From Alphaproteobacteria bacterium (lineage in GTDB: Bacteria > Pseudomonadota > Alphaproteobacteria > Micropepsales > Micropepsaceae), in NCBI GenBank assembly GCA_025350465.1, contig JANXXU010000052.1, forward strand, positions 62,001 through 126,000: a stretch of 64,000 bases of DNA, read 5' to 3'. Below are positions 1 to 64,000 of the stretch, piece by piece. How positions within the stretch are numbered: the stretch's first letter is position 1; each line of letters opens with the position of its first letter. Made by a program: the position numbers and the translations under genes. A model generated the notes under the pieces. The model ran no database searches, was not told the DNA's origin, and saw only the letters and a list, made by a program, of their open reading frames with translations.

Positions 1-233
1 TCTCCGGTACCCTGTCGACGCAGGTCGATCACGAAGTCTCGGGCACGCTTGAGGCAGCCATGCGCCACGCGGCGGCCGATGCTGAGGTGTCGTCGGCAGC
101 TGACCCTGTCGTCCTATTGTCGCCGGCCTGCGCGTCATTCGATCAATTCCGCGATTTCGAACATAGGGGCAATGAATTCAAGCGTATCTTCAACGTTCTT
201 GCGGAAGAAGACCGTCTCAGAGGTGCCGCCTAG
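1..233 (+). CDS. murD: UDP-N-acetylmuramoylalanine-D-glutamate ligase, 3' end only
   Basis: The window opens inside this gene. Reading the frame that ends at the TAG at 231-233 gives 76 residues containing [20 protein letters not shown], the conserved C-terminal segment of MurD. MurD adds D-glutamate to UDP-MurNAc-L-Ala in the cytoplasm. The stop codon directly abuts the ATG of ftsW, as is normal in the dcw cluster. The N-terminal and ATP-binding domains lie outside the window, so completeness cannot be judged. Confidence 0.93.
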
Positions 234-1361
234 ATGGCATTGCTTTCGCGTACCGATCGAAGCGTGCTGGCGCGTTGGTGGTGGACGGTGGACCACTGGT
301 CGGTCGCTTGCGTCGCCGTCTTGATCGCGGCCGGCGTGCTTTTGGCGTTGGCGGCAAGCCCGGCGGTCGCGCACCGCATCGGGGTCGAACCGTTCTATTT
401 CGTCTATCGCCAGCTCAGCTTCGTCGCCCCCTCACTCATACTGATTTTTGCCGTATCGCTCCTCGGGCCGCGTGACGTTCGGCGGTTCGCTCTGGTTCTC
501 TTCGTCGTCGCGTTTGGCTTGATGGTTGCGACACTCTTTTTCGGGCCGGAGATCAAAGGTGCGCAACGCTGGCTGCAGATTGGAATTTTTTCGCTTGAAC
601 CGTCGGAATTCGTGAAGCCGGCATTCGTTGTGTTGATCGCTGCAGTGCTGGCGGAGCGCAATCGAAGCCCGCGATTTCCCGGTACCGCTTTTGCAATCGC
701 GCTTTATGCGATGGTGGTCGGCGTTCTCATTCTCCAGCCGGACTTTGGTCAAACGCTATTGATTACAACGGTTTGCGCGGCGTTGTTTTTCCTGGCCGGG
801 TTGCGATGGTTTTGGATGGCGGCGTTCGGCGCGGTCGCACTCCTCGGCGCGATTGGGACCTACGTCATGGTACCGCATGTCGCGAGTCGCGTGGATCGCT
901 TCGTCAATCCGGAGCACGGCGACACCTTTCAAGTGAACACCGCGCTCAACGCTTTCACGCAAGGCGGCCTTACCGGTGTCGGCCCCGGCGAAGGGACCGT
1001 GAAGTTCGTTCTGCCGGATGCGCACACCGATTTTATTTTTGCGGTGGCGGGTGAGGAGTTCGGACTTGCCGCTTGCACGCTTCTGATCGTGCTCTTCGGC
1101 GTCATTGTGATCCGCGCATTAAATCGCGCGTTGGCTGAGAAAGACCATTTCATCCAGCTCGCCTCGGCCGGACTCGCGACGATGTTGGGCTTGCAGGCTT
1201 TCATCAATATGGCGGTCAATCTGAGCTTAATCCCGGCGAAAGGCATGACACTGCCATTCGTCTCGTATGGCGGCTCGTCGATGCTTGCAGTTGCGTTGAC
1301 CGCAGGCATGCTCTTGGCGCTTACGCGCCGCAGGCCGCCTGCTGCCGCGCAAAGACGCTGA
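234..1361 (+). CDS. ftsW: FtsW, septal peptidoglycan glycosyltransferase (SEDS family)
   Basis: A 375-residue polytopic membrane protein of the SEDS family, which polymerises lipid II at the division septum with a partner class B PBP. Family marks seen are GAQRWL (about 109-114), QPDFG (168-172), the loop LPDAHTDFIFAVAGEEFG (260-277) and LPFVSYGGSS near the C terminus. About nine to ten hydrophobic segments follow a short cytoplasmic N terminus containing WWW. The ATG immediately follows the murD stop and the TGA overlaps the murG ATG, so the genes are probably translationally coupled. RodA is the alternative family member, but the dcw position favours FtsW. Confidence 0.96.
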   Translation: MALLSRTDRSVLARWWWTVDHWSVACVAVLIAAGVLLALAASPAVAHRIGVEPFYFVYRQLSFVAPSLILIFAVSLLGPRDVRRFALVLFVVAFGLMVATLFFGPEIKGAQRWLQIGIFSLEPSEFVKPAFVVLIAAVLAERNRSPRFPGTAFAIALYAMVVGVLILQPDFGQTLLITTVCAALFFLAGLRWFWMAAFGAVALLGAIGTYVMVPHVASRVDRFVNPEHGDTFQVNTALNAFTQGGLTGVGPGEGTVKFVLPDAHTDFIFAVAGEEFGLAACTLLIVLFGVIVIRALNRALAEKDHFIQLASAGLATMLGLQAFINMAVNLSLIPAKGMTLPFVSYGGSSMLAVALTAGMLLALTRRRPPAAAQRR

Positions 1362-2485
1362 TGGCAACGGTCGTCATCGCGGCGGGGGGCACGGGCGGGC
1401 ACCTCTTTCCTGCGCAAGCTTTGGCGGATGAGTTGGCGCACCGTCGGCACCGCGTTGTGTTGATGACGGATGATCGCGGCCAAAATTATGCGCAGACGTT
1501 TCCTCGGGCCGAGATCGTGACAATCCCGTCCGCGACGTTTGCCGATCGCGGTGCGGTCGGAAAAGGGTTCGCAGTCTTGCGGCTGGCGCGAGGTGCACTC
1601 TCCGCTTTCGCGACGCTCGGCCGGATCAAACCGGCCGTGGTCGTCGGCTTTGGCGGATATCCGGCGCTGCCGACGATGTTTGCGGCGGCGCGTCGCGGAT
1701 TGCCAAGCGTCATTCACGAGCAGAACGCCATTCTGGGGCGCGTCAACCGCTGGCTCGCGCCGGCGGTGACGCGTATCGCTTCCTCATTCGCCAATATGAA
1801 ATATCTCGATCCCGTGTTGTCTCCGCGCGTGGCGATGACCGGCAATCCGGTGCGGCCGGCAATTCTAGCCAGTGTTCGTGCGTACACGGCGCCGCAACCG
1901 AACGGCCCGTTCAACCTCCTCGTGTTCGGCGGGAGCCAAGGGGCGCGGGTGTTTTCGACTCTGGTTCCCGACGCCGTCAGCAAACTGCCCGATGCTTTGC
2001 GACGACGATTGAAGATCGTGCAGCAATGCAGAGCTGAGGATCTTGAGGGGGCGAAGGCACGGTACGACGCGATCGGGCTCAAACCGACATTGGCGCCCTT
2101 CCTCGCCGACATGGGCGATCGGCTGGCGGACGCGCACCTTGTGATCGGCCGGGCGGGTGCCTCGACTGTGACCGAACTTGCGATTGTAGGGCGTCCGGCG
2201 CTCCTCATTCCCTATCCCTACGCCATGGACGACCATCAGACGGCCAACGCAGGCGAAATCGCCGCCATCGGAGCGGGGTGGATGCTTGCAGAAGCCGGGT
2301 TAACGGCGGAAATATTGGCGGCGAAAATTAACGAGGTTGCGAGCGCTCCCGCTATGTTAAGTGACGCGGCGGCAAAGGCCGCCAGTCTGGGCCGGCCTCA
2401 GGCGGCGGCGACGCTTGCCGATTTGGTTGAATCCGTCGGTGGGCTTGCGACTGGCCCAACGACACGTCGGGAGTCCGCGGCATGA
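1361..2485 (+). CDS. murG: MurG, lipid II synthase (UDP-GlcNAc transferase)
   Basis: Adds GlcNAc to lipid I on the cytoplasmic face of the inner membrane, giving lipid II, the substrate of FtsW. The 374 residues fit the family. The N-terminal glycine-rich loop [10 protein letters not shown] is at 9-18, an [13 protein letters not shown] segment lies near 127-138, and the donor-sugar side carries GGSQGAR and [11 protein letters not shown]. The ATG overlaps the ftsW stop (TGATG) and the stop overlaps the murC start (ATGA). Confidence 0.96.
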
Positions 2486-3900
2486 GCCGTCTGCCATTGC
2501 AAATCGGTGCGCTGCACTTCATCGGCATCGGTGGCATCGGTATGAGCGGTATCGCCGAGGTGATGCACAATCTCGGCTACAAGATCCAAGGCTCCGATGC
2601 CTCGGACAGCGCGAATGTGAAGCGGTTGCGTGGGCTCGGAATCAAAGTTGCGATCGGTCACGCGCCCGAGAATTTGGGTGACGCCGGCGTCGTCGTCTAT
2701 TCGTCGGCCGTCAAGGCGGACAACCCCGAGCTTGCCGCTGCACGCGCACGTCTGATCCCGACCGTCAAGCGGGCCGAAATGCTCGCCGAACTCATGCGAT
2801 TGAAAAGCGCCGTCGCCATCGGCGGGACCCACGGAAAGACGACGACGACGACGATGGTCGCGGCGCTGCTCGAAGCAGGCGGTTTCGACCCGACCGTCAT
2901 CAACGGCGGCATCATCAATGCGTACGGAACCAACGCGCGGCTCGGCCAAGGCGAGTGGATGGTGGTTGAAGCCGACGAGTCGGATGGCACTATCGTCAAA
3001 CTGCCCGCGACCATTGCGATCGTCACGAACATCGATCCCGAGCACCTCGATCACTACAAGGGATTCGAGGGGTTGAAGCGCGCTCTCGATACGTTCGTCG
3101 AGAACATTCCGTTCTACGGCTTTGCCGTTCTATGCATCGATCATCCCGAGGTGCAGGCGATGATCGGCCGTGTGAGCGATCGTCGCCTCATAACCTACGG
3201 CTTCGGCCCGCAGGCCGACGTGCGCGCTGTCAATGTGCGCTTCGAGGGCGGCGTTTCGCACTACGATGTGCTGTTGTCGGATCGCGTGAAGGGCGGCCAG
3301 CGCACGTTCGCCGGGTTGATGCTGCCGATGCCGGGAGAGCACAACGTTCAGAATTCGCTCGCCGCGATTGCGGTGGCGCGCGAACTCGGGATTCCCGATA
3401 TCAGCGTGCGGGAAGCCTTGCTTCAGTTCGAGGGCGTGAAGCGCCGCTTCAGCAAAACCGGGACATGGAAGGGCGTCACGATTATCGATGACTATGCCCA
3501 TCATCCGGTCGAGATCGCAGCGGTCATGAAGGCGGCGCGGCAGGTGACGATGGGCCGCGTCATCGCGGTGCTTCAGCCGCACCGTTATTCCCGCTTGCAT
3601 GATCTTTTCCACGAATTCTCGACCTGTGTGCACGGCGCCGATGTCGTCGTTGTGTCCGATATCTATCCGGCGGGCGAGGCGCCGATCGAAGGGATGTCGC
3701 GCGACGCCTTGATCGACAGCATGCGCGCGCATGGTCACAGGCACGTCATGGCACTGGCGTCACCCGACGAGCTCGCCAAGGTCGTGGCCGAAATCGCGCG
3801 GCCGGGCGACTACGTCGTGTGTCTGGGGGCGGGATCGATCACCAATTGGGCCAATGCCTTGCCTGGTCAGTTGCAGGCGCAGAGCGACGGCACGAGGTAA
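2482..3900 (+). CDS. murC: MurC, UDP-N-acetylmuramate-L-alanine ligase
   Basis: First Mur ligase; it joins L-alanine to UDP-MurNAc using ATP. The 472 residues show the Rossmann-like nucleotide loop GIGGIGMSG (15-23), the ATP-binding [11 protein letters not shown] (114-124), and the C-terminal ligase segment with [10 protein letters not shown] and QPHRYSR. The ATG at 2482 overlaps the murG stop by 4 bp. murB follows after 3 bp. Nothing is unusual about it. Confidence 0.97.
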
Positions 3901-3903
3901 GAT

Positions 3904-4836
3904 ATGAGCGTGGCCGCAACGCGGGCGGAGTCCGTCATCGCGCGCCTTCCCAAAGTGCGCGGACCGTATCAACGGCGGGCACTGCTCAAGGACTTAACTT
4001 GGTTTCGTGCCGGCGGCCCCGCTGATGTCCTCTTTTTGCCGGCCGACATCGACGATCTCGCGACTTTCCTGAAAGACACGCCGGGCGATATTCCGCTCAC
4101 CATCGTCGGCGTGGGATCGAACTTGCTGGTGCGCGACGGTGGTATTGCAGGCGTCGTCATCCGTCTCGGACGCGGCTTCATGCATGTAACGGCGGATCCG
4201 ACGCATCGCATTCGCGCCGGCGCCGCGGCGCTCGACGTTGCCGTCGCCAAGGGCGCACTGGATGCGGGCTTGAGCGGTCTTGAGTTCATGCGGGGCATTC
4301 CCGGTACCGTCGGTGGCGGCTTGCGCATGAACGCGGGCGCTTATGGCCGCGAATTCAAGGACGTTCTGGTGGAAGCCATGACGCTCACCAGGAGCGGCGA
4401 ATTGGTCAAGTTCAGTAACAGTCAGATGGGGTTCACCTATCGTCACTCGTCGGCGTCTGAAAATGTCTTCTTCGTCGAAGCCGTATTTCAGGCGGCACCC
4501 GGCGAGCGCAGCGCGATCGAAGCCCGGATGAACGAGATCACCGAGGCGCGCTCCGCCACGCAGCCAATCAAGAGCAGAACGGGGGGGTCGACGTTCAAGA
4601 ATCCGCCCGGCCACAAGGCGTGGCAACTTATCGATAAAGCGGGTTGCAGAGGGTTGCGGTACGGCGATGCCGAGGTCTCAACACTTCATTGCAACTTCTT
4701 GATCAATCATGGCGAAGCCACGGGCAATCAAATTGAAGCGTTGGGTGAAGAAGTGCGCGCAAAGGTCAAAGCTGCGACCGGCGTCGAACTCGAATGGGAA
4801 ATCAGGCGCATCGGTACACAAGGAGGCAACACATGA
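3904..4836 (+). CDS. murB: MurB, UDP-N-acetylenolpyruvoylglucosamine reductase
   Basis: FAD/NADPH enzyme that reduces UDP-GlcNAc-enolpyruvate to UDP-MurNAc. The 310 residues carry the FAD-binding GVGSNLLVRDGG segment, then GIPGTVGGGLRMNAGAYG, and the C-terminal signature SRTGGSTFKNP with the later HCNFLIN. The catalytic serine sits in GGSTFKNP. There is no extra type I/II loop that I could see. The start is ATG 3904, three bases after murC; the stop overlaps ddl. Confidence 0.96.
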   Translation: MSVAATRAESVIARLPKVRGPYQRRALLKDLTWFRAGGPADVLFLPADIDDLATFLKDTPGDIPLTIVGVGSNLLVRDGGIAGVVIRLGRGFMHVTADPTHRIRAGAAALDVAVAKGALDAGLSGLEFMRGIPGTVGGGLRMNAGAYGREFKDVLVEAMTLTRSGELVKFSNSQMGFTYRHSSASENVFFVEAVFQAAPGERSAIEARMNEITEARSATQPIKSRTGGSTFKNPPGHKAWQLIDKAGCRGLRYGDAEVSTLHCNFLINHGEATGNQIEALGEEVRAKVKAATGVELEWEIRRIGTQGGNT

Positions 4837-5759
4837 CCGCGCAGAAGCATGTTGCCGTATTGATGGGTGGCTGGTCCGCCGAGCGTCCCGTCAGCCTTGT
4901 CACGGGCCGTGGCTGCGCTCAGGCGTTGCGCGACGAAGGCTTCAAAGTCAGTGAAATTGATGTGGGCCGCGATGTTGCCGACGTGCTCTCCCACCTTAAG
5001 CCCGACGTCTGCTTCAACGCCTTGCACGGCCAATGGGGCGAGGACGGTTGCATTCAGGGTTTGTTGGAGGTTTTGGGCATTCCCTACACGCATTCGGGAC
5101 TGCTTGCGTCGGCTGTAGCAATGCACAAGGAACGTGCCAAGGCCGTGTTTCGCACTGCCGGGCTGCCGGTCGTCGGGAGCATCGTCGTGTCGCGCCATGA
5201 GGCCGCCAAAGGCCAGGTGATGAAACCGCCCTACGTGATCAAGCCTGTCAATCAAGGATCCAGCGTCGGCGTCTTCATCATTCGCCAGGGAGACAACCGT
5301 CCGCCCTCGGAATTAACGAGCTCGGATTGGCATTTGGGCGAAGAGGTGATGGTCGAGGAATACGTGCCGGGCAGGGAACTCACAGTCGCGGTCATGAACG
5401 GAAAGGCGCTCGGCGTCACCGACATCGTGCCGAAGACGGAATTTTATGATTTCGACGCCAAGTATGCGCCCGGAGGCTCGGTGCACGTGATTCCGGCGAA
5501 GATCCACAAGACGGCCTACGACCAGGCGCTCGACATTGCAGAGCGTGCCCACGCGGCGCTCGGCTGCCGCGGCGTGAGCCGGACCGATTTGCGCTATGAC
5601 ACGACCAAGGGCGAGCCGGGACGCATGGTGATCCTCGAGGTCAACACGCAGCCCGGCATGACGCCGACTTCGCTTGTGCCCGAACAGGCAGCGTTCAACG
5701 GCATCAGCTACGGCGCGCTTTGCCGTTGGATCGTGGAGGATGCTTCGTGCGAGCGATAA
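4833..5759 (+). CDS. ddl: D-alanine-D-alanine ligase
   Basis: ATP-grasp ligase making the D-Ala-D-Ala dipeptide for MurF. I chose ATG 4833 (308 residues) over an upstream in-frame start inside murB because AGGAGG sits at 4821-4826 and the ATG overlaps the murB TGA. The N terminus has the family motif GGWSAERPVSL. Further on are KPVNQGSSVGV and VEEYVPGRELTVAVM of the ATP-grasp fold, and the C-terminal EVNTQPGMTPTSL with the metal-binding Glu and Asn. It lies in its usual place between murB and ftsQ (DdlB position). Confidence 0.96.
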   Translation: MTAQKHVAVLMGGWSAERPVSLVTGRGCAQALRDEGFKVSEIDVGRDVADVLSHLKPDVCFNALHGQWGEDGCIQGLLEVLGIPYTHSGLLASAVAMHKERAKAVFRTAGLPVVGSIVVSRHEAAKGQVMKPPYVIKPVNQGSSVGVFIIRQGDNRPPSELTSSDWHLGEEVMVEEYVPGRELTVAVMNGKALGVTDIVPKTEFYDFDAKYAPGGSVHVIPAKIHKTAYDQALDIAERAHAALGCRGVSRTDLRYDTTKGEPGRMVILEVNTQPGMTPTSLVPEQAAFNGISYGALCRWIVEDASCER

Positions 5760-6688
5760 GCATCGCCGACGAAGACGATGACGTTCCGCCGCCAAAGCCG
5801 CGACGGAAGGCTTCTGGCCGCGCCAAAGGGCGCCGTTCCAAGCGCTCGCGCAGCGACGACAGCGCAACCGCGCGTTGGGCGGGCTCGCTCAAACACTCCG
5901 CACGGCGCTCGGTCAGATGGGTTGCCGTGATTTCAGCTATTTTTGCGATTGTCATCGTGGCCGGACTTTTTTCGGGCGGCCACGTGTCGGCGATGTGGAA
6001 CGACATCGGCGACGGCTTCGATGGCTTAATGGCGGATGCAGGGCTGACGGTGCAAAGTGTCTCGCTCGAAGGGCGCAGTGAAACGGCACGCACCGATATC
6101 ATTCGCATGTTGGGCATAAAGCGCGGCACGCTAATGATCGACGTCGATGTTGATGAGGCGCGAGCGCGACTTGAGGCGCTGCCTTGGGTGAAATCGGCGG
6201 AAGTGCGCCGTGTTTGGCCCGACCGGATCTACGTGCACGTCGTCGAACGTCAACCGGTCGCGATCTGGCAGAATGAAGGGGAACTCGCCGTCATCGATCG
6301 CGATGGGCATGCCATCGCCGGCGAAGACGTCACGCGCTTCACGAACTTACCATTGGTGGTGGGAAAGGGAGCGGAGACCGCTGCGGCTGGTCTGCTCGAC
6401 TTGCTAGGCCATCAGCCGCAACTAAGAAATCGCGTGAAGGCCGCAGTTAGAGTCGGCGAAAGACGTTGGAATTTACGACTTGATAACGGTGTTGAAGTAC
6501 GCCTGCCAGAGGAAGGTGCAGAAGCAGCTTTGGCCGAACTTGTCAGGCTCGCGCGTGAGCAAGACATTCTCGGCCGAGACATCAAAGCGATCGACCTAAG
6601 GTTTCCCGATCGCCTCATCGTCAAGCTGCCGCAAGCATCGCCTCTCACCCCACCGGCGGCCAAGCCGGCGGGCGGCAGGGATACTTGA
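5747..6688 (+). CDS. ftsQ: FtsQ, divisome protein with POTRA domain
   Basis: Single-pass division protein that links FtsK/FtsB-FtsL to the septal synthase. I prefer GTG 5747 (313 residues): GGAGGA lies at 5735-5740 with good spacing, and an earlier start at 5720 would lie inside ddl. The cytoplasmic tail is Lys/Arg-rich (PPKPRRKASGRAKGRRSKRSR). A membrane segment follows (about 60-80, VAVISAIFAIVIVAGLFSGG). The POTRA domain comes next (TVQSVSLEGRSETARTDI), then the beta domain containing the family-typical PDRIYVHVVERQPVAIWQ. Confidence 0.93.
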   Translation: MRAISIADEDDDVPPPKPRRKASGRAKGRRSKRSRSDDSATARWAGSLKHSARRSVRWVAVISAIFAIVIVAGLFSGGHVSAMWNDIGDGFDGLMADAGLTVQSVSLEGRSETARTDIIRMLGIKRGTLMIDVDVDEARARLEALPWVKSAEVRRVWPDRIYVHVVERQPVAIWQNEGELAVIDRDGHAIAGEDVTRFTNLPLVVGKGAETAAAGLLDLLGHQPQLRNRVKAAVRVGERRWNLRLDNGVEVRLPEEGAEAALAELVRLAREQDILGRDIKAIDLRFPDRLIVKLPQASPLTPPAAKPAGGRDT

Positions 6689-8004
6689 TGATCAGTCGGT
6701 TCGGTAAGCGGTTCGGCAGCGACAAAGGCCTCTACCCGGTAAAGCCGGGAATCGTAGGCGCCTTGGACGTCGGCTCAACGAAAGTGGCCTGCTTCATTGC
6801 TAGGGCCGACGGCACGCGAGTCCCCGGACAACGCAACCTGCGCGTATTAGGCATCGGCCATCAAGTCAGCCGCGGCGTGCGCGCCGGCACGATTGTCGAC
6901 ATGGACGGCGCCGAAGAAGCCATTCGCGCCGCCGTCGAGCAAGCAGAGCGCATGGCGGGTCTGACTTTGCGCGACGCCGTCATCGGCATCGCCTGCGGCC
7001 AACCGAGCAGTAAGACGATCAAGGTCGAAGTTTCGATCGCCGGGCACGAGGTCGGCGAGCAGGATCTGCGCCACGCCCATCAATATGGGCGCGAGCAGAT
7101 TCCGTTCGGCGACCGCGAAGTTATTCATTGTGCTCCCGGCAGCTACTCGATCGACGGCAGCCGGGGCATTCGAGATCCGCGCGGCATGTACGGCGAGCGG
7201 CTGGGCGTTTCGATGCATCTGGTTACAGCTGCGCAAAGCCCGATCCGCAATCTAGAGACATGCGTCGAGCGGTGTCATCTCGATGTAGCAGGCAAGGTAG
7301 CGGTGCCGTATGCGAGCGGCCTCGCGACACTCGTCGCTGACGAGATGGATCTGGGCGTTACCGTGCTGGACATGGGTGGCGGCACGACCTCGATCAGTGT
7401 GTTCTTCGACGGCAGCTTGATCTTGGCCGACGTTCTGCCCGTCGGCGGCAATCACATCACGACCGACCTCGCGCGCGGATTGTCGACGACGCTGTCGCAC
7501 GCCGAGCGGATGAAAACACTTTACGGCAGCGCGCTCTCCAGCCCGCACGACGGGCAGGAGATGATGGCGGTGCCGCATATCGGCGAAGACGACCCGGACG
7601 CGGTGAGCCATCTTCCGCGCTCAGTCCTTACGGGCATCATTCAGCCACGGCTTGAAGAGACGTTTGAGCTCGTGCGCGACCGATTGCAGGACAGCGGCTT
7701 GGAATCGATTGCCGGGCGGCGCGTTGTGTTGACCGGCGGCGCGAGTCAATTGAACGGGGCGCGCGAGATCGCAGCGCGGATTCTCTCGAAGCAAGTGCGT
7801 CTCGGTCGGCCGGTTCGGCTCAGCGGTCTCGCTGAAGCAACTGGCGGCGGCGCATTCTCGACTTGCGCTGGGCTAGCGCTCTGGGCGGCGAATCGACCAA
7901 GCGAAATGTTCGGCGACGGCGATGCCGAGGACGATATTCCGCGCCAGGCCTACGGCACTTACGGGCTTGCGGGGATTACGCGTTGGTTTCGGGAAAATTT
8001 TTGA
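6688..8004 (+). CDS. ftsA: FtsA, actin-like membrane anchor of the Z ring
   Basis: Actin-fold ATPase that tethers FtsZ to the membrane and recruits the divisome. ATG 6688 overlaps the ftsQ stop; a TTG three bases earlier is the only nearby alternative. Phosphate loops VGALDVGSTKVACFIA (near 25-40) and VLDMGGGTTSISVF are visible, with RRVVLTGGASQL later as the adenosine motif. The extreme C terminus GITRWFRENF is the amphipathic membrane-targeting helix. At 438 residues the length is normal for the alphaproteobacterial form. Confidence 0.96.
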   Translation: MISRFGKRFGSDKGLYPVKPGIVGALDVGSTKVACFIARADGTRVPGQRNLRVLGIGHQVSRGVRAGTIVDMDGAEEAIRAAVEQAERMAGLTLRDAVIGIACGQPSSKTIKVEVSIAGHEVGEQDLRHAHQYGREQIPFGDREVIHCAPGSYSIDGSRGIRDPRGMYGERLGVSMHLVTAAQSPIRNLETCVERCHLDVAGKVAVPYASGLATLVADEMDLGVTVLDMGGGTTSISVFFDGSLILADVLPVGGNHITTDLARGLSTTLSHAERMKTLYGSALSSPHDGQEMMAVPHIGEDDPDAVSHLPRSVLTGIIQPRLEETFELVRDRLQDSGLESIAGRRVVLTGGASQLNGAREIAARILSKQVRLGRPVRLSGLAEATGGGAFSTCAGLALWAANRPSEMFGDGDAEDDIPRQAYGTYGLAGITRWFRENF

Positions 8005-8091
8005 GACTGCGTGACGCGGAACAATATCGCGCGCGAAGGTGATGGCGACGGTGGCGACAAGAGGGAAGGCGATGAACATGGAGAGTTAGAG

Positions 8092-9768
8092 ATGGCCATC
8101 AATCTCAAGGCGCCGGATTTCACCGAACTCAAGCCGCGCATTCTCGTGTTCGGTGTCGGTGGCGCGGGCGGCAATGCCGTCAACAACATGGTCGCTTCGA
8201 AACTCGAAGGCGTCGAATTCATCGTCGCCAACACCGATGCGCAGGCGCTCGCACATTCGAAGGCGCAACGCCGCATTCAGATCGGCAACAAATTAACGGC
8301 CGGATTAGGCGCGGGTTCGCGACCCGATGTCGGCACGGCCGCCGCGGAAGAAAGCATCGACGACATCAAAGAGTGCCTCGCCGGCAGTCACATGGCCTTC
8401 ATAACGGCGGGCATGGGCGGTGGCACCGGAACGGGCGCGGCCCCCGTGATCGCCCGGATTGCGCGCGAAATGGGCGTGCTGACCGTCGGCGTCGTCACCA
8501 AGCCGTTCGCCTTCGAAGGACAGCGTCGCATGCGCGTCGCCGACGACGGCATTCACAAACTGCAGGAATTCGTTGATACGCTCATTGTCATCCCCAATCA
8601 GAATTTGTTCCGCGTCGCCAACGAAAAGACGACCTTCGCCAAGGCGTTCGAGATCGCAGACGAAGTGCTTTATTCGGGCGTGCGCGGCATCACCGACCTT
8701 ATGGTCATGCCCGGCCTCATCAATCTCGACTTCGGCGACGTTCGCACGGTGATGAGCGAGATGGGCAAAGCCATGATGGGGACCGGTGAGGCTTCGGGCG
8801 AACGGCGCGCCATCGAGGCCGCGGAGGCCGCGATCAACAATCCGCTGCTGGATCACTCGTCGATGAAGGGCGCCCGCGGCGTTCTTATCAACATTACCGG
8901 CGGCATGGACCTGACGCTGTTCGAGGTCGACGAGGCAGCCAACAAGATCCGTGCCGAAGTCGATCCCGAAGCCAACATCATCGTTGGTTCGACGTTCGAC
9001 GAGAAGCTCGATGGCCGTATGCGTGTCTCAGTCGTCGCAACCGGCATATCGGGCGAAGTCAAAGCGCAATTTTCGCCATCAAAAATGTCAACACCGCCAC
9101 AAATCGAGGCGCCGCGAATTGTTCGACCGGCGATCTCCATCCCGGCGTTGGAAGCCAAGGTCGAGATCCACCGTACGACAGAGGCTACCGCCAACGCCGT
9201 TCACGCTCTGCAAAGTGAAATTGTGCAGGCCGGATTGGTTGGTGAAAAGGATGCCATACCAGCCCCCGTCATTCAGCAGCCGATGCCGACGCAAAGGCCT
9301 GCAATGCAGAAGCTTGAGCCGCTCGTGAAGCCGTCGATCCAATCGAGCGCAAATGTCGGCATTCGCGGTCACGCCGAGAGCCATGATTTCGATTCGAGCA
9401 TGATCGAATCGCTTGGCCCCGATCCGCGCGAGGCCGCGCGCCTCCGAATCGCCGCGCAGATTCGTCCAGGCGCCCGTCACGAGGCGGAACGAAAGGCAAA
9501 GAAGAAAGCTGGATTCAGTATCCTAGGCATCAATATCGGCGGCGGAGGTGAGAGTTCGAAGTCCGCGGCGCACCGGGTGCCTTCGACCGCCAGCAATCTA
9601 CGGTTGCCCCTCGAATCACCACTCTCAAGCGAGCCGGGCGAGCCGCGGATCTTGCCGAGTGCATCGCGTCCCAAGCCGCGTAACGATGCGTCGGAAGAGC
9701 TTCGCCCGAATCTTACGAGCGACGATCAACTCGAAATACCTGCGTTCTTGCGGCGGCAGGCAAATTGA
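8092..9768 (+). CDS. ftsZ: FtsZ, tubulin-like division GTPase
   Basis: Polymerises into the Z ring. I place the start at ATG 8092 (558 residues) with GAGAG just upstream, because [17 protein letters not shown] is the usual alphaproteobacterial N terminus; in-frame codons back to 8011 encode a low-complexity Gly/Asp stretch unlike FtsZ. The nucleotide contacts [11 protein letters not shown] (23-33) and the tubulin signature [12 protein letters not shown] (107-118) are intact. After the roughly 320-residue GTPase core comes an intrinsically disordered linker of about 200 residues, then the conserved tail [13 protein letters not shown] that binds FtsA. Long linkers are common in this class. ftsA ends 87 bp upstream. 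Confidence 0.97.
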
Positions 9769-10122
9769 CGTGCATGGCCTGAACCCGCGGCAAATGGGGC
9801 TTTTGTTAGGGTTAATCGGGCCTTCGTCTACGTTGCCGCTGAAAACGCTGTGGCTTGAACGTAACAAAGCGAAACAAAGAGTTATTTCGCATGATTCGAG
9901 CACACTGTTAGACATTTCTCGGCGATGGAGCCACACGTACGGGAACTGGGTGTTAAGGCAAATTTCCCGTTACGGTGGAATTCAGGGACGGCGCCCGACT
10001 GAGGGGGAAGGTGCTGTTCGGAAGCTGTGGGGGCGGCGGTTCAGACCGTGGCCTATCTGCGGCGACGATTTGGTCTGCGTTGATCATTTCGTCCGGACAG
10101 CCGGTTGCGTTTGTGAGGGGTA
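9769..10122 (+). other. 354-bp non-coding gap between ftsZ and lpxC
   Basis: No convincing gene is seen. The stretch probably holds the ftsZ 3' end and the lpxC promoter and leader. It is less GC-rich in the middle (around 9850-9930) than its flanks. I found no strong T-tract terminator and no consensus promoter hexamer pair. A TTAA followed seven bases later by TTCC (9953-9967) is only a partial match to a CtrA box. A run of G and GA (AGGGGGAAGG near 10002) lies about 115 bp before the lpxC start. Confidence 0.5.
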
Positions 10123-11049
10123 ATGGCGCTTCAGACGACGATCAAGAACAAGATGGTTTGCCAAGGTGTCGGGGTACACACTGGCATTCTTTCTACTTTG
10201 ACACTCCTGCCGGCACCTGAAGGGACGGGAGTTGTTTTCCGCCGCACGGACCACCCGGGAATCGCGGGCGTCGTGCCGGCCCGCTACGACAGTGTCACCG
10301 ACACTCGACTCGGCACCACAATCGGCAACGTCTACGGCGTGAAGATTCACACGGTCGAGCACCTGATGGCCGCGATTGTCGGCTGTGGGGTCACGAACCT
10401 CGTCGCCGAGATCGATGGACCGGAAGTCCCGATCATGGACGGAAGCGCGGCACCGTTCGTGTTTTTGCTCGAATGCGCCGGCCTAACGCATCAATCCGCG
10501 CCGCAACGCGCCGTTCGCATTCGCGAAACGGTCCGCGTCGAAGACGGCGAAAAATACGCCGAACTAGCGCCTGGCATGGGCTTTTCGGCCGAGCTTGAAA
10601 TTGCATTCGAGAATTGCCCGGTGATCGATCGCCAGTTCTACTCGTTTGATCTCGACGGTCCGTCGTTTAAGGCCGAACTGGCGCGGGCTCGCACCTTCGG
10701 TTTTCGCCACGAGGTCGAGTATTTGCAATCGCAGGGCCACGCGCTCGGCGGATCTCTGACCAATTCGATCGTGGTCGACGGCGACCGCATCATGAACGAA
10801 GGCGGATTGCGCTACTCCGACGAATTCGTCCGGCACAAGCTGCTTGACGTCGTTGGCGACATGGCGCTCGCCGGGGCTCCGATCTTTGGCGCGTTCCGCG
10901 GCTTCAAGACCGGTCATGCACTCAACAATCGCTTGCTGCGCGAAGTGTTCAGCCGCCGTTCCGCGTGGGAAATGGTGACGCTGCATGCCCGCCGCACGGC
11001 ACCGGCGGCAGAGCGTGTCTATACCGGTGTGCTCGCGGCAGCAGAGTAG
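10123..11049 (+). CDS. lpxC: LpxC, UDP-3-O-acyl-N-acetylglucosamine deacetylase
   Basis: Zinc amidase catalysing the committed step of lipid A synthesis in the cytoplasm. The 308 residues include the zinc-site motif HTVEHLMAAI (His76, Glu79, His80). The second metal cluster RHKLLDVVGDMALAG and the segment FKTGHALNNRLL follow near the C terminus, completing the ligand set. GAGGGG lies 6-11 bases before ATG 10123. It sits after ftsZ as in most alphaproteobacteria, but is separated from it by 354 bp, so it may have its own promoter. Confidence 0.96.
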   Translation: MALQTTIKNKMVCQGVGVHTGILSTLTLLPAPEGTGVVFRRTDHPGIAGVVPARYDSVTDTRLGTTIGNVYGVKIHTVEHLMAAIVGCGVTNLVAEIDGPEVPIMDGSAAPFVFLLECAGLTHQSAPQRAVRIRETVRVEDGEKYAELAPGMGFSAELEIAFENCPVIDRQFYSFDLDGPSFKAELARARTFGFRHEVEYLQSQGHALGGSLTNSIVVDGDRIMNEGGLRYSDEFVRHKLLDVVGDMALAGAPIFGAFRGFKTGHALNNRLLREVFSRRSAWEMVTLHARRTAPAAERVYTGVLAAAE

Positions 11050-11069
11050 GCGGGAACGAATTTAGTCGG

Positions 11070-11124
11070 ACGCCGCGGGCTACGAGACCGCGGCGTTGCC
11101 ATTTCGGCACCCTGGTTGGTGCCG
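11070..11124 (+). terminator. Two tandem hairpins after lpxC
   Basis: The first stem is ACGCCGCGG / CCGCGGCGT (11070-11078 with 11088-11096, 9-base loop). The second is CGGCACC / GGTGCCG (11105-11111 with 11118-11124, 6-base loop). Both are perfect. Neither is followed by a T run, so they may be Rho-assisted ends or RNA-stabilising structures rather than classical intrinsic terminators. Confidence 0.5.
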
Positions 11125-11298
11125 TTGGGCGGCGGGCCGATACAACTTGAGACTTTCGACATGACGGGAGCGGTTTCTGCTGGCTAGCAAGTCGGCGCTG
11201 CTTACGGTAAAAACGCCCCGAATTACGGCCTGCCGCTCGATGCCCCCGGGCGGCGCTCGCCTTGTGCCTTGGCCCCCTCGAACCTTGTAAAGAACCCG

Positions 11299-12135
11299 AT
11301 GTCGAACATTGCGTTCCGTTTCCCGGTCCGGCGCCTTTCTATTGCACTGGTAACGGCGTTTTCGCTGTCTGCGTGTGCCGGCGACGAGGCCCTGAAGGAG
11401 GCGCCTGAAGCGCCACCCGAGAAGCTTTATAGCGATGCGCTCGATCAACTCGATCGCGATAATTGGCAGCTATGCGCGCAGGGCTTCGACGAGGTCGAGC
11501 GTCAGCACCCATATTCCGTGTGGGCGCGGCGGGCGATCTTGATGTCGGCCTACTGCTACTACCAGGCGAATAAATACACGGAAGCCATCACGGCGGCCGA
11601 TCGGTTCATCACGCTGCATCCGGGCAACAAGGAAGCGCCCTACGCCTACTATCTGAAAGCGGTGTCTCTTTATGAACAGATCGTCGACGTGGGCCGCGAT
11701 CAACGGCGTACCGAACAAGCCATGGGCGCGCTCACCGAACTTATCCGCCGCTTCCCGCAAACAGACTACGCCCGCGACGCGCGGCTGAAGCTCGACCTGA
11801 CGCGCGATCACTTGGCCGGCAAAGAGATGTCCATCGGACGGTATTATCTGCGCCGTAATGAGTATGTGGCCGCTATCAATCGTTTCCGCACCGTAATCGA
11901 GAAATATCAAACGACTAGCCACGTCCCTGAGGCTTTGCATCGCCTTGTGGAGTGCTACCTGTCGCTGGGCGTGAAGAAGGAAGCGCAGACCGCGGCGGCG
12001 GTGCTCGGGTACAATTATCCGGGCAGCGAGTGGTACGAAGACAGCTACAACCTGCTAGTCGAGAACAAGATCGAACCCCAGACAAAGCCGGACGAGAAAT
12101 CTTGGATCACCCACGCATGGTCGTCGGTCTTCTGA
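11299..12135 (+). CDS. bamD: BamD, outer-membrane assembly lipoprotein
   Basis: TPR lipoprotein of the BAM complex, which inserts beta-barrel proteins into the outer membrane; it is anchored to the inner leaflet of the outer membrane. ATG 11299 (278 residues) gives a clean signal peptide with lipobox LSAC, Cys26 being the acylated residue. A TTG 30 bases upstream is less likely. About five TPR-like helical hairpins follow (AQGFDEVERQHPYSVWARRAILMSAYCYY and similar), with YPGSEWYEDSY typical of the family. It lies between lpxC and recN as in many alphaproteobacteria. Confidence 0.94.
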   Translation: MSNIAFRFPVRRLSIALVTAFSLSACAGDEALKEAPEAPPEKLYSDALDQLDRDNWQLCAQGFDEVERQHPYSVWARRAILMSAYCYYQANKYTEAITAADRFITLHPGNKEAPYAYYLKAVSLYEQIVDVGRDQRRTEQAMGALTELIRRFPQTDYARDARLKLDLTRDHLAGKEMSIGRYYLRRNEYVAAINRFRTVIEKYQTTSHVPEALHRLVECYLSLGVKKEAQTAAAVLGYNYPGSEWYEDSYNLLVENKIEPQTKPDEKSWITHAWSSVF

Positions 12136-12170
12136 CCGGGGACCGGGTCGACACCGTGGTCTGAGCATCG

Positions 12171-16785
<4,615 letters not shown>

Positions 16786-16790
16786 CCGCT

Positions 16791-18620
16791 TCAGATGGCT
16801 CGCGTCGCCTGGTCGATCCAGGTGGCGGTTTCGCCGTCGACTCTGCCGGCATGCGCTTGACGGACGCGTGCGTGGTAGTCGTTGAGCCAGACGCGCTCGT
16901 CCGCCGTCAGCAGCGAGACATCGACACAGGCGAGATCGATGGGCGCGAGCGTCAAGGTCTCGAACGTCATCATCTTACGGTCGCCGCCGAAATCCTTTGG
17001 TTCGTTCACCGCTACCAGGTTTTCGATGCGAATGCCGTAGTGGCCAACTTTATAATAGCCGGGCTCGTTGGAAACGATCATGCCTGGGCGCAATGCAACA
17101 GTGATCGGGCGCTTCGAAATGTTCTGCGGGCCTTCGTGCACGCTGAGATAGGCGCCGACGCCGTGGCCAGTGCCGTGGTCGTAGTCGAGACCCGCATCCC
17201 ACAGGGACGAGCGCGCCAGCGTGTCGAGCTGAACACCCATGGTGCCTTCGGGAAAACGGGCGCGGGCGAGCGCGATGTGGCCCTTCAGGACGCGCGTGAA
17301 GCGATCCTTCATTTCGGTGGTCGGTGTGCCGATCGCAATGGTGCGCGTCACATCCGTCGTGCCGTCGAGATACTGGCCACCGGAGTCGATGAGATAGAGC
17401 GTGCCGGTCTCGATCTTGCGGTTGGATTTCTTGGTCACACGGTAATGCGGTAGCGCGCCGTTCGGCCCCGCCGCCGAAATCGATCCGAAGCTCAGATCTT
17501 TGAGCGCGCCGGTTTCGACACGGTATGCCTCCAGCGCGCGAGCCGCGGCAATTTCGTCAAGATGACCCTTGGGTGCCTCCTTGGCGATCCAGCACAGGAA
17601 GCGCGACAGAGCCGCGCCGTCGCGCACATGGGCATTGCGAACGCCTTGAAGCTCCGTCGAATTCTTGCAGGCCTTCGGCAAGAGGCACGGGTCCGTGGCG
17701 CGTATGACGCCGGCGCCGCCTTTGTGCAATCGGTCTAGCGCCCAGCCGGCCGCCGTTGCCGGATCAATTTGCACGCGTTTTTTCGCCCGGCCCAGCGATT
17801 CCAGATGCGCGGCGAATTCTTCGGGGGCGCGAACGGTGACGCCATTGCCGAGCCATGTATCGATACCCGGCGTGAATTTACGGCGATCGACGAAGAGATC
17901 GACATGACCGTCGGCGTTCAGCACGGCAAAGCTCAGCGGAAATGGCGTATGCGGCACGTCGCTGCCGCGGATGTTGAGGAGCCAGGCGATCGATTCCGGC
18001 AGTGTCAGCAGCGCTGCGTCTGCATTCGTTTCGCTGAGAGTTTTGGCGACGCGCTCTCGTTTGGATGACGAGCCCTCGCCCGCGAAGTCGAGCGTTTGTA
18101 TCGCAATGGCGCCCAACGGTGCAGCGGGTTGATCGTCCCACACGGCATCGAGTGGATTGTCGGCGCAAGCGACAAGCAGTCCGCCGGCGCGGGCAACGGC
18201 TGCCTGCAGCGCTTCGACTCCGTGAACTGTGTGAAGCCAGGGGTCGTAACCGAACTTGGCGCCTTTGGGCAGGTTCAATGCAATCCAGTCGGGCGGCGGT
18301 TGATCGATGAGAGATAGATTCTCGAATTGTTGGGCGTCGACCTGCTCGTGCGCCTGTACGGTGTAGCGTCCGTCGATGAAGATCGCAGCCTTCACCTGTA
18401 GGACGGCGGCGACGCCGGCCGAGCCGGTGAATGCGGTCAGCCACGACAACCGTTCGGCGCGGGGCGGCACGTATTCCCCTTGATGCTCGTCAGAGCGCGG
18501 AACGATGAACCCTTCGAGCCCGCGCCGCTTGAGCTCAGCGCGCAACGCGGCGAGGCGCGGCGCGCCTTGCGAAGGTTCGGTGGTGTCGGCGAAGGATTGA
18601 AACGCGGTTTGGTGCAGCAT
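16791..18620 (-). CDS. Xaa-Pro aminopeptidase (M24B family)
   Basis: Cleaves the N-terminal residue of peptides with proline in position two; cytoplasmic dimetal enzyme. The 609 residues match the long three-domain form found in alphaproteobacteria and eukaryotes. Two creatinase-like N-terminal domains (FIVPRSDEHQGEYVPPRAERLSWLTAFTGSAG at the start) precede the pita-bread catalytic domain. Metal ligands are in DSGGQYLDGTTDVTRT (two Asp), GTGHGVGAYLSVHEGP (His) and NEPGYYKVGHYGIRIEN (Glu). All appear present. Confidence 0.92.
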   Translation of the reverse strand: MLHQTAFQSFADTTEPSQGAPRLAALRAELKRRGLEGFIVPRSDEHQGEYVPPRAERLSWLTAFTGSAGVAAVLQVKAAIFIDGRYTVQAHEQVDAQQFENLSLIDQPPPDWIALNLPKGAKFGYDPWLHTVHGVEALQAAVARAGGLLVACADNPLDAVWDDQPAAPLGAIAIQTLDFAGEGSSSKRERVAKTLSETNADAALLTLPESIAWLLNIRGSDVPHTPFPLSFAVLNADGHVDLFVDRRKFTPGIDTWLGNGVTVRAPEEFAAHLESLGRAKKRVQIDPATAAGWALDRLHKGGAGVIRATDPCLLPKACKNSTELQGVRNAHVRDGAALSRFLCWIAKEAPKGHLDEIAAARALEAYRVETGALKDLSFGSISAAGPNGALPHYRVTKKSNRKIETGTLYLIDSGGQYLDGTTDVTRTIAIGTPTTEMKDRFTRVLKGHIALARARFPEGTMGVQLDTLARSSLWDAGLDYDHGTGHGVGAYLSVHEGPQNISKRPITVALRPGMIVSNEPGYYKVGHYGIRIENLVAVNEPKDFGGDRKMMTFETLTLAPIDLACVDVSLLTADERVWLNDYHARVRQAHAGRVDGETATWIDQATRAI

Positions 18621-18668
18621 GAGGGAAAACTAGAGGGCCGGACGCCAGGGCTCAAGCGATCTTGTGGT

Positions 18669-19646
18669 CTAGTTGACCCTCGTCCCGTGCATTTCGCGGT
18701 AGACGCCGGGGGTTACCCCGAACCGGCGCTCAAAGGCGCGGATCAGATGGTCGGAGCCTGAAAACCCGGCGCGGGCAGCAACCTGCGCAAGGTCGAAGGT
18801 CCGCGCCTCAAGAAGATGCCGGGCAGCATCCAGCCGTAGCGACTCGACAAACTTCGCGGGCGACACGCCGAGTTCCGCCTGGCAATGCCGGTGAAAGTTT
18901 CGCGGACTCATGTTGGCGCGATCGGCCAGCGTTTCGACGTCAAGCCGTTTGTCGAGATTGCGTTCAGCCCAGTCGGCAAGATCGGCGAGCCGACTGTCTT
19001 TCGTCGACTGCGCCACTAAAGTCGTCGAGAATTGCGTCTGATGGCCGGGCCGTCGCAAATAAACGACGAGCTGGCGCGCGATTGCCATTGCGATGTCGCG
19101 GCCGAAATCCTGCTCGACGAGCGCCAGCGACATGTCGATGCCGGTCGTGACGCCGGCAGAGGTCCAGCATTTGCCTTCGTTGATGTAAATCGCTTCAGGA
19201 TCGACGTCGAGGTCAGGAAAGTTTTGCTGCAAGTCGGTCGTCGCGCTCCAGTGCGTGGCGACGCGTTTTCCCTTTAGCGTGCCGGTCGCTGCAAGCAGAA
19301 ATGCGCCTGAACAGACCGAACACGCACGGCGTGCGTTCTTTGCCGCCACGCCGATCCAGTCCATGAAGTGCTTGTCGGCGAGCGCGTCGCGGATTCCTTT
19401 TTCATCGCCACCGGGGATGACGAGAGTGTCGATAGATTTCGGGGGGACACTGCGCAAAGAGTCCGCCGCTAGCGCAAAACCTGCTGAGGTTGTGATCGTG
19501 CCCGGCTTCGCGGCGACGAATTTTACGCGATAGGCTTCGCGGCCCAGCATTTGATTGGCGCTGCCGAAAACTTGACCGGGTCCGACCGCGTCCAGCGATT
19601 GCAGACGCGGGAAGATGGGAATGACGACGAGATGCGTTTTCGGCAT
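18669..19646 (-). CDS. GlxA-type regulator: DJ-1/PfpI domain fused to AraC HTH
   Basis: A 325-residue transcription factor. Residues 1-190 form a DJ-1/PfpI fold with the nucleophile-elbow cysteine Cys112 in SVCSGAFLLAATG. Residues from about 230 hold two AraC-type helix-turn-helix motifs (LDVETLADRANMSPRNFHRHCQAELG and LAQVAARAGFSGSDHLIRAFERRFGVTP). In this family the DJ-1 part is usually thought to sense a ligand. I chose ATG 19646 because MPKTHLVVIPIFP is a natural start; no Shine-Dalgarno is visible, and the operator-like dyad begins 2 bp upstream. It is divergent from the isonitrile-hydratase-like gene, its probable target. Confidence 0.88.
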   Translation of the reverse strand: MPKTHLVVIPIFPRLQSLDAVGPGQVFGSANQMLGREAYRVKFVAAKPGTITTSAGFALAADSLRSVPPKSIDTLVIPGGDEKGIRDALADKHFMDWIGVAAKNARRACSVCSGAFLLAATGTLKGKRVATHWSATTDLQQNFPDLDVDPEAIYINEGKCWTSAGVTTGIDMSLALVEQDFGRDIAMAIARQLVVYLRRPGHQTQFSTTLVAQSTKDSRLADLADWAERNLDKRLDVETLADRANMSPRNFHRHCQAELGVSPAKFVESLRLDAARHLLEARTFDLAQVAARAGFSGSDHLIRAFERRFGVTPGVYREMHGTRVN

Positions 19647-19647
19647 T

Positions 19648-19682
19648 TGGCACAAATACTCGATTACTTGTCATTTGTGCCA
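19648..19682. promoter_or_regulatory. Operator-like inverted repeat between the divergent DJ-1/PfpI genes
   Basis: Perfect 10-bp arms TGGCACAAAT (19648-19657) and ATTTGTGCCA (19673-19682), separated by 15 bp. It starts 2 bp before the regulator ATG and lies 46 bp before the divergent enzyme ATG. The size and symmetry fit an AraC-type dimer site. Binding by the neighbouring regulator, including autoregulation, is an inference. Confidence 0.7.
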
Positions 19683-19728
19683 TATCGAAGCGGTGGTAGC
19701 AATAGGCGACCTCAACGGAGACGCCCCA

Positions 19729-20427
19729 ATGACAGCGCCGTTTCACATTGGCCTCTTGCTCTATCCCAATCTGACGCAACTCGATCTCACTGGCCCCGCG
19801 CAGGTTCTGTCGCGCGCACCGGGCGCCAAGATGCACTACATCTGGAAGACCATCGAACCCGTTCCGTCGGACGCGGGTCTGTCGCTGATGCCGACGACGA
19901 CGTTCAGGGATTGCCCGCAGCTCGACCTCATCTGCGTACCGGGCGGCGCGGGTCAGACGGTGTTGATGAGCGACGAGGAGACATTGGGCTTTCTTCGCAC
20001 GCAAGCGGAGAAGGCGAAATACGTAACATCCGTGTGCACGGGCTCGCTGATACTGGGCGCAGCCGGGTTGATCAGCGGTTACAAATCCGCGTGCCATTGG
20101 ATGTGGCGTGAATACCTGCCGGCGTTCGGAGCGATTCCCGTGAACGCACGCGTGGTGAAGGATCGCAACCGCATCTCCGGCGGCGGCGTCACGGCGGGCA
20201 TCGATTTCGCCCTAACGGTCGTTGCCGAGATCTGGGGCGACGAAGCGGCCAAGATGATCCAACTCTTTCTTGAATATGACCCGCAACCACCGTTCGATTG
20301 CGGTTCGCCGGAACGCGCGGGGCCGGAGCTGGTCGCGAAGGCGAAAAAGCAGCTCGAGACGCTGGCGGCGTCGCGTGCGAAGCTGATCGACGAGGTCGCG
20401 GCGCGGCAAAGATTGGCTGCGCGGTAA
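19729..20427 (+). CDS. DJ-1/PfpI protein resembling isonitrile hydratase
   Basis: A 232-residue protein like the Pseudomonas isonitrile hydratase InhA, which converts isonitriles to N-formamides. The proposed catalytic cysteine is Cys103 in SVCTGSLILGAAGL, followed by Thr104; Asp19 lies in LTQLDLTGPAQVL. GGGVTAGIDFAL and the C-terminal EYDPQPPFDCGSPERAGPE are family-like. ATG 19729 is preceded by CGGAG. A relation to ThiJ/PfpI proteins of other function is possible, as several cluster members are uncharacterised. It forms a likely operon with the next gene. Confidence 0.78.
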   Translation: MTAPFHIGLLLYPNLTQLDLTGPAQVLSRAPGAKMHYIWKTIEPVPSDAGLSLMPTTTFRDCPQLDLICVPGGAGQTVLMSDEETLGFLRTQAEKAKYVTSVCTGSLILGAAGLISGYKSACHWMWREYLPAFGAIPVNARVVKDRNRISGGGVTAGIDFALTVVAEIWGDEAAKMIQLFLEYDPQPPFDCGSPERAGPELVAKAKKQLETLAASRAKLIDEVAARQRLAAR

Positions 20428-20452
20428 CTCTCAAATTCAGCGGAGTGCAACG

Positions 20453-21628
20453 ATGAAACTACGCACTGTGGCGATCTCATTGGCGATGGTCGTATCGGTC
20501 GGCGTTGTCGGCGTTGTCGGGGTCTATCTATCGTATCCGGGCGACGGCGACAGGTTCGCTGCGCCAAGACCTGTTACCGCTGAAGAAGCTGCACACACGT
20601 TGGCAGCGTTGAAGCCGCCGAAACGCGCGCGCCCCGTTGTCGCAGTCGTTGGCGCCAACGAGGGATCGGAGACCACCGACTATCTGATCCCCTATGGCGT
20701 GCTCAAACGCTCGGGTGTCGCCCATGTCGTGTCGCTCGGCGTGAGGCCGGGCCCGGTAATGCTGATGCCGGCTCTCACGATCGTGCCCGAGGCGACGGTC
20801 GGGGAATTCGACGCCCGATTCCCTGATGGTGCCGACTACGTGGTCGTGCCGGCACTGCACAACGCGAACAACCCTGCGATGATCGCTTGGATTAAAGCGC
20901 AATCGAGCAAGGGCGCAACGATCGTCGGCATCTGCGCAGGTGCGTGGGTCTTGGCGAATGCCGGGTTACTCGACGGGCGTGACGCGACAACGATTTGGGC
21001 GAGCATCGACGAACTTCGCGCCAAACACCCGACGATGCGTTACGTGCCAAACCGGCGCTACGTCGCCGACCGCGGCGTCGTGACGACAACCGGCGTGAGT
21101 GCGTCGCTGACGGTTTCTCTGGCGCTCGTTGAAGCTATCGCAGGCCACGAGCGCGCAGCAACGCTCGCGCACGAGATTGGCGCGCCGGGGTGGAACGCCG
21201 AGCACGCGAGCGGCGCTTTTCGGGTGAGGCGTAGCGATATCCGGGCGATGGTGCCGGTTCTCTTGGGTCTCGGGCGACACGAGACAGTCGGCATCCGCGT
21301 TTTCGCTGGTGTCGATGAGGTCTCCCTCGCGCTGACAGCAGATGCTTATATGACGACGAATCTGACGCAGGTGCTGGCGTTGGCTGATAACACAGAGCCG
21401 GTGGTGACGGCGCAAGGCATCCGCCTCGTGCCCGACGGCGTGCGCGGAAGGGCGCGGGTCGATGTGATGGCGGCCGATGTTTCGCGTGACACGCCCGTGG
21501 CGGCTTTTGAGCGGGCCTTTGCTGATATTGGCGCACGATACGGGCGCGACTACGCTTCTCTCTCGCACCTGGCCCTTGAATACCCGGAGAGCGACGCGCG
21601 AGGTGCCGTCAGGGCCGCGCGAGAGTGA
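20453..21628 (+). CDS. Membrane-anchored DJ-1/PfpI-domain protein
   Basis: A 391-residue protein with an N-terminal membrane segment (about 8-28, ISLAMVVSVGVVGVVGVYLSY), either a signal anchor or an uncleaved signal. A DJ-1/PfpI domain follows, with elbow cysteine Cys161 in VGICAGAWVLANAGLL. After about residue 250 the sequence no longer looks like that fold; the region includes repeated short hydrophobic strands (VGIRVFAGVDEVSLALTADAY) and is unassigned. It is 25 bp after the isonitrile-hydratase-like gene with GGAG upstream, so probably cotranscribed. The role is unknown; a periplasmic location is inferred. The 3' end overlaps prmA by 20 bp on the opposite strand. Confidence 0.72.
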   Translation: MKLRTVAISLAMVVSVGVVGVVGVYLSYPGDGDRFAAPRPVTAEEAAHTLAALKPPKRARPVVAVVGANEGSETTDYLIPYGVLKRSGVAHVVSLGVRPGPVMLMPALTIVPEATVGEFDARFPDGADYVVVPALHNANNPAMIAWIKAQSSKGATIVGICAGAWVLANAGLLDGRDATTIWASIDELRAKHPTMRYVPNRRYVADRGVVTTTGVSASLTVSLALVEAIAGHERAATLAHEIGAPGWNAEHASGAFRVRRSDIRAMVPVLLGLGRHETVGIRVFAGVDEVSLALTADAYMTTNLTQVLALADNTEPVVTAQGIRLVPDGVRGRARVDVMAADVSRDTPVAAFERAFADIGARYGRDYASLSHLALEYPESDARGAVRAARE

Positions 21629-22460
21629 GCGTAATCCAGCCTTCGAGGGCGCTGCGGCGCACGAGGTGCAGGCTTTGTACGCGCGCGGCGGCGAGGACAT
21701 AGTTGGCTTGCTCGTCGAGGAGGCCAGAGAGGATCGCGTTTCCGCCCGGCGCGAGGTGTCGGCGAATGCCGGGCATCAGTTTGACCAGCGGACCCGCTAA
21801 GATGTTCGCGAAGATGAGATCGTATGGTGCGCCGTCGGCGATGTAGGGCGCGCGGAATCCGTCGCCGCTGGATATGCGTAGATGCGGCACGGCGCGGTTG
21901 ATACGCGCGTTCTCGCGAGTCTTGGCAACCGCAAGCGGATCGATGTCGGTGGCGACGGCGGCACGGTGAACGCTGCGTGCGAAGGCCATCGCGAGAACGC
22001 CGGTGCCGCACCCCAAATCGAGTGCGTTGCGAAATCGGCGCCGCTTCCACAATGCGTCAAACGCCAAAAGACAGCCGCGCGTCGTGCCGTGATGACCGGT
22101 GCCGAAGGCATACGACGCTTCGATCTTGAGGGCGATTGCGTTCGCCGGTATCGCGCCCGTCGAATGCGATCCATGAATGAAGAAGCGCCCGGCGTGCACC
22201 GGCGGCAAGCCGTCGAGCGCGCGCGCCACCCAATTTTCGTCCATCACAGGGATGATGCGCATCGCGACGCCAGTCGCGGCGGCGAGCGCTTGTTCGTCCG
22301 GCGGGGCGGCGAAGAAGGCTTCGATCTCCCACAGCCCTCGCTCGCCGAGCTCAAACGACGAGACAGCCGGCGGCGTGGGATCGAGCGCTTCAAGTGCCTC
22401 GACCAGTCGCTGTGCGTCGAGCTTCGGGAGGACGGCGCGTGCTTTCCAGCAGGAGATCAT
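21609..22460 (-). CDS. prmA: PrmA, ribosomal protein L11 methyltransferase
   Basis: S-adenosylmethionine-dependent enzyme that trimethylates L11. ATG 22460 (283 residues) overlaps the uvrD stop by 4 bp. The N-terminal substrate-recognition part (to about 110) is followed by YAFGTGHHGTTRGCLLAFD, then the SAM loop LDLGCGTGVLAMAFARS and LIFANILAGPLVKLMPGI, the family N-P-P-Y-like region. The sequence fits the shorter alphaproteobacterial type. The start was chosen by the overlap and by MISCWKARAVLPK being family-like. Confidence 0.9.
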   Translation of the reverse strand: MISCWKARAVLPKLDAQRLVEALEALDPTPPAVSSFELGERGLWEIEAFFAAPPDEQALAAATGVAMRIIPVMDENWVARALDGLPPVHAGRFFIHGSHSTGAIPANAIALKIEASYAFGTGHHGTTRGCLLAFDALWKRRRFRNALDLGCGTGVLAMAFARSVHRAAVATDIDPLAVAKTRENARINRAVPHLRISSGDGFRAPYIADGAPYDLIFANILAGPLVKLMPGIRRHLAPGGNAILSGLLDEQANYVLAAARVQSLHLVRRSALEGWITLTLARP

Positions 22461-24724
22461 GCGCGCGTCAGGAAGCTCGCGATCACGCGCTTCTCGCCCG
22501 CCTTGTCGAAGTCGACCGTCAGCTTGTTGCCGTCGATCATGGTGACGCGGCCGTAGCCGAATTTCTGATGAAAGACGCGAGCGCCGCGCTGATAGGTTGC
22601 GGCCGCCGGGTCCGACGTCGCGACTAGTTCGGCATGCGCTTCGATCGCGGGACGAGAGCCGAAGACTTGGCCGCGCTGCGCTTGGGCGCGCCGCCATCCG
22701 GGCGAGGTGTAGCCGCTCTCGAAAATCGGCGCCGTCGAGAGCGGCGATTGACCGTAGGAAAGGCCCGGTTCGCTTTCGACGACGATTGCGTCTTGCGGCA
22801 ATTCACCGACGAAGCGCGAGGGCATGGCGCTCTGCCACATCCCATGAACGCGGCGATTGGCGGCGTAGGAGATCTTGGCGCGCTCCTTGGCGCGCGTAAT
22901 GCCGACATAGGCCAAGCGGCGCTCTTCCTCCAAGCCCTGTAAGCCGTTTTCATCAAGCGTGCGCTGGCTTGGGAATAAGCCTTCTTCCCAACCCGGTAAG
23001 AACACCACGGGAAACTCGAGGCCCTTGGCGCCGTGCAAGGTCATGATGCTGACTTTGTCGGTTCCGGCGGATTGTTCGATTTCCATGACTAGGGAAACGT
23101 GTTCGAGAAATCCGGCTAGCGAGTCGAACTCCTCCATCGAGCGAACGAGTTCTTTCAGATTGTCGAGCCGCCCTGGCGCTTCGGCGGAGCGGTCGGCCTG
23201 CCACATGGCTGTGTAGCCACTCTCGTCCAGAATGATTTCGGCAAGCTCCGGATGGGCCAAGCTTTCGGCTTGCGCGCTCCAGCGCGTGAAACTTTGCGCC
23301 AGATCGCGGAGCGCACTGCGCGTTCTCGCGCCAAGCTCGTCGGTTTCGACGAGCGCGCGTGTCGCCTGGAGCAACGGCGCGTTCATGGCGCGCGCCATAC
23401 GGTGCACGGCCTGCAGCGCGGCGTCGCCCAGTCCGCGCTTCGGCTTGTTGAAGATGCGTTCGAACGCTAGATCGTCGTCCGGCTGGGCGACGACGCGCAG
23501 GTAAGCCAGCGCATCGCGAATTTCCTGGCGCTCGTAGAACCGCGGACCGCCGATCACGCGATAGGGGACGCCGGTCTGCACGAAGCGCTCTTCGAAGCCG
23601 CGCATCTGAAACGAAGCGCGAACCAGAATGGCCATGTCGTTGAGCTTGGCGCCGGCGCGGTGATATTGCTCGATATCGTCGCCGACGACGCGGGCTTCTT
23701 CCTCGGCGTCCCAAAGCCCGCGCACGGAGACGCGCTCGCCGTGCGGCAGTTCGGTCCACAATGTCTTGCCGAGGCGCGATTTGTTGGCGGCGATCAAGCC
23801 CGAAGCAGCCGCCAGGATATGCGGCGTCGAGCGATAGTTGCGCTCGAGGCGAATGATCTTGGCCCCGGGAAAATCGCGCTCGAAGCGCAGGATGTTGTCG
23901 ACCTCGGCGCCGCGCCAGCCGTAGATCGACTGATCGTCATCGCCGACGCAGCAAATGTTGCGGCGCTGACCGGCGAGCAAACGGAGCCAGAGATACTGAG
24001 CGACGTTGGTATCCTGATATTCGTCGACCAGCATGTATCTGAAGCGGCTCTGATAGTCGGCGAGTACTTCGGCGTGTTCGCGCAGCAGGGTGATCGGTTC
24101 GACCAACAGATCGCCGAAATCCGTCGCATTGAGCGTTTTCAGACGCTGTTGGTAAGCGGCGTAGAGTTCGGCGCCCTTGCCGTTGCCGTAGGCAAAGGCT
24201 TCGCCCGGCGGGACGTCGCCCGGGCGCCAAGCGCGGTTCTTCCAGGAATCGATGTGCGAGAGCAGCTGGCGCGCCGGCCAGCGTTTCTCGTCGATCTTCG
24301 CCGCCTCGATCACCTGTTTGAGCAAGCGCAACTGATCGTCGCCGTCGAGGATCGAGAAGTTGGGCTTGAGGCCCATCATCTCGGCGTGGCGGCGCAGGAT
24401 CTTGGCGCCGATCGAATGGAATGTGCCGAGCCACGGCATGCCCTCGACTACGCCGCCGATTAGGGCTCCGGTGCGCTCGATCATTTCGCGCGCGGCCTTG
24501 TTGGTGAAGGTCACTGCCAAAATCTGGCTCGGCCAGGCGAGCCGCGTCTGCATGATGTGTGCGAGGCGCGTCGTCAGTACGCGCGTCTTGCCGGTCCCGG
24601 CGCCGGCGAGCACCAAGACCGGGCCGTCGGTCGTCAGCACGGCCTCGCGTTGGGCTTCGTTGAGCCCGCGCAAATAAGGCGGCTCCGCCTGGGGCGGTGT
24701 GTGGACCTGAACCGGCTGGGTCAT
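22457..24724 (-). CDS. uvrD: UvrD/PcrA-type DNA helicase
   Basis: Superfamily 1A 3'-5' helicase used in nucleotide-excision and mismatch repair. From ATG 24724 it has 755 residues: Q-motif region LNEAQREAVLT, Walker A GAGTGKT (41-47), VTFTNKAAREM, the DEYQDTN box, GDDDQSIYGWRGA, and the C-terminal LMTLHGAKGLEFPVVFLPG and YVGITRAKE. The C-terminal end has the Tudor-like tail KFGYGRVTMIDGNKLTVDFDKAGEKRVI, which is typical of PcrA/UvrD. Another in-frame start lies 63 bases upstream but has no better support. Confidence 0.93.
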   Translation of the reverse strand: MTQPVQVHTPPQAEPPYLRGLNEAQREAVLTTDGPVLVLAGAGTGKTRVLTTRLAHIMQTRLAWPSQILAVTFTNKAAREMIERTGALIGGVVEGMPWLGTFHSIGAKILRRHAEMMGLKPNFSILDGDDQLRLLKQVIEAAKIDEKRWPARQLLSHIDSWKNRAWRPGDVPPGEAFAYGNGKGAELYAAYQQRLKTLNATDFGDLLVEPITLLREHAEVLADYQSRFRYMLVDEYQDTNVAQYLWLRLLAGQRRNICCVGDDDQSIYGWRGAEVDNILRFERDFPGAKIIRLERNYRSTPHILAAASGLIAANKSRLGKTLWTELPHGERVSVRGLWDAEEEARVVGDDIEQYHRAGAKLNDMAILVRASFQMRGFEERFVQTGVPYRVIGGPRFYERQEIRDALAYLRVVAQPDDDLAFERIFNKPKRGLGDAALQAVHRMARAMNAPLLQATRALVETDELGARTRSALRDLAQSFTRWSAQAESLAHPELAEIILDESGYTAMWQADRSAEAPGRLDNLKELVRSMEEFDSLAGFLEHVSLVMEIEQSAGTDKVSIMTLHGAKGLEFPVVFLPGWEEGLFPSQRTLDENGLQGLEEERRLAYVGITRAKERAKISYAANRRVHGMWQSAMPSRFVGELPQDAIVVESEPGLSYGQSPLSTAPIFESGYTSPGWRRAQAQRGQVFGSRPAIEAHAELVATSDPAAATYQRGARVFHQKFGYGRVTMIDGNKLTVDFDKAGEKRVIASFLTRA

Positions 24725-24755
24725 GATTCCGAGAGAGTAGCACGCCGCGCGCTGG

Positions 24756-25916
24756 TCATTGCGCAATCGCGGCAAAGCCTTTGGCACGGATTTCCGGGCC
24801 AGACTCGTCCAATTTTGGCGCCGGCGGCCGGGTTGCGGGATCGGCGAATGTGGAAAGCTTTATCGGGTTGCCGGCGAGTTTCAGTGTGCCGGCTTCGTCG
24901 TCGTGCATCGTCACCACCATGTTGCGCGAAATGACATGGGTGTCGGCCAGAACTTGTTCCACATTGTTGATCGGGCCGCAGGGTATGCCGGCGGCTTCGA
25001 TGATGGTGAGCCAATCACGGGCGGAGCGTTTCTTTAGGGCAGCTTCCATTTCTGCCGTCAGGGCGGCGTGGCTTTGGTTGCGCAGCTCGTTGGATTTGAA
25101 GCGCTCGTCATTGGCGAGCACCGGGCAGCCGATTGCTTCGCAGAGCCGCACGAATAGTTGATTGTTGCCGGCGGCGATGATGATCGGCTTGTCGCCGGTG
25201 GCAAAGGCGGCGAACGGCGTGATCGAGGGGTGGCGCGAGCCGAGAGGCCCCGGCGACTGTCCCGTCGCGACATAACGCGCGATGGCGTTCTCGAGCAAAG
25301 CCACCTGGCAATCGAGCATCGCGATATCGAGCTTTTGTGCTTCTCGGGTGCGCTCGCGATGATAGAGCGCCGCGCCGATACCGGACAGCGCAAACAAGCC
25401 GGCGCCTAGATCGCCGATGGATGTGCCGACGCGGGTCGGCGGGCTGCCGGGATGTCCGGTCAGGCTCATGACACCGCCCATGCCTTGAACGACCATGTCG
25501 TAGGCGGGCTTGTTCTTGTAGGGCCCGGTGTGACCGAAGCCGCTGACGGCGACATAGATCAATCGCGTGAAGCGCGCATGTAATGCCGGCCAGTCGTAAC
25601 CGAGCTTCTCCATCGTGCCGCCGCGATAGTTCTCGACAAGCAGGTCGGCTTCGCCGAGCAAGCGTTCGAAGATTTCGCGATCGGCCGGCGCTTTCAGATC
25701 GAGCGCAACCGAATGCTTGCCGCGATTTAGCGACATGAAATATGCGGATTTCTTCTTGATGAACGGACCGATGTGGCGGGCGTCGTCGCCCGTGCCCGGC
25801 GCCTCGACCTTGATCACGGTCGCGCCGAGGTCGGCCAGCATCATCGTGCAATAGGGACCGGCCAGTACGCGCGTGAGGTCGACGACCTTAAGGCCCGAAT
25901 AGGGTCCGGCCGTCAT
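24756..25916 (-). CDS. CaiB/BaiF family III CoA transferase
   Basis: A 386-residue member of the family III CoA transferases (formyl-CoA, carnitine and related). The start LKVVDLTRVLAGPYCTMMLADLGATVIKVEAPGTGDDAR is the strongly conserved N terminus. The catalytic aspartate is expected in the later interlocked domain, in the segment VGTSIGDLGAGLFALSGIGAAL. The acyl substrate is not evident from sequence. It lies 31 bp upstream of uvrD on the same strand and its start overlaps the end of the DUF4169 gene by 4 bp. Confidence 0.88.
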   Translation of the reverse strand: MTAGPYSGLKVVDLTRVLAGPYCTMMLADLGATVIKVEAPGTGDDARHIGPFIKKKSAYFMSLNRGKHSVALDLKAPADREIFERLLGEADLLVENYRGGTMEKLGYDWPALHARFTRLIYVAVSGFGHTGPYKNKPAYDMVVQGMGGVMSLTGHPGSPPTRVGTSIGDLGAGLFALSGIGAALYHRERTREAQKLDIAMLDCQVALLENAIARYVATGQSPGPLGSRHPSITPFAAFATGDKPIIIAAGNNQLFVRLCEAIGCPVLANDERFKSNELRNQSHAALTAEMEAALKKRSARDWLTIIEAAGIPCGPINNVEQVLADTHVISRNMVVTMHDDEAGTLKLAGNPIKLSTFADPATRPPAPKLDESGPEIRAKGFAAIAQ

Positions 25917-26098
25917 TTGCCCTTGCGATCGAGCTTTTTGGAATCGAGATCCTTGCGGGACTTCTCGCGCTCGGCCGTGACTTTCTTCTTCTCGGCTTTT
26001 GGGGCACCGTGTTTGGTGCGATTTTCGTCAGCTTTGCGCTCGGCTTCGGCACGGGCTTTGGCTTTCAGCACCTGACGCAGATTCACGACTTGGGGCAT
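25913..26098 (-). CDS. Small basic DUF4169 protein
   Basis: A 61-residue, very Lys/Arg/Glu-rich protein (MPQVVNLRQVLKAKARAEAERKADENRTKHG...) matching the DUF4169 pattern of an N-terminal VNLR segment followed by a charged helix. The function is unknown. It lies between a ribbon-helix-helix protein and a CoA transferase; this neighbourhood near fumC and sspB recurs in alphaproteobacteria. A longer in-frame start exists at 26254 but its encoded part shows no conservation that I can see. Confidence 0.72.
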   Translation of the reverse strand: MPQVVNLRQVLKAKARAEAERKADENRTKHGAPKAEKKKVTAEREKSRKDLDSKKLDRKGK

Positions 26099-26165
26099 GG
26101 GTTCGTTCCTAGACCGACCTCCTGTTGCGGCCCCCAGTTTGTCACGGGGGGTCCCGAGAGCGCCA

Positions 26166-26399
26166 CTATTTCCCTGCTTTTTGGCGGAAATAGGCCAGGA
26201 CAAACAGGCGAACGGCGCTCGACAGGCTGGTCTGGCGCCCTTCGCGGCGGTCAATGCCGGCGATCAACGCGGCCACCGGGCGGTCTCTTGCGGCGGCAAT
26301 TTCGCTCAAAGCGTCCCAAAATTCCGCTTCCAGCGACACACTGGTGCGGTGGCCGGCGATGGTGACCGAGCGCTTGCGCAGCTTGGCCGCTGGCTTCAC
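26166..26399 (-). CDS. Ribbon-helix-helix domain protein
   Basis: A 77-residue protein with [45 protein letters not shown], a RHH_4-type ribbon-helix-helix. A beta strand containing TSVSLE pairs in the dimer and contacts DNA; two helices follow. It could be a small regulator of fumC or of itself. The stop lies 67 bp before DUF4169, and the start overlaps the fumC stop by 4 bp, so it is likely in one operon with fumC. Confidence 0.78.
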
Positions 26400-27790
26400 G
26401 CCTTGGGCCCGATCATGTCCTCGGGCCGCACTATGCGGTCGAACTCCTCAGCTGTGATCAAGCCCGTCTTCAAGGCTTCTTCGCGCAGCATCGTTCCGTT
26501 CTTATGCGCGGTCTTGGCGATCTTCGCAGCATTGTCGTAGCCGACTTTCGGGGCGAGCGCCGTAACCAGCATTAGCGAGCGACGCATCAAGTCGTCGATC
26601 TGCTTGCGGTTCGCCTCGATGCCAACGACGCAATGGTCGGCGAAGCTCAGCGCGGAATCGGCGATCAAGCGCATGGAGCCGAGCACGTTGTGAATGATCA
26701 CAGGCTTGAAAACGTTGAGTTCCAAATGGCCCTGCGAACCGGCGATCGTGACGGTCACGTGATTGCCCATCACCTGTGTGCAGGCCATGGTGAGCGCTTC
26801 GGCTTGGGTCGGGTTTACTTTGCCCGGCATGATGGAGGAGCCAGGCTCGTTCTCAGGCAAGATCAATTCGCCGAGCCCCGAGCGCGGGCCTGAGCCCAGC
26901 AAGCGAATGTCGTTGGCGACCTTGAACAGCGACACGGCGATCGTGTTGAGGATGCCGGAGAACTCGACCAGCGCGTCATGGGCCGCAAGGGCTTCAAATT
27001 TGTTCGACGCCGTAACGAATGGATAGCCGGTGATCTTCGAGACGTCGTCGGCGAAATGTTCGGCAAAGCCCGGCAGTGCGTTCAGCCCCGTGCCGACGGC
27101 GGTGCCGCCTTGGGCGAGCGGATAAAGACGCGGCAGCGTGCTCATCACACGTTCCATCGCGAGTTCGACCTGGCGCGTGTAGCCGGAAAACTCCTGGCCC
27201 AGCGTGATCGGTGTTGCGTCCTGCAAATGGGTGCGGCCGATCTTGATGATCGAGCCGAATTCCTTCGACTTCTGCGCCAGGGCATCGCGCAGATGACGCA
27301 ACGCCGGCAGCAGACGCCGGTGGATCTGCAAGACCGTGGCGATGTGCATCGCCGTGGGGAAACTATCGTTCGAAGACTGGCCGCGATTGACGTGGTCGTT
27401 GGGATGCACAGGCTTCTTCGAACCCATTTCGCCGCCGAGCATTTCGATGGCGCGGTTCGAAATAACCTCGTTCGCGTTCATGTTCGTCTGTGTGCCTGAG
27501 CCGGTTTGCCAAACAACCAGGGGAAAATGATCGTCGAGCTTGCCCTCGATCACTTCGTCGGCTGCCTTGGCGACCGCCTCACCGAGCTTTGGATCGAGAT
27601 CCTTTAGCTTTATGTTCGTCAAGGCAGCGGCTTTTTTGACGACGCCGAATGCATGGATCAGCGCCAAAGGCATGCGCTCGCCGCTGATCTTGAAATTCTC
27701 CAGGCTGCGTTGCGTTTGCGCGCCCCAGTATTTGTCCGCCGGAACTTGAATCGGACCGAAGGTATCGGTCTCAGTGCGCATGGCGGTCAT
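26396..27790 (-). CDS. fumC: Class II fumarate hydratase
   Basis: Hydrates fumarate to malate in the TCA cycle without an iron-sulfur cluster. From ATG 27790 it has 464 residues with GGAG upstream; farther upstream in-frame codons are Ala/Glu-rich and not family-like. [32 protein letters not shown] is the family N terminus, [15 protein letters not shown] the first conserved region, and [16 protein letters not shown] the signature carrying the catalytic serine in a mobile loop. The sequence looks complete. Confidence 0.96.
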
Positions 27791-27862
27791 TGGGGGCTCC
27801 ATCAAGCGTGCGTCTTCGGCCGCGCTTGTACACACAACCGCCCGCCGCTGTTAAGGGCCCAG

Positions 27863-28354
27863 CTATTTCTTGCGAAAAGCGTCGAGGCTGACCACTTGGC
27901 CAGGCTCTTCGCTCGCCTCTTTTTTCTTCTCTTCGAGCGGGGCGGGCAGGGCAGTTTCGGCCTTAGCCTGAAGTGCGGTGCCGGGCGTGCGTTCCGGCGG
28001 CGATTGGAACTGGAATCCGAATTCGACCGACGGGTCGCTGAAGCGGCGGATCGCCAGATAAGGTACCTTGATGGACTCGGGCATCTTATGGAACGACAAC
28101 GTCACTTCGAAATCATGTTCGCCGACCTTTAGCCCGGAAAACTGATGCTGAAGGACGATCGCCATTTCCAACGGGTAGTCCTTGCGCAACGTGTCGGAGA
28201 TGTGAACACCCGGGTGACGGGTGTCAAAAGCAATGTAGAAATGGTGTGCGCCGATCAGCCCCTTCTTGGCCACGATCTGCAGTGCCTCGCGCACGACGCC
28301 GCGCAACGCGCGGTCGGTCAATTCTGCGTAGCCGATGAAGTCCTTGCCCGCCAT
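27863..28354 (-). CDS. sspB: SspB, ClpXP adaptor (alpha type)
   Basis: Delivers ssrA-tagged and other proteins to the ClpXP protease. The 163 residues contain the substrate-binding core (about 1-125) with HFYIAFDTRHPGVHISDTLRKDYPLEMAIVLQHQF, then a Pro/Ala/Glu-rich flexible tether and the terminal VVSLDAFRKK, the ClpX-binding tail. The tag it would recognise is encoded by the tmRNA gene in this same window (37375-37407). It is transcribed towards fumC from a start at 28354. Confidence 0.9.
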   Translation of the reverse strand: MAGKDFIGYAELTDRALRGVVREALQIVAKKGLIGAHHFYIAFDTRHPGVHISDTLRKDYPLEMAIVLQHQFSGLKVGEHDFEVTLSFHKMPESIKVPYLAIRRFSDPSVEFGFQFQSPPERTPGTALQAKAETALPAPLEEKKKEASEEPGQVVSLDAFRKK

Positions 28355-28404
28355 GGCCTAAAGAGTAAAAGCGGATGGCGACAAGTCAACCCAGCCGGCC
28401 CGCG

Positions 28405-29025
28405 CTACTTGGCTGCGGCCCGCACAAACGCTTCGCGCGCCATCAATCGGCTCAGATATTCACGAACCGGCGGTGGAAAATCACCGTCAATCTTCAGTTC
28501 GGTCGCCAGAAACAAGCCATATCCGACGGCGACGTCGGCCGCGGTGAAGCGGTCGGCGCAAAGATACTCGCGATTCGCGAGGGCAGCCGAAACGGCGCGC
28601 AGGCGACCATAGAACCAAGCGCGATAGTCAGCCGCCGCTTGCGGCAAGCGCCGCGCCTCGGGCTCCAGCGTCGAATAGCGCAGCACGATCGTCTGGGGAA
28701 AGGTCAGCGTGGCGTCGGAGAAGTGCAACCAGTTGAGGTACTCGCCGTAGGCATGCTCCGACGGCGTGACGCCGAGCGCCTCCTTGCCCTGCTGCTTGCC
28801 GAATTTGTCGGCCAGATACTGACAGATGGCGGCCGATTCGGTCATGCGAACGTCGCCGTCGAAGAAACAGGGCACGGTGCCGAGCGGGTTGATGCTGAGA
28901 TATTCCTTGGCGAACACACGGGGCGGGAAGGGGAGGACTGTCAGTTCGTAGGGCAGACCGAGCTCTTCGAGCATCCAGAGCGGTCGGAGCGAGCGCGCGT
29001 TCTTGCAATGATAGAGTTTGAGCAT
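28405..29025 (-). CDS. Glutathione S-transferase family protein
   Basis: A 206-residue two-domain GST: thioredoxin-fold half (1-80, LYHCKNARSLRPLWMLEELGLPYELTVLPFPP) with the glutathione-contacting ESAAICQYLADKFG, then the all-helical half containing RFTAADVAVGYGL (N-capping box near 155-165). A Ser/Cys near residues 7-10 (HCKNARS) could be the catalytic residue. The substrate is unknown. The gene stands alone on the minus strand, divergent from the Acg-like gene. Confidence 0.85.
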   Translation of the reverse strand: MLKLYHCKNARSLRPLWMLEELGLPYELTVLPFPPRVFAKEYLSINPLGTVPCFFDGDVRMTESAAICQYLADKFGKQQGKEALGVTPSEHAYGEYLNWLHFSDATLTFPQTIVLRYSTLEPEARRLPQAAADYRAWFYGRLRAVSAALANREYLCADRFTAADVAVGYGLFLATELKIDGDFPPPVREYLSRLMAREAFVRAAAK

Positions 29026-29097
29026 CGGGGGTCCTTCAACGAGCGGCCGCTGTTCTACGCGGCCGCGCCGAAGGGCTCAAGTCGGGTGAAATCTCCC

Positions 29098-29140
29098 TTT
29101 ACAACATTCCTTGGCATATATATATATTCTCTGGAATGTT
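29098..29140 (+). promoter_or_regulatory. Promoter with overlapping operator dyad before the Acg-like gene
   Basis: A -35-like TTTACA (29098-29103) lies 17 bp before TATATA (29121-29126) in a run of alternating TA. Perfect 8-bp inverted arms AACATTCC (29103-29110) and GGAATGTT (29133-29140), spaced 22 bp apart, flank the -10 region. The ATG is 17 bp downstream of the second arm. A MarR regulator is encoded in the same operon and is the natural candidate to bind here. Confidence 0.6.
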
Positions 29141-29156
29141 ACTGAAGGAGTTTGCC

Positions 29157-30314
29157 ATGGCCATTTCGCGGCGCGGGTTCATTCGAGTGCTCGGCACCTC
29201 CGCCGTTATCCTCGGTGCTGGCGGTTTGGCGCTGACGCAAGTCGATCAAATGCCGGCTCAGGCGATCGAAGGTTGGAAGGGCCCGCCGCCGAACGTGCGC
29301 GATCCGCGCGTGCGCGCTTTGTCCTACGCCTTGCTCGCGCCCAATCCGCACAATCTCCAGCCGTGGATCGCCGATCTGCGCGAGCCCAACGCGATCACCT
29401 TCATCCTCGACCGCACGCGGCGATTGCCGGCGACCGATCCTTTTTCCCGCCAGATCACCGTCGGCTGCGGCGCGTTCTTGGAGTTGCTGCGGATCGGCGC
29501 GGCTGAGTATGGCTACCGCGCCGACATCGTTGCGTTCCCGAACGGCGATTGGCCTACGAGCGCAGTCGGCGATCAGCCGATCTGCCGCGTCGCTTTTGTG
29601 CCTGAGCCAAACGTTGCCCGCGACCCTTTGTTGGCGCAGGTGTTGAAGCGGCGCACCAACCGAAGCCCCTACGACGCGACGCCGGTGACCGAGGGCGAAG
29701 CCTCCGCAATCCATGCATCGATGGCGCAGTTTCCGGTGCAATTCGGTTGGACTAGCGAGGCCGGCGAACTTGCGAAGTTGCGCAACATCGCAAAGCGCGC
29801 CTGGGACATCGAGATCAACAAGGATGCGACATACTATGAGAGCGTCAAGGTTTACCGCATTACGGCGGACGAAATTCTAAAGCATCGCGACGGTCTGTCG
29901 TTTCATGGGCCATTTTTCTGGTCGATGCGTGCGCTCGGCTTGTTCTCGAAAGAGAAGGCGTTGAGCGGCGACACCACGGTACGCCAGCAGTCGCTGGATT
30001 TCATCAATGGGCAGCTCGCCAACACGCCGGCCTTCGCATGGATCGTAACCGAAACGAACGATCGGCGTGGGCAATTGGCCGCCGGCGCGGCCTATGTGCG
30101 AGCCAATCTGAAGGCGACCGAGCTTGGGTTGGCGATGCAGCCCTTAAGTCAGGCGCTCGAGGAATATCCCGAAATGCTGCCGATGCTCGCCGAGCACAAG
30201 CGCGCGCTAGCGCTGCCGGAAAGCTCGACGGTGCAGATGTTCTTTCGTTTGGGGCGCGCCGCGCCGACCGAACCATCGCCTCGCCGCGCCCTTGACGACA
30301 TCATCAGGGCGTGA
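29157..30314 (+). CDS. Tat-exported nitroreductase-family (Acg-like) flavoprotein
   Basis: A 385-residue protein with a twin-arginine signal (SRRGFIRVLGTSAVILGAGG), so it is probably exported folded with its cofactor. The mature part resembles the Acg/nitroreductase family (LLAPNPHNLQPWIADLREPN, SRQITVGCGAFLELLRIGA, RRTNRSPYDATPVTEGE), in which two nitroreductase-like halves sit in one chain and bind flavin. Redox substrate unknown; in actinobacteria Acg is linked to nitro-drug sequestration. GAAGGAG precedes the ATG. It is 13 bp before a MarR gene and probably controlled by it. Confidence 0.8.
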   Translation: MAISRRGFIRVLGTSAVILGAGGLALTQVDQMPAQAIEGWKGPPPNVRDPRVRALSYALLAPNPHNLQPWIADLREPNAITFILDRTRRLPATDPFSRQITVGCGAFLELLRIGAAEYGYRADIVAFPNGDWPTSAVGDQPICRVAFVPEPNVARDPLLAQVLKRRTNRSPYDATPVTEGEASAIHASMAQFPVQFGWTSEAGELAKLRNIAKRAWDIEINKDATYYESVKVYRITADEILKHRDGLSFHGPFFWSMRALGLFSKEKALSGDTTVRQQSLDFINGQLANTPAFAWIVTETNDRRGQLAAGAAYVRANLKATELGLAMQPLSQALEEYPEMLPMLAEHKRALALPESSTVQMFFRLGRAAPTEPSPRRALDDIIRA

Positions 30315-30327
30315 CGCATCTATCCGT

Positions 30328-30792
30328 ATGGCACGACCAACCGAATCGGAGGTTCGCCTCGGCTCGCAGATTCTCACTTGGATCGGCATCATCAATCAGC
30401 TGACCGAAGCGCGCAGCACGCGTGCGCTTGCGGCATTGCGGCTGCCATACCCGCAATTCGTCTTGCTCAATCATTTCAGCCATCGGCCAGACGCGGCGCA
30501 GACGGTGACCGGCGTCGCTGCGGCGATGCAGCAGCCGCAGCCCGGTGTCACGAAGACCATACAGAAACTGATCGCGCGGAAGTTCTTGCGCGCGGCCCCG
30601 GCGCCGGACGACGGTCGCTCGAAGCTGCTCCATCTAACGCCAAGGGGACTTGAGATGTACGGACGGGCGATCGCGGCGCTTGTGCCCGTCTATCGCGACT
30701 TGTTTGAGCCGTGGAGCGAAGCGGAAATGGCGGAGCTCATTGCCAAGCTCGATCGGCTAAAGGTTTGGCTCGATACGAAAGGGCGCGAGTAG
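30328..30792 (+). CDS. MarR-family transcriptional regulator
   Basis: A 154-residue winged-helix repressor with VTGVAAAMQQPQPGVTKTIQKLIARKFLRAAPAPDDGRSKLLHLTPRGLEMY covering the recognition helix and wing. The wing Asp-Asp-Gly-Arg-Ser is a MarR hallmark. ATG 30328 was chosen because an earlier TTG at 30292 lies in the flavoprotein gene. The dyad upstream of that gene is its likely target. The 3' end abuts the end of the LysR gene on the other strand. Confidence 0.85.
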   Translation: MARPTESEVRLGSQILTWIGIINQLTEARSTRALAALRLPYPQFVLLNHFSHRPDAAQTVTGVAAAMQQPQPGVTKTIQKLIARKFLRAAPAPDDGRSKLLHLTPRGLEMYGRAIAALVPVYRDLFEPWSEAEMAELIAKLDRLKVWLDTKGRE

Positions 30793-31716
30793 TTATCTCG
30801 CTGCTTCGGTCAAGCGCTCGCGGATCCAGCGATGTGCGGCGTCGTTCGTGCGCGCCGGATGCCAGGCGGAAAAGACAGTGAAGCCCGGAATCTTGAGCGG
30901 TAGGGGGATGCTCGCCCATTGCTGGCCCGAGGCCTCGATCAATCGCCGCGGCAAGGCGGCAACGCAGTCGGTAAAGGCGACGACCTGGAGCGCACCGATG
31001 AAACTCTGAATGCGATAGGCGATGCGCCGCTCGAGCCCGCGTTCTTTCAACAGCCTATCGACGACACCAAGACCTTGGCCGCTCGGCGAAGCGAGGATGT
31101 GTTCGAGGTTGGCGAATTGCTTGACGCTCAGCCGTTTGTTGGCGGCGGGATGACCGCGGCGCGCGACGCAGACGAATTCTTCGTCGAATAACGGGCGGCG
31201 GACGAACTGGTCGATGTCGAGCCATTTTGGCAAGTTGCCGACGCCGATATCCGGCATTGCGACCAGATCCAGGGCGCCGCCGACCAAGCGCTGAAGCGAT
31301 CCCGGCTCCAGCGTCACGATCTCAAGGTCGAAGCCGGGCGCCTGCTTCCGCACCGATGTGCTCCAAACGCGGCTCAAGACCAGGCCGACATAGTCGGTGC
31401 AGGCGACGCGAAAGGCGCCTCGAGCCGACGCCGGATCGAATTCTGCCTTGGGACGCAAGGCTGAGCGCAGCTGCTCGACAGCGGTCGCGAGCGTCGGTCG
31501 TAAAGCATCGGCGAAGGCTGTGGGCACCATGCGCCGCCCCGTTTGAACAAAAAGCGGATCGTCGAATTCCAGGCGCAGGCGCGCCAGTGCGCGACTCATG
31601 GCCGGTTGCGAGAGGCCGACCTTCGAGGCGGCCGCAGTGACGTTTTGCTCCTCCAAGAGCCAGTGCAGCGCCAGGAGGAGATTGAGATCCAGGGATTCGA
31701 GCCGAAACGTTCTCAT
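30793..31716 (-). CDS. LysR-family transcriptional regulator
   Basis: A 307-residue LTTR. Residues 1-60 are the HTH (LDLNLLLALHWLLEEQNVTAAASKVGLSQPAMSRALARLRLEFDDPLFVQTGRRMVPT), and the rest is a periplasmic-binding-like effector domain. The divergent neighbour is a metallo-hydrolase, and the 91-bp gap carries two interleaved palindromes. By the LTTR pattern it should activate that gene and repress itself. The inducer is unknown. Confidence 0.88.
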   Translation of the reverse strand: MRTFRLESLDLNLLLALHWLLEEQNVTAAASKVGLSQPAMSRALARLRLEFDDPLFVQTGRRMVPTAFADALRPTLATAVEQLRSALRPKAEFDPASARGAFRVACTDYVGLVLSRVWSTSVRKQAPGFDLEIVTLEPGSLQRLVGGALDLVAMPDIGVGNLPKWLDIDQFVRRPLFDEEFVCVARRGHPAANKRLSVKQFANLEHILASPSGQGLGVVDRLLKERGLERRIAYRIQSFIGALQVVAFTDCVAALPRRLIEASGQQWASIPLPLKIPGFTVFSAWHPARTNDAAHRWIRERLTEAAR

Positions 31717-31719
31717 ACC

Positions 31720-31750
31720 ATTCCTGCATAGTAGGAATGCTAACTATGCA
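31720..31750. promoter_or_regulatory. LysR-type operator: interleaved palindromes
   Basis: Arms TGCATAGT (31725-31732) and ACTATGCA (31743-31750) with a 10-bp spacer form one perfect dyad. A second perfect dyad, ATTCCT (31720-31725) and AGGAAT (31733-31738), overlaps it. The position, 4 bp upstream of the regulator ATG and about 60 bp before the divergent gene, fits an autoregulated LysR site. Confidence 0.65.
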
Positions 31751-31807
31751 TTTCCGTCACACGATGCGCAAGCCTAGCTTTCGGTTCTCAGCTAACGGAG
31801 TTCTCTC

Positions 31808-32794
31808 ATGGCACGCATTGTTTGGCGCTTGCTCGGCTCAATTATTCTGGTCGCCGCCGTTGCGTTCGGCCTGTTTTGGTTGTCGGCGCTCGGGACGATC
31901 GGGCGCGTCACCGTCAGCAACCTCGGCGCCGTGCGCGCGACGACGTCGCAAGACTGGAACGAAATTCTAACCCACGCGCCCGTCGTGCGGCTGACTGGCT
32001 TTGTCACCGGATGGGTTGAGGCGGGGCCGGCGATATTGATCGATGCCGACGACCCAAAGACACCTCCTTCGCTGAAACGAAACATCTGGGTACCTTCGAT
32101 CTCCTACTTACTGGAGCATCCGGTACAGGGGCGCGCATTGCTCGACACCGGGTTGCGGCCGGGGTACTGCGACTACGGCCTTAGGCCGATCTATTGGGTG
32201 CCGTGCCGCAACTCAGCCGGATCGGATGCCGTGTCGCAGCTTCGCGGGCGCGGCGTCGACGTTAGAAACCTTGCGTGGATCGTCATTTCCCATTTCCACG
32301 GCGATCACGTGAGCGGTCTTGAGGGCTTGTTGAAACTTGGCGCGCCTAAGATCGCGACGACGGCCGAGGAAATCGCCGACGTGCAGAGTGTGATGCGGCC
32401 CTTGTGGGGCTATCACAGCGACTTCCTGGGCGCGGACATGAACATCGTCACGATCAACGGCCGTCTTCAGAAAATGCCTGCCGTCGGGTACGCCGCCGAT
32501 TTCTTCGGCGATGGCTCGCTATGGCTGATCCCAACGCCGGGGCACACGCGCGGTCATCTCTCGATGCTGGTCAACACACGACCGCGTCCGACCTTGCTCA
32601 CGTTCGATGCAGCGCACTTGGCGGCGGATTTCGAACTCAGCATCCCGCCGGGCGCGACGGTCGATCAACCGGCGGCGCGCGCCTCGATCGCGAAGCTGCA
32701 CGCGCTTGCGGCGGCAATTCCCAATCTCAACATCGTGTATGGTCACGAGCCAGCACAATGGACCGGTGCGATCGCCGTCGAACTTGGGCGCTAG
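31808..32794 (+). CDS. Membrane-anchored metallo-beta-lactamase-fold hydrolase
   Basis: A 328-residue protein with an N-terminal hydrophobic segment (about 7-28) and a binuclear metal hydrolase fold: HFHGDH at 162-167, then TPGHTRGHLSML, FDAAHLA and a last YGHEPAQW. This is the full metal ligand set. The HxHxDH pattern also occurs in acyl-homoserine lactonases (quorum quenchers), but the substrate is not settled by sequence. It is probably periplasmic or membrane-facing. The end overlaps the amidase gene on the other strand by 4 bp. Likely under control of the divergent LysR. Confidence 0.8.
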   Translation: MARIVWRLLGSIILVAAVAFGLFWLSALGTIGRVTVSNLGAVRATTSQDWNEILTHAPVVRLTGFVTGWVEAGPAILIDADDPKTPPSLKRNIWVPSISYLLEHPVQGRALLDTGLRPGYCDYGLRPIYWVPCRNSAGSDAVSQLRGRGVDVRNLAWIVISHFHGDHVSGLEGLLKLGAPKIATTAEEIADVQSVMRPLWGYHSDFLGADMNIVTINGRLQKMPAVGYAADFFGDGSLWLIPTPGHTRGHLSMLVNTRPRPTLLTFDAAHLAADFELSIPPGATVDQPAARASIAKLHALAAAIPNLNIVYGHEPAQWTGAIAVELGR

Positions 32795-34233
32795 CGGTTC
32801 GATAATTCAGGTTGGCGCGTCTTGACCCAATTTGTGCGGCGATCGTAGGCGTGGCCCAATTCGAGGCAATCGCGCTCGCCATGGTTGGGCGCGACGATTT
32901 GAAGGCCGATGGGCAGGCCCCGCACGCCGAATCCGGCGGGCGCGGCAAGCGCCGGGCAGCCAGACATGGTGACGGGCAGGACCACCTTCATCCACTCGTG
33001 GTAGGTCGTCATCTTGCGGCCTGCGATTTCGCGCGGCCAATCCAGATCGACGTCGAACGGAAAAAGCTGCGCCGTCGGCAGTATCCAATAATCGTATGTT
33101 TCGAAGAACCGGCGCACGGCTTCGTACCATTGGGTGCGTACCATCGACGCCGCCGAAATGTCGTAAGCCGTTAGTTTCGAGCCCGCCTCAACCTCGAAGA
33201 CCGCTTCGGCCTTCATGTGCGGGCGCATCGAAGGGTTCTTGTAGACCTCAAGAAGGCCCGTGCCGGCTTGCCAGGCGCGCAGGGTCAGCCACGCGCGCCA
33301 AACGGCGTCGATACTGAAATCCGGATTGGCTTCCTCGACGATGCAGCCCATGTCCTCGAAGGTCTTGAGCGCGGCCCGGCAGGTGTCGAGCACGCCATCT
33401 TCGAACGGCAAATATCCGCCCATATCGCTGGACCAAGCGATGCGTGTTCCTCTGAAATCGCGGTTGAGATTGATTTGCGCAAGATCGAGGTTTTCCTCGA
33501 TCGAGAGCGGTGCGCGCGGGTCGTATCCGGTTTGCACGGAAAGAAGGTGTGCAAGGTCGGGCACACTGCGCGCCATCGGGCCGAGCACGCCCATCGAGGG
33601 CAACCAAGCATCGCGTGTGTTCGACGGCACGCGGCCGAAGCTCGGGCGAAGTGCGAAGATGTTGTTCCAGCCGGCGGGATTGCGAAGACTGCCGCCATTG
33701 TCGCTGCCATCGGCGACAGGCAGCATGCGCAAAGCGAGAGCGACCGCCGCGCCGCCGCTGCTGCCGCCGGCGCTCCGTGTTTGGTCGTAAGCGTTGCGGG
33801 TGCGCCCGTGAAGCTTGTTATAGGTGTGCGAGCCCAAGCCGAATTCCGGCGTGTTGGTGCGACCGATGAAAATCGCGCCGGCGCCGCGCATGCGCTTGAC
33901 CATGATGCCGTCGATGGGGCTCATGAAATCGCGCAGTGGTGCGAACCCCATCGAGGTCGGAATGCCCTTGACCGGTTCGAGATCCTTGATGGCCTGCGGG
34001 AGACCGTGCAGAGCGCCGCGGGAGAGCCCGCGCGCAATGTCGTCATCGCGGGCGCGAGCCTCGGCCATCAGTTCGTCGCGCGGGCGCAGCGCGATGATCG
34101 CATTGACACTGGGATTGAGGCGATCGATGCGATCGAGGGTCGCCGTCATCACCTCCACACAGGAGACGCGCCTATCGCGGATCGCCGTTGAAAGGGCAAC
34201 CGCATCGGAAAGGACATCGGAGTCGCTCGTCAT
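32791..34233 (-). CDS. Amidase-signature family hydrolase
   Basis: A 480-residue enzyme hydrolysing an unidentified amide. The Ser-cisSer-Lys triad is in place: Lys83 (GLPQAIKDLEP), Ser158 in SAGGSSGGAA and Ser182 in DGSDNGGSLRNPAG; the 24-residue spacing between the serines fits the family. It is larger and distinct from GatA, and there is no gatC or gatB nearby, so it is probably catabolic. Its start is 12 bp from the end of the old-yellow-enzyme gene on the same strand. Confidence 0.87.
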   Translation of the reverse strand: MTSDSDVLSDAVALSTAIRDRRVSCVEVMTATLDRIDRLNPSVNAIIALRPRDELMAEARARDDDIARGLSRGALHGLPQAIKDLEPVKGIPTSMGFAPLRDFMSPIDGIMVKRMRGAGAIFIGRTNTPEFGLGSHTYNKLHGRTRNAYDQTRSAGGSSGGAAVALALRMLPVADGSDNGGSLRNPAGWNNIFALRPSFGRVPSNTRDAWLPSMGVLGPMARSVPDLAHLLSVQTGYDPRAPLSIEENLDLAQINLNRDFRGTRIAWSSDMGGYLPFEDGVLDTCRAALKTFEDMGCIVEEANPDFSIDAVWRAWLTLRAWQAGTGLLEVYKNPSMRPHMKAEAVFEVEAGSKLTAYDISAASMVRTQWYEAVRRFFETYDYWILPTAQLFPFDVDLDWPREIAGRKMTTYHEWMKVVLPVTMSGCPALAAPAGFGVRGLPIGLQIVAPNHGERDCLELGHAYDRRTNWVKTRQPELSNR

Positions 34234-34245
34234 TGTGCATTCACT

Positions 34246-35349
34246 TCAATGCAGTTTAGCCAAGGCTTCGGGATGATACGGCGTCAACTCCTCATGCTTG
34301 CCCGCCTTGACCATGTTCGCCCAATTGGGATTGACGATCAGCGCTCGGCCGACGGCGACGAGATCGAAATCACCTCGCTCGAACATTTCGATCAAGTGGT
34401 CGAGTGAGGCCAAGCCGGACCCCTGGCCGGCAAACGTCGCGATGAAATCGTCGCTCAAACCGACTGAGCCGACGGTGATCGTCGGCAGGCCGGTCAGCTT
34501 TTTCGTCCAGCCGGCGAGGTTGAGATCGGAGCCGTCGAATTCAGGTTCCCAGAAGCGGCGCGTCGAGCAATGGAAAACATCGACGCCGGCGTCGACCAGC
34601 GGCGCTAGGAAGCGCTCCAACGCTTGCGGCGTCGGCGCGAGTTTGACGGTGAAGTCCTGTTGCTTCCATTGCGACCAGCGCAGAAGCACCGGAAATTCAG
34701 GCCCAACAGCGCGGCGGACGGCGCGGATGACGTCGACCGCGAAGCGCGTGCGCTTGATCATGTCGCCGCCGAAGGCGTCGTCGCGCACATTCGTACCTTC
34801 CCAAAAGAACTGATCGATGATGTAGCCGTGAGCGCCGTGGATCTCGACGCCATCGAAGCCGAGGCGCTTGGCGTGACCGGCGCTCGTCGCGTAACCGGCG
34901 ATAACCTCGTCGATTTCACTTTGAGTCATCGGCTCGCCGACTTTCTTGTCGGGCCGGGCCAAACCCGACGGGCCCTTACCGGGCAGATGAGCGTTCGGCC
35001 CCTGGCCGGCCTTGCGCATGAGACCCGTGTGCCAGAGCTGCGGCATGATATGTCCCCCGGCCGCCTTCACTTCCTTGAGTACGCGCGACCAGCCGGCGAG
35101 CGCCTCTTCACCGTGGAAATTCGGCACCCCGTCATCGTTGAGCGCGACCGGGTGGTCGGGCGCCGTTCCCTCCGTGATGATCAGGCCGACGCCACCTTCC
35201 GCGCGCCGGCGGTAATAGGCGGCGACATCCTCACCCGGCACTTGCCCCGGTGACTTGGAGCGGGTCATCGGCGCCATGACGATGCGGTTCGGCAAGGTCA
35301 GGCCCTTGAGCTTGAAGGGCGTGAACAGGCGGGCAGGGGAACGAGACAT
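34246..35349 (-). CDS. Old-yellow-enzyme family NADH:flavin oxidoreductase
   Basis: A 367-residue FMN-binding TIM barrel reducing activated alkenes. The N terminus ARLFTPFKLKGLTLPNRIVMAPMTRSKS is followed by RRAEGGVGLIITEGTA, the active-site HAKRLGFDGVEIHGAHGYIIDQFF and the FMN phosphate region VAVGRALIVNPNW. ATG 35349 was chosen because MSRSPARLFTP is family-like, with GAGGGT upstream. It is 12 bp before the amidase, so the two may be cotranscribed from a promoter with an operator dyad. Confidence 0.9.
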   Translation of the reverse strand: MSRSPARLFTPFKLKGLTLPNRIVMAPMTRSKSPGQVPGEDVAAYYRRRAEGGVGLIITEGTAPDHPVALNDDGVPNFHGEEALAGWSRVLKEVKAAGGHIMPQLWHTGLMRKAGQGPNAHLPGKGPSGLARPDKKVGEPMTQSEIDEVIAGYATSAGHAKRLGFDGVEIHGAHGYIIDQFFWEGTNVRDDAFGGDMIKRTRFAVDVIRAVRRAVGPEFPVLLRWSQWKQQDFTVKLAPTPQALERFLAPLVDAGVDVFHCSTRRFWEPEFDGSDLNLAGWTKKLTGLPTITVGSVGLSDDFIATFAGQGSGLASLDHLIEMFERGDFDLVAVGRALIVNPNWANMVKAGKHEELTPYHPEALAKLH

Positions 35350-35363
35350 GCGGAACCCTCGAT

Positions 35364-35382
35364 TTGGAATAATGGTTTCCAA
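35364..35382. promoter_or_regulatory. Short inverted repeat before the OYE gene
   Basis: Arms TTGGAA (35364-35369) and TTCCAA (35377-35382), spacer 7 bp, 15 bp upstream of the OYE ATG. The arms are perfect. No adjacent regulator is encoded, so the binding protein is unknown. Confidence 0.4.
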
Positions 35383-35523
35383 TTTCGAGCATGCCGACCG
35401 CTGTCGCCGCAAGGACGTTGCTGCGACGGCGCCCCAGTTCCGGACTTCGGCGACGTTAGACTATGATGAGAGCTGAAAATTGGCGATTCGGCGCGGTTGC
35501 GGACGAGATCAAGGGGTAGGGAC

Positions 35524-35997
35524 ATGTGGAAAGAATTCAGGGACTTTGCCATCAAAGGCAACGTGGTCGATCTTGCCGTCGGCATCATCATCGGCGCGGC
35601 GTTCACGGCGATCGTAACATCGCTCGTCAGCGACGTTCTGATGCCGCCACTCGGCTGGGCGTTGGGCGGCATCGATTTCTCCAACTATTACGTCGATCTT
35701 ACCCATCTGTCGGCACGCGCTGCGGAGGCTGCGAGCCAAACGCCGGACGCGAAAGCGCTGATGACGTTTGCAACGCTGAAAGAGGCGCAAGAGGGCGGTC
35801 ACGCCGTCGTGGCTTACGGCAAGTTCCTCAACGCGGTGATCAATTTCCTGATCGTCGCGTTTGCCATCTTTATGGTGGTGCGCTGGATCAACAGGATGAA
35901 GCGCAAGGAGGCGGCGGATCCGACGCCGTCAGCGGCGCCGCCGCCGGCCGACGTCCAACTCTTGACCGAGATCCGCGATTTGCTCGCAAAGCGTTGA
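35524..35997 (+). CDS. mscL: MscL, large-conductance mechanosensitive channel
   Basis: Homopentameric channel that opens under membrane tension to release solutes on hypo-osmotic shock. ATG 35524 gives 157 residues: [27 protein letters not shown] (N-terminal helix and TM1 with its Gly/Ala-rich pore lining) and TM2 ([25 protein letters not shown]). The Lys/Arg cluster and a C-terminal helical bundle segment are present. It is divergent from the OYE gene and followed by a terminator hairpin. Confidence 0.95.
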
Positions 35998-36017
35998 TCG
36001 ACATTCGCGCAATCTGC

Positions 36018-36046
36018 GGCGCCGCGTCACGTGCGGCGCCGTTTTC
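36018..36046 (+). terminator. Intrinsic terminator after mscL
   Basis: Perfect 8-bp stem GGCGCCGC (36018-36025) / GCGGCGCC (36033-36040) with a 7-base loop, then GTTTTC. It lies 20 bp after the mscL stop and overlaps a possible earlier GTG start of the MFS gene, which is why I place that start at ATG 36055. Confidence 0.8.
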
Positions 36047-36054
36047 ATCGCGCT

Positions 36055-37326
36055 ATGGTCGACGCGTTGCGCGCACAATTGGAAGACGATAGCGGCGTCC
36101 CGGACGCCCTTGAACCTCTGCCCGCCCCGCTCCAAGCGCGGGGTTCGCTGCTTAGCGTATTTCGCCACCGCAACTACCGGCTCTATTTCACAGGCCAGCT
36201 GATCTCGCTGATCGGTTTCTGGATGCAGGCGATCGCGCAGTCGTGGCTCGTCTATCGCATGACGGATTCGACGTTGCTGCTGGGTCTCGTCGGTTTTGCG
36301 GGGCAAGCGCCGGTGTTTTTCATCTCGCCCTTCGCCGGCGTGACCGCGGACCGCGTCAATCGGCGGCGCATCTTGTTCGTCACACAGACACTTATGATGT
36401 CGTTCGCGTTCATCCTGGCGACGCTGACGCTGACAGGCGTCATTCAGGTCTGGGAGATCATCGTTCTTGCCTCTTCGTTCGGCATGGCGAACGCCTTCGA
36501 TATTCCCACGCGCCAATCGTTTACGGTCGAGTTGGTGGGCCGAGCGGATCTGCCGCGCGCCATTGCGCTCAATTCCATCATGTTCAATTCGGCACGCTTG
36601 GCGGGACCTGCGGCTGCGGGCATCGTCGTGGGGCTGGTCGGTGAGGGCTGGTGCTTCGCGCTCAACGGCGTGTCGTACTTGGCCGTGTTGACGAGCCTGA
36701 TGTTGATGACGGTTACCGCCCAACCGGTGCGCCCGCCGAGCCATCCCTTGACCGATCTGCGCGAAGGCTTTCGCTATGTCTCCACGCACCCGTCGATCCG
36801 CACATTGTTGCTGTTGCTTGCAGCGTCGAGCTTCTTCGGCGCCTCGTACTTGACGCTGATGCCGGTATTTGCGCGCGATATTTTGCATGGCGGGTCGGAG
36901 AGCCTCGGCTTCCTGATGGCGGCTGTTGGCGCGGGTGCCCTGGTCGGAGCGCTCGCGCTGAGCCGGCTGCCGCACAAATGGCTACCGTTTATCCCGGCGA
37001 TCAGCGGCGCGTTCTTCGGGCTTTGTTTGATCCTGTTTTCGCAATCGACGATTTTCTTGTTGTCGCTTGCGCTGCTCATGCCCGCCGGATTCGGATTGAT
37101 GGCACAAGGCATTTCGACCAACACGCTGATCCAAACCTTGGTCGACGACGCGATGCGCGGGCGGGTGATGGCCTATTACGTGATGTGCTTCATGGGGATC
37201 ATGCCGTTCGGCGCGCTGATCGCGGGCTGGGTGTCGCACCATGTCGGCGTGCCGGAGACGGTCGCGCTCGGCGGCAGTCTGTGCATCGTGAGCGCCGCCG
37301 TGGCGTACGTGTTTGGAAAGAGATAG
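36055..37326 (+). CDS. MFS transporter (EntS/MFS_3-like exporter)
   Basis: A 423-residue polytopic protein with roughly twelve hydrophobic segments. The start FRHRNYRLYFTGQLISLIGFWMQAIAQSWLVYRMT and SPFAGVTADRVNRRRILFVTQTLMM (the A-like motif between TM2 and TM3) match the MFS_3 group that contains enterobactin-exporter-like proteins. The substrate is unknown and no siderophore genes are near. Its stop is within a few bases of the tmRNA gene on the other strand. Confidence 0.82.
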   Translation: MVDALRAQLEDDSGVPDALEPLPAPLQARGSLLSVFRHRNYRLYFTGQLISLIGFWMQAIAQSWLVYRMTDSTLLLGLVGFAGQAPVFFISPFAGVTADRVNRRRILFVTQTLMMSFAFILATLTLTGVIQVWEIIVLASSFGMANAFDIPTRQSFTVELVGRADLPRAIALNSIMFNSARLAGPAAAGIVVGLVGEGWCFALNGVSYLAVLTSLMLMTVTAQPVRPPSHPLTDLREGFRYVSTHPSIRTLLLLLAASSFFGASYLTLMPVFARDILHGGSESLGFLMAAVGAGALVGALALSRLPHKWLPFIPAISGAFFGLCLILFSQSTIFLLSLALLMPAGFGLMAQGISTNTLIQTLVDDAMRGRVMAYYVMCFMGIMPFGALIAGWVSHHVGVPETVALGGSLCIVSAAVAYVFGKR

Positions 37327-37329
37327 GTG

Positions 37330-37606
37330 GAGGGGCTTCTGTTGCCCGGCGCCCCTCCGAGCCGCGCTTACCTATTAGGCAGCGAGGGCCATTTCATTGT
37401 CGTTGGCACCTATACAGACAGCCCGATAACGGTGAGCCATACCGAGCGAAAGCAACGTCTTTACGCGTTCGTCGATCCTAGTTCGCCCCCACAGCTGAGC
37501 AGTTTCCGTCTTTGCAGACTGCTCAGGTGGTGGAGGCGCCGGGTACCGCCCCCGGGTCCGATCCGTTTATTGCACGCGCGTTTATCGCCATAGCCGGCAA
37601 GCCGGC
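37330..37606 (-). ncRNA. ssrA: tmRNA, circularly permuted (two-piece) type
   Basis: Rescues stalled ribosomes by adding a degradation tag. Read on the minus strand, the acceptor piece comes first: a T-arm-like GGACCCGGGGGCGGTACCC and CGCCTCC, then A and an encoded CCA (37530-37528). A 9-bp hairpin, CTGAGCAGT / ACTGCTCAG (37495-37503 and 37518-37526), fills the intervening loop that is removed. The coding piece starts with GGGGGCG at 37490, which pairs with CGCCTCC to form the acceptor stem. The tag frame (37407-37375) reads ANDNEMALAA then TAA. A -10-like TATATT lies at 37613-37618. The outer ends are estimated. Confidence 0.92.
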
Positions 37607-37693
37607 ACTCCTAATATAGGGGTTGGCGGTTAAGAGTTGTAGTAATTCGCGTTGGCTGAATTCAGCCGGATTCGCTTGGTGCAGCTTTCACGC

Positions 37694-38299
37694 TCAAGGC
37701 TTAAACGCGCCGAGCATGGTTGCGATCAGAGTCTGAGTGTCCTTGATGAGCTTTTTCGGATCGTCGGATGCGGCGATGCCGTGGGCGGCTTCGCGGAACG
37801 CGCCAAGAAGAAGGCCTGCCAAGAGCTGCGGGTTGTCGACCCGGATGACGCCGGTGCGCGTCAGGTCGTCCAGCGTCGCGATCATGGCGCCGAGCGCGTA
37901 GCGCTTCTCGATCTCATGCCACTCGGCCGCGCCGATGACGTTGGGCGCATCGCGGAAGAGGATTTGGCGCATCTCGGGCGCAAGCGAAAGCTCGAGCATC
38001 GCCCGCACGGCGGTCATCAGCCGGCGCCAGGGGTCTTTCTCGGGCGCGGCGGCGGCCGCGATCTTCTGTAGGAGCTCGGCCTCGAGGTCTTCGGCGACGG
38101 CGCGGAAGAGTCCCTTTTTGTCGCCGAAATGGTGGTAGATCGCGCCGGTGGTGACGCGCGCGCTCTTAACGATCGCGTCGAGCGGCGCGTCGGCATAGCC
38201 GTCTCGGGCAAAGATCTTCCTCGCGGCGGCCAGGACGGCTTTGCGCGTTTTCTCGCTGTTCTGGTCGCGGCGCGAAGGCTGGGGCGGTCGTGTTGACAT
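37694..38299 (-). CDS. TetR-family transcriptional regulator
   Basis: A 201-residue repressor. Residues 16-62 form the HTH (TRKAVLAAARKIFARDGYADAPLDAIVKSARVTTGAIYHHFGDKKGLFRAVAEDL). The remaining helices form the ligand and dimer domain. Its ATG is immediately beside an AT-rich operator with tandem repeats, and the divergent gene is a small membrane protein, its probable target. Ligand unknown. Confidence 0.9.
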   Translation of the reverse strand: MSTRPPQPSRRDQNSEKTRKAVLAAARKIFARDGYADAPLDAIVKSARVTTGAIYHHFGDKKGLFRAVAEDLEAELLQKIAAAAAPEKDPWRRLMTAVRAMLELSLAPEMRQILFRDAPNVIGAAEWHEIEKRYALGAMIATLDDLTRTGVIRVDNPQLLAGLLLGAFREAAHGIAASDDPKKLIKDTQTLIATMLGAFKP

Positions 38300-38328
38300 A
38301 ATTTAATTATCTGACATAATTATATTAT
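38293..38328. promoter_or_regulatory. Promoter with tandem TetR-type operators
   Basis: TTGACA (38293-38298) lies 17 bp before ATAATT (38316-38321), a plausible promoter for the divergent small membrane-protein gene. The 10-mer TGACATAATT occurs twice (38294-38303, 38312-38321), 18 bp apart. Each copy opens a palindrome: ATAATT/AATTAT (38298-38310) and ATAAT/ATTAT (38316-38328). The first copy overlaps the tetR ATG, so autorepression is likely. Confidence 0.65.
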
Positions 38329-38348
38329 CGAAGTATGAGGATTTGACC

Positions 38349-38750
38349 ATGGCCGATGTCTTCGTGATGGGCGTGCTCGGCATTGTCGCCTTGTCTTTCG
38401 CGGCGACCGGCCTCTTCGCCTTGGCTCGTCCGCGCGCCTTCGGCGGGAGCTTGGGTCTGGTGCTCGACGGTGCAAGCGGCGCAAACGAAGTGCGGGCGCA
38501 ATATGGGGGCTTCTTCCTTCTGACCGGGTTGCTCGCCGCCGCGGCGCTTGCCGGCTTGAGCCCGCGGCCTTGGGCGCTCATCCCCATCGTGGTCGTCTTT
38601 GGTGGTCTCATTTTCGGACGGCTCATTAGCCTCGCCCTCGACGGCGGGTTCAAGCAGTATCGCGGCGCAATCCCGGCCCTTTTTGTGATAGATTCCTGTG
38701 GGTTTCTGCTCGCTTTGCTGGCTTTGGCATTCGAGATGACGTGGCTCTGA
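38349..38750 (+). CDS. Small four-helix membrane protein (DUF4345-like)
   Basis: A 133-residue hydrophobic protein: four likely membrane helices (about 4-24, 47-67, 71-90, 108-128) with FGGSLGLVLDGASGANEVRAQYGGFFLLTGL between the first two. The Arg/Glu-Val-Arg-Ala-Gln-Tyr-Gly-Gly stretch is typical of DUF4345. Function unknown. ATG 38349 follows the tandem operator, so it is probably repressed by the divergent TetR. Confidence 0.72.
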   Translation: MADVFVMGVLGIVALSFAATGLFALARPRAFGGSLGLVLDGASGANEVRAQYGGFFLLTGLLAAAALAGLSPRPWALIPIVVVFGGLIFGRLISLALDGGFKQYRGAIPALFVIDSCGFLLALLALAFEMTWL

Positions 38751-38842
38751 GGTTTCACAGCGTGCGGTTGGCATTCGGCCGCTTGAGCCCTAGGTCAATC
38801 TGAGTCACCAAAGATAAGGCGGAGCCAGAATCACCGCCACGG

Positions 38843-39649
38843 ATGACTTGGACGATGCGGCAATACCAGGAATTGATGGAGCATGTGCTGCGCCACGGTG
38901 TGCGTAAGGGCGATCGCACCGGCACGGGCACGCTCTCGATCTTCGGCCATCAGATGCGATTCAATCTGACGGACGGCTTTCCGCTGCTGACGACCAAGAA
39001 ACTACATCTGAAATCTATCGTGCACGAGTTGCTCTGGTTCCTGAAGGGCGACACGAATATCGGCTATCTGAAGGAGCACGGCGTCAAAATCTGGGACGAG
39101 TGGGCGGACGAGCGTGGCGATTTGGGTCCGACATACGGCGCTCAATGGCGCTCGTGGCCGGCGCAGGACGGCCAGACGATCGACCAGATCGCGAAGGTCG
39201 TCGATCAGATCAAGCGCACGCCCGATTCACGGCGCCTAATCGTGACGGCGTGGAATCCGGCAGAGGTCGACCGCATGGCCTTGCCGCCGTGCCATTGTCT
39301 GTTCCAGTTCTATGTCGCGGATGGTCGGCTGTCGTGCCAGCTCTATCAGCGCTCGGCGGACATCTTCCTCGGCGTGCCGTTCAATATCGCGTCATACGCG
39401 CTGCTGTTGCAGATGGTGGCGCAGGTGACGGGCCTAATGCCGGGGGAGTTTATCCACTCCTTCGGCGATGCGCATCTTTACCTGAACCATATCGAGCAAG
39501 CGGAATTGCAGTTGACGCGGGCGCCGTTTGCTTTGCCACGCATGCATTTGAACCCGACCGTGAAAGATATCCTGGGATTCGGCTACGAAGACTTCCGGCT
39601 GGACGGCTATCAGGCGCACCCGCATATCGCCGCGCCGGTCGCCGTTTGA
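38843..39649 (+). CDS. thyA: Thymidylate synthase
   Basis: Methylates dUMP to dTMP using methylene-tetrahydrofolate, producing dihydrofolate. The 268 residues include the dUMP-binding [20 protein letters not shown] near the N terminus and the catalytic Cys150 in [13 protein letters not shown], then [20 protein letters not shown]. folA lies 0.6 kb downstream and would regenerate the folate. The GNAT between them may belong to the same transcription unit. Confidence 0.97.
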
Positions 39650-39693
39650 GTCTCTCACCTCTCCTTTTTGATGCGGCGTTTTTCGAAGAAAGG

Positions 39694-39720
39694 CTGGATT
39701 CCCGCCTTCGCGGGAATGAC
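39694..39720. repeat. Short dispersed palindromic repeat
   Basis: A 27-bp unit after thyA with the palindrome ATTCCCGC / GCGGGAAT (39698-39705 and 39710-39717), flanked by CTGG and GAC. I recognise the form as a common intergenic repeat in several proteobacteria. Only one copy was noticed in this window. Confidence 0.55.
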
Positions 39721-39764
39721 AGTGTGGGAGAGACTGCGTCCCGTAAATCGATCGTGCTGTCGAA

Positions 39765-40247
39765 ATGAGCCTGATAATTCGCTCCGCAATGCCGGCCGAT
39801 CGCGACCTTGTCTTTACCTTCATTCGCGATCTAGCAGAATACGAGAAGCTGCTCGACCGTGTCGATGCGACATCCGATGATATCGCGCGCGCCTTGTTCG
39901 CACCGCATCCACGCGTGTTCTGCGATATCGCGGAGTTCGATGGCGCGCCGGCGGGCTTCGCTCTCTGGTTCTACAATTATTCGACGTTTAGGGGCCGGCA
40001 CGGCATTTGGCTTGAGGATCTGTTCGTGCGCCCGCCGTTTCGCGGCAAGGGCATCGGTAAAGCGCTTCTCGCGCAGTTGGCCAAGCGTGCGGCTGCGGAC
40101 GACTGCTCGCGTGTCGAGTGGTCGGTGCTCGATTGGAATGAGCCTTCGATCGCGTTCTACAATTCCCTCGGCGCCAAGGCGATGAACGAGTGGACGATCT
40201 TTCGCCTGAGCGACGAGGCGCTCGCAACCTTGGCAAAGAGCGCATGA
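39765..40247 (+). CDS. GNAT-family N-acetyltransferase
   Basis: A 160-residue acetyl-CoA-dependent acyltransferase. The N terminus RSAMPADRDLVFTFIRDLAEYEKLLDRV and the core LEDLFVRPPFRGKGIGKALLAQLAKRAAADDC (motif A, the pyrophosphate-binding RGKGIG) are followed by WNEPSIAFYNSLGAKAM (motif B). It resembles the spermidine/spermine-acetyltransferase-like group, but the substrate is unknown. The stop overlaps the folA start. Confidence 0.87.
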   Translation: MSLIIRSAMPADRDLVFTFIRDLAEYEKLLDRVDATSDDIARALFAPHPRVFCDIAEFDGAPAGFALWFYNYSTFRGRHGIWLEDLFVRPPFRGKGIGKALLAQLAKRAAADDCSRVEWSVLDWNEPSIAFYNSLGAKAMNEWTIFRLSDEALATLAKSA

Positions 40248-40744
40248 GCACGCCGCGCGTCGCGCTGGTGGTGGCGATGGCCGAAAATAGGGTCATCGGC
40301 AAGGGCGGCACTTTGCCGTGGCGCGTTCCCGAAGACATGAAATGGTTTCGCGAAATCACCATGGGCAAACCTTGCATCATGGGGCGTAAGACTTGGGAGA
40401 GCTTGCCTAAACGACCGCTGCCGGGGCGAACGAATATCGTCGTGACGCGCGACCGCGGCTATTCGGCCGAAGGCGCAGTCACCGTCGCGTCGCTCGATGA
40501 GGCAATCGTTGCTGCTGGGCGCGAGCAGCCGGAAGAAATCGTCGTCATAGGCGGCGCGCAAATCTATGCCGAGGCGCTGGCGCAGACGGATCGCATCTAT
40601 TTGACTCGCGTTCACGCGATGGTCGACGGCGATGCGTTCTTTCCCGAGATCGATGGGGCGCTCTGGCAATCGATGCAGCGCATGGCGCCGCGGACGTCCA
40701 GTTCAGGACTGTCCTTTGATGTAGTGCAACTCGACAGGCTGTAA
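40244..40744 (+). CDS. folA: Dihydrofolate reductase
   Basis: Reduces dihydrofolate to tetrahydrofolate with NADPH. ATG 40244 (166 residues) overlaps the GNAT stop by 4 bp. Visible motifs are VAMAENRVIGKGGTLPWRVPEDMKWF (the M20 loop with catalytic Asp/Glu region), MGRKTWESLPKRPLPGR and VIGGAQIYAEAL. It forms the thymidylate cycle with thyA. Confidence 0.95.
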   Translation: MSTPRVALVVAMAENRVIGKGGTLPWRVPEDMKWFREITMGKPCIMGRKTWESLPKRPLPGRTNIVVTRDRGYSAEGAVTVASLDEAIVAAGREQPEEIVVIGGAQIYAEALAQTDRIYLTRVHAMVDGDAFFPEIDGALWQSMQRMAPRTSSSGLSFDVVQLDRL

Positions 40745-41071
40745 AATTTACCGCATCACGTCTGGGCTGGCCGCTCCTACAGCGCCGAGTCCGACATGAC
40801 CCGCATAGTCTTGCACTGCCCGCATTTTGTTCTATAATTGTTCTCGTGCACGGCGTGCGCTTTTCGCGCGGGTGTCGGGTATTGTTTGACCTTGGCCAAA
40901 TGGTCGGCTTGGCATTGCGGCTAAGCTGGGGCGCGGAGTTTTCCCGGTCACCGGGGACCCCCGTTCGCTGTAAATTCGTGTAATTAACAGCGAAATACAG
41001 CGGGCGAGCGGTGACTGCGGCAGCGGTCAACAACGTGGGTCCGCAGCTGCGGGATGACTGAAGGAAGGCGA
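40745..41071. other. 327-bp non-coding gap with palindromes
   Basis: No gene was found. It contains a perfect CCCGGT / ACCGGG palindrome (40943-40948 and 40950-40955) and a long imperfect one at 40964-40994, annotated separately. The second half (from about 40960) is AT-richer than the surrounding genes. No clear promoter hexamers were seen. GAAGG lies 4-8 bp before the following ATG. Confidence 0.5.
40964..40994. repeat. 31-bp imperfect palindrome
   Basis: Arms TTCGCTGTAAATT (40964-40976) and AATTAACAGCGAA (40982-40994) match at 12 of 13 positions around a 5-bp spacer. It is followed by a further ACAGCG at 40997-41002, echoing the arm. It could be a dispersed element, an operator or an RNA hairpin. 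No regulator is encoded next to it. Confidence 0.6.
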
Positions 41072-41569
41072 ATGACGGACGATCAGGATTGGGAGCGGCG
41101 GGTGGCCGAACTGTGGGCGGCGATCGATAGGTATGGCCGCGACGACTTCATCTTGAAGGTCGGCGCACTGGCCACGGAACGTCCGGCGGGCGACGCAATT
41201 GCGGCATTCGAATTGGCTTCGGCCAACGACTCCACCGGTTATCCCGAGAGGGCGGCGCCGCTCTATCGGCACGCGCTTGCGACTGGGCTCACCGGATTGC
41301 GCCGCCGCCGTGCCGTGATCCAGTTGGCGAGCACGTTGCGCAATCTAGGTCAGGCCAACGAAAGCGTCGCGCTTCTGACCGACGAGCGTGCCGCCGTTTC
41401 CGACGAGTTGGACGATGCGGTCTCGGCGACGCTGGCGCTCGCGCTGACGGAGGTGGGGCGGGAGCGGGAAGCGGTCGGCATCGCACTCGCCGCGCTGGCT
41501 CCGCACTTGAAGCGTTACAATCGTTCCATGGCGAATTATGCGAAGGCGCTCATCGGAGATCGCGCGTAA
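41072..41569 (+). CDS. Small TPR-like protein of unknown role
   Basis: A 165-residue helical protein whose sequence (AIAAFELASANDSTGYPERAAPLYRHALATGLTGLRRRRAVIQLASTLRNLGQANESVALLTDE) looks like two to three tetratricopeptide units of the TPR_5 type, a scaffold for protein contacts. ATG 41072 has GAAGG upstream. It has no signal peptide or membrane segment, so is probably cytoplasmic. The partner is unknown. Confidence 0.75.
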   Translation: MTDDQDWERRVAELWAAIDRYGRDDFILKVGALATERPAGDAIAAFELASANDSTGYPERAAPLYRHALATGLTGLRRRRAVIQLASTLRNLGQANESVALLTDERAAVSDELDDAVSATLALALTEVGREREAVGIALAALAPHLKRYNRSMANYAKALIGDRA

Positions 41570-41712
41570 CGCACCCTCTTACGCTGCTCGAAATTAATGC
41601 ACGCCTTCATGCGCGCCAGACGCAGCTGCGAGACGACACTCTTGTGTCTTGCGCCGGCGCGAGCATCATCGCGCACGCTAGACCAATCGGCGAATCTCTA
41701 GAGAGGTGACGA

Positions 41713-42189
41713 ATGTCGAACTACGTCACCGCCTTTGATTTTTCGACGCGTCTGCCTTTCGGTTGGCATGTCTGGGTCATGGCCGCCGCCGTGATGGTGT
41801 TCGCGGTCGCGGTGCCTTTACGATTTCGCGAAACGGGGCGATGGCGCGCGGCGTTCGTCGCTCTTGTCGGCTCGCTTGCCGTCGTGAGCGCGATAATTTT
41901 CGGCCCCGCCCTGCAATATCTCGAAGTCGCACGCGCTGTGCGGGAGGGCCGGGTCCAGGTCGCCGAGGGAACGATCATGAATTTCGCGCAAGCCGCGCGG
42001 CGACACCCCGTGGAGAGTTTCGAACTGGACGGTCAGCAATTCTCCTACAGCGATAGATTGCTCAGTCTGGGCTACGGCGGAACCCAATTGTTTGGCGGCG
42101 GCGTGCACGACGGTCTGCGCGCACGCTTGGCTTACTATGATGCGCCTTGGCACGAGCGTGTCATCACGAAGCTCGAGGTTGCCGAGTAG
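41713..42189 (+). CDS. Hypothetical two-helix membrane protein
   Basis: A 158-residue protein that I do not recognise. Two hydrophobic segments (about 18-37 VWVMAAAVMVFAVAVPL, and 46-66 AAFVALVGSLAVVSAIIF) are followed by a roughly 90-residue soluble part (EGRVQVAEGTIMNFAQAARRHPVESFELDGQQFSYSDRLLSLGYGG), which looks like a small beta-rich domain. It has GAGAGG upstream of ATG 41713. Neighbours give no functional hint. Confidence 0.65.
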   Translation: MSNYVTAFDFSTRLPFGWHVWVMAAAVMVFAVAVPLRFRETGRWRAAFVALVGSLAVVSAIIFGPALQYLEVARAVREGRVQVAEGTIMNFAQAARRHPVESFELDGQQFSYSDRLLSLGYGGTQLFGGGVHDGLRARLAYYDAPWHERVITKLEVAE

Positions 42190-42295
42190 GTTGGCCGACA
42201 GGCGTGATTTTCCGCCCATGTTTCGTTGACAACATCGCAGGCTTCGTATGTGGTTTTGAGCGAGTAGCAACAAAGCGCCCAGGAGGAACTCGCCA

Positions 42296-43213
42296 ATGAC
42301 CGTCCGTGAAATCGCTTCCGGTTTGAAGTTTCCCGAAGGTCCGATCGCGATGCCGGACGGCAGCGTGATCTTGGTAGAGATCGCGCGCGGAACGCTGACG
42401 CGCGTCTGGGGGCAGGGGCGAAGCGAAGTGATCGCCACGCTCGGTGGCGGGCCGAACGGCGCTGCACTGGGGCCCGACGGCGCGGTCTATGTCTGCAACA
42501 ACGGCGGCTTTGAGTGGCACGATGTCGGCGGGCTCTTGTTCCCCGGAGATAAGCCGCACGATTATTCCGGCGGGCTCATCGAGCGCGTCGATCTGAAGAC
42601 GGGAAAGCACGAGCGGCTCTATAGCGATTGCAACGGCATCAAGTTCAACGGGCCGAACGACATCGTCTTCGACAAGCAGGGTGGGTTTTATTTTACCGAC
42701 CTCGGCAAAGGCTATGGCAGGCTGCACGATCGCGGCGCGGTCTTTTACGCCAAGCCTGACGGCAAAATGGTGAAGGAGATCGTGTTCCCGATCGAGATGC
42801 CGAACGGTTGCGGTTTGTCTCCGGACGAGAAGACGCTCTACGTCGCGCAGACGATGGCGGGTCGCTTGATGAAATTCACGATCACCTCGCCGGGCGAACT
42901 CGCGCCGCCTACGGGACCGTTAAACGGCACATGCGTGTGCGGCTTGCCGGGATTGCAACTCTTCGATTCGCTCGGCGTCGAAGCCAACGGGCGTATCTGC
43001 GTGGCGACGATCGCGTTTCCGGGCGGCGGCATCACCTCGATCGATCCAGAGGACGGTTCCTATGAGCAGACGCCGTTCGCCGACCCGCTTGTCACGAATA
43101 TTTGCTTCGGCGGTAAGGACCTCAAAACGGCATATGTTTGCATGTCGTCGACAGGAAAACTCGTGGCAACGGATTGGCCACGACCGGGTTTGAAACTAAA
43201 TTATGCGGCATGA
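42296..43213 (+). CDS. SMP-30/gluconolactonase/LRE-like protein
   Basis: A 305-residue six-bladed beta-propeller lactonase. FPEGPIAMPDGSVILVEIARGTLTRV has the metal-binding Glu of the family near its start; GIKFNGPNDIVFDKQGGFYFTD carries the Asn and MPNGCGLSPDEKTLYVAQT the second Asn/Asp pair. It hydrolyses an unknown sugar lactone. GGAGG precedes the ATG. Its stop overlaps the next gene by 4 bp. Confidence 0.88.
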   Translation: MTVREIASGLKFPEGPIAMPDGSVILVEIARGTLTRVWGQGRSEVIATLGGGPNGAALGPDGAVYVCNNGGFEWHDVGGLLFPGDKPHDYSGGLIERVDLKTGKHERLYSDCNGIKFNGPNDIVFDKQGGFYFTDLGKGYGRLHDRGAVFYAKPDGKMVKEIVFPIEMPNGCGLSPDEKTLYVAQTMAGRLMKFTITSPGELAPPTGPLNGTCVCGLPGLQLFDSLGVEANGRICVATIAFPGGGITSIDPEDGSYEQTPFADPLVTNICFGGKDLKTAYVCMSSTGKLVATDWPRPGLKLNYAA

Positions 43214-43485
43214 CGGCTGACATCGTTCATACCGGCGCTTGCATGTGCGGCGCCGTGAGGTTCGAGGCTCACGGTACGCCGAAGCTGCGATATTTCGCGC
43301 CGTCGCCAGGTTTGAGGCGCGGGTTCTGCGGCGAATGCGGCTCGACGCTCAGCTATGGGGGTGAGCGCTGGCCGACGGAAATACATTTTCATGCCGGTGC
43401 CTTCGACCGTCCCGAAGATTTTCCGCCCACCGGGCATGCGTTCAAAGAAGAGCGCTTGGCGCGGCTGCACGTGGACGATCTTTAA
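43210..43485 (+). CDS. GFA-family zinc protein lacking its middle segment
   Basis: A 91-residue protein of the glutathione-dependent formaldehyde-activating (GFA) family, in frame and without stops but short. It keeps the first zinc motif CMC (Cys11, Cys13) and the last FCGECG (Cys40, Cys43). The usual centre of the domain, with the CHC..C zinc and active-site cysteines and about 35-40 residues, is missing between residues 24 and 27. It may be a degenerate gene or have lost catalysis. The ATG overlaps the stop of the SMP-30 gene. Confidence 0.72.
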   Translation: MTADIVHTGACMCGAVRFEAHGTPKLRYFAPSPGLRRGFCGECGSTLSYGGERWPTEIHFHAGAFDRPEDFPPTGHAFKEERLARLHVDDL

Positions 43486-43569
43486 TCCGCAACGTCGCGT
43501 GAACGTCGGTTGCATGGTGATGCCGGTCTCGCTACCACTCTCGCCTCTTCAACCGATAGGGGGATTGGT

Positions 43570-43944
43570 ATGAAACGCGTTCTGGTAGGTTTGGCGCTCA
43601 CCGCGGCTTGCTTTTCGTTCGCGCTTGCGGCGGACGATTCGATGGCGAGCCGCTACGGCAACACCGTCGTTGTGAAGGGGCCGGACGGCAAGGAAGCGGC
43701 GCGGCTCTACTACAATCAAGACGGTACGGCTGTGCGAAAACTCGCCGATGGTACCGAAATCAAAGGCACTTGGAAGATGGACGGTGCCAATCTCTGCTTC
43801 ACGCAAGTGTCGCCGCCGCCGAAGCCGGACATGACGACGCAATGCAACCCGTTCTCCGGACCAAAGAAGGTCGGCGACACCTGGGATGTCACACGGCCCG
43901 ACGGGACGAAATTGACGGTGACGCTCGTACAAGGCCGCCCCTGA
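43570..43944 (+). CDS. Small secreted protein of unknown function
   Basis: A 124-residue protein with a signal peptide (MKRVLVGLALTAACFSFALA, cleavage likely after ALA). The mature part is a repetitive strand-rich unit (NTVVVKGPDGKEAARLYYNQDGTAVRKLADGTEIKGTWKMDGANLCFTQVS) with two cysteines. It looks like a lipocalin-like or MORN-like beta domain, but I do not recognise a family. It is probably periplasmic. AGGGGG precedes the ATG and a strong terminator follows. Confidence 0.68.
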   Translation: MKRVLVGLALTAACFSFALAADDSMASRYGNTVVVKGPDGKEAARLYYNQDGTAVRKLADGTEIKGTWKMDGANLCFTQVSPPPKPDMTTQCNPFSGPKKVGDTWDVTRPDGTKLTVTLVQGRP

Positions 43945-43970
43945 TCCGACGCGTTGCGAATTGCGATGCA

Positions 43971-43995
43971 GGCCGGCGGTAATGCCGGCCTTTTT
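43971..43995 (+). terminator. Intrinsic terminator
   Basis: Perfect 7-bp stem GGCCGGC (43971-43977) / GCCGGCC (43984-43990), six-base loop, then TTTTT (43991-43995). It is on the plus strand after the small secreted protein gene. The T-run touches the convergent mrp stop codon. Confidence 0.9.
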
Positions 43996-45125
43996 CATTC
44001 CATGACGATACGCGGAGCGGTGCGGCCGTCGCCTGCTTCAAGCTTCGCGAGGATTTTTTCGGCAACCGCGACGAACGCTTTGGCTTGCGAACTCTGAGGA
44101 TCGCGGGCGGTGATCGGCGTGCCGCCGTCGGAGGTCTCGCGAATTGCAATGTGCAGCGGAATCTCGCCAAGAAAATCGCAACCGAGTTTTGCCGCCGTCT
44201 CGCGCGCGCCGCCGTGACCGAAGATGTGAGACTCCCGACCGCAATGCGGGCAGACGAATGTGCTCATGTTTTCGACGATGCCGAGCACGGGCACCTGCGT
44301 CGTCTTGAACATGGCGAGGGCTTTGCGCGCATCGATCAGGGCAATGTCCTGGGGCGTCGAGACGATAACCGCGCCAGCGAGCGAGACGCGTTGCGCCAAG
44401 GTGAGTTGAGCATCACCGGTGCCCGGCGGCATGTCGACGACGAGCACGTCGAGCGGTGCCCATGCCACATCGTTCAACAACTGCGTTATCGCCGTCATGA
44501 CCATGGGACCGCGCCAAATCATCGGCTGGTCTTCTTCAACCATAAAGCCGATCGAGATCGCTTTTAGACCCCACGCGTCCATGGGCTCGAGCTTCTTGCC
44601 GTCCTTAGAGACGGGCTTGCCTTTCAGTCCGAGCATTCGCGGCACGGACGGACCGTATATGTCGGCGTCCAGCAGCCCGACACGTTTGCCTAGGCCACGT
44701 AGCGCGATGGCTAAATTGACTGCAATCGTCGACTTGCCGACGCCGCCTTTGCCGCTGGCGACGGCGATCACCGCGCCGACGCCTTCTGGGCCTTGCGCGC
44801 GCGGGCCCGCCTGAGGCGTTCCCTCCGCTCGCATTTGCGCGTTGAGACCGGCGCGCCGCGGCTGAGGCCCGCCATGGCGGTGAGCCGTGAGGACGGCCGT
44901 CACAGAGCGGACCCCGGGGGCCGCCAAGACCGCCTTTTCGCAGGCGATGCGCAACGGTTCTTTCGTTCGGCCCTCTTCAGGCGCGACTTCAACCGCAAAG
45001 CTGACATGGCCGTCCTTGACCACCAGCCCCTGGATTAGGCCGAGGGCCACGACGTCCTCGCCGCGAGCACCTTCCTTGACCGATTTCAGCGCGGTTAGAA
45101 CGTCTTCCGCTGTCGCAATCGCCAT
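43995..45125 (-). CDS. mrp: Mrp/ApbC-type iron-sulfur carrier ATPase
   Basis: P-loop NTPase that carries iron-sulfur clusters to apoproteins. The 376 residues include an N-terminal MIP18/FeS-assembly domain (about 1-85), a linker rich in Arg/Gly/Pro, and the ParA-like ATPase with deviant Walker A VASGKGGVGKSTIAVNLA. VDMPPGTGDAQLTLAQ and the cluster-binding CPHCGRES (Cys-x-x-Cys) follow. The start is at 45125, divergent from hflK. Confidence 0.92.
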   Translation of the reverse strand: MAIATAEDVLTALKSVKEGARGEDVVALGLIQGLVVKDGHVSFAVEVAPEEGRTKEPLRIACEKAVLAAPGVRSVTAVLTAHRHGGPQPRRAGLNAQMRAEGTPQAGPRAQGPEGVGAVIAVASGKGGVGKSTIAVNLAIALRGLGKRVGLLDADIYGPSVPRMLGLKGKPVSKDGKKLEPMDAWGLKAISIGFMVEEDQPMIWRGPMVMTAITQLLNDVAWAPLDVLVVDMPPGTGDAQLTLAQRVSLAGAVIVSTPQDIALIDARKALAMFKTTQVPVLGIVENMSTFVCPHCGRESHIFGHGGARETAAKLGCDFLGEIPLHIAIRETSDGGTPITARDPQSSQAKAFVAVAEKILAKLEAGDGRTAPRIVME

Positions 45126-45359
45126 GCCTGCCGTTCATCCTTATGCGCGCGCTCTTGACCGGACCGTGGGAAAGTCCACATAGCAGTGCGTTGCGCGGGA
45201 AACTCGCAAGGACATATAACCGCGCAGTGTTGGTACTTCCACCGGACAATGGCGGAGCGGCTTCGGGCGGCGCATTCGGAAAGCGCGGCCGGTGTTCGTG
45301 CACCTGTCGTTAAGCGGTTTGCGCTTTTAACTTCATCAAAGACAAAACAGCGAGGCTTC

Positions 45360-46511
45360 ATGCCCTGGAATGATCAAAAAGGGGGCTGGCAACAAGACGG
45401 CGGCGGTGGTCGTGGCCCTTGGGGGCAGGGACCGGGCGGCGGCAATCGCGGCAACGGCGGCGGCGGAGGCATCCAACCGCCCAACCTCGAAGAATTGATG
45501 AAGCGCGGGCGCGAGCGGCTGAGGGGGATGTTTCCCAATCAGTCGCCGTCGAGCGTCGTCTTGGCGCTGATCGGCGGAACGATCCTGCTCTTGTGGCTGC
45601 TCACAGGCGTCTATTTCATCAAACAGCAGGAGCGCGGCGTCGTGCTGCGTTTCGGAAAGTTCGCCGACCTTTTGCAGCCCGGTCTGCATTTCCGGTTGCC
45701 ACAACCGATCGAGACCGTTCTGCGACCGAACATGATGCTTCAGCAGATGGACATCGGATTTAAGACGGATCCTGACAATCCGACCGTGGCGCCGACGAAC
45801 GTGCCGGGCGAAAGCCTCATGCTGACGGGCGACGAAAATATCGTTGACATCGACTTCACGGTAAACTGGCAGGTGCGCGACGCCGCCGACTACGAGTTTC
45901 AAGTCGACGACGTTGACGGCACGATCAGGGCGGTTGCGGAGAGCGCAATGCGCGAGGCGGTAGGGCAAGCGAAAATCGAGATCGTTCAAACCGGCGGGCG
46001 CGCCGACCTTGAAGAGAAGGTTCGCACCATCATGCAGGCTGCGCTCGATGCCTATCACGCGGGCGTTCTAATTACGCGCGTCAACGTTCAGAAGGTCGAT
46101 CCGCCGACCGACGTGCTGGCGGCGTTCCGCGACGTTCAGGCGGCGAAGGCCGACCGCGTGCGCAAGCAAAACGATGCACAGCGTTACCTCAACACCGTCG
46201 TGCCGAAGGCGCGCGGCGAAGCGGCCAAGATTGTGCAGGACGCGGAAGCCTTTCGCGCGCAACAGATCGCCGAGGCGACCGGCGAGGCCAAACGTTTCCT
46301 TTCGGTGTTCGAACAGTATCGCGTGGCCAAGGACATCACTCGTCAGCGCATGTATCTGGAAACGATGCAGCGCATCTTGAGCTCGACCAACAAGGTGATC
46401 CTGCAAAGCGGTGGGACCGCGCCTCCTGTTGTCTTGCCGTATCTCCCATTGATGGGCTTGAGAGGTTCTCAGAACAGTGTGTCGGTGACACCGAATGGAG
46501 GCACTCCGTGA
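45360..46511 (+). CDS. hflK: HflK, stomatin-like FtsH modulator
   Basis: Membrane protein that with HflC forms a large assembly around the FtsH protease. ATG 45360 (383 residues) follows a long leader. The N terminus is a Gly/Trp/Gln-rich cytosolic stretch (about 1-50), then one membrane helix (about 66-83 VVLALIGGTILLLWLLTGVYF) and the SPFH/Band 7 domain (QQERGVVLRFGKF, VQKVDPPTDVLAAFRDVQAAKAD). hflC overlaps its end. The 234-bp gap to mrp probably holds divergent promoters; a TTGACC (45155-45160) and ACATAG 17 bp later is a weak candidate. Confidence 0.93.
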   Translation: MPWNDQKGGWQQDGGGGRGPWGQGPGGGNRGNGGGGGIQPPNLEELMKRGRERLRGMFPNQSPSSVVLALIGGTILLLWLLTGVYFIKQQERGVVLRFGKFADLLQPGLHFRLPQPIETVLRPNMMLQQMDIGFKTDPDNPTVAPTNVPGESLMLTGDENIVDIDFTVNWQVRDAADYEFQVDDVDGTIRAVAESAMREAVGQAKIEIVQTGGRADLEEKVRTIMQAALDAYHAGVLITRVNVQKVDPPTDVLAAFRDVQAAKADRVRKQNDAQRYLNTVVPKARGEAAKIVQDAEAFRAQQIAEATGEAKRFLSVFEQYRVAKDITRQRMYLETMQRILSSTNKVILQSGGTAPPVVLPYLPLMGLRGSQNSVSVTPNGGTP

Positions 46512-47386
46512 GACTCAAATGGTTTGCCCCGATCGGGATCATTGCCGCCTTTGTCGCGATCCTCGCTTATTTCAGTCTTGCCGTTGTCGGCCAGACGCAA
46601 CAGGCGTTGGTGTTGCAGTTCAACGCTTTGGTGCGCGTTGTCAAAGAACCGGGCCTGACGGTTATCGTGCCGTTCGTTCAGACCGTCACCTATTTCGACA
46701 AGCGAATCATGTCGCTGGAAATGAACGAACCGGGCGAGGTCATTACGGCGGACAAGAAACGGATCGATGTCGACGCTTTTGCGCGCTTTCGCATAAAGGA
46801 TCCGCTGAAATACTTTCAAGCCGCAACGACGGAATATGCAGCGCAACAGCGCCTGCTGACATTGATGAATTCGAGTCTGCGTCGCGTGCTGGGGAGCCAG
46901 AATTTCAGCGCCTTGCTCTCGGCCGAACGCGAGAAATTGATGCACGAAATTCGCGACGAAATGCAGGCCGGCGCGACCGACATCGGCGTCGTGATCGTCG
47001 ACGTACGCATCCGCCGAGCCGATTTGCCGGTGGACAACCAAAATGCTGTGTTCCAGCGGATGCAGGCTGAGCGCAAGCAGGAGGCCGAAGGCTATCGCGC
47101 GCAAGGCGACGAAGACGCGCTGCGCATTACAGCGGAAGCCGACAAGCAGGTGACTGTCATCCGCGCCGACGCAACGCAGAAGTCCGACATCTCGCGCGGC
47201 GAGGGCGAGGCGGAACGCAACCGGATCCTGTCGGAAGCGTTCGGCAAGGATCAGGAGTTCTTCGAGTTCTACCGGTCGCTAAAGGCTTACGAGGAGTCGA
47301 TGAGCGGGCAGAACACCACCATGGTGATCACGCCCGACAGTCCGTTCTTCAAATATTTTCAGCACGGACAATCGGGTGTGAAATAA
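46508..47386 (+). CDS. hflC: HflC, stomatin-like FtsH modulator
   Basis: Partner of HflK in the FtsH-associated complex. GTG 46508 overlaps the hflK stop. The 292 residues show an N-terminal membrane segment (about 6-26), the SPFH domain (GLTVIVPFVQTVTYFDKRIMSLEM, VIVDVRIRRADLP) and a C-terminal coiled coil (QRMQAERKQEAEGYRAQGDEDALRITAEADKQ). The C-terminal VITPDSPFFKYF is family-typical. The gene is directly followed by degP. Confidence 0.93.
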   Translation: MRLKWFAPIGIIAAFVAILAYFSLAVVGQTQQALVLQFNALVRVVKEPGLTVIVPFVQTVTYFDKRIMSLEMNEPGEVITADKKRIDVDAFARFRIKDPLKYFQAATTEYAAQQRLLTLMNSSLRRVLGSQNFSALLSAEREKLMHEIRDEMQAGATDIGVVIVDVRIRRADLPVDNQNAVFQRMQAERKQEAEGYRAQGDEDALRITAEADKQVTVIRADATQKSDISRGEGEAERNRILSEAFGKDQEFFEFYRSLKAYEESMSGQNTTMVITPDSPFFKYFQHGQSGVK

Positions 47387-47471
47387 CTCTTTCTTAACCG
47401 GCAGAGCCCTGATCTAGAGCCCACGAATTCGGTTCGGCCGTTGCGTTCGTCGGCCGGGGAGGGGTGTAGGC

Positions 47472-48896
47472 GTGATCCGGTTTTTGGCCGCGGCGGGGAC
47501 CGCGGTTTTGCTGATTTCTTCGGCGCAAGCGCGCCCTGCGCCCGATAGTTTTTCCGGACTTGCGGAGCGGCTTTCGCCCGCCGTCGTCAATATTGCGACG
47601 CAATCCGTCGACAAGGCGGCGGACGGCGCGCTCGACCTCACAGCCCCGCCGGGGTCGCCTTTGGAAAATATTCTGCGCAAGTTTCACGGCGGCAACAGTC
47701 AAGCGCCGCAACGCGTCCAGTCGCTGGGCTCGGGCTTCATCATCGACGCGGCGGGCATCATCGTCACCAACAACCATGTGGTCGCCGATGCGGTCGAGAT
47801 CATGGTTGGCCTCTCCGACGGGACACGGCTTGCCGCGGAGGTGATCGGCCGCGATCCCAAAACCGACATCGCGTTGCTGCGGATCAAACCACGCCACCCG
47901 CTCATTGCGGTCGGCTTTGGCGACTCCGACGGCGCCAAAGTCGGTGACTGGGTGCTTGCGATCGGCAATCCCTTCGGGCTGGGTGGGTCGGTTACGGCCG
48001 GAATCGTCAGTGCGCGCAACCGCGAACTGGCCGCCGAAATCTACGACGACTTCATTCAAACGGACGCGGCGATCAATCGGGGCAATTCGGGCGGGCCGCT
48101 CTTCGACATGGACGGCCAGGTCATCGGGGTCAACGCCGCGATCATTTCGCCCTCGGGCGGGTCGATCGGTATCGGCTTTGCCATCCCCTCAAATACCGTC
48201 GCGAAGGTCGTAGCCCAGTTGCGCCAATATGGCCAAACCCGGCGCGGCTGGATCGGCGTCAACGTTCAAGATTTGACCGACGATATTGCCGAGGGCCTGT
48301 TGGCGGAGGGCACGCACGGCGCTCTCGTGCAAGGTGTCAGCGCCGGCGGTCCGGCTCTGCTCGGCGGGTTGAGGCGCGGCGATATCATTGTGAAATTCGA
48401 CGGCAAGGACGTCGCCGACGATCGCGTGATGCAGCGTTTCGTGATCGAGACGCAGGTCGGGCGTATCGTGGCCGTCAGCGTGTTGCGCCACGGGAAGCCC
48501 TTTGCGCTCAACATCAAAATCGCAAGCCGCGAAGAACACGAAAACACCGTCGTGACGCAAGCGCGCATGCCCGCGCTGCCGCGGGTACAGCCAACCAGCT
48601 TGGGTCTTAAGCTTTCGGTGTTGACCCCGGAGATGCGCGCCAGATATCGCGTTCCACAGGCGATGGACGGTTTGGTCGTGGTGGCCGTCGATCGAGGGAC
48701 GTCGGCTTCGGACAACGACATTCGGCCGGGCGATATCATCGTCGAGGTGGGCCAGGAGCCGGTCAAGACCGCCCAAGATCTGAACGCAAAGATCAGCATC
48801 GCGAAGAAGGCGCAGCGAAAGGTTGTGCTGTTAACACTCAGCCGTGGCGGAGAGATGTCGTTTCGTGCGCTGAAACTGCCGGAGCGCCAAGGTTAA
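47472..48896 (+). CDS. degP: DegP/Do-family periplasmic serine protease
   Basis: Degrades or refolds damaged periplasmic proteins. From GTG 47472 it has 474 residues: signal peptide (cleavage likely after SAQA near 20), trypsin-like domain with His102, Asp132 and Ser206 (GNSGGP), and two PDZ domains (about 250-350 and 380-470). The catalytic triad is intact. It follows hflC by 85 bp, making a quality-control group with hflKC; a partial CtrA-like box (ATAA-N7-TTAA, 47383-47397) is in the gap. Confidence 0.94.
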   Translation: MIRFLAAAGTAVLLISSAQARPAPDSFSGLAERLSPAVVNIATQSVDKAADGALDLTAPPGSPLENILRKFHGGNSQAPQRVQSLGSGFIIDAAGIIVTNNHVVADAVEIMVGLSDGTRLAAEVIGRDPKTDIALLRIKPRHPLIAVGFGDSDGAKVGDWVLAIGNPFGLGGSVTAGIVSARNRELAAEIYDDFIQTDAAINRGNSGGPLFDMDGQVIGVNAAIISPSGGSIGIGFAIPSNTVAKVVAQLRQYGQTRRGWIGVNVQDLTDDIAEGLLAEGTHGALVQGVSAGGPALLGGLRRGDIIVKFDGKDVADDRVMQRFVIETQVGRIVAVSVLRHGKPFALNIKIASREEHENTVVTQARMPALPRVQPTSLGLKLSVLTPEMRARYRVPQAMDGLVVVAVDRGTSASDNDIRPGDIIVEVGQEPVKTAQDLNAKISIAKKAQRKVVLLTLSRGGEMSFRALKLPERQG

Positions 48897-48948
48897 GGAC
48901 GCGTTAAATGCCGCCCGCCGGTAGCGCCGCATTAAGGGCGCGGCTGCC

Positions 48949-51639
48949 ATGATGACGCCAATGAGCGGCATCTTCGGTTCATCGGGCGGAAGGGGCGTTC
49001 CGTCCTTCGATTTTTCTGTGCTTGGCGGATATTATCTCGCGAAGACGAAGTTGCTTGCCGCGCAAAATGCGGCTGCAGCGCCGAGGGCATTGGCCTCCGC
49101 CAATAGCCGGCCGGCCGATTCGGGACTTGCGCCGTGGGACGCAAGCAAGCCACCGCAGAGCGACACAGCGCGGCTGACGCGGGCGCTACAGACGACCTCG
49201 TTCGTCGATTTGCAAAATAGCGCCTTCAACAAGGCCGGTGTGTCGACGGACAGCAAGAAACTCTTTGCGCTGTATACCGGATTGACGAGCCTGCAGGCGC
49301 TGGCTTCGAAGGCGGCAGATGATAAGACCCTGTCCGGCGAGCGCGACGGACTCGACCGGCGGTTTCAAGGCGGCGTCGATCAAGTCAAATCGCTCGTCAC
49401 GGGCCAAGGATTCGACGATCTTACATTGCTGTTCGGCAGCCGGGCTAAAAAAGTCGACAGCGCATTGGCTATCCCGCGCAGCGGCACGATCTATTCGGGC
49501 AACCCGATCGCTCAGGGCGCGTCCAGCAACGCTGTCACAGGACTGACCGGCAACGAGGTCTTCAACGTCTCGATCGCCAAGAGTACCGGAACGTTTGATA
49601 TTCAAATCGATCTCTCTCAAATCGGCGGGCCGCCCACCGTCGACAATATCGTCGCCTATATGAATCAACAGATGCAGGCAGCCGGCGTCGTCACGCGCTT
49701 TTCACGCGATGTGTTCGACGGAAAGACGGATACGTCGCCAAAGAGCTACGGCATCGCCGTGCAAAGCGTCGCGACCGAAAGGGTTTCGTTCTCTGCGCCG
49801 GCAACGGTGCCCGCGGTCTATGTCGCAGGAGACTCGGGCGCCAGCACTGCGCAGACCGCGCAACTCCTGAAGCTGACCGATCAAGGCACGTCCGTCACGA
49901 CCGATTTCAGCGCGCAGATCGCGCCCAAGACCGGCACGTCCGACGCGCGCGGCGCTGCGATCGACGCGCAAGGCAACACCTATGTCGTGGGGACGACAAC
50001 GGGCAATTTGGGCCAAGGCATCGTTCAAGGCAGCCAGGACGTCTTCTTGCGCAAATACGATTCGGCGGGCCAATTGGTGTGGAGTCACATGCTGGGCTCC
50101 TCGACCAGTGCGGACGGGCTTGGTGTCGCCGTCGACGCCAGCGGAAACGTGGCGATCGCAGGGCGGGTTACAGATCGGCTGACGACAACGGCAACGGGTG
50201 GCGGCAACGACAGCTTTGTCTCGAAATACGATTCACAGGGCAATGAGATCTTCACCCGTCAGATCGCGCCTGTTGTCGACGATCAGGCGAACGCACTTTC
50301 GTTCGGAGCCGACGGGTCGCTCTACGTCGCTGGGCAGACCAAAGGCTCGATCACGTCCGGGACGGCGTCAGCCGGCGGAACGGACGCCTATCTTCAAAAG
50401 CTTACGGCGAAGGGGGCGCTCGTCTACACGCGTCAACTTGGCGGCAGCGGCGACGATCGCGCGAATGCCGTCAGTGTGGATGGCGACGGCAACGTCGTAT
50501 TGGCGACAGTGGAATCCGGCGCAGGCGTCGTCCGCAAGTTCGCGCCCGACGACGGAACGAGCGCCGCGATCTGGCAAATGAACCTAGGCGATCTGGGCAC
50601 CGGAACAATTGGCGGAATCGCGCTCGACAACGGTGCGGTCTATGTCAGCGGTTCGACAACGAACGCCAATTTGACTGCCGGCGGCCAGGCGACAATCGCT
50701 TCGCCCCACAACGGCGGTTCGGACGGCTTTGTCATGAAGATCGCCGACGCGGGCCAGAGCGCATCGGCGAGCTTCGTTTCTTACGTCGGCACCGGCGCAA
50801 GCGACAGCGCCGCCAACGTGGTCGTCAACAACGGCGACATCTACGTCGCCGGCGCGACGAACGGCTCCCTCACCGGCGGCACTGCGCCGTCGGCATCGAA
50901 TGCCTATGTGGCGAAACTCGACGACACCGGTGCGCAAGTATGGGTCCACCAATACGCAGGCAGCGCCGGCACCGGCGCGGCGAGGTCCATAGCCATCGAT
51001 CCGCAGGGCGGTTCGGTGCTCGATACTTTGGGATTGCCACGCGGCGCCATATCGCTCGATCCATCGCGCGATGTCACGGCGCAATCCAGCGCTCGCGCGG
51101 GCGACTTTTTCTACGTTTCCGTCAATGGTCTCGATCCGCACCGGGTTACGGTCGAGGCCGGTGACACGCTGCGCTCTCTCGCGACGCGGATTGCCGGAAC
51201 GTTGGCGCTAAAAGGAACAGCAAAGGTAACGCACGGTGCGGCGGGCGACGAGCTGACCATTCAAGCGAACGCCGGGTCTGTCATCGAACTCAAGCGCGGC
51301 GATAAGAGTTTCGACGCGCTCGCGGGCCTCGGCATCGAACCGGGCAAGCTCTACAACACGACGAGCGCGCAAGCGACCGGAGCGACGGCCAAAGACAAAA
51401 TCGTGTTTGCCTTGGGTCTCACACCGACGATGTCGTTGAGCACGCAATCGCACGCGCGAACGGTCGTCGCCAGTATCAATCAGGCGCTGACCGCGATCCG
51501 CGGCGCCTATCAAGCGTTGACGTCGCCGGCCTCTACGGCGACAGCTTCGACAACGAGCACTGCGGTACCGGCCAACGTGACGCGTCAGCTCGCGAGCTAT
51601 CAAGCGGCGCTCGCGATATTCGGCGGATCGACCGGCTAG
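48949..51639 (+). CDS. Large flagellar-like protein with inserted beta-propeller repeats
   Basis: An 896-residue protein with no signal peptide. The N-terminal part (to about 260) and the C-terminal part (about 690-890) resemble flagellar hook-associated and flagellin-like segments, for example ARAGDFFYVSVNGLDPHRVTVEAGDTLRSLATRIA. Between them (about 330-685) are roughly five repeats of the SBBP/propeller kind: YVVGTTTGNLG, DVFLRKYDSAGQLVWSH, NDSFVSKYDSQGNEIFTRQ. Overall it recalls Caulobacter FlaEY from memory, not from a search. It starts ATG 48949 with no ideal Shine-Dalgarno. The Caulobacter comparison suggests a flagellar role; the role here is unproven. Confidence 0.62.
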   Translation: MMTPMSGIFGSSGGRGVPSFDFSVLGGYYLAKTKLLAAQNAAAAPRALASANSRPADSGLAPWDASKPPQSDTARLTRALQTTSFVDLQNSAFNKAGVSTDSKKLFALYTGLTSLQALASKAADDKTLSGERDGLDRRFQGGVDQVKSLVTGQGFDDLTLLFGSRAKKVDSALAIPRSGTIYSGNPIAQGASSNAVTGLTGNEVFNVSIAKSTGTFDIQIDLSQIGGPPTVDNIVAYMNQQMQAAGVVTRFSRDVFDGKTDTSPKSYGIAVQSVATERVSFSAPATVPAVYVAGDSGASTAQTAQLLKLTDQGTSVTTDFSAQIAPKTGTSDARGAAIDAQGNTYVVGTTTGNLGQGIVQGSQDVFLRKYDSAGQLVWSHMLGSSTSADGLGVAVDASGNVAIAGRVTDRLTTTATGGGNDSFVSKYDSQGNEIFTRQIAPVVDDQANALSFGADGSLYVAGQTKGSITSGTASAGGTDAYLQKLTAKGALVYTRQLGGSGDDRANAVSVDGDGNVVLATVESGAGVVRKFAPDDGTSAAIWQMNLGDLGTGTIGGIALDNGAVYVSGSTTNANLTAGGQATIASPHNGGSDGFVMKIADAGQSASASFVSYVGTGASDSAANVVVNNGDIYVAGATNGSLTGGTAPSASNAYVAKLDDTGAQVWVHQYAGSAGTGAARSIAIDPQGGSVLDTLGLPRGAISLDPSRDVTAQSSARAGDFFYVSVNGLDPHRVTVEAGDTLRSLATRIAGTLALKGTAKVTHGAAGDELTIQANAGSVIELKRGDKSFDALAGLGIEPGKLYNTTSAQATGATAKDKIVFALGLTPTMSLSTQSHARTVVASINQALTAIRGAYQALTSPASTATASTTSTAVPANVTRQLASYQAALAIFGGSTG

Positions 51640-51711
51640 CGCTGAGGCATTTGCATTTCATCGGGTGCCTCGGCAACACTGCCAGCTCAAACATTGAGCA
51701 GGCAAATTTCT

Positions 51712-53262
51712 ATGGCCGACATCCTGACCGATCTCGCCGTGCAACTGGGAAGCAAGCTGGCGCTTGTCGACGACCGCCCAGATGGGCCCATCGTCAAATG
51801 GACCTTTGCGCAACTCGAGGCGACCGCGAACCGGCTCGCGCGTCTGCTCGTCGATTCCGGGGTTAAGCCCAAGGATCGCGTGGTCAGTTGCGGCCAGAAT
51901 TCCTGCTGGCTCGTTGCCATGTCGAACGCCGTGCGCAAGATCGGTGCGGTGGGCGTGCCCTTGAATTATCGGCTGACGGCGGAAGAGGCAATCTATGTGG
52001 TCGACAATTCAGACGCCGTTGTCGTCTTTGCCGACGCGGAGTTTGCCGAATTCTTCGCCAAGATCAGGAATGATACGCCTAACGTTCGCGAAGTCTTGAT
52101 CTTCGACGGCGCGCCTGCCGCCCGCCAAACGCGCGTCGAGCCGCTGCTTGTCCAACGCTCGGCGTCGCCGGTCGAACTCGACGGGCCGCCGCTCGAGCCG
52201 ATGACGATGATCTACACGTCGGGTACCACGGGCAAACCCAAGGGCGCGGTTCGTTCCACTCTCGGCAATCCGGCGCAGTCGGCCTTACTTTGGGCCGAGA
52301 TCGGTTATGTGCGAGACGACGTCTACATCACGACCGGCCCGCTCTATCACTCAGGACCCGGCGGGTTTCTGGCAACGGCACATCGTCTCGGCAACACGGC
52401 CGTGCTGCAGCACAAATTCGACGAGGAAGATTGGTTGCGTCTCGTCCAAACTTATCATGTAACGACCACGTTTTCCGCGCCCACGCCGATTCGCCGCATT
52501 TGTCAGCTGGGGGAGGAAACCTTCAGGCGCTACGACGTAACGTCGATGGTGCGCATGGTTGCGAACGCGGCGCCGTGGTCGTTCGCGCTCAAGCAGCTTT
52601 ATCTGTCGAAATTTCCGGCGAACTCGTTGTTCGAGATCTACGGCTCGACCGAGCTTGGGGTGAATACGGTCCTGCGCCCCGAACATCAACTCGCCAAGCC
52701 CGGTTCCTGCGGCCGCCCCGCACCGGGCGTTGAGATCACGCTCTTCGATGACGGCGGCGACGTGGTCACGGCGCCCAACGTCGAAGGCGAGCTCTACGTG
52801 CGTTCGGCCAACATGTTCTCGACCTATCACAAGGCGCACGACAAATTCATGGCCGATCGCAAGCAGGATCTGCAAACGGTCGGTGACATCGCCTATTTCG
52901 ACGAGGACGGCTTCTACTATATTTGCGACCGCAAGAAGGACATGATCATCTCCGGCGGCGTGAACATCTATCCGGCCGAAATCGAAGCGGCGTTGGAACT
53001 GCATCCCGACATCAACGATGTCGCCGTCTTCGGCATCCCAGATGAGGAATGGGGCGAAGCCGTGCACGCCATTGTTGTCGTTCGTCCCGGCGCGAGCCTC
53101 GGCAAAGATCAAATCGCCGCGTTCGCGCGCCAGCATCTCGCCGGCTACAAAGTTCCCCGCAGCTTTTCCTTCATGACTGAAATCCCGCGCACCGGCTCAG
53201 GCAAAATCTTGAAGCGCGAACTTCGTAAGCCGTTTTGGGAGGGACGCAAGTCGCGCGTATGA
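51712..53262 (+). CDS. Acyl-CoA synthetase (AMP-binding family)
   Basis: A 516-residue adenylate-forming ligase that activates a carboxylic acid through an acyl-AMP. The signature TMIYTSGTTGKPKGAVRS is intact, followed by IYGSTELGVN (the A5-like motif), DEDGFYYICDRKKDMIISGGVNIYPAEIEAAL, and the C-terminal lid lysine region PRTGSGKILKREL. ATG 51712 was chosen with AGCAGG upstream. The acid cannot be inferred. It sits between two flagellar-like regions, with no visible link to either. Confidence 0.9.
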   Translation: MADILTDLAVQLGSKLALVDDRPDGPIVKWTFAQLEATANRLARLLVDSGVKPKDRVVSCGQNSCWLVAMSNAVRKIGAVGVPLNYRLTAEEAIYVVDNSDAVVVFADAEFAEFFAKIRNDTPNVREVLIFDGAPAARQTRVEPLLVQRSASPVELDGPPLEPMTMIYTSGTTGKPKGAVRSTLGNPAQSALLWAEIGYVRDDVYITTGPLYHSGPGGFLATAHRLGNTAVLQHKFDEEDWLRLVQTYHVTTTFSAPTPIRRICQLGEETFRRYDVTSMVRMVANAAPWSFALKQLYLSKFPANSLFEIYGSTELGVNTVLRPEHQLAKPGSCGRPAPGVEITLFDDGGDVVTAPNVEGELYVRSANMFSTYHKAHDKFMADRKQDLQTVGDIAYFDEDGFYYICDRKKDMIISGGVNIYPAEIEAALELHPDINDVAVFGIPDEEWGEAVHAIVVVRPGASLGKDQIAAFARQHLAGYKVPRSFSFMTEIPRTGSGKILKRELRKPFWEGRKSRV

Positions 53263-53282
53263 GTTGTGGCCGAAGTGCCACG

Positions 53283-54017
53283 TCACCGATGGGTCGAATT
53301 GATCTTCGAGGTGAATTCTCTGAACTCTTGAGCCGACATTGTGCTGTCGCCGGAAATCCTCAACCGGGGCGACGCCGGCGGCGTATCGAAAGCGATAGAG
53401 CGGACGTTGACGGTCGCGCCGCGAAATTCCGGCGGAAGTTGCTGTGCAAGGTCGATCGTGTGGGTCTTGAAGACTTTCGACGAGGCAAATTTTAGGAGGG
53501 CGGCAGAGGTGCCATCAATTGCGCATGGCTCCGAGTTCGCCCCGCGAATATCCACAATGACCCGCGAACCGGCCACAGAGAGCGCGATGATCGACGAACA
53601 AGCAATGTCGGCGGGCAGCTCCATCGGCGCGCCGCCGTTTATGCACAATCGTTTCGCGTAGTGAATGCGCAAGTCGTAACCAAGAGTCGTTGCGCTGGTT
53701 AGTCTGGCGGCGGCGTCGCGCACGCGGAGCAAATCGCCACAAGGTTTTGCCTTATCGAGCGCAGCAGCCGACAGCGTCCTGATATCCCTCAACACCGAAC
53801 CGACGTCGACGATCAGGGATAACCTTACGCGGTATGTTCCGTCTGCGTCCGGCGATGCCTGCCAGGTTAGATGCGATGGCAGCGTCAAATGCGCGGCACC
53901 GACTTTTGGCCGCGCAACGAAGTCCCTGCTGCCGTCCGTCTCGGCGTGGGCAGCGCAAACAAGAAGCGGCAAGAGAAGGAATGCGATTGCTCTGAGCATG
54001 GAACACTCGATCTTCAT
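53283..54017 (-). CDS. Secreted protein of unknown function
   Basis: A 244-residue protein from ATG 54017, or 238 from ATG 53999; the second has an obvious signal peptide (MLRAIAFLLLPLLVCAAHA) and is equally plausible. The mature part is Asp/Ala/Leu-rich (SRDFVARPKVGAAHLTLPSHLTWQASPDADGTYRVRLSLIVDVG) with four cysteines, probably two disulfides. No family recognised. It is convergent with the acyl-CoA synthetase, 20 bp apart. The 278-bp gap towards flbY (54018-54294) shows no clear promoter; a TTAA at 54171 lacks a partner. Confidence 0.6.
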   Translation of the reverse strand: MKIECSMLRAIAFLLLPLLVCAAHAETDGSRDFVARPKVGAAHLTLPSHLTWQASPDADGTYRVRLSLIVDVGSVLRDIRTLSAAALDKAKPCGDLLRVRDAAARLTSATTLGYDLRIHYAKRLCINGGAPMELPADIACSSIIALSVAGSRVIVDIRGANSEPCAIDGTSAALLKFASSKVFKTHTIDLAQQLPPEFRGATVNVRSIAFDTPPASPRLRISGDSTMSAQEFREFTSKINSTHR

Positions 54018-54294
54018 TCGCCTGCGCCGGACCCCCGGGAATGGAGCGCGTCGAGCGAGTTCGTTGCTCCAATAAGACACGGCTTGCCGTAAGGATCCGA
54101 TTAAATCGCGGTAGCAATGAAATGGAGCAAGGCCGAAGGCACTTCCAGATTGGCCCGCAAATTTTGGTTAAGGACAGGTGCTTGGCGGAATTGAGCCGTT
54201 TGCGCGAATGCGCGAAACTCAAGGCTCGTCATGTTGCGACGGAAGTGCCGAATGGTGCGCCTTTGAGTTGTAGCTCGCCCGCGCGGTGGCGTCT

Positions 54295-54729
54295 TCAGAT
54301 CGTCTGATTGAATGTCATCGCCGACGCGGCGGCCGTCGCAGGCTTTGCGAACGAACCGGCCTTCGCGTAGGTCGTCGGCGTTTGGCGCGACGCCACTTCG
54401 TCGGCGATCGCCTTGACCAAACCCTCTGTGACATGGCGGAAACGGGCGAGGAGCCGGCTCTCTTCTTTGAGTGCGAGGCGCAGTTTCTCGGTTGCGGCGG
54501 TCAGGCGGTTCTTTGCTTCGCTGCCGATGGAGTTCAAGCCGACGTCGCGTTTGAAGGCGGCGCAACGTTTGGTGTAGAGCGCGAGCGACAATGCGCGCTC
54601 GTCGTCGTTGACATTGAGCGCGGCCGGGCGACTTCCTTTGAGGATCGCGAGTTCGCGCGTGACGAGCGCGGTCAGGCGCTCGGTCAGCTGGATCAGCTCT
54701 TCGACCTGCATGTTTGCGGCGCTTGTCAT
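54295..54729 (-). CDS. flbY: FlbY/FlgN-like flagellar protein
   Basis: A 144-residue helical protein. MQVEELIQLTERLTALVTRELAILKGSRPAALNVNDDERALSLALYTKRCAAFKRDV looks like a small flagellar export chaperone of the FlgN type, which in Caulobacter is named FlbY and lies next to flgI. In FlgN the long helix pairs with hook-associated proteins. The ATG overlaps the stop of the rod-binding gene (4 bp) in the flgI operon. The name comes from position and shape, not from a close match I can recall. Confidence 0.65.
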   Translation of the reverse strand: MTSAANMQVEELIQLTERLTALVTRELAILKGSRPAALNVNDDERALSLALYTKRCAAFKRDVGLNSIGSEAKNRLTAATEKLRLALKEESRLLARFRHVTEGLVKAIADEVASRQTPTTYAKAGSFAKPATAAASAMTFNQTI

Positions 54730-55037
54730 TGACGGCCCTGCTCCTGCATGGCGATCATCTCGCGCTTGACGGAGGCAGCGAGCCCTATGCCGCCCTGATT
54801 GGCGATTTGTTTGCCGATGTCTTGAATCATCAGTGAACGGAAGACCTTCTCGCCGCTGCCGCCACCGAATTGTCCGTCGGTCGGCACATCAGACCACATT
54901 TGCTCGAACATCTGGGAAATGAACACGGCTTCGAAGTCCCGCGCGGCTTTGTCGATCGCGCGAATGTCGCCCTTGGGAGCGTGCGGCGCCTGAACGCCGG
55001 TGCCCATACGAGCGAGATCGAGTGATCCCATATCCAT
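54726..55037 (-). CDS. Rod-binding (FlgJ N-domain/CheL-like) flagellar protein
   Basis: A 103-residue stand-alone rod-binding domain: AIDKAARDFEAVFISQMFEQMWSDVPTDGQFGGGSGEKVFRSLMIQDIGKQIANQGGIGLAASVKREM. It corresponds to the N-terminal half of FlgJ, with no muramidase domain. Caulobacter has a similar protein, called CheL, next to flgI. It probably caps or assembles the rod. It starts 1 bp before the flgI stop, in the same operon. Confidence 0.85.
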   Translation of the reverse strand: MDMGSLDLARMGTGVQAPHAPKGDIRAIDKAARDFEAVFISQMFEQMWSDVPTDGQFGGGSGEKVFRSLMIQDIGKQIANQGGIGLAASVKREMIAMQEQGRQ

Positions 55038-55038
55038 C

Positions 55039-56157
55039 TCACATCACCTGAATTTCGGCTTGGAGAGCGCCGGCGGCCTTAATCGCCTGCAGGATCGCGA
55101 TCATATCGCGCGGACCGACGCCCAACGCGTTCAGGCCGTTGACCAATTGCTGAAGGCTGACGCCGGAGCGAACCAGCGCGAGCTTGCGGTCATGCGAATC
55201 CTGGATCTCGATTTGCGTTTGTGGCGTGACTTTCGTCTCGCCTTGGCTGAAGGGTTCGGGTTGGGAGACTTGCGGCAACTCGGTGATGCGAATGGTCAAA
55301 TTGCCCTGAGCTATCGCCACCGTCGAGACGCGCACGTCGGAGCCCATCACAATGATTCCAGATGCTTCGTCGACAACGACTTTCGCCGGGAGATCGGGCT
55401 CGACGCGCAGCTGCTCGATATCCGTCAGCAGGCGGACGATATTGCCTGTGTAGCCCTGAGGTATGGCGACGCGCACGGTCGCGGGGTCAGCTGCGGCGGC
55501 GGTGGGCGCGCCGATGAAAGTGTTGATGGAGTCGGCGACGCGTTGGGCGGTCGTCAAATCCGGGTTGCGCAATGCGAGGCGCAATGAGGTCATCGATGCG
55601 AGGTCGAAATGTATCTCGCGCTCGACGATCGCGCCGGCGGAAATGCGGCCGCTTGTCGGGACACCGCGCGTCACGGTTTCGGCTTGGCCTTGAGCGGTGA
55701 ACCCGCTGATCGCGATTTGACCCTGAGCGACGGCGTAGATGTTGCTGTCGGCGGCGAGGAGCGGCGTTACCAGCAAGGTGCCGCCCTGCAGGCTCTTCGC
55801 ATCGCCGAGTGCGCTGACGGTGACGTCGATGTGCGAACCCTGCGTTGCGAACGGCGGCAAGTTCGCAGTCACCATGACGGCGGCAACGTTTCCGGTCGAT
55901 AGATTGGCGCCGCGCGTGTTTACGCCAAGGCGTTCCAGCATGGCCTGCAAGCTTTGCAGCGTGAACGCCGCATTGCGGAGGGAGTCGCCGGTGCCGTTCA
56001 AGCCAACCACAAGGCCGTAACCGACGAGCATGTTTTCGCGTACGCCCTCAACGTCGGCGACGTCCTTGATACGGGAGAAGGCGGCGGCGGTGGTGCTCAG
56101 AACCGGCGCTAGGCTCAAGTTCAACGCGAGCGCGATCGTCAGCGTACGGCGCAACAT
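55039..56157 (-). CDS. flgI: FlgI, flagellar P-ring protein
   Basis: Forms the periplasmic P ring, a bearing around the flagellar rod in the peptidoglycan layer. The 372 residues begin with a signal peptide (MLRRTLTIALALNLSLAPVLSTTAAA). RIKDVADVEGVRENMLVGYGLVVGLNGTGDSL and GNVAAVMVTANLPPFATQGSHIDVTVSALGDAKSLQGGTLL are characteristic. It is the first gene of a minus-strand operon with the rod-binding protein and FlbY, and is divergent from fliX. Confidence 0.96.
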   Translation of the reverse strand: MLRRTLTIALALNLSLAPVLSTTAAAFSRIKDVADVEGVRENMLVGYGLVVGLNGTGDSLRNAAFTLQSLQAMLERLGVNTRGANLSTGNVAAVMVTANLPPFATQGSHIDVTVSALGDAKSLQGGTLLVTPLLAADSNIYAVAQGQIAISGFTAQGQAETVTRGVPTSGRISAGAIVEREIHFDLASMTSLRLALRNPDLTTAQRVADSINTFIGAPTAAAADPATVRVAIPQGYTGNIVRLLTDIEQLRVEPDLPAKVVVDEASGIIVMGSDVRVSTVAIAQGNLTIRITELPQVSQPEPFSQGETKVTPQTQIEIQDSHDRKLALVRSGVSLQQLVNGLNALGVGPRDMIAILQAIKAAGALQAEIQVM

Positions 56158-56292
56158 TTCCCTGAATGCTCCTCACAAGACGAACGAAGTCATCGTTTGC
56201 TTAGCGAGGGCCGTGCCAGCTGATCTTCCATCTAACCATTTGATTTTATTATGTTTTCTAACGAGCGTGAACGATGGTTGCAGGCCCTGGCC

Positions 56293-56307
56293 CGGCAATA
56301 TTTGCCG
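56293..56307. promoter_or_regulatory. FlbD/ftr-like palindrome in the flgI-fliX gap
   Basis: Perfect arms CGGCAA (56293-56298) and TTGCCG (56302-56307), preceded by GGCC. It resembles the Caulobacter ftr element as I recall it, to which FlbD binds. It is 136 bp upstream of the flgI ATG and 83 bp upstream of the fliX ATG. Confidence 0.5.
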
Positions 56308-56352
56308 TCGCTCGGCAAGCTTTCAGCCGATTTTAACCGCGCGCGCGCATGT

Positions 56353-56367
56353 TTAAGGCTGCCTTAA
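56353..56367. promoter_or_regulatory. CtrA-type box before fliX
   Basis: An exact TTAA-N7-TTAA lies within a larger perfect palindrome TTTAAGGC-T-GCCTTAAA (56352-56368). It starts 37 bp upstream of the fliX ATG. Another TTAA (56333-56336) lies 16 bp upstream. CtrA control of fliX and flgI is known in Caulobacter; here it is inferred from the motif. Confidence 0.65.
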
Positions 56368-56389
56368 AGGATCGCTTAGGTCGAAGGTC

Positions 56390-56842
56390 ATGAAGATCGA
56401 AGGGCCACGTCCGGTCGACAGCACGCGCTTCGCGCGTGCACAACGAGCCGGCGGCTCAAGCACATTCACACCCGAAATGCCTCACGAGGCGCGCGCAACC
56501 GCGCAAGCCGCGGTGTCCATGCCCTTGACCGCCATCGATACTCTTATTGCACTGCAAGAAGTCCCAGATCTCCTGGCCGGCCGGAGCAAAGCCGCGCGTC
56601 GGGGTCGCGACATGCTCGACTTGCTTGAAGATATTCGCGACGGGTTGTTGCAAGGCGGCATTTCAAGGGCGACTCTGCATCGGCTCCTGCAGCTTGTGAA
56701 TGTCAAGCGGGAAGAATTCGCGGATCCCGGGCTCTCTGCGCTACTCGACGACATCGAGCTTAGGGCCCGCGTCGAGCTCGCAAAATTTCAATTTGCGGAG
56801 GCGAATTCGAGCGATCCCGCAAATGCCGCGAATTCGTCATAA
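56390..56842 (+). CDS. fliX: FliX, flagellar assembly regulator
   Basis: In Caulobacter FliX senses assembly of the early flagellar structure and controls the sigma-54 activator FlbD. The 150 residues include the family C-terminal half RGRDMLDLLEDIRDGLLQGGISRATLHRLLQLV. ATG 56390 has GAAGG 2-7 bp upstream. It is divergent from flgI and followed by dksA 104 bp later. I could not see FlbD in this window. Confidence 0.85.
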   Translation: MKIEGPRPVDSTRFARAQRAGGSSTFTPEMPHEARATAQAAVSMPLTAIDTLIALQEVPDLLAGRSKAARRGRDMLDLLEDIRDGLLQGGISRATLHRLLQLVNVKREEFADPGLSALLDDIELRARVELAKFQFAEANSSDPANAANSS

Positions 56843-56870
56843 ACCGTTCGATTTACTTGGCTTTCCCCCG

Positions 56871-56902
56871 TTGACGGAAAGGCGCGGACTTATATAGTCC
56901 GC
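56871..56902 (+). promoter_or_regulatory. dksA promoter with overlapping dyad
   Basis: TTGACG (56871-56876) and TATAGT (56893-56898), spaced 16 bp apart, form a good vegetative promoter. Arms GCGGACT (56884-56890) and AGTCCGC (56896-56902) straddle the -10 element. The dyad could be an operator or may extend into the transcript. Confidence 0.6.
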
Positions 56903-56946
56903 CGCGCTCGGGAGCCTGCGTCGCTCTCGTGGAGGAAACGAAAAGT

Positions 56947-57363
56947 ATGGGCGTGATCCTTGCGCCGGATTACCGGCCGTCTGAAACCGAACCGTTTATG
57001 AATGAGCGTCAGCGGGAGTATTTCCGCCAGCGCTTGCTCAAGTGGAAAGACGAAATCATCCGCGAATCGAAAGAGACGCTGCAGAACCTGGCGCAGGATT
57101 CCGCGCCCCACGCCGACCTCGCGGACCGTGCGTCGACGGAAGCGGAACGATCGATGGAGCTGCGAGCGCGAGATCGGCAACGCAAGCTGATCTCCAAAAT
57201 CGATTCAGCGCTTCGCCGGATCGAGGACGGTACCTACGGCTTTTGCGAGGAGACGGGCGATCCGATCACGCTGCGCCGTCTCGATGCGCGGCCGATCGCG
57301 ACGCTGAGTATCGAGGCGCAAGAGCGCCACGAACGGCGCGAACGGGTTTATCGCGACGACTAA
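56947..57363 (+). CDS. dksA: DksA, RNA polymerase-binding regulator with one zinc-finger cysteine
   Basis: Binds in the polymerase secondary channel and works with ppGpp. From ATG 56947 it has 138 residues: the coiled coil with the tip acidic residues Asp57 and Asp60 (ADLADRAST) and the globular C terminus GTYGFCEETGDPITLRRLDARPIATLSIEAQERHERRER. Only one of the four zinc cysteines of E. coli DksA is kept (Cys100); the others are Thr, Ser and Ala. Alphaproteobacterial DksA proteins often have few zinc cysteines. A GTG 18 bases upstream is an alternative start. Confidence 0.93.
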   Translation: MGVILAPDYRPSETEPFMNERQREYFRQRLLKWKDEIIRESKETLQNLAQDSAPHADLADRASTEAERSMELRARDRQRKLISKIDSALRRIEDGTYGFCEETGDPITLRRLDARPIATLSIEAQERHERRERVYRDD

Positions 57364-57376
57364 CCAAAATAAAAAA

Positions 57377-57396
57377 GGCCGGGTTCGCACCCGGCC
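57377..57396. terminator. Bidirectional terminator between dksA and flgH
   Basis: Perfect 7-bp stem GGCCGGG (57377-57383) / CCCGGCC (57390-57396) with a 6-base loop. On the minus strand it is followed by a TTTTTT tract (the AAAAAA at 57371-57376 read in reverse), ending the flgF-flgG-flgA-flgH operon. On the plus strand the T-run after dksA is weaker. Confidence 0.88.
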
Positions 57397-57425
57397 TTCC
57401 GTTTCCGACGTGTGGTGATGCGACG

Positions 57426-58172
57426 TCAGAACGGAAAGAGGATGTCCACGACCTGTTGGCCGTAGCGTGGCTGCTGCACATCGGTCAGCTGGCCGCGACC
57501 GCCGTAAGAGATGCGGGCTTCAGCCATCTGCGTGTGCTTCACTTCGTTCGTGGCGCTGATGTCTTCCGGACGCACGATACCGGTGACCGTCAAGTCGCGG
57601 ATTTCGAAATTCACGCGCACTTCCTGATGACCTTGGATGACCAAATTGCCGTTCGGCAGAACCTGCGAGACGACAGCGGCGACCGTGAGCGCGACTTTTT
57701 CCTTGCGGTTGACGGAGCCTGCGCCTTGCGTGGAGCTGTCACTACCGAGGGCAATCGCCTTGGTCGGGTCATAACCTCCGGGCAAGAGTTGTCCGGCGGC
57801 TTGCTCCAAACCCAGCAAACTCGTGACGTCGGCCTTTTCAGTGCCCGTGCGACTGCGCGCGGTTTGGTTCGACAACTCCGCCTTGTCCGAGATGTCGATC
57901 AGTACGGTTAGGATGTCACCGACTTTCGAGGCGCGTTGATCCTTGAAAAAGGAGCGCGAGCCGGCGGCCCAAAGCGAATTTGATTGATAGACAGTCGGCT
58001 CTTGAGGCGCCATCGGCAGCGCGATTTGGCGCTGGCTGGAACGTGGACTGCCGCCCATCGGTGACAGCTGCGGCGGTTCGCCCACACGGTCGAGGCGGTC
58101 CATTGTCGTGCACGAGGCGAGGTCAAACGCGACGATCCCAACGAACACGAAGCGGCAAAGGTCGTTACGCAT
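57426..58172 (-). CDS. flgH: FlgH, flagellar L-ring lipoprotein
   Basis: Outer-membrane ring around the distal rod. The 248 residues have a lipoprotein signal with LASC (Cys21) and family segments SNSLWAAGSRSFFKDQRASKVGDILTVLIDISDKAELSNQTARSRTG, PNGNLVIQGHQEVRVNFE and DISATNEVKHTQMAEARISYGGRGQLTDVQQPRYGQQ. Last gene of the operon, 19 bp after flgA. Terminated at 57377-57396. Confidence 0.94.
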   Translation of the reverse strand: MRNDLCRFVFVGIVAFDLASCTTMDRLDRVGEPPQLSPMGGSPRSSQRQIALPMAPQEPTVYQSNSLWAAGSRSFFKDQRASKVGDILTVLIDISDKAELSNQTARSRTGTEKADVTSLLGLEQAAGQLLPGGYDPTKAIALGSDSSTQGAGSVNRKEKVALTVAAVVSQVLPNGNLVIQGHQEVRVNFEIRDLTVTGIVRPEDISATNEVKHTQMAEARISYGGRGQLTDVQQPRYGQQVVDILFPF

Positions 58173-58191
58173 TACAAAACCTTTCAGCGTT

Positions 58192-58938
58192 TTATTGTTG
58201 CGCGACGGCCATCGCCGCCGGCGAGGATTGCACCGATACGGTTCCGGCGCCGCTCACGCGGCCTTCGATCGTGCGGCGCGAACGGGCATTGAGTACCGGG
58301 ACCACCTCACCCTTGCCGCCGTCGGCCAACGCTTGACCGGCCGCCGTCAATTCAATTCCCGGTAAAGCGAAAACGATCGTGACGAGCTCGCCCTTTCTTA
58401 CGATCACCGGTTTCTTCACATCGAAGGCGAAGATCGGTTGGCGAGCGTGGAGTGGGCGGCGCGCCGCCTGACCGGTCAGCATTTCGGCGCTGGTGACGAG
58501 CGTCGCGCTCGCACGTTCCGCTGGGAGCTCGATGGTCACCAGATCTTGGTCGCCGATCATTTCGCCTGAAGCAAGATCATGAGCCAAAGCGGGGACATCG
58601 ATGACCGGATAGGCCATACCCGTTGCGTTCGTGATTTGAAGTTGGCCGCTTGGGCCGGCGTATGTAAGGCTCGCGGCGAACACCTGACGCGCGGCATCAA
58701 AGGTGAGGGCGGCGAGGTCGAAGCGACCCTGAGCCGCAGCAGGCAATGTCAGCACAAACGCCGGATCGGCAAACGCGACGTGGTATCGGCCGGCGACCGG
58801 GATGCGTGCGGCGAGCGTTTCGGCAATTTTCGTCGCGATGGTGTCGCCGGCAACGATCGTCGATGGCGCGACCGTTTCGGCCCGGGCGATGCCGAGCCAA
58901 GCCAGGGCGATGGAAAGTGCGAGAATAATTTTGCGCAT
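58192..58938 (-). CDS. flgA: FlgA, P-ring assembly chaperone
   Basis: Periplasmic protein needed for P-ring assembly. The 248 residues have a signal peptide (MRKIILALSIALAWLGIARA), a variable middle and a C-terminal SAF domain (RRPLHARQPIFAFDVKKPVIVRKGELVTIVFALPGIELTAAGQALADGGKGEVVPVLNARSRRTIEGRVSG), as in other FlgA proteins. It lies between flgH and flgG. Confidence 0.9.
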   Translation of the reverse strand: MRKIILALSIALAWLGIARAETVAPSTIVAGDTIATKIAETLAARIPVAGRYHVAFADPAFVLTLPAAAQGRFDLAALTFDAARQVFAASLTYAGPSGQLQITNATGMAYPVIDVPALAHDLASGEMIGDQDLVTIELPAERASATLVTSAEMLTGQAARRPLHARQPIFAFDVKKPVIVRKGELVTIVFALPGIELTAAGQALADGGKGEVVPVLNARSRRTIEGRVSGAGTVSVQSSPAAMAVAQQ

Positions 58939-58951
58939 GATCTACGTTTCC

Positions 58952-59743
58952 TTATCCCTGCGACAAATGCGCCGTCATCTGCAGCATTTCGTCGGAGGCC
59001 GTGATGACCTTCGAATTCATTTCATAGGCGCGTTGCGCCGTGATTAGCGACGTGATCTCCGCCACGGCATTGACGTTGGAGGTCTCGAGAAAGCCTTGCA
59101 TGATCGTGCCGAAACCGGTGGAGCCGGGTGTGCCCGTCTGCGCCGTGCCGGAGGCCGCGGTCTCGAGGAATAGATTTGATCCCTGTGCTTCAAGACCCGC
59201 CTCGTTGGCAAACACGGCAAGATCAAGCTGACCGACGATCTGTTCCGCCGTCTGTCCGGCAAGCTTCACCGAGACTTGTCCTTGGGCGTTGATCGTAACG
59301 CCGGTTGCATCTTGTGGAATGCTGACGCCCGGTTCGACGACATATCCGTCGGGCGTAACGATCTGACCCTGGGCGCTCAGCGCGAAGGAACCCGCCCGGG
59401 TGTAAGCCGCTTGGCCTGTCGGCATGCGGATGCGGAAGAAGCCCTTACCCTGAACCGCAAGATCGTAGGTGTTCTGCGTCGAGTTCAGATTGCCCTGTGA
59501 CATCAGGCGATAGACCGAGCCGGTTTTCACACCGGAGCCAACCTGGATGCCGGTCGGGATGATCGTGCCCTGATCGGACGAGGCAGCGCCCATGCGCTCG
59601 ACGTTTTGATAGAGCAGATCTTGGAATTCCGCACGCTGGCTCTTGAATCCGGTCGTGTTCATGTTGGCGATGTTGTTCGAGATGACCTCGACGTTCAGCT
59701 GCTGAGCCAACATGCCTGTCGATGCGATACTGAGCGATCTCAT
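58952..59743 (-). CDS. flgG: FlgG, distal rod protein
   Basis: Makes the distal part of the flagellar rod. The 263 residues show the rod/hook N-terminal motif MRSLSIASTGMLAQQLNVEVISNNIANMNTTGFKSQRAEF and the C-terminal helix EFRAYEMN-like segment (VNAVAEITSLITAQRAYEMNSKVITASDEMLQ). It is exported by the flagellar type III apparatus, so has no Sec signal. flgA follows 13 bp later. Confidence 0.95.
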   Translation of the reverse strand: MRSLSIASTGMLAQQLNVEVISNNIANMNTTGFKSQRAEFQDLLYQNVERMGAASSDQGTIIPTGIQVGSGVKTGSVYRLMSQGNLNSTQNTYDLAVQGKGFFRIRMPTGQAAYTRAGSFALSAQGQIVTPDGYVVEPGVSIPQDATGVTINAQGQVSVKLAGQTAEQIVGQLDLAVFANEAGLEAQGSNLFLETAASGTAQTGTPGSTGFGTIMQGFLETSNVNAVAEITSLITAQRAYEMNSKVITASDEMLQMTAHLSQG

Positions 59744-59764
59744 GGTTCGCGCTTTCCTCTATCC

Positions 59765-60493
59765 TTAAACCTTGACGTCGCCGAGACGCTGGACCGCTCG
59801 GCGAATGATCTCGTCGGTGGCGTTCAACGTTTCGGTCGAATGCTGATATGCGCGCTGCACTTCGATCATCTTGGTCATTTCGACGACCGGCTCGACGTTC
59901 GAACGCTCGATCATCCCTTGCATTACGCGGGCGTTTGTCGCCGGCGTTGCGGGGGCGTTGGCGCTGTAAAGATTCTTGCCCTCTTTGCTGAGCGCGTTGG
60001 CCGCGAAGGACACGACCCTGAGCTTGCCGGCGGCGCCTTGGCGCGTGCTGACGGTACCGTCGCGCGCGATCTTGATTTCGCTTTCGCCGGGCGGAATGAC
60101 GATTTCACCGCCGTCCGACAACACCGGGTCGCCATCCGACGTGACCATTTTGCCCTGCGCGTCGAGCTTTAGATGGCCGTCGCGCGTGTAGCGTTCGCCG
60201 GCCGCCGTGTTCACGACCAACAAGCCGTTGCCGTCGATGGCAATATCCAGCGTTCCGCCGGTCTGCTCGAGCGGCCCCGCCGTCATGTCGCGGACAACGC
60301 CCCAATCGCGCACGAACGATACTTCGCTCGGGCCCCCTTGCGGGTTGTCGACCGGCACAAGCAGCTCTTCGAACAACGGCGCTTCGCGCTTGAAACCGGC
60401 CGTGGAGCTGTTCGCGAGATTGTTCGCGATGATCTCCATGTTCCGACGCAATGCCATCTGGGCCGATAGGCCGACGACCAATGAAGTTTCCAT
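59765..60493 (-). CDS. flgF: FlgF, proximal rod protein
   Basis: Rod protein next to FlgG in the basal body. ATG 60493 (242 residues) was chosen because METSLVVGLSAQMALRRNMEIIANNLANSSTAGFKRE is the rod-family start; upstream in-frame codons to 61126 are antisense to fliL and not family-like. The C-terminal VEMTKMIEVQRAYQHSTETLNATDEI matches the hook/rod pattern. It heads the flgF-flgG-flgA-flgH operon. Confidence 0.94.
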   Translation of the reverse strand: METSLVVGLSAQMALRRNMEIIANNLANSSTAGFKREAPLFEELLVPVDNPQGGPSEVSFVRDWGVVRDMTAGPLEQTGGTLDIAIDGNGLLVVNTAAGERYTRDGHLKLDAQGKMVTSDGDPVLSDGGEIVIPPGESEIKIARDGTVSTRQGAAGKLRVVSFAANALSKEGKNLYSANAPATPATNARVMQGMIERSNVEPVVEMTKMIEVQRAYQHSTETLNATDEIIRRAVQRLGDVKV

Positions 60494-60544
60494 AGCGGCC
60501 ACCACTCCGCGCGGACAGAATTTGCTCTCCGCAGCGCAACACCA

Positions 60545-60560
60545 AGCAGCGTGCATGCCA
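60545..60560 (-). promoter_or_regulatory. Sigma-54-type promoter candidate for flgF
   Basis: On the minus strand TGGCATGCACGCTGCT has GG and GC ten bases apart, as required by RpoN (consensus TGGCAC-N5-TTGC). The start site would be about 40 bp before the flgF ATG. An ftr-like dyad lies about 90 bp upstream, where an enhancer would be expected. In Caulobacter the corresponding flgF operon is sigma-54 dependent. Confidence 0.55.
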
Positions 60561-60625
60561 GCGTCGAAAGCCCGGCTTCGTTGGGGTTTGCGAAGTAACA
60601 TCGCGTTAAGACGCAGGAGATGCCG

Positions 60626-60638
60626 GGCAAAATCTGCC
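60626..60638. promoter_or_regulatory. ftr-like dyad between flgF and fliL
   Basis: GGCA (60626-60629) and TGCC (60635-60638) around AAATC, flanked by CCG and GCG, giving a shape like the dyad at 56293-56307 but less perfect. Candidate FlbD enhancer for the flgF promoter. Confidence 0.35.
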
Positions 60639-60719
60639 GCGCGCGAACCCGAAATTAACCAGCGCAGCTGCACTTTCCCCCGGCGGTTACACCTAAAAAT
60701 CTGTACACGGACGGTTCGA

Positions 60720-61316
60720 ATGGCGAAAGACAAAGACGACGCCAAGGCCAAGGACGACGACAAGAAAAAGGTCGCGGAAAAGACCGAAGGCCAAACGGAA
60801 GGCGAGGGCGACGCCGCCGCGGTGAAGCCGAAAGGGCGTTTTGCCTTTCTCAACTTCTCGCGCAAAACGTTGATGTTCGTCGTGGCGCCGGCCGTGCTTG
60901 GCGTGGTCGTGCTTGGAGCGGGCGCGTATTTCTTTTTGTTTTCAGGCGGCGAGCCGCCCAAGGCCGCAAACGGCGCGCCGGGCGCAGCGGCGCAGGTCGC
61001 GATCGAGCATCCGACGTTTGTCGACGTGCCTGAAATCCTGGTCAATCTCGCGACGACCGGCGACAAGCCCGCGTATCTCAAACTTTCCGTTTCGCTCGAA
61101 CTCAAGGGCGGCGAGGAAGCAGCCAAGGCGCTTGAGCCGGTTATGCCGCGCGTCGTCGATCAGTTTCAAACCTATCTGCGTGAATTGCGCGTGGAAGATT
61201 TGAGCGGGTCGGCCGCGATGTTCCGGCTCAAAGAGGAGCTGTTGCGCCGCGTCAATATGGCGATCGAGCCGGTAGAGGTTCGAGACGTCCTGTTCAAAGA
61301 AATGATCGTGCAATAG
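60720..61316 (+). CDS. fliL: FliL, flagellar basal-body membrane protein
   Basis: Inner-membrane protein at the base of the motor, near the stator ring. ATG 60720 (198 residues) starts a Lys/Asp/Glu-rich cytoplasmic tail, one membrane helix (about 50-72 LMFVVAPAVLGVVVLGAGAYFFLF) and the periplasmic FliL domain (HPTFVDVPEILVNLATTGDKPAYLKLSVSLEL). The gap to flgF is 226 bp and holds the divergent control elements. fliM follows by 12 bp. Confidence 0.92.
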   Translation: MAKDKDDAKAKDDDKKKVAEKTEGQTEGEGDAAAVKPKGRFAFLNFSRKTLMFVVAPAVLGVVVLGAGAYFFLFSGGEPPKAANGAPGAAAQVAIEHPTFVDVPEILVNLATTGDKPAYLKLSVSLELKGGEEAAKALEPVMPRVVDQFQTYLRELRVEDLSGSAAMFRLKEELLRRVNMAIEPVEVRDVLFKEMIVQ

Positions 61317-61328
61317 GCGCGCGACAAA

Positions 61329-62486
61329 ATGGCGAACGAACCAGCAGATCAGGTTGCGATGGAAGACGCCGACGACAAGGCGTCCGAGCAAAAGCCCGTG
61401 CTGTCGACGGAGTCCAAGGTTGCAGAGACGGCGGCAGCAGGCGATGCAGCGGCGACCGAGATGGACTCCATGTTGTCCGACAAGGCCGAGGGCGGCGGCG
61501 CGTCGGAGCGCGTCCTCAATCAGGATGAAATCGACAATTTGCTCGGCTTCGACGCGTCATCCGGCGATACGCAAGAACGAAGCGGCATTCAGGCGATCAT
61601 CAATTCGGCGCTTGTATCATACGAGCGCTTGCCTCTTCTCGAAATCGTGTTCGATCGCCTTGTGCGGTTGATGACGACCAGTCTGCGCAACTTCACTTCG
61701 GACAATGTCGAGGTCAGCCTCGACAATATCTCGTCGATCCGGTTCGGCGACTATCTCAACTCCATTCCGCTGCCGGCGATCCTGGCGGTGTTTCGCGCCG
61801 AGGAACTCGACAACTATGGTCTGCTGACAGTCGAATCAAACCTGATCTATTCGATCGTCGACGTGCTCCTCGGCGGGCGTCGCGGCACTGCGGCCATGCG
61901 CATCGAGGGGCGGCCCTATACGACAATCGAACGTAGTTTGGTTCAGCGGATGATCGAAGTCGTACTCGGCGACATGAAATCGGCGTTCGAGCCGCTGTCA
62001 CCGGTCACTTTCAATCTCGATCGGCTGGAAATCAACCCTCGCTTTGCGGCGATCGCGCGCCCGGCAAACGCCGCCGTCTTGGTGAAATTGCGCGTCGACA
62101 TGGAAGATCGCGGCGGGCGGATCGAGTTGCTGCTGCCCTACGCCACACTTGAGCCGATCCGCGAATTGCTGCTGCAGATGTTCATGGGCGAAAAGTTCGG
62201 CCGGGACTCGATTTGGGAAGGTCATTTGGCGACTGAGCTTTGGCGTACAAATGTCGACATCGAAGCGGTGCTCGACGAACTGCCCATGACGCTGAACCAG
62301 GTGATGAATTTCGAGGTCGGGCAAACCCTCTTGCTGAACGCCACTCCCAACTCGCCGATCGAAATGCGGTGCGGCGGCGTGGCGCTCCTAACCGGGCGGA
62401 TGGGCCGGGTGGGCCACCAAGTCGCTGTGCGCGTCGAGTCGAACGTCCAACAAAAGAATCTGTTGCAGATCGAAGGACAAAAGTAA
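61329..62486 (+). CDS. fliM: FliM, flagellar switch protein
   Basis: C-ring protein that receives CheY-P and sets rotation direction. The 385 residues include the CheY-binding motif NQDEIDNLLGFD, but at about 64-75 rather than the usual first 15 residues, because of a 60-residue Ala/Glu-rich leader. Later starts at Met45 or Met48 would shorten it. The FliM core (SLDNISSIRFGDYLNSIPLPAILAVFRAEEL) and the C-terminal SpoA-like domain (LNQVMNFEVGQTLLLN) are complete. fliL is 12 bp upstream. Confidence 0.94.
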   Translation: MANEPADQVAMEDADDKASEQKPVLSTESKVAETAAAGDAAATEMDSMLSDKAEGGGASERVLNQDEIDNLLGFDASSGDTQERSGIQAIINSALVSYERLPLLEIVFDRLVRLMTTSLRNFTSDNVEVSLDNISSIRFGDYLNSIPLPAILAVFRAEELDNYGLLTVESNLIYSIVDVLLGGRRGTAAMRIEGRPYTTIERSLVQRMIEVVLGDMKSAFEPLSPVTFNLDRLEINPRFAAIARPANAAVLVKLRVDMEDRGGRIELLLPYATLEPIRELLLQMFMGEKFGRDSIWEGHLATELWRTNVDIEAVLDELPMTLNQVMNFEVGQTLLLNATPNSPIEMRCGGVALLTGRMGRVGHQVAVRVESNVQQKNLLQIEGQK

Positions 62487-62866
62487 TGTGGTCATTCGTC
62501 ATCGACTTGATTTTCGTTGCGCTGCTTGTTGCGACCATCGTCTTCGTGTTTCGGCTCGAGCGGCGCTTGGCATCATTGCGTGGAACAAAGGACCAGCTGG
62601 CGGCCGTTATCGTTGAACTCAACAGTGCAGCGTCGCGTGCCGAGGCAGGCATCAAAGGCCTGAGGGCGGCGGCGGAGACGGCGGGCGCAATGCTTGAGGA
62701 CCGCGTCAAGCGCGCGCGTTCGCTCAACGACGACCTTGGCGCGCTCGTGCAATCGGGTCAACGCGTTGCGCAGAAACTTGAGCTGGCTCGACCCGTGACA
62801 AGAACCGCAAGCGCCTATGCGGACGAGCCGCGGCGCGAAGCTCTTCGCGCTGGTAAGGTTCGCTAA
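62486..62866 (+). CDS. DUF6468 flagellar-operon protein
   Basis: A 126-residue protein with an N-terminal membrane helix (about 5-22 VIDLIFVALLVATIVFVF) and a long coiled coil (about 25-95, RLERRLASLRGTKDQLAAVIVELNSAASRAEAGIKGLRAAAETAG). It matches the pattern of DUF6468 proteins encoded beside fliM in alphaproteobacteria. The ATG overlaps the fliM stop (TAATG). Function unknown. Confidence 0.7.
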   Translation: MWSFVIDLIFVALLVATIVFVFRLERRLASLRGTKDQLAAVIVELNSAASRAEAGIKGLRAAAETAGAMLEDRVKRARSLNDDLGALVQSGQRVAQKLELARPVTRTASAYADEPRREALRAGKVR

Positions 62867-62877
62867 GGACAATACCG

Positions 62878-63747
62878 ATGGATAACCAGGTTCGTCTGTT
62901 GCCAGCACTTATCGGCGCCGCGGCCGTGCTGGCCGTACTTCGGCTGGGCGCGATGTCTGTCGGAGAGGCCGGCATTTTTTCCGGCAGCGGAACTGCCGCG
63001 GCAGCCGATGCCGCTGCACCTGCAGCGCCTGTACCTGCTGCTCCTGCAACGGCAGCACCCGCACCTGCTGCGTCCGCGCCTGCTGCGCCGGCACTTGCGT
63101 CTGCAACCGCTGCGGCCCCTCCCGGCGATGTTGCACAAATTTCTTCGGGAACGGCGCCCGCCAAGACAGCTGAAGTCAAAGCCGCTTGCGAACAATCGGG
63201 ATCCGGACAGGCGCAGAACAAGGGCGAGGCCGACGTGTTGCACGGTTTGCGTGATCGTCGTGCCGAACTCGACGCGCGCGAGAACGAGCTTGCGTTGCGC
63301 GAGGAACTGCTCGCTGCGACGGAAAAACAGGTTGGCGAGAAGATAGGCGAGCTGAAGCAGCTTCAGGGCAAGCTGGACACCATGCTCGCCGCGCGGGACG
63401 ACGCGCAAAAGGCGCAGCTCAACGCACTGGTCAAGATGTACGAGAACATGAAGCCGGCGGATGCGGCGAAAATATTCGATAAGCTGGACCGTCGCATTCT
63501 TACGGACGTCGCAAGCGGCATGAAGCCGGTCAAGGTCGGTGCAGTGCTGGCCGCGATGGATACGGCGAAGGCCCAGGAGCTCACGGCCCTGTTGGCGAGC
63601 CGGCTCGTCCTGCCTATGCCGCAGCCTGTCGATGTCTCCGCGGCTACACTTCCGGGCGCTCCAGCAGCGTCGTCAGCGGGTGGTCAGGCTCCGGGCGCAG
63701 CACCTCCGGCACCTCAGCCGCCGCCGACGGCAACTCCCGCCGGCTAA
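62878..63747 (+). CDS. MotE/MgtE-N-like protein with Ala/Pro-rich linker
   Basis: A 289-residue protein with an N-terminal membrane segment (about 7-27), a very Ala/Pro-rich spacer (about 36-85), a coiled coil (about 125-165, DRRAELDARENELALREELLAATEKQVGEKIGELKQLQGKL) and an MgtE intracellular-N-like domain (about 175-235, ALVKMYENMKPADAAKIFDKLDRRILTDVASGMKPVKVGAVLAAMD), ending in a Pro-rich tail. This resembles MotE, which chaperones the periplasmic MotC in Sinorhizobium. It follows DUF6468 by 11 bp. Confidence 0.78.
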   Translation: MDNQVRLLPALIGAAAVLAVLRLGAMSVGEAGIFSGSGTAAAADAAAPAAPVPAAPATAAPAPAASAPAAPALASATAAAPPGDVAQISSGTAPAKTAEVKAACEQSGSGQAQNKGEADVLHGLRDRRAELDARENELALREELLAATEKQVGEKIGELKQLQGKLDTMLAARDDAQKAQLNALVKMYENMKPADAAKIFDKLDRRILTDVASGMKPVKVGAVLAAMDTAKAQELTALLASRLVLPMPQPVDVSAATLPGAPAASSAGGQAPGAAPPAPQPPPTATPAG

Positions 63748-63758
63748 GTGCGAACTGC

Positions 63759-63773
63759 TTAACACGGACTTAA
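63759..63773. promoter_or_regulatory. CtrA-type box before the last gene
   Basis: An exact TTAA-N7-TTAA followed by CC, in the 69-bp gap after the MotE-like gene and 43 bp before the next ATG. The same arrangement is found before fliX. Confidence 0.6.
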
Positions 63774-63816
63774 CCGCGCGGGACTTAGCGTCGAAGCCAT
63801 AAAGGCAGCAGGATCA

Positions 63817-64000
63817 ATGTCCGCGCTCACTCGCGCCGTACTCGCCGCATTCATCTTCGGTATCGGTTGGACACAGTCCGCCGTGGCTGAGACAAACGCG
63901 CCTGTGGAGGTGAAGTCCTCTTCCGCTGGAGGCTTTGGGCGAATTCAATTCGAGTGGCGCGAAAAAGCGCAAGCAAAGACAGTGCTCAACGACGGTATCT
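63817..64000 (+). CDS. Secreted flagellar-operon protein, 5' end only
   Basis: Reading from ATG 63817 gives 61 residues up to the window edge, in frame. The start is a signal peptide (MSALTRAVLAAFIFGIGWTQSAVA). The mature start ETNAPVEVKSSSAGGFGRIQFEWREKAQAKTVLNDGI looks like the first strand-rich segment of a larger periplasmic protein, perhaps one with TPR or AMIN-like parts. I cannot name it without the remainder. The position suggests a motility role. Confidence 0.55.
   Translation, partial: MSALTRAVLAAFIFGIGWTQSAVAETNAPVEVKSSSAGGFGRIQFEWREKAQAKTVLNDGI

Follow-up and report, generated by a model that had tools for sequence, protein, structure and literature searches.

A predicted flagellin-related protein with an inserted seven-bladed propeller in flagellated alphaproteobacteria that lack FliD

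Many alphaproteobacteria build flagellar filaments without FliD, whose absence has been reported in Rhizobiaceae (PMC6913195), and an explanation of how these filaments are capped was not found in the literature. The 64,000-nucleotide stretch of DNA analysed here (the window) raises a related question through one gene in a flagellar cluster: what is a protein with flagellar-looking ends and a beta-propeller in its centre, and where would it act? The ORF, at positions 48949-51639 on the forward strand, encodes 896 residues, as an initial sequence-only reading had described, and is present in single copy in its own genome. It is real and under purifying selection, with most relatives keeping it at full length and stop-free and with a dN/dS of 0.16 over the whole length against the nearest relative (0.08-0.28 by domain). 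Translation may begin at Met5 (48961) instead of 48949, because several relatives of the same genus begin at the equivalent MSG.

The middle of the protein (residues 290-689; positions 49816-51015, + strand) is predicted to be a closed seven-bladed propeller of its own. Pfam identifies SBBP (PF06739) in the window protein at 31.7 bits against a cut-off of 20.5 (E 1.4e-7) and in all 21 aligned members of the family, and the NCBIfam LipL53 propeller model also matches the window protein, below its cut-off. Seven blade motifs occur at residues 303, 364, 421, 479, 527, 592 and 650, with a 57/58-residue period that, at the best offset in this range, scored above every one of 200 shuffles, and the strand at residues 290-297 probably closes the last blade (velcro). 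When residues 280-700 were modelled by AF2 together with eight remote SBBP relatives, the model showed seven blades with 28 strands in all (pLDDT 81.6, pTM 0.87). Its best Foldseek match was CylK (E 1e-21, TM 0.77, ∼28% identity), which the family profile matched in the PDB at E 1.5e-72. Thus, of the earlier claim of about five SBBP repeats at residues 330-685, the repeats themselves stood, but they number seven and span residues ∼290-689. The structure prediction proposed as a check of the middle gave a closed propeller and no solenoid running on into the ends; a beta-solenoid continuous with the ends was rejected because the model is a separate closed propeller whose best structural match is CylK.

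The same seven-bladed SBBP propeller is found in CylK and in LipL53-type proteins (NCBIfam NF047494, 117 bits), but neither is flagellar: CylK, from cyanobacteria, is an alkylating enzyme whose N-terminal half is unrelated, and the LipL53 proteins are Leptospira lipoproteins. The non-propeller half of CylK contributes to its active site, and this half is not shared by the propeller family. Within the family, mean pairwise identity is 0.44 for the propeller and the beta domain that follows it (IN2), compared with 0.34-0.35 for the helical D1 parts at the ends. Because the propeller is the best conserved part, the reverse of flagellins, in which the insert is the variable part, its conservation favours a fixed working role over variable display. 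A PF06739 profile search found no second SBBP protein in the own genome. In another alphaproteobacterium (G042), an SBBP protein (contig C45, 12607-13587) matches the propeller alone, and SBBP repeats by themselves therefore do not identify the propeller-bearing flagellar family.

The ends are less easily recognised. Pfam gives SBBP alone for the window protein, with no flagellar model passed at its ends; PHROGs gave no match at the ends, no relatives of the ends were found among viral contigs, and an AF2 single-sequence model of the whole protein was uninformative on them (pLDDT 36). No Pfam flagellin domain above cut-off was among the families listed for the 21 members, and neither FliD_N nor FliD_C gave a Pfam match in these members. 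Family alignments of 21 and 43 members were run against those of 30 flagellins, 21 FliDs, 18 FlgKs, 18 FlgLs and others by pairwise hhalign, for which the controls weigh more than the E-values themselves. The helical parts of the two ends (residues 66-180 and 812-896), when joined, gave a colinear match to flagellin across 141 columns (prob 93%, E 3e-7), such that residues 112-163 aligned to flagellin 88-139, comprising the second ND1 helix and the FNG.NL turn, and residues 822-886 to flagellin 168-245, in CD1. The N-terminal helical part alone matched flagellin at E 2e-5; because the C-terminal half alone was weak (E 0.0065), the claim of a flagellin D1 rests on the N-terminal match and colinearity. 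As controls, reversed profiles gave no match, and the joined ends did not match profiles of FlgL, FlgK, FlgE, FliD, FlgI, FlgH, FlgG, DksA, FliX, HtrA or HflC. The beta domains gave matches of another type. IN2 matched the FliD IN region (E 2.4e-7), and the same region of one relative (L043) carries Pfam Flagellin_IN above cut-off (E 1e-5). The first such domain, IN1, matched IN2 (prob 87%, E 4e-6) and FlgK (prob 41%, E 2.7e-4).

On this profile evidence, the ends are flagellar, recognisable by profile methods only, and the predicted architecture is D1N - IN1 - propeller - IN2 - D1C. A variable Ala/Ser/Thr-rich tail (residues 1-65; 48949-49143) is presumed to hold the flagellar export signal. 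It is followed by the helical N-terminal D1-like part (residues 66-179; 49144-49485) and IN1 (residues 180-289; 49486-49815), and the propeller is followed by IN2 (residues 690-812; 51016-51384) and the helical C-terminal D1-like part (residues 813-896; 51385-51636), all on the + strand. The hhalign search found no flagellin D0, as nothing aligned to flagellin residues 1-87 or 246-272. The ends had been described beforehand as hook/flagellin-like and a profile search against flagellar families suggested; that search assigned the helices to flagellin D1 and the beta domains to the Flagellin_IN/FliD/FlgK type. The flagellin half of the description is thereby borne out, without a recognised D0, and the hook-protein half is not: FlgE gave no match, though the FlgE alignment was poor.

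Hydropathy analysis found no Sec-like hydrophobic segment at the N-terminus of the propeller protein, in agreement with the earlier claim, whereas FlgI, FlgH, FlgA and HtrA, used as a comparison set, have one. None of the 896 residues is a cysteine, compared with ∼6.7 expected at the window background of 0.75% (p ∼1e-3), and the 43-member family contains only 6 cysteines in 39,016 residues. FlgE, FlgF, FlgG, FlgK, FlgL and both flagellins likewise have none. Because the periplasmic proteins FlgI and HtrA have few cysteines too, the depletion points to life outside the cytoplasm generally. Cysteine depletion and the lack of a Sec signal together suggest the flagellar export apparatus as the natural route for the propeller protein. 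The traits expected of a flagellar type III substrate are thus present (no Sec signal, flagellar linkage and cysteine depletion), and from them we infer export itself.

The flagellar cluster in the window comprises flgN-like, flgJ-type, flgI, fliX, flgH, flgA, flgG, flgF, fliL and fliM genes. The flgN-like gene (54295-54729, - strand; named by context, with no Pfam match) is convergent with the propeller gene and conserved as its neighbour, and beyond it lie the flgJ-type rod-binding gene (54726-55037, -; Pfam and synteny), the P-ring gene flgI (55039-56157, -; Pfam and co-occurrence), fliX, encoding a class II flagellar regulator (56390-56842, +; Pfam), and flgH, flgA, flgG and flgF (57426-61126, -; Pfam). 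Outside the window, the genome encodes FlbT and two flagellins, named by Pfam, and FlgD, FlgE, FlgK, FlgL and FlaF, named from sequence and context. Relatives keep the propeller gene convergent with flgN-flgJ-flgI, and in other families its neighbours are flagellin and flaG genes, which it immediately follows (L126), or sugar-nucleotide genes (L124, L127 and L049). A sigma-54-like -24/-12 pattern was no more frequent than expected by chance, with none upstream of the propeller gene. Between an AMP-ligase gene and flgN lies a 265-residue ORF (53283-54080, -) that was matched solely in the closest relative (L031) and belongs to no Pfam family.

The propeller family tracks flagella. A match to the propeller protein was found in 26 of 61 relatives; within the organism's own family, it is present in 23 of 25 FlgI-positive genomes and in none of 12 FlgI-negative genomes, the two FlgI-positive exceptions being G011 and G024 (a fragment). 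One genome without FlgI (G022) retains a propeller fragment at a locus (L050) where FlgH-like and DksA matches also occur, apparently a decaying flagellar locus. Of 386 genomes sampled across the class, 28, from ∼14 alphaproteobacterial families, have a member of full or nearly full length. FliD_C was found in 89 genomes of this survey, none of them shared with the propeller protein: it is absent from all 28 family-bearing genomes, and FliD_N is absent from all 27 tested, in a search whose three positive controls were all positive. The own genome has neither FliD_N nor FliD_C anywhere. Among 229 FlgI-positive genomes, none has both proteins, 26 have the propeller protein, 84 have FliD and 119 have neither, an exclusivity with a p-value of 4e-6 uncorrected for phylogeny and of 6e-5 when families are counted. 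A universal replacement of FliD was rejected, as 119 of these 229 flagellated genomes have neither protein. Because of these genomes, the cap need not be the propeller protein, and they must have yet another cap, or none.

The family has probably been named before. Sphingomonas FlaEY was named as a possible regulatory protein in a flagellar cluster, Caulobacter FlaE/FlaY were cited as modulating the expression of flagellin and chemotaxis genes, and a Sphingomonas FlaQ mutant showed increased fliC and decreased flgI expression (PMC8921679); Caulobacter flaY has also been called a putative flagellar regulator (PMC3667746). In our analysis, the Caulobacter vibrioides control genome has a match to NF047494, that is, a related SBBP propeller protein, and has neither FliD_N nor FliD_C; the lack of a PF06739 match there is uninformative, since the longer NF047494 model matches. 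A full-length relative (29% identity) lies near flgJ-flgI on a plasmid of Sphingobium. The propeller family is therefore probably the FlaEY/FlaQ family, with Caulobacter FlaEY compared by description, not alignment. Both are alphaproteobacterial flagellar-cluster genes, but FlaEY is described as a regulator, whereas our analysis points to an exported axial protein. Literature searches on FlaYE variants and on flagellins with propellers turned up no relevant papers.

We think it probable that the propeller protein is a flagellum-exported, flagellin-derived axial protein located at the distal filament end or the hook-filament junction. It would have originated in the flagellin/HAP superfamily, keeping a flagellin-type D1 helical body at both ends and a tandem pair of IN-type beta domains of the kind present in FliD and FlgK, with a closed CylK-like propeller between them, an insertion that the adjacent propeller termini would allow. 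Since it has no Sec signal and is encoded with flagellar genes, it would pass unfolded through the flagellar type III apparatus and fold outside the cell, its D1 part docking in few copies on flagellin or hook-associated proteins at one of these two sites. The conserved propeller would be a working part, such as a plate resembling a cap or a surface that binds flagellin, and not a variable decoration. Where a species has no FliD, loss of the protein would disturb filament assembly and so alter flagellin expression indirectly, which may be why FlaEY-type genes were called regulators. The architecture, homology, seven blades, cysteine depletion, linkage and FliD exclusivity form the basis of this axial-protein reading; export, location, low copy number and the role in assembly are what we infer. 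Lining the channel of a filament requires a D0, and against the reading stand the lack of a recognised flagellin-homologous D0 and of a Pfam flagellar model at the ends, the two FlgI-positive genomes of the own family without the protein, and the cysteine poverty of FlgI and HtrA.

Flagellin-type proteins with inserted domains are a known kind, and the display on the filament of a foreign domain inserted into flagellin is established for flagellinolysin (PMC5595980). Like flagellin (FliC/Flj) and flagellinolysin, the propeller protein has D1 parts at both ends and a large inserted domain and is cysteine-free, but it has no recognised D0 and no Pfam flagellin model, its insert is a propeller between two IN domains and its best conserved part, and it is distinct from the ordinary flagellins of the same genome. 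With the FliD cap (HAP2), it shares IN-type beta domains in a helical body, the lack of a Sec signal and cysteine poverty, and the two have mutually exclusive phyletic patterns; unlike FliD, it has no FliD_N/FliD_C match and its helices resemble flagellin, and FliD has no propeller. The family is named and its mechanism unexplained; what is new is the domain combination and the phyletic pattern.

One alternative is that the protein is a cytoplasmic regulator of flagellin synthesis, whose propeller binds flagellins, chaperones or FlbT/FlaF and thereby modulates flagellin genes. The reported modulation by FlaE/FlaY, the fliC and flgI shifts of the FlaQ mutant (PMC8921679) and the naming of flaY as a putative regulator (PMC3667746) are consistent with this idea, as is the lack of a Sec signal. 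However, Pfam found no DNA- or RNA-binding domain, cysteines are nearly gone, as in axial flagellar proteins, and flagellin-D1 and IN domains belong to exported axial proteins. Blocked flagellar assembly commonly alters expression indirectly, which could explain the expression changes, and we regard a cytoplasmic regulator as unlikely.

A minor flagellin-like subunit placed along the filament, showing its propeller as an adhesin, receptor or enzyme, would follow the precedent of flagellinolysin (PMC5595980), and the nearest solved propeller, CylK, is indeed an enzyme. Such filament-wide display is nevertheless rather improbable, given the lack of D0 homology, a propeller better conserved than the D1 parts, a single-copy protein ∼3 times the length of flagellin, and the missing counterpart of the CylK half that contributes to the active site. 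It is also conceivable that the ends look flagellar by chance and that an unrelated secreted propeller protein is linked to flagellar genes, as single-sequence searches give SBBP only and folding the whole protein from its single sequence was uninformative. This is very improbable: each end has its own profile match, the order is right, the controls are clean and L043 has a curated Flagellin_IN match.

Within the axial-protein reading, and as a subset of it, we consider the possibility that the family is the filament end-piece of many alphaproteobacteria that lack FliD, a cap with an evolutionary origin separate from that of FliD. This proposal is tentative and on balance doubtful; the cap would have a flagellin-type body with the two IN domains, the conserved propeller would serve as its plate, and the regulator label would be mistaken. 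For part of the flagellated genomes without FliD, to which it is confined, this propeller-bearing, flagellin-derived protein offers a concrete cap candidate. If this is true, a gene family labelled as regulator becomes a structural component, and its expression phenotype an assembly effect.

The sugar-nucleotide neighbours seen in other families deserve separate mention. At L124, L127 and L049, the propeller gene is divergent from HldE-like, GmhA-like SIS and NAD-epimerase genes of the heptose sugar-nucleotide type (the Pfam results come from the L124 genes only), which suggests a link with flagellin glycosylation. The own genome has a flagellin glycosylation-like cluster on another contig (C16; L120, 7600-15304), which contains genes for a TPR protein, flbT, flaF, two flagellins, flaG, a DegT-type aminotransferase and a PseB-like gene.
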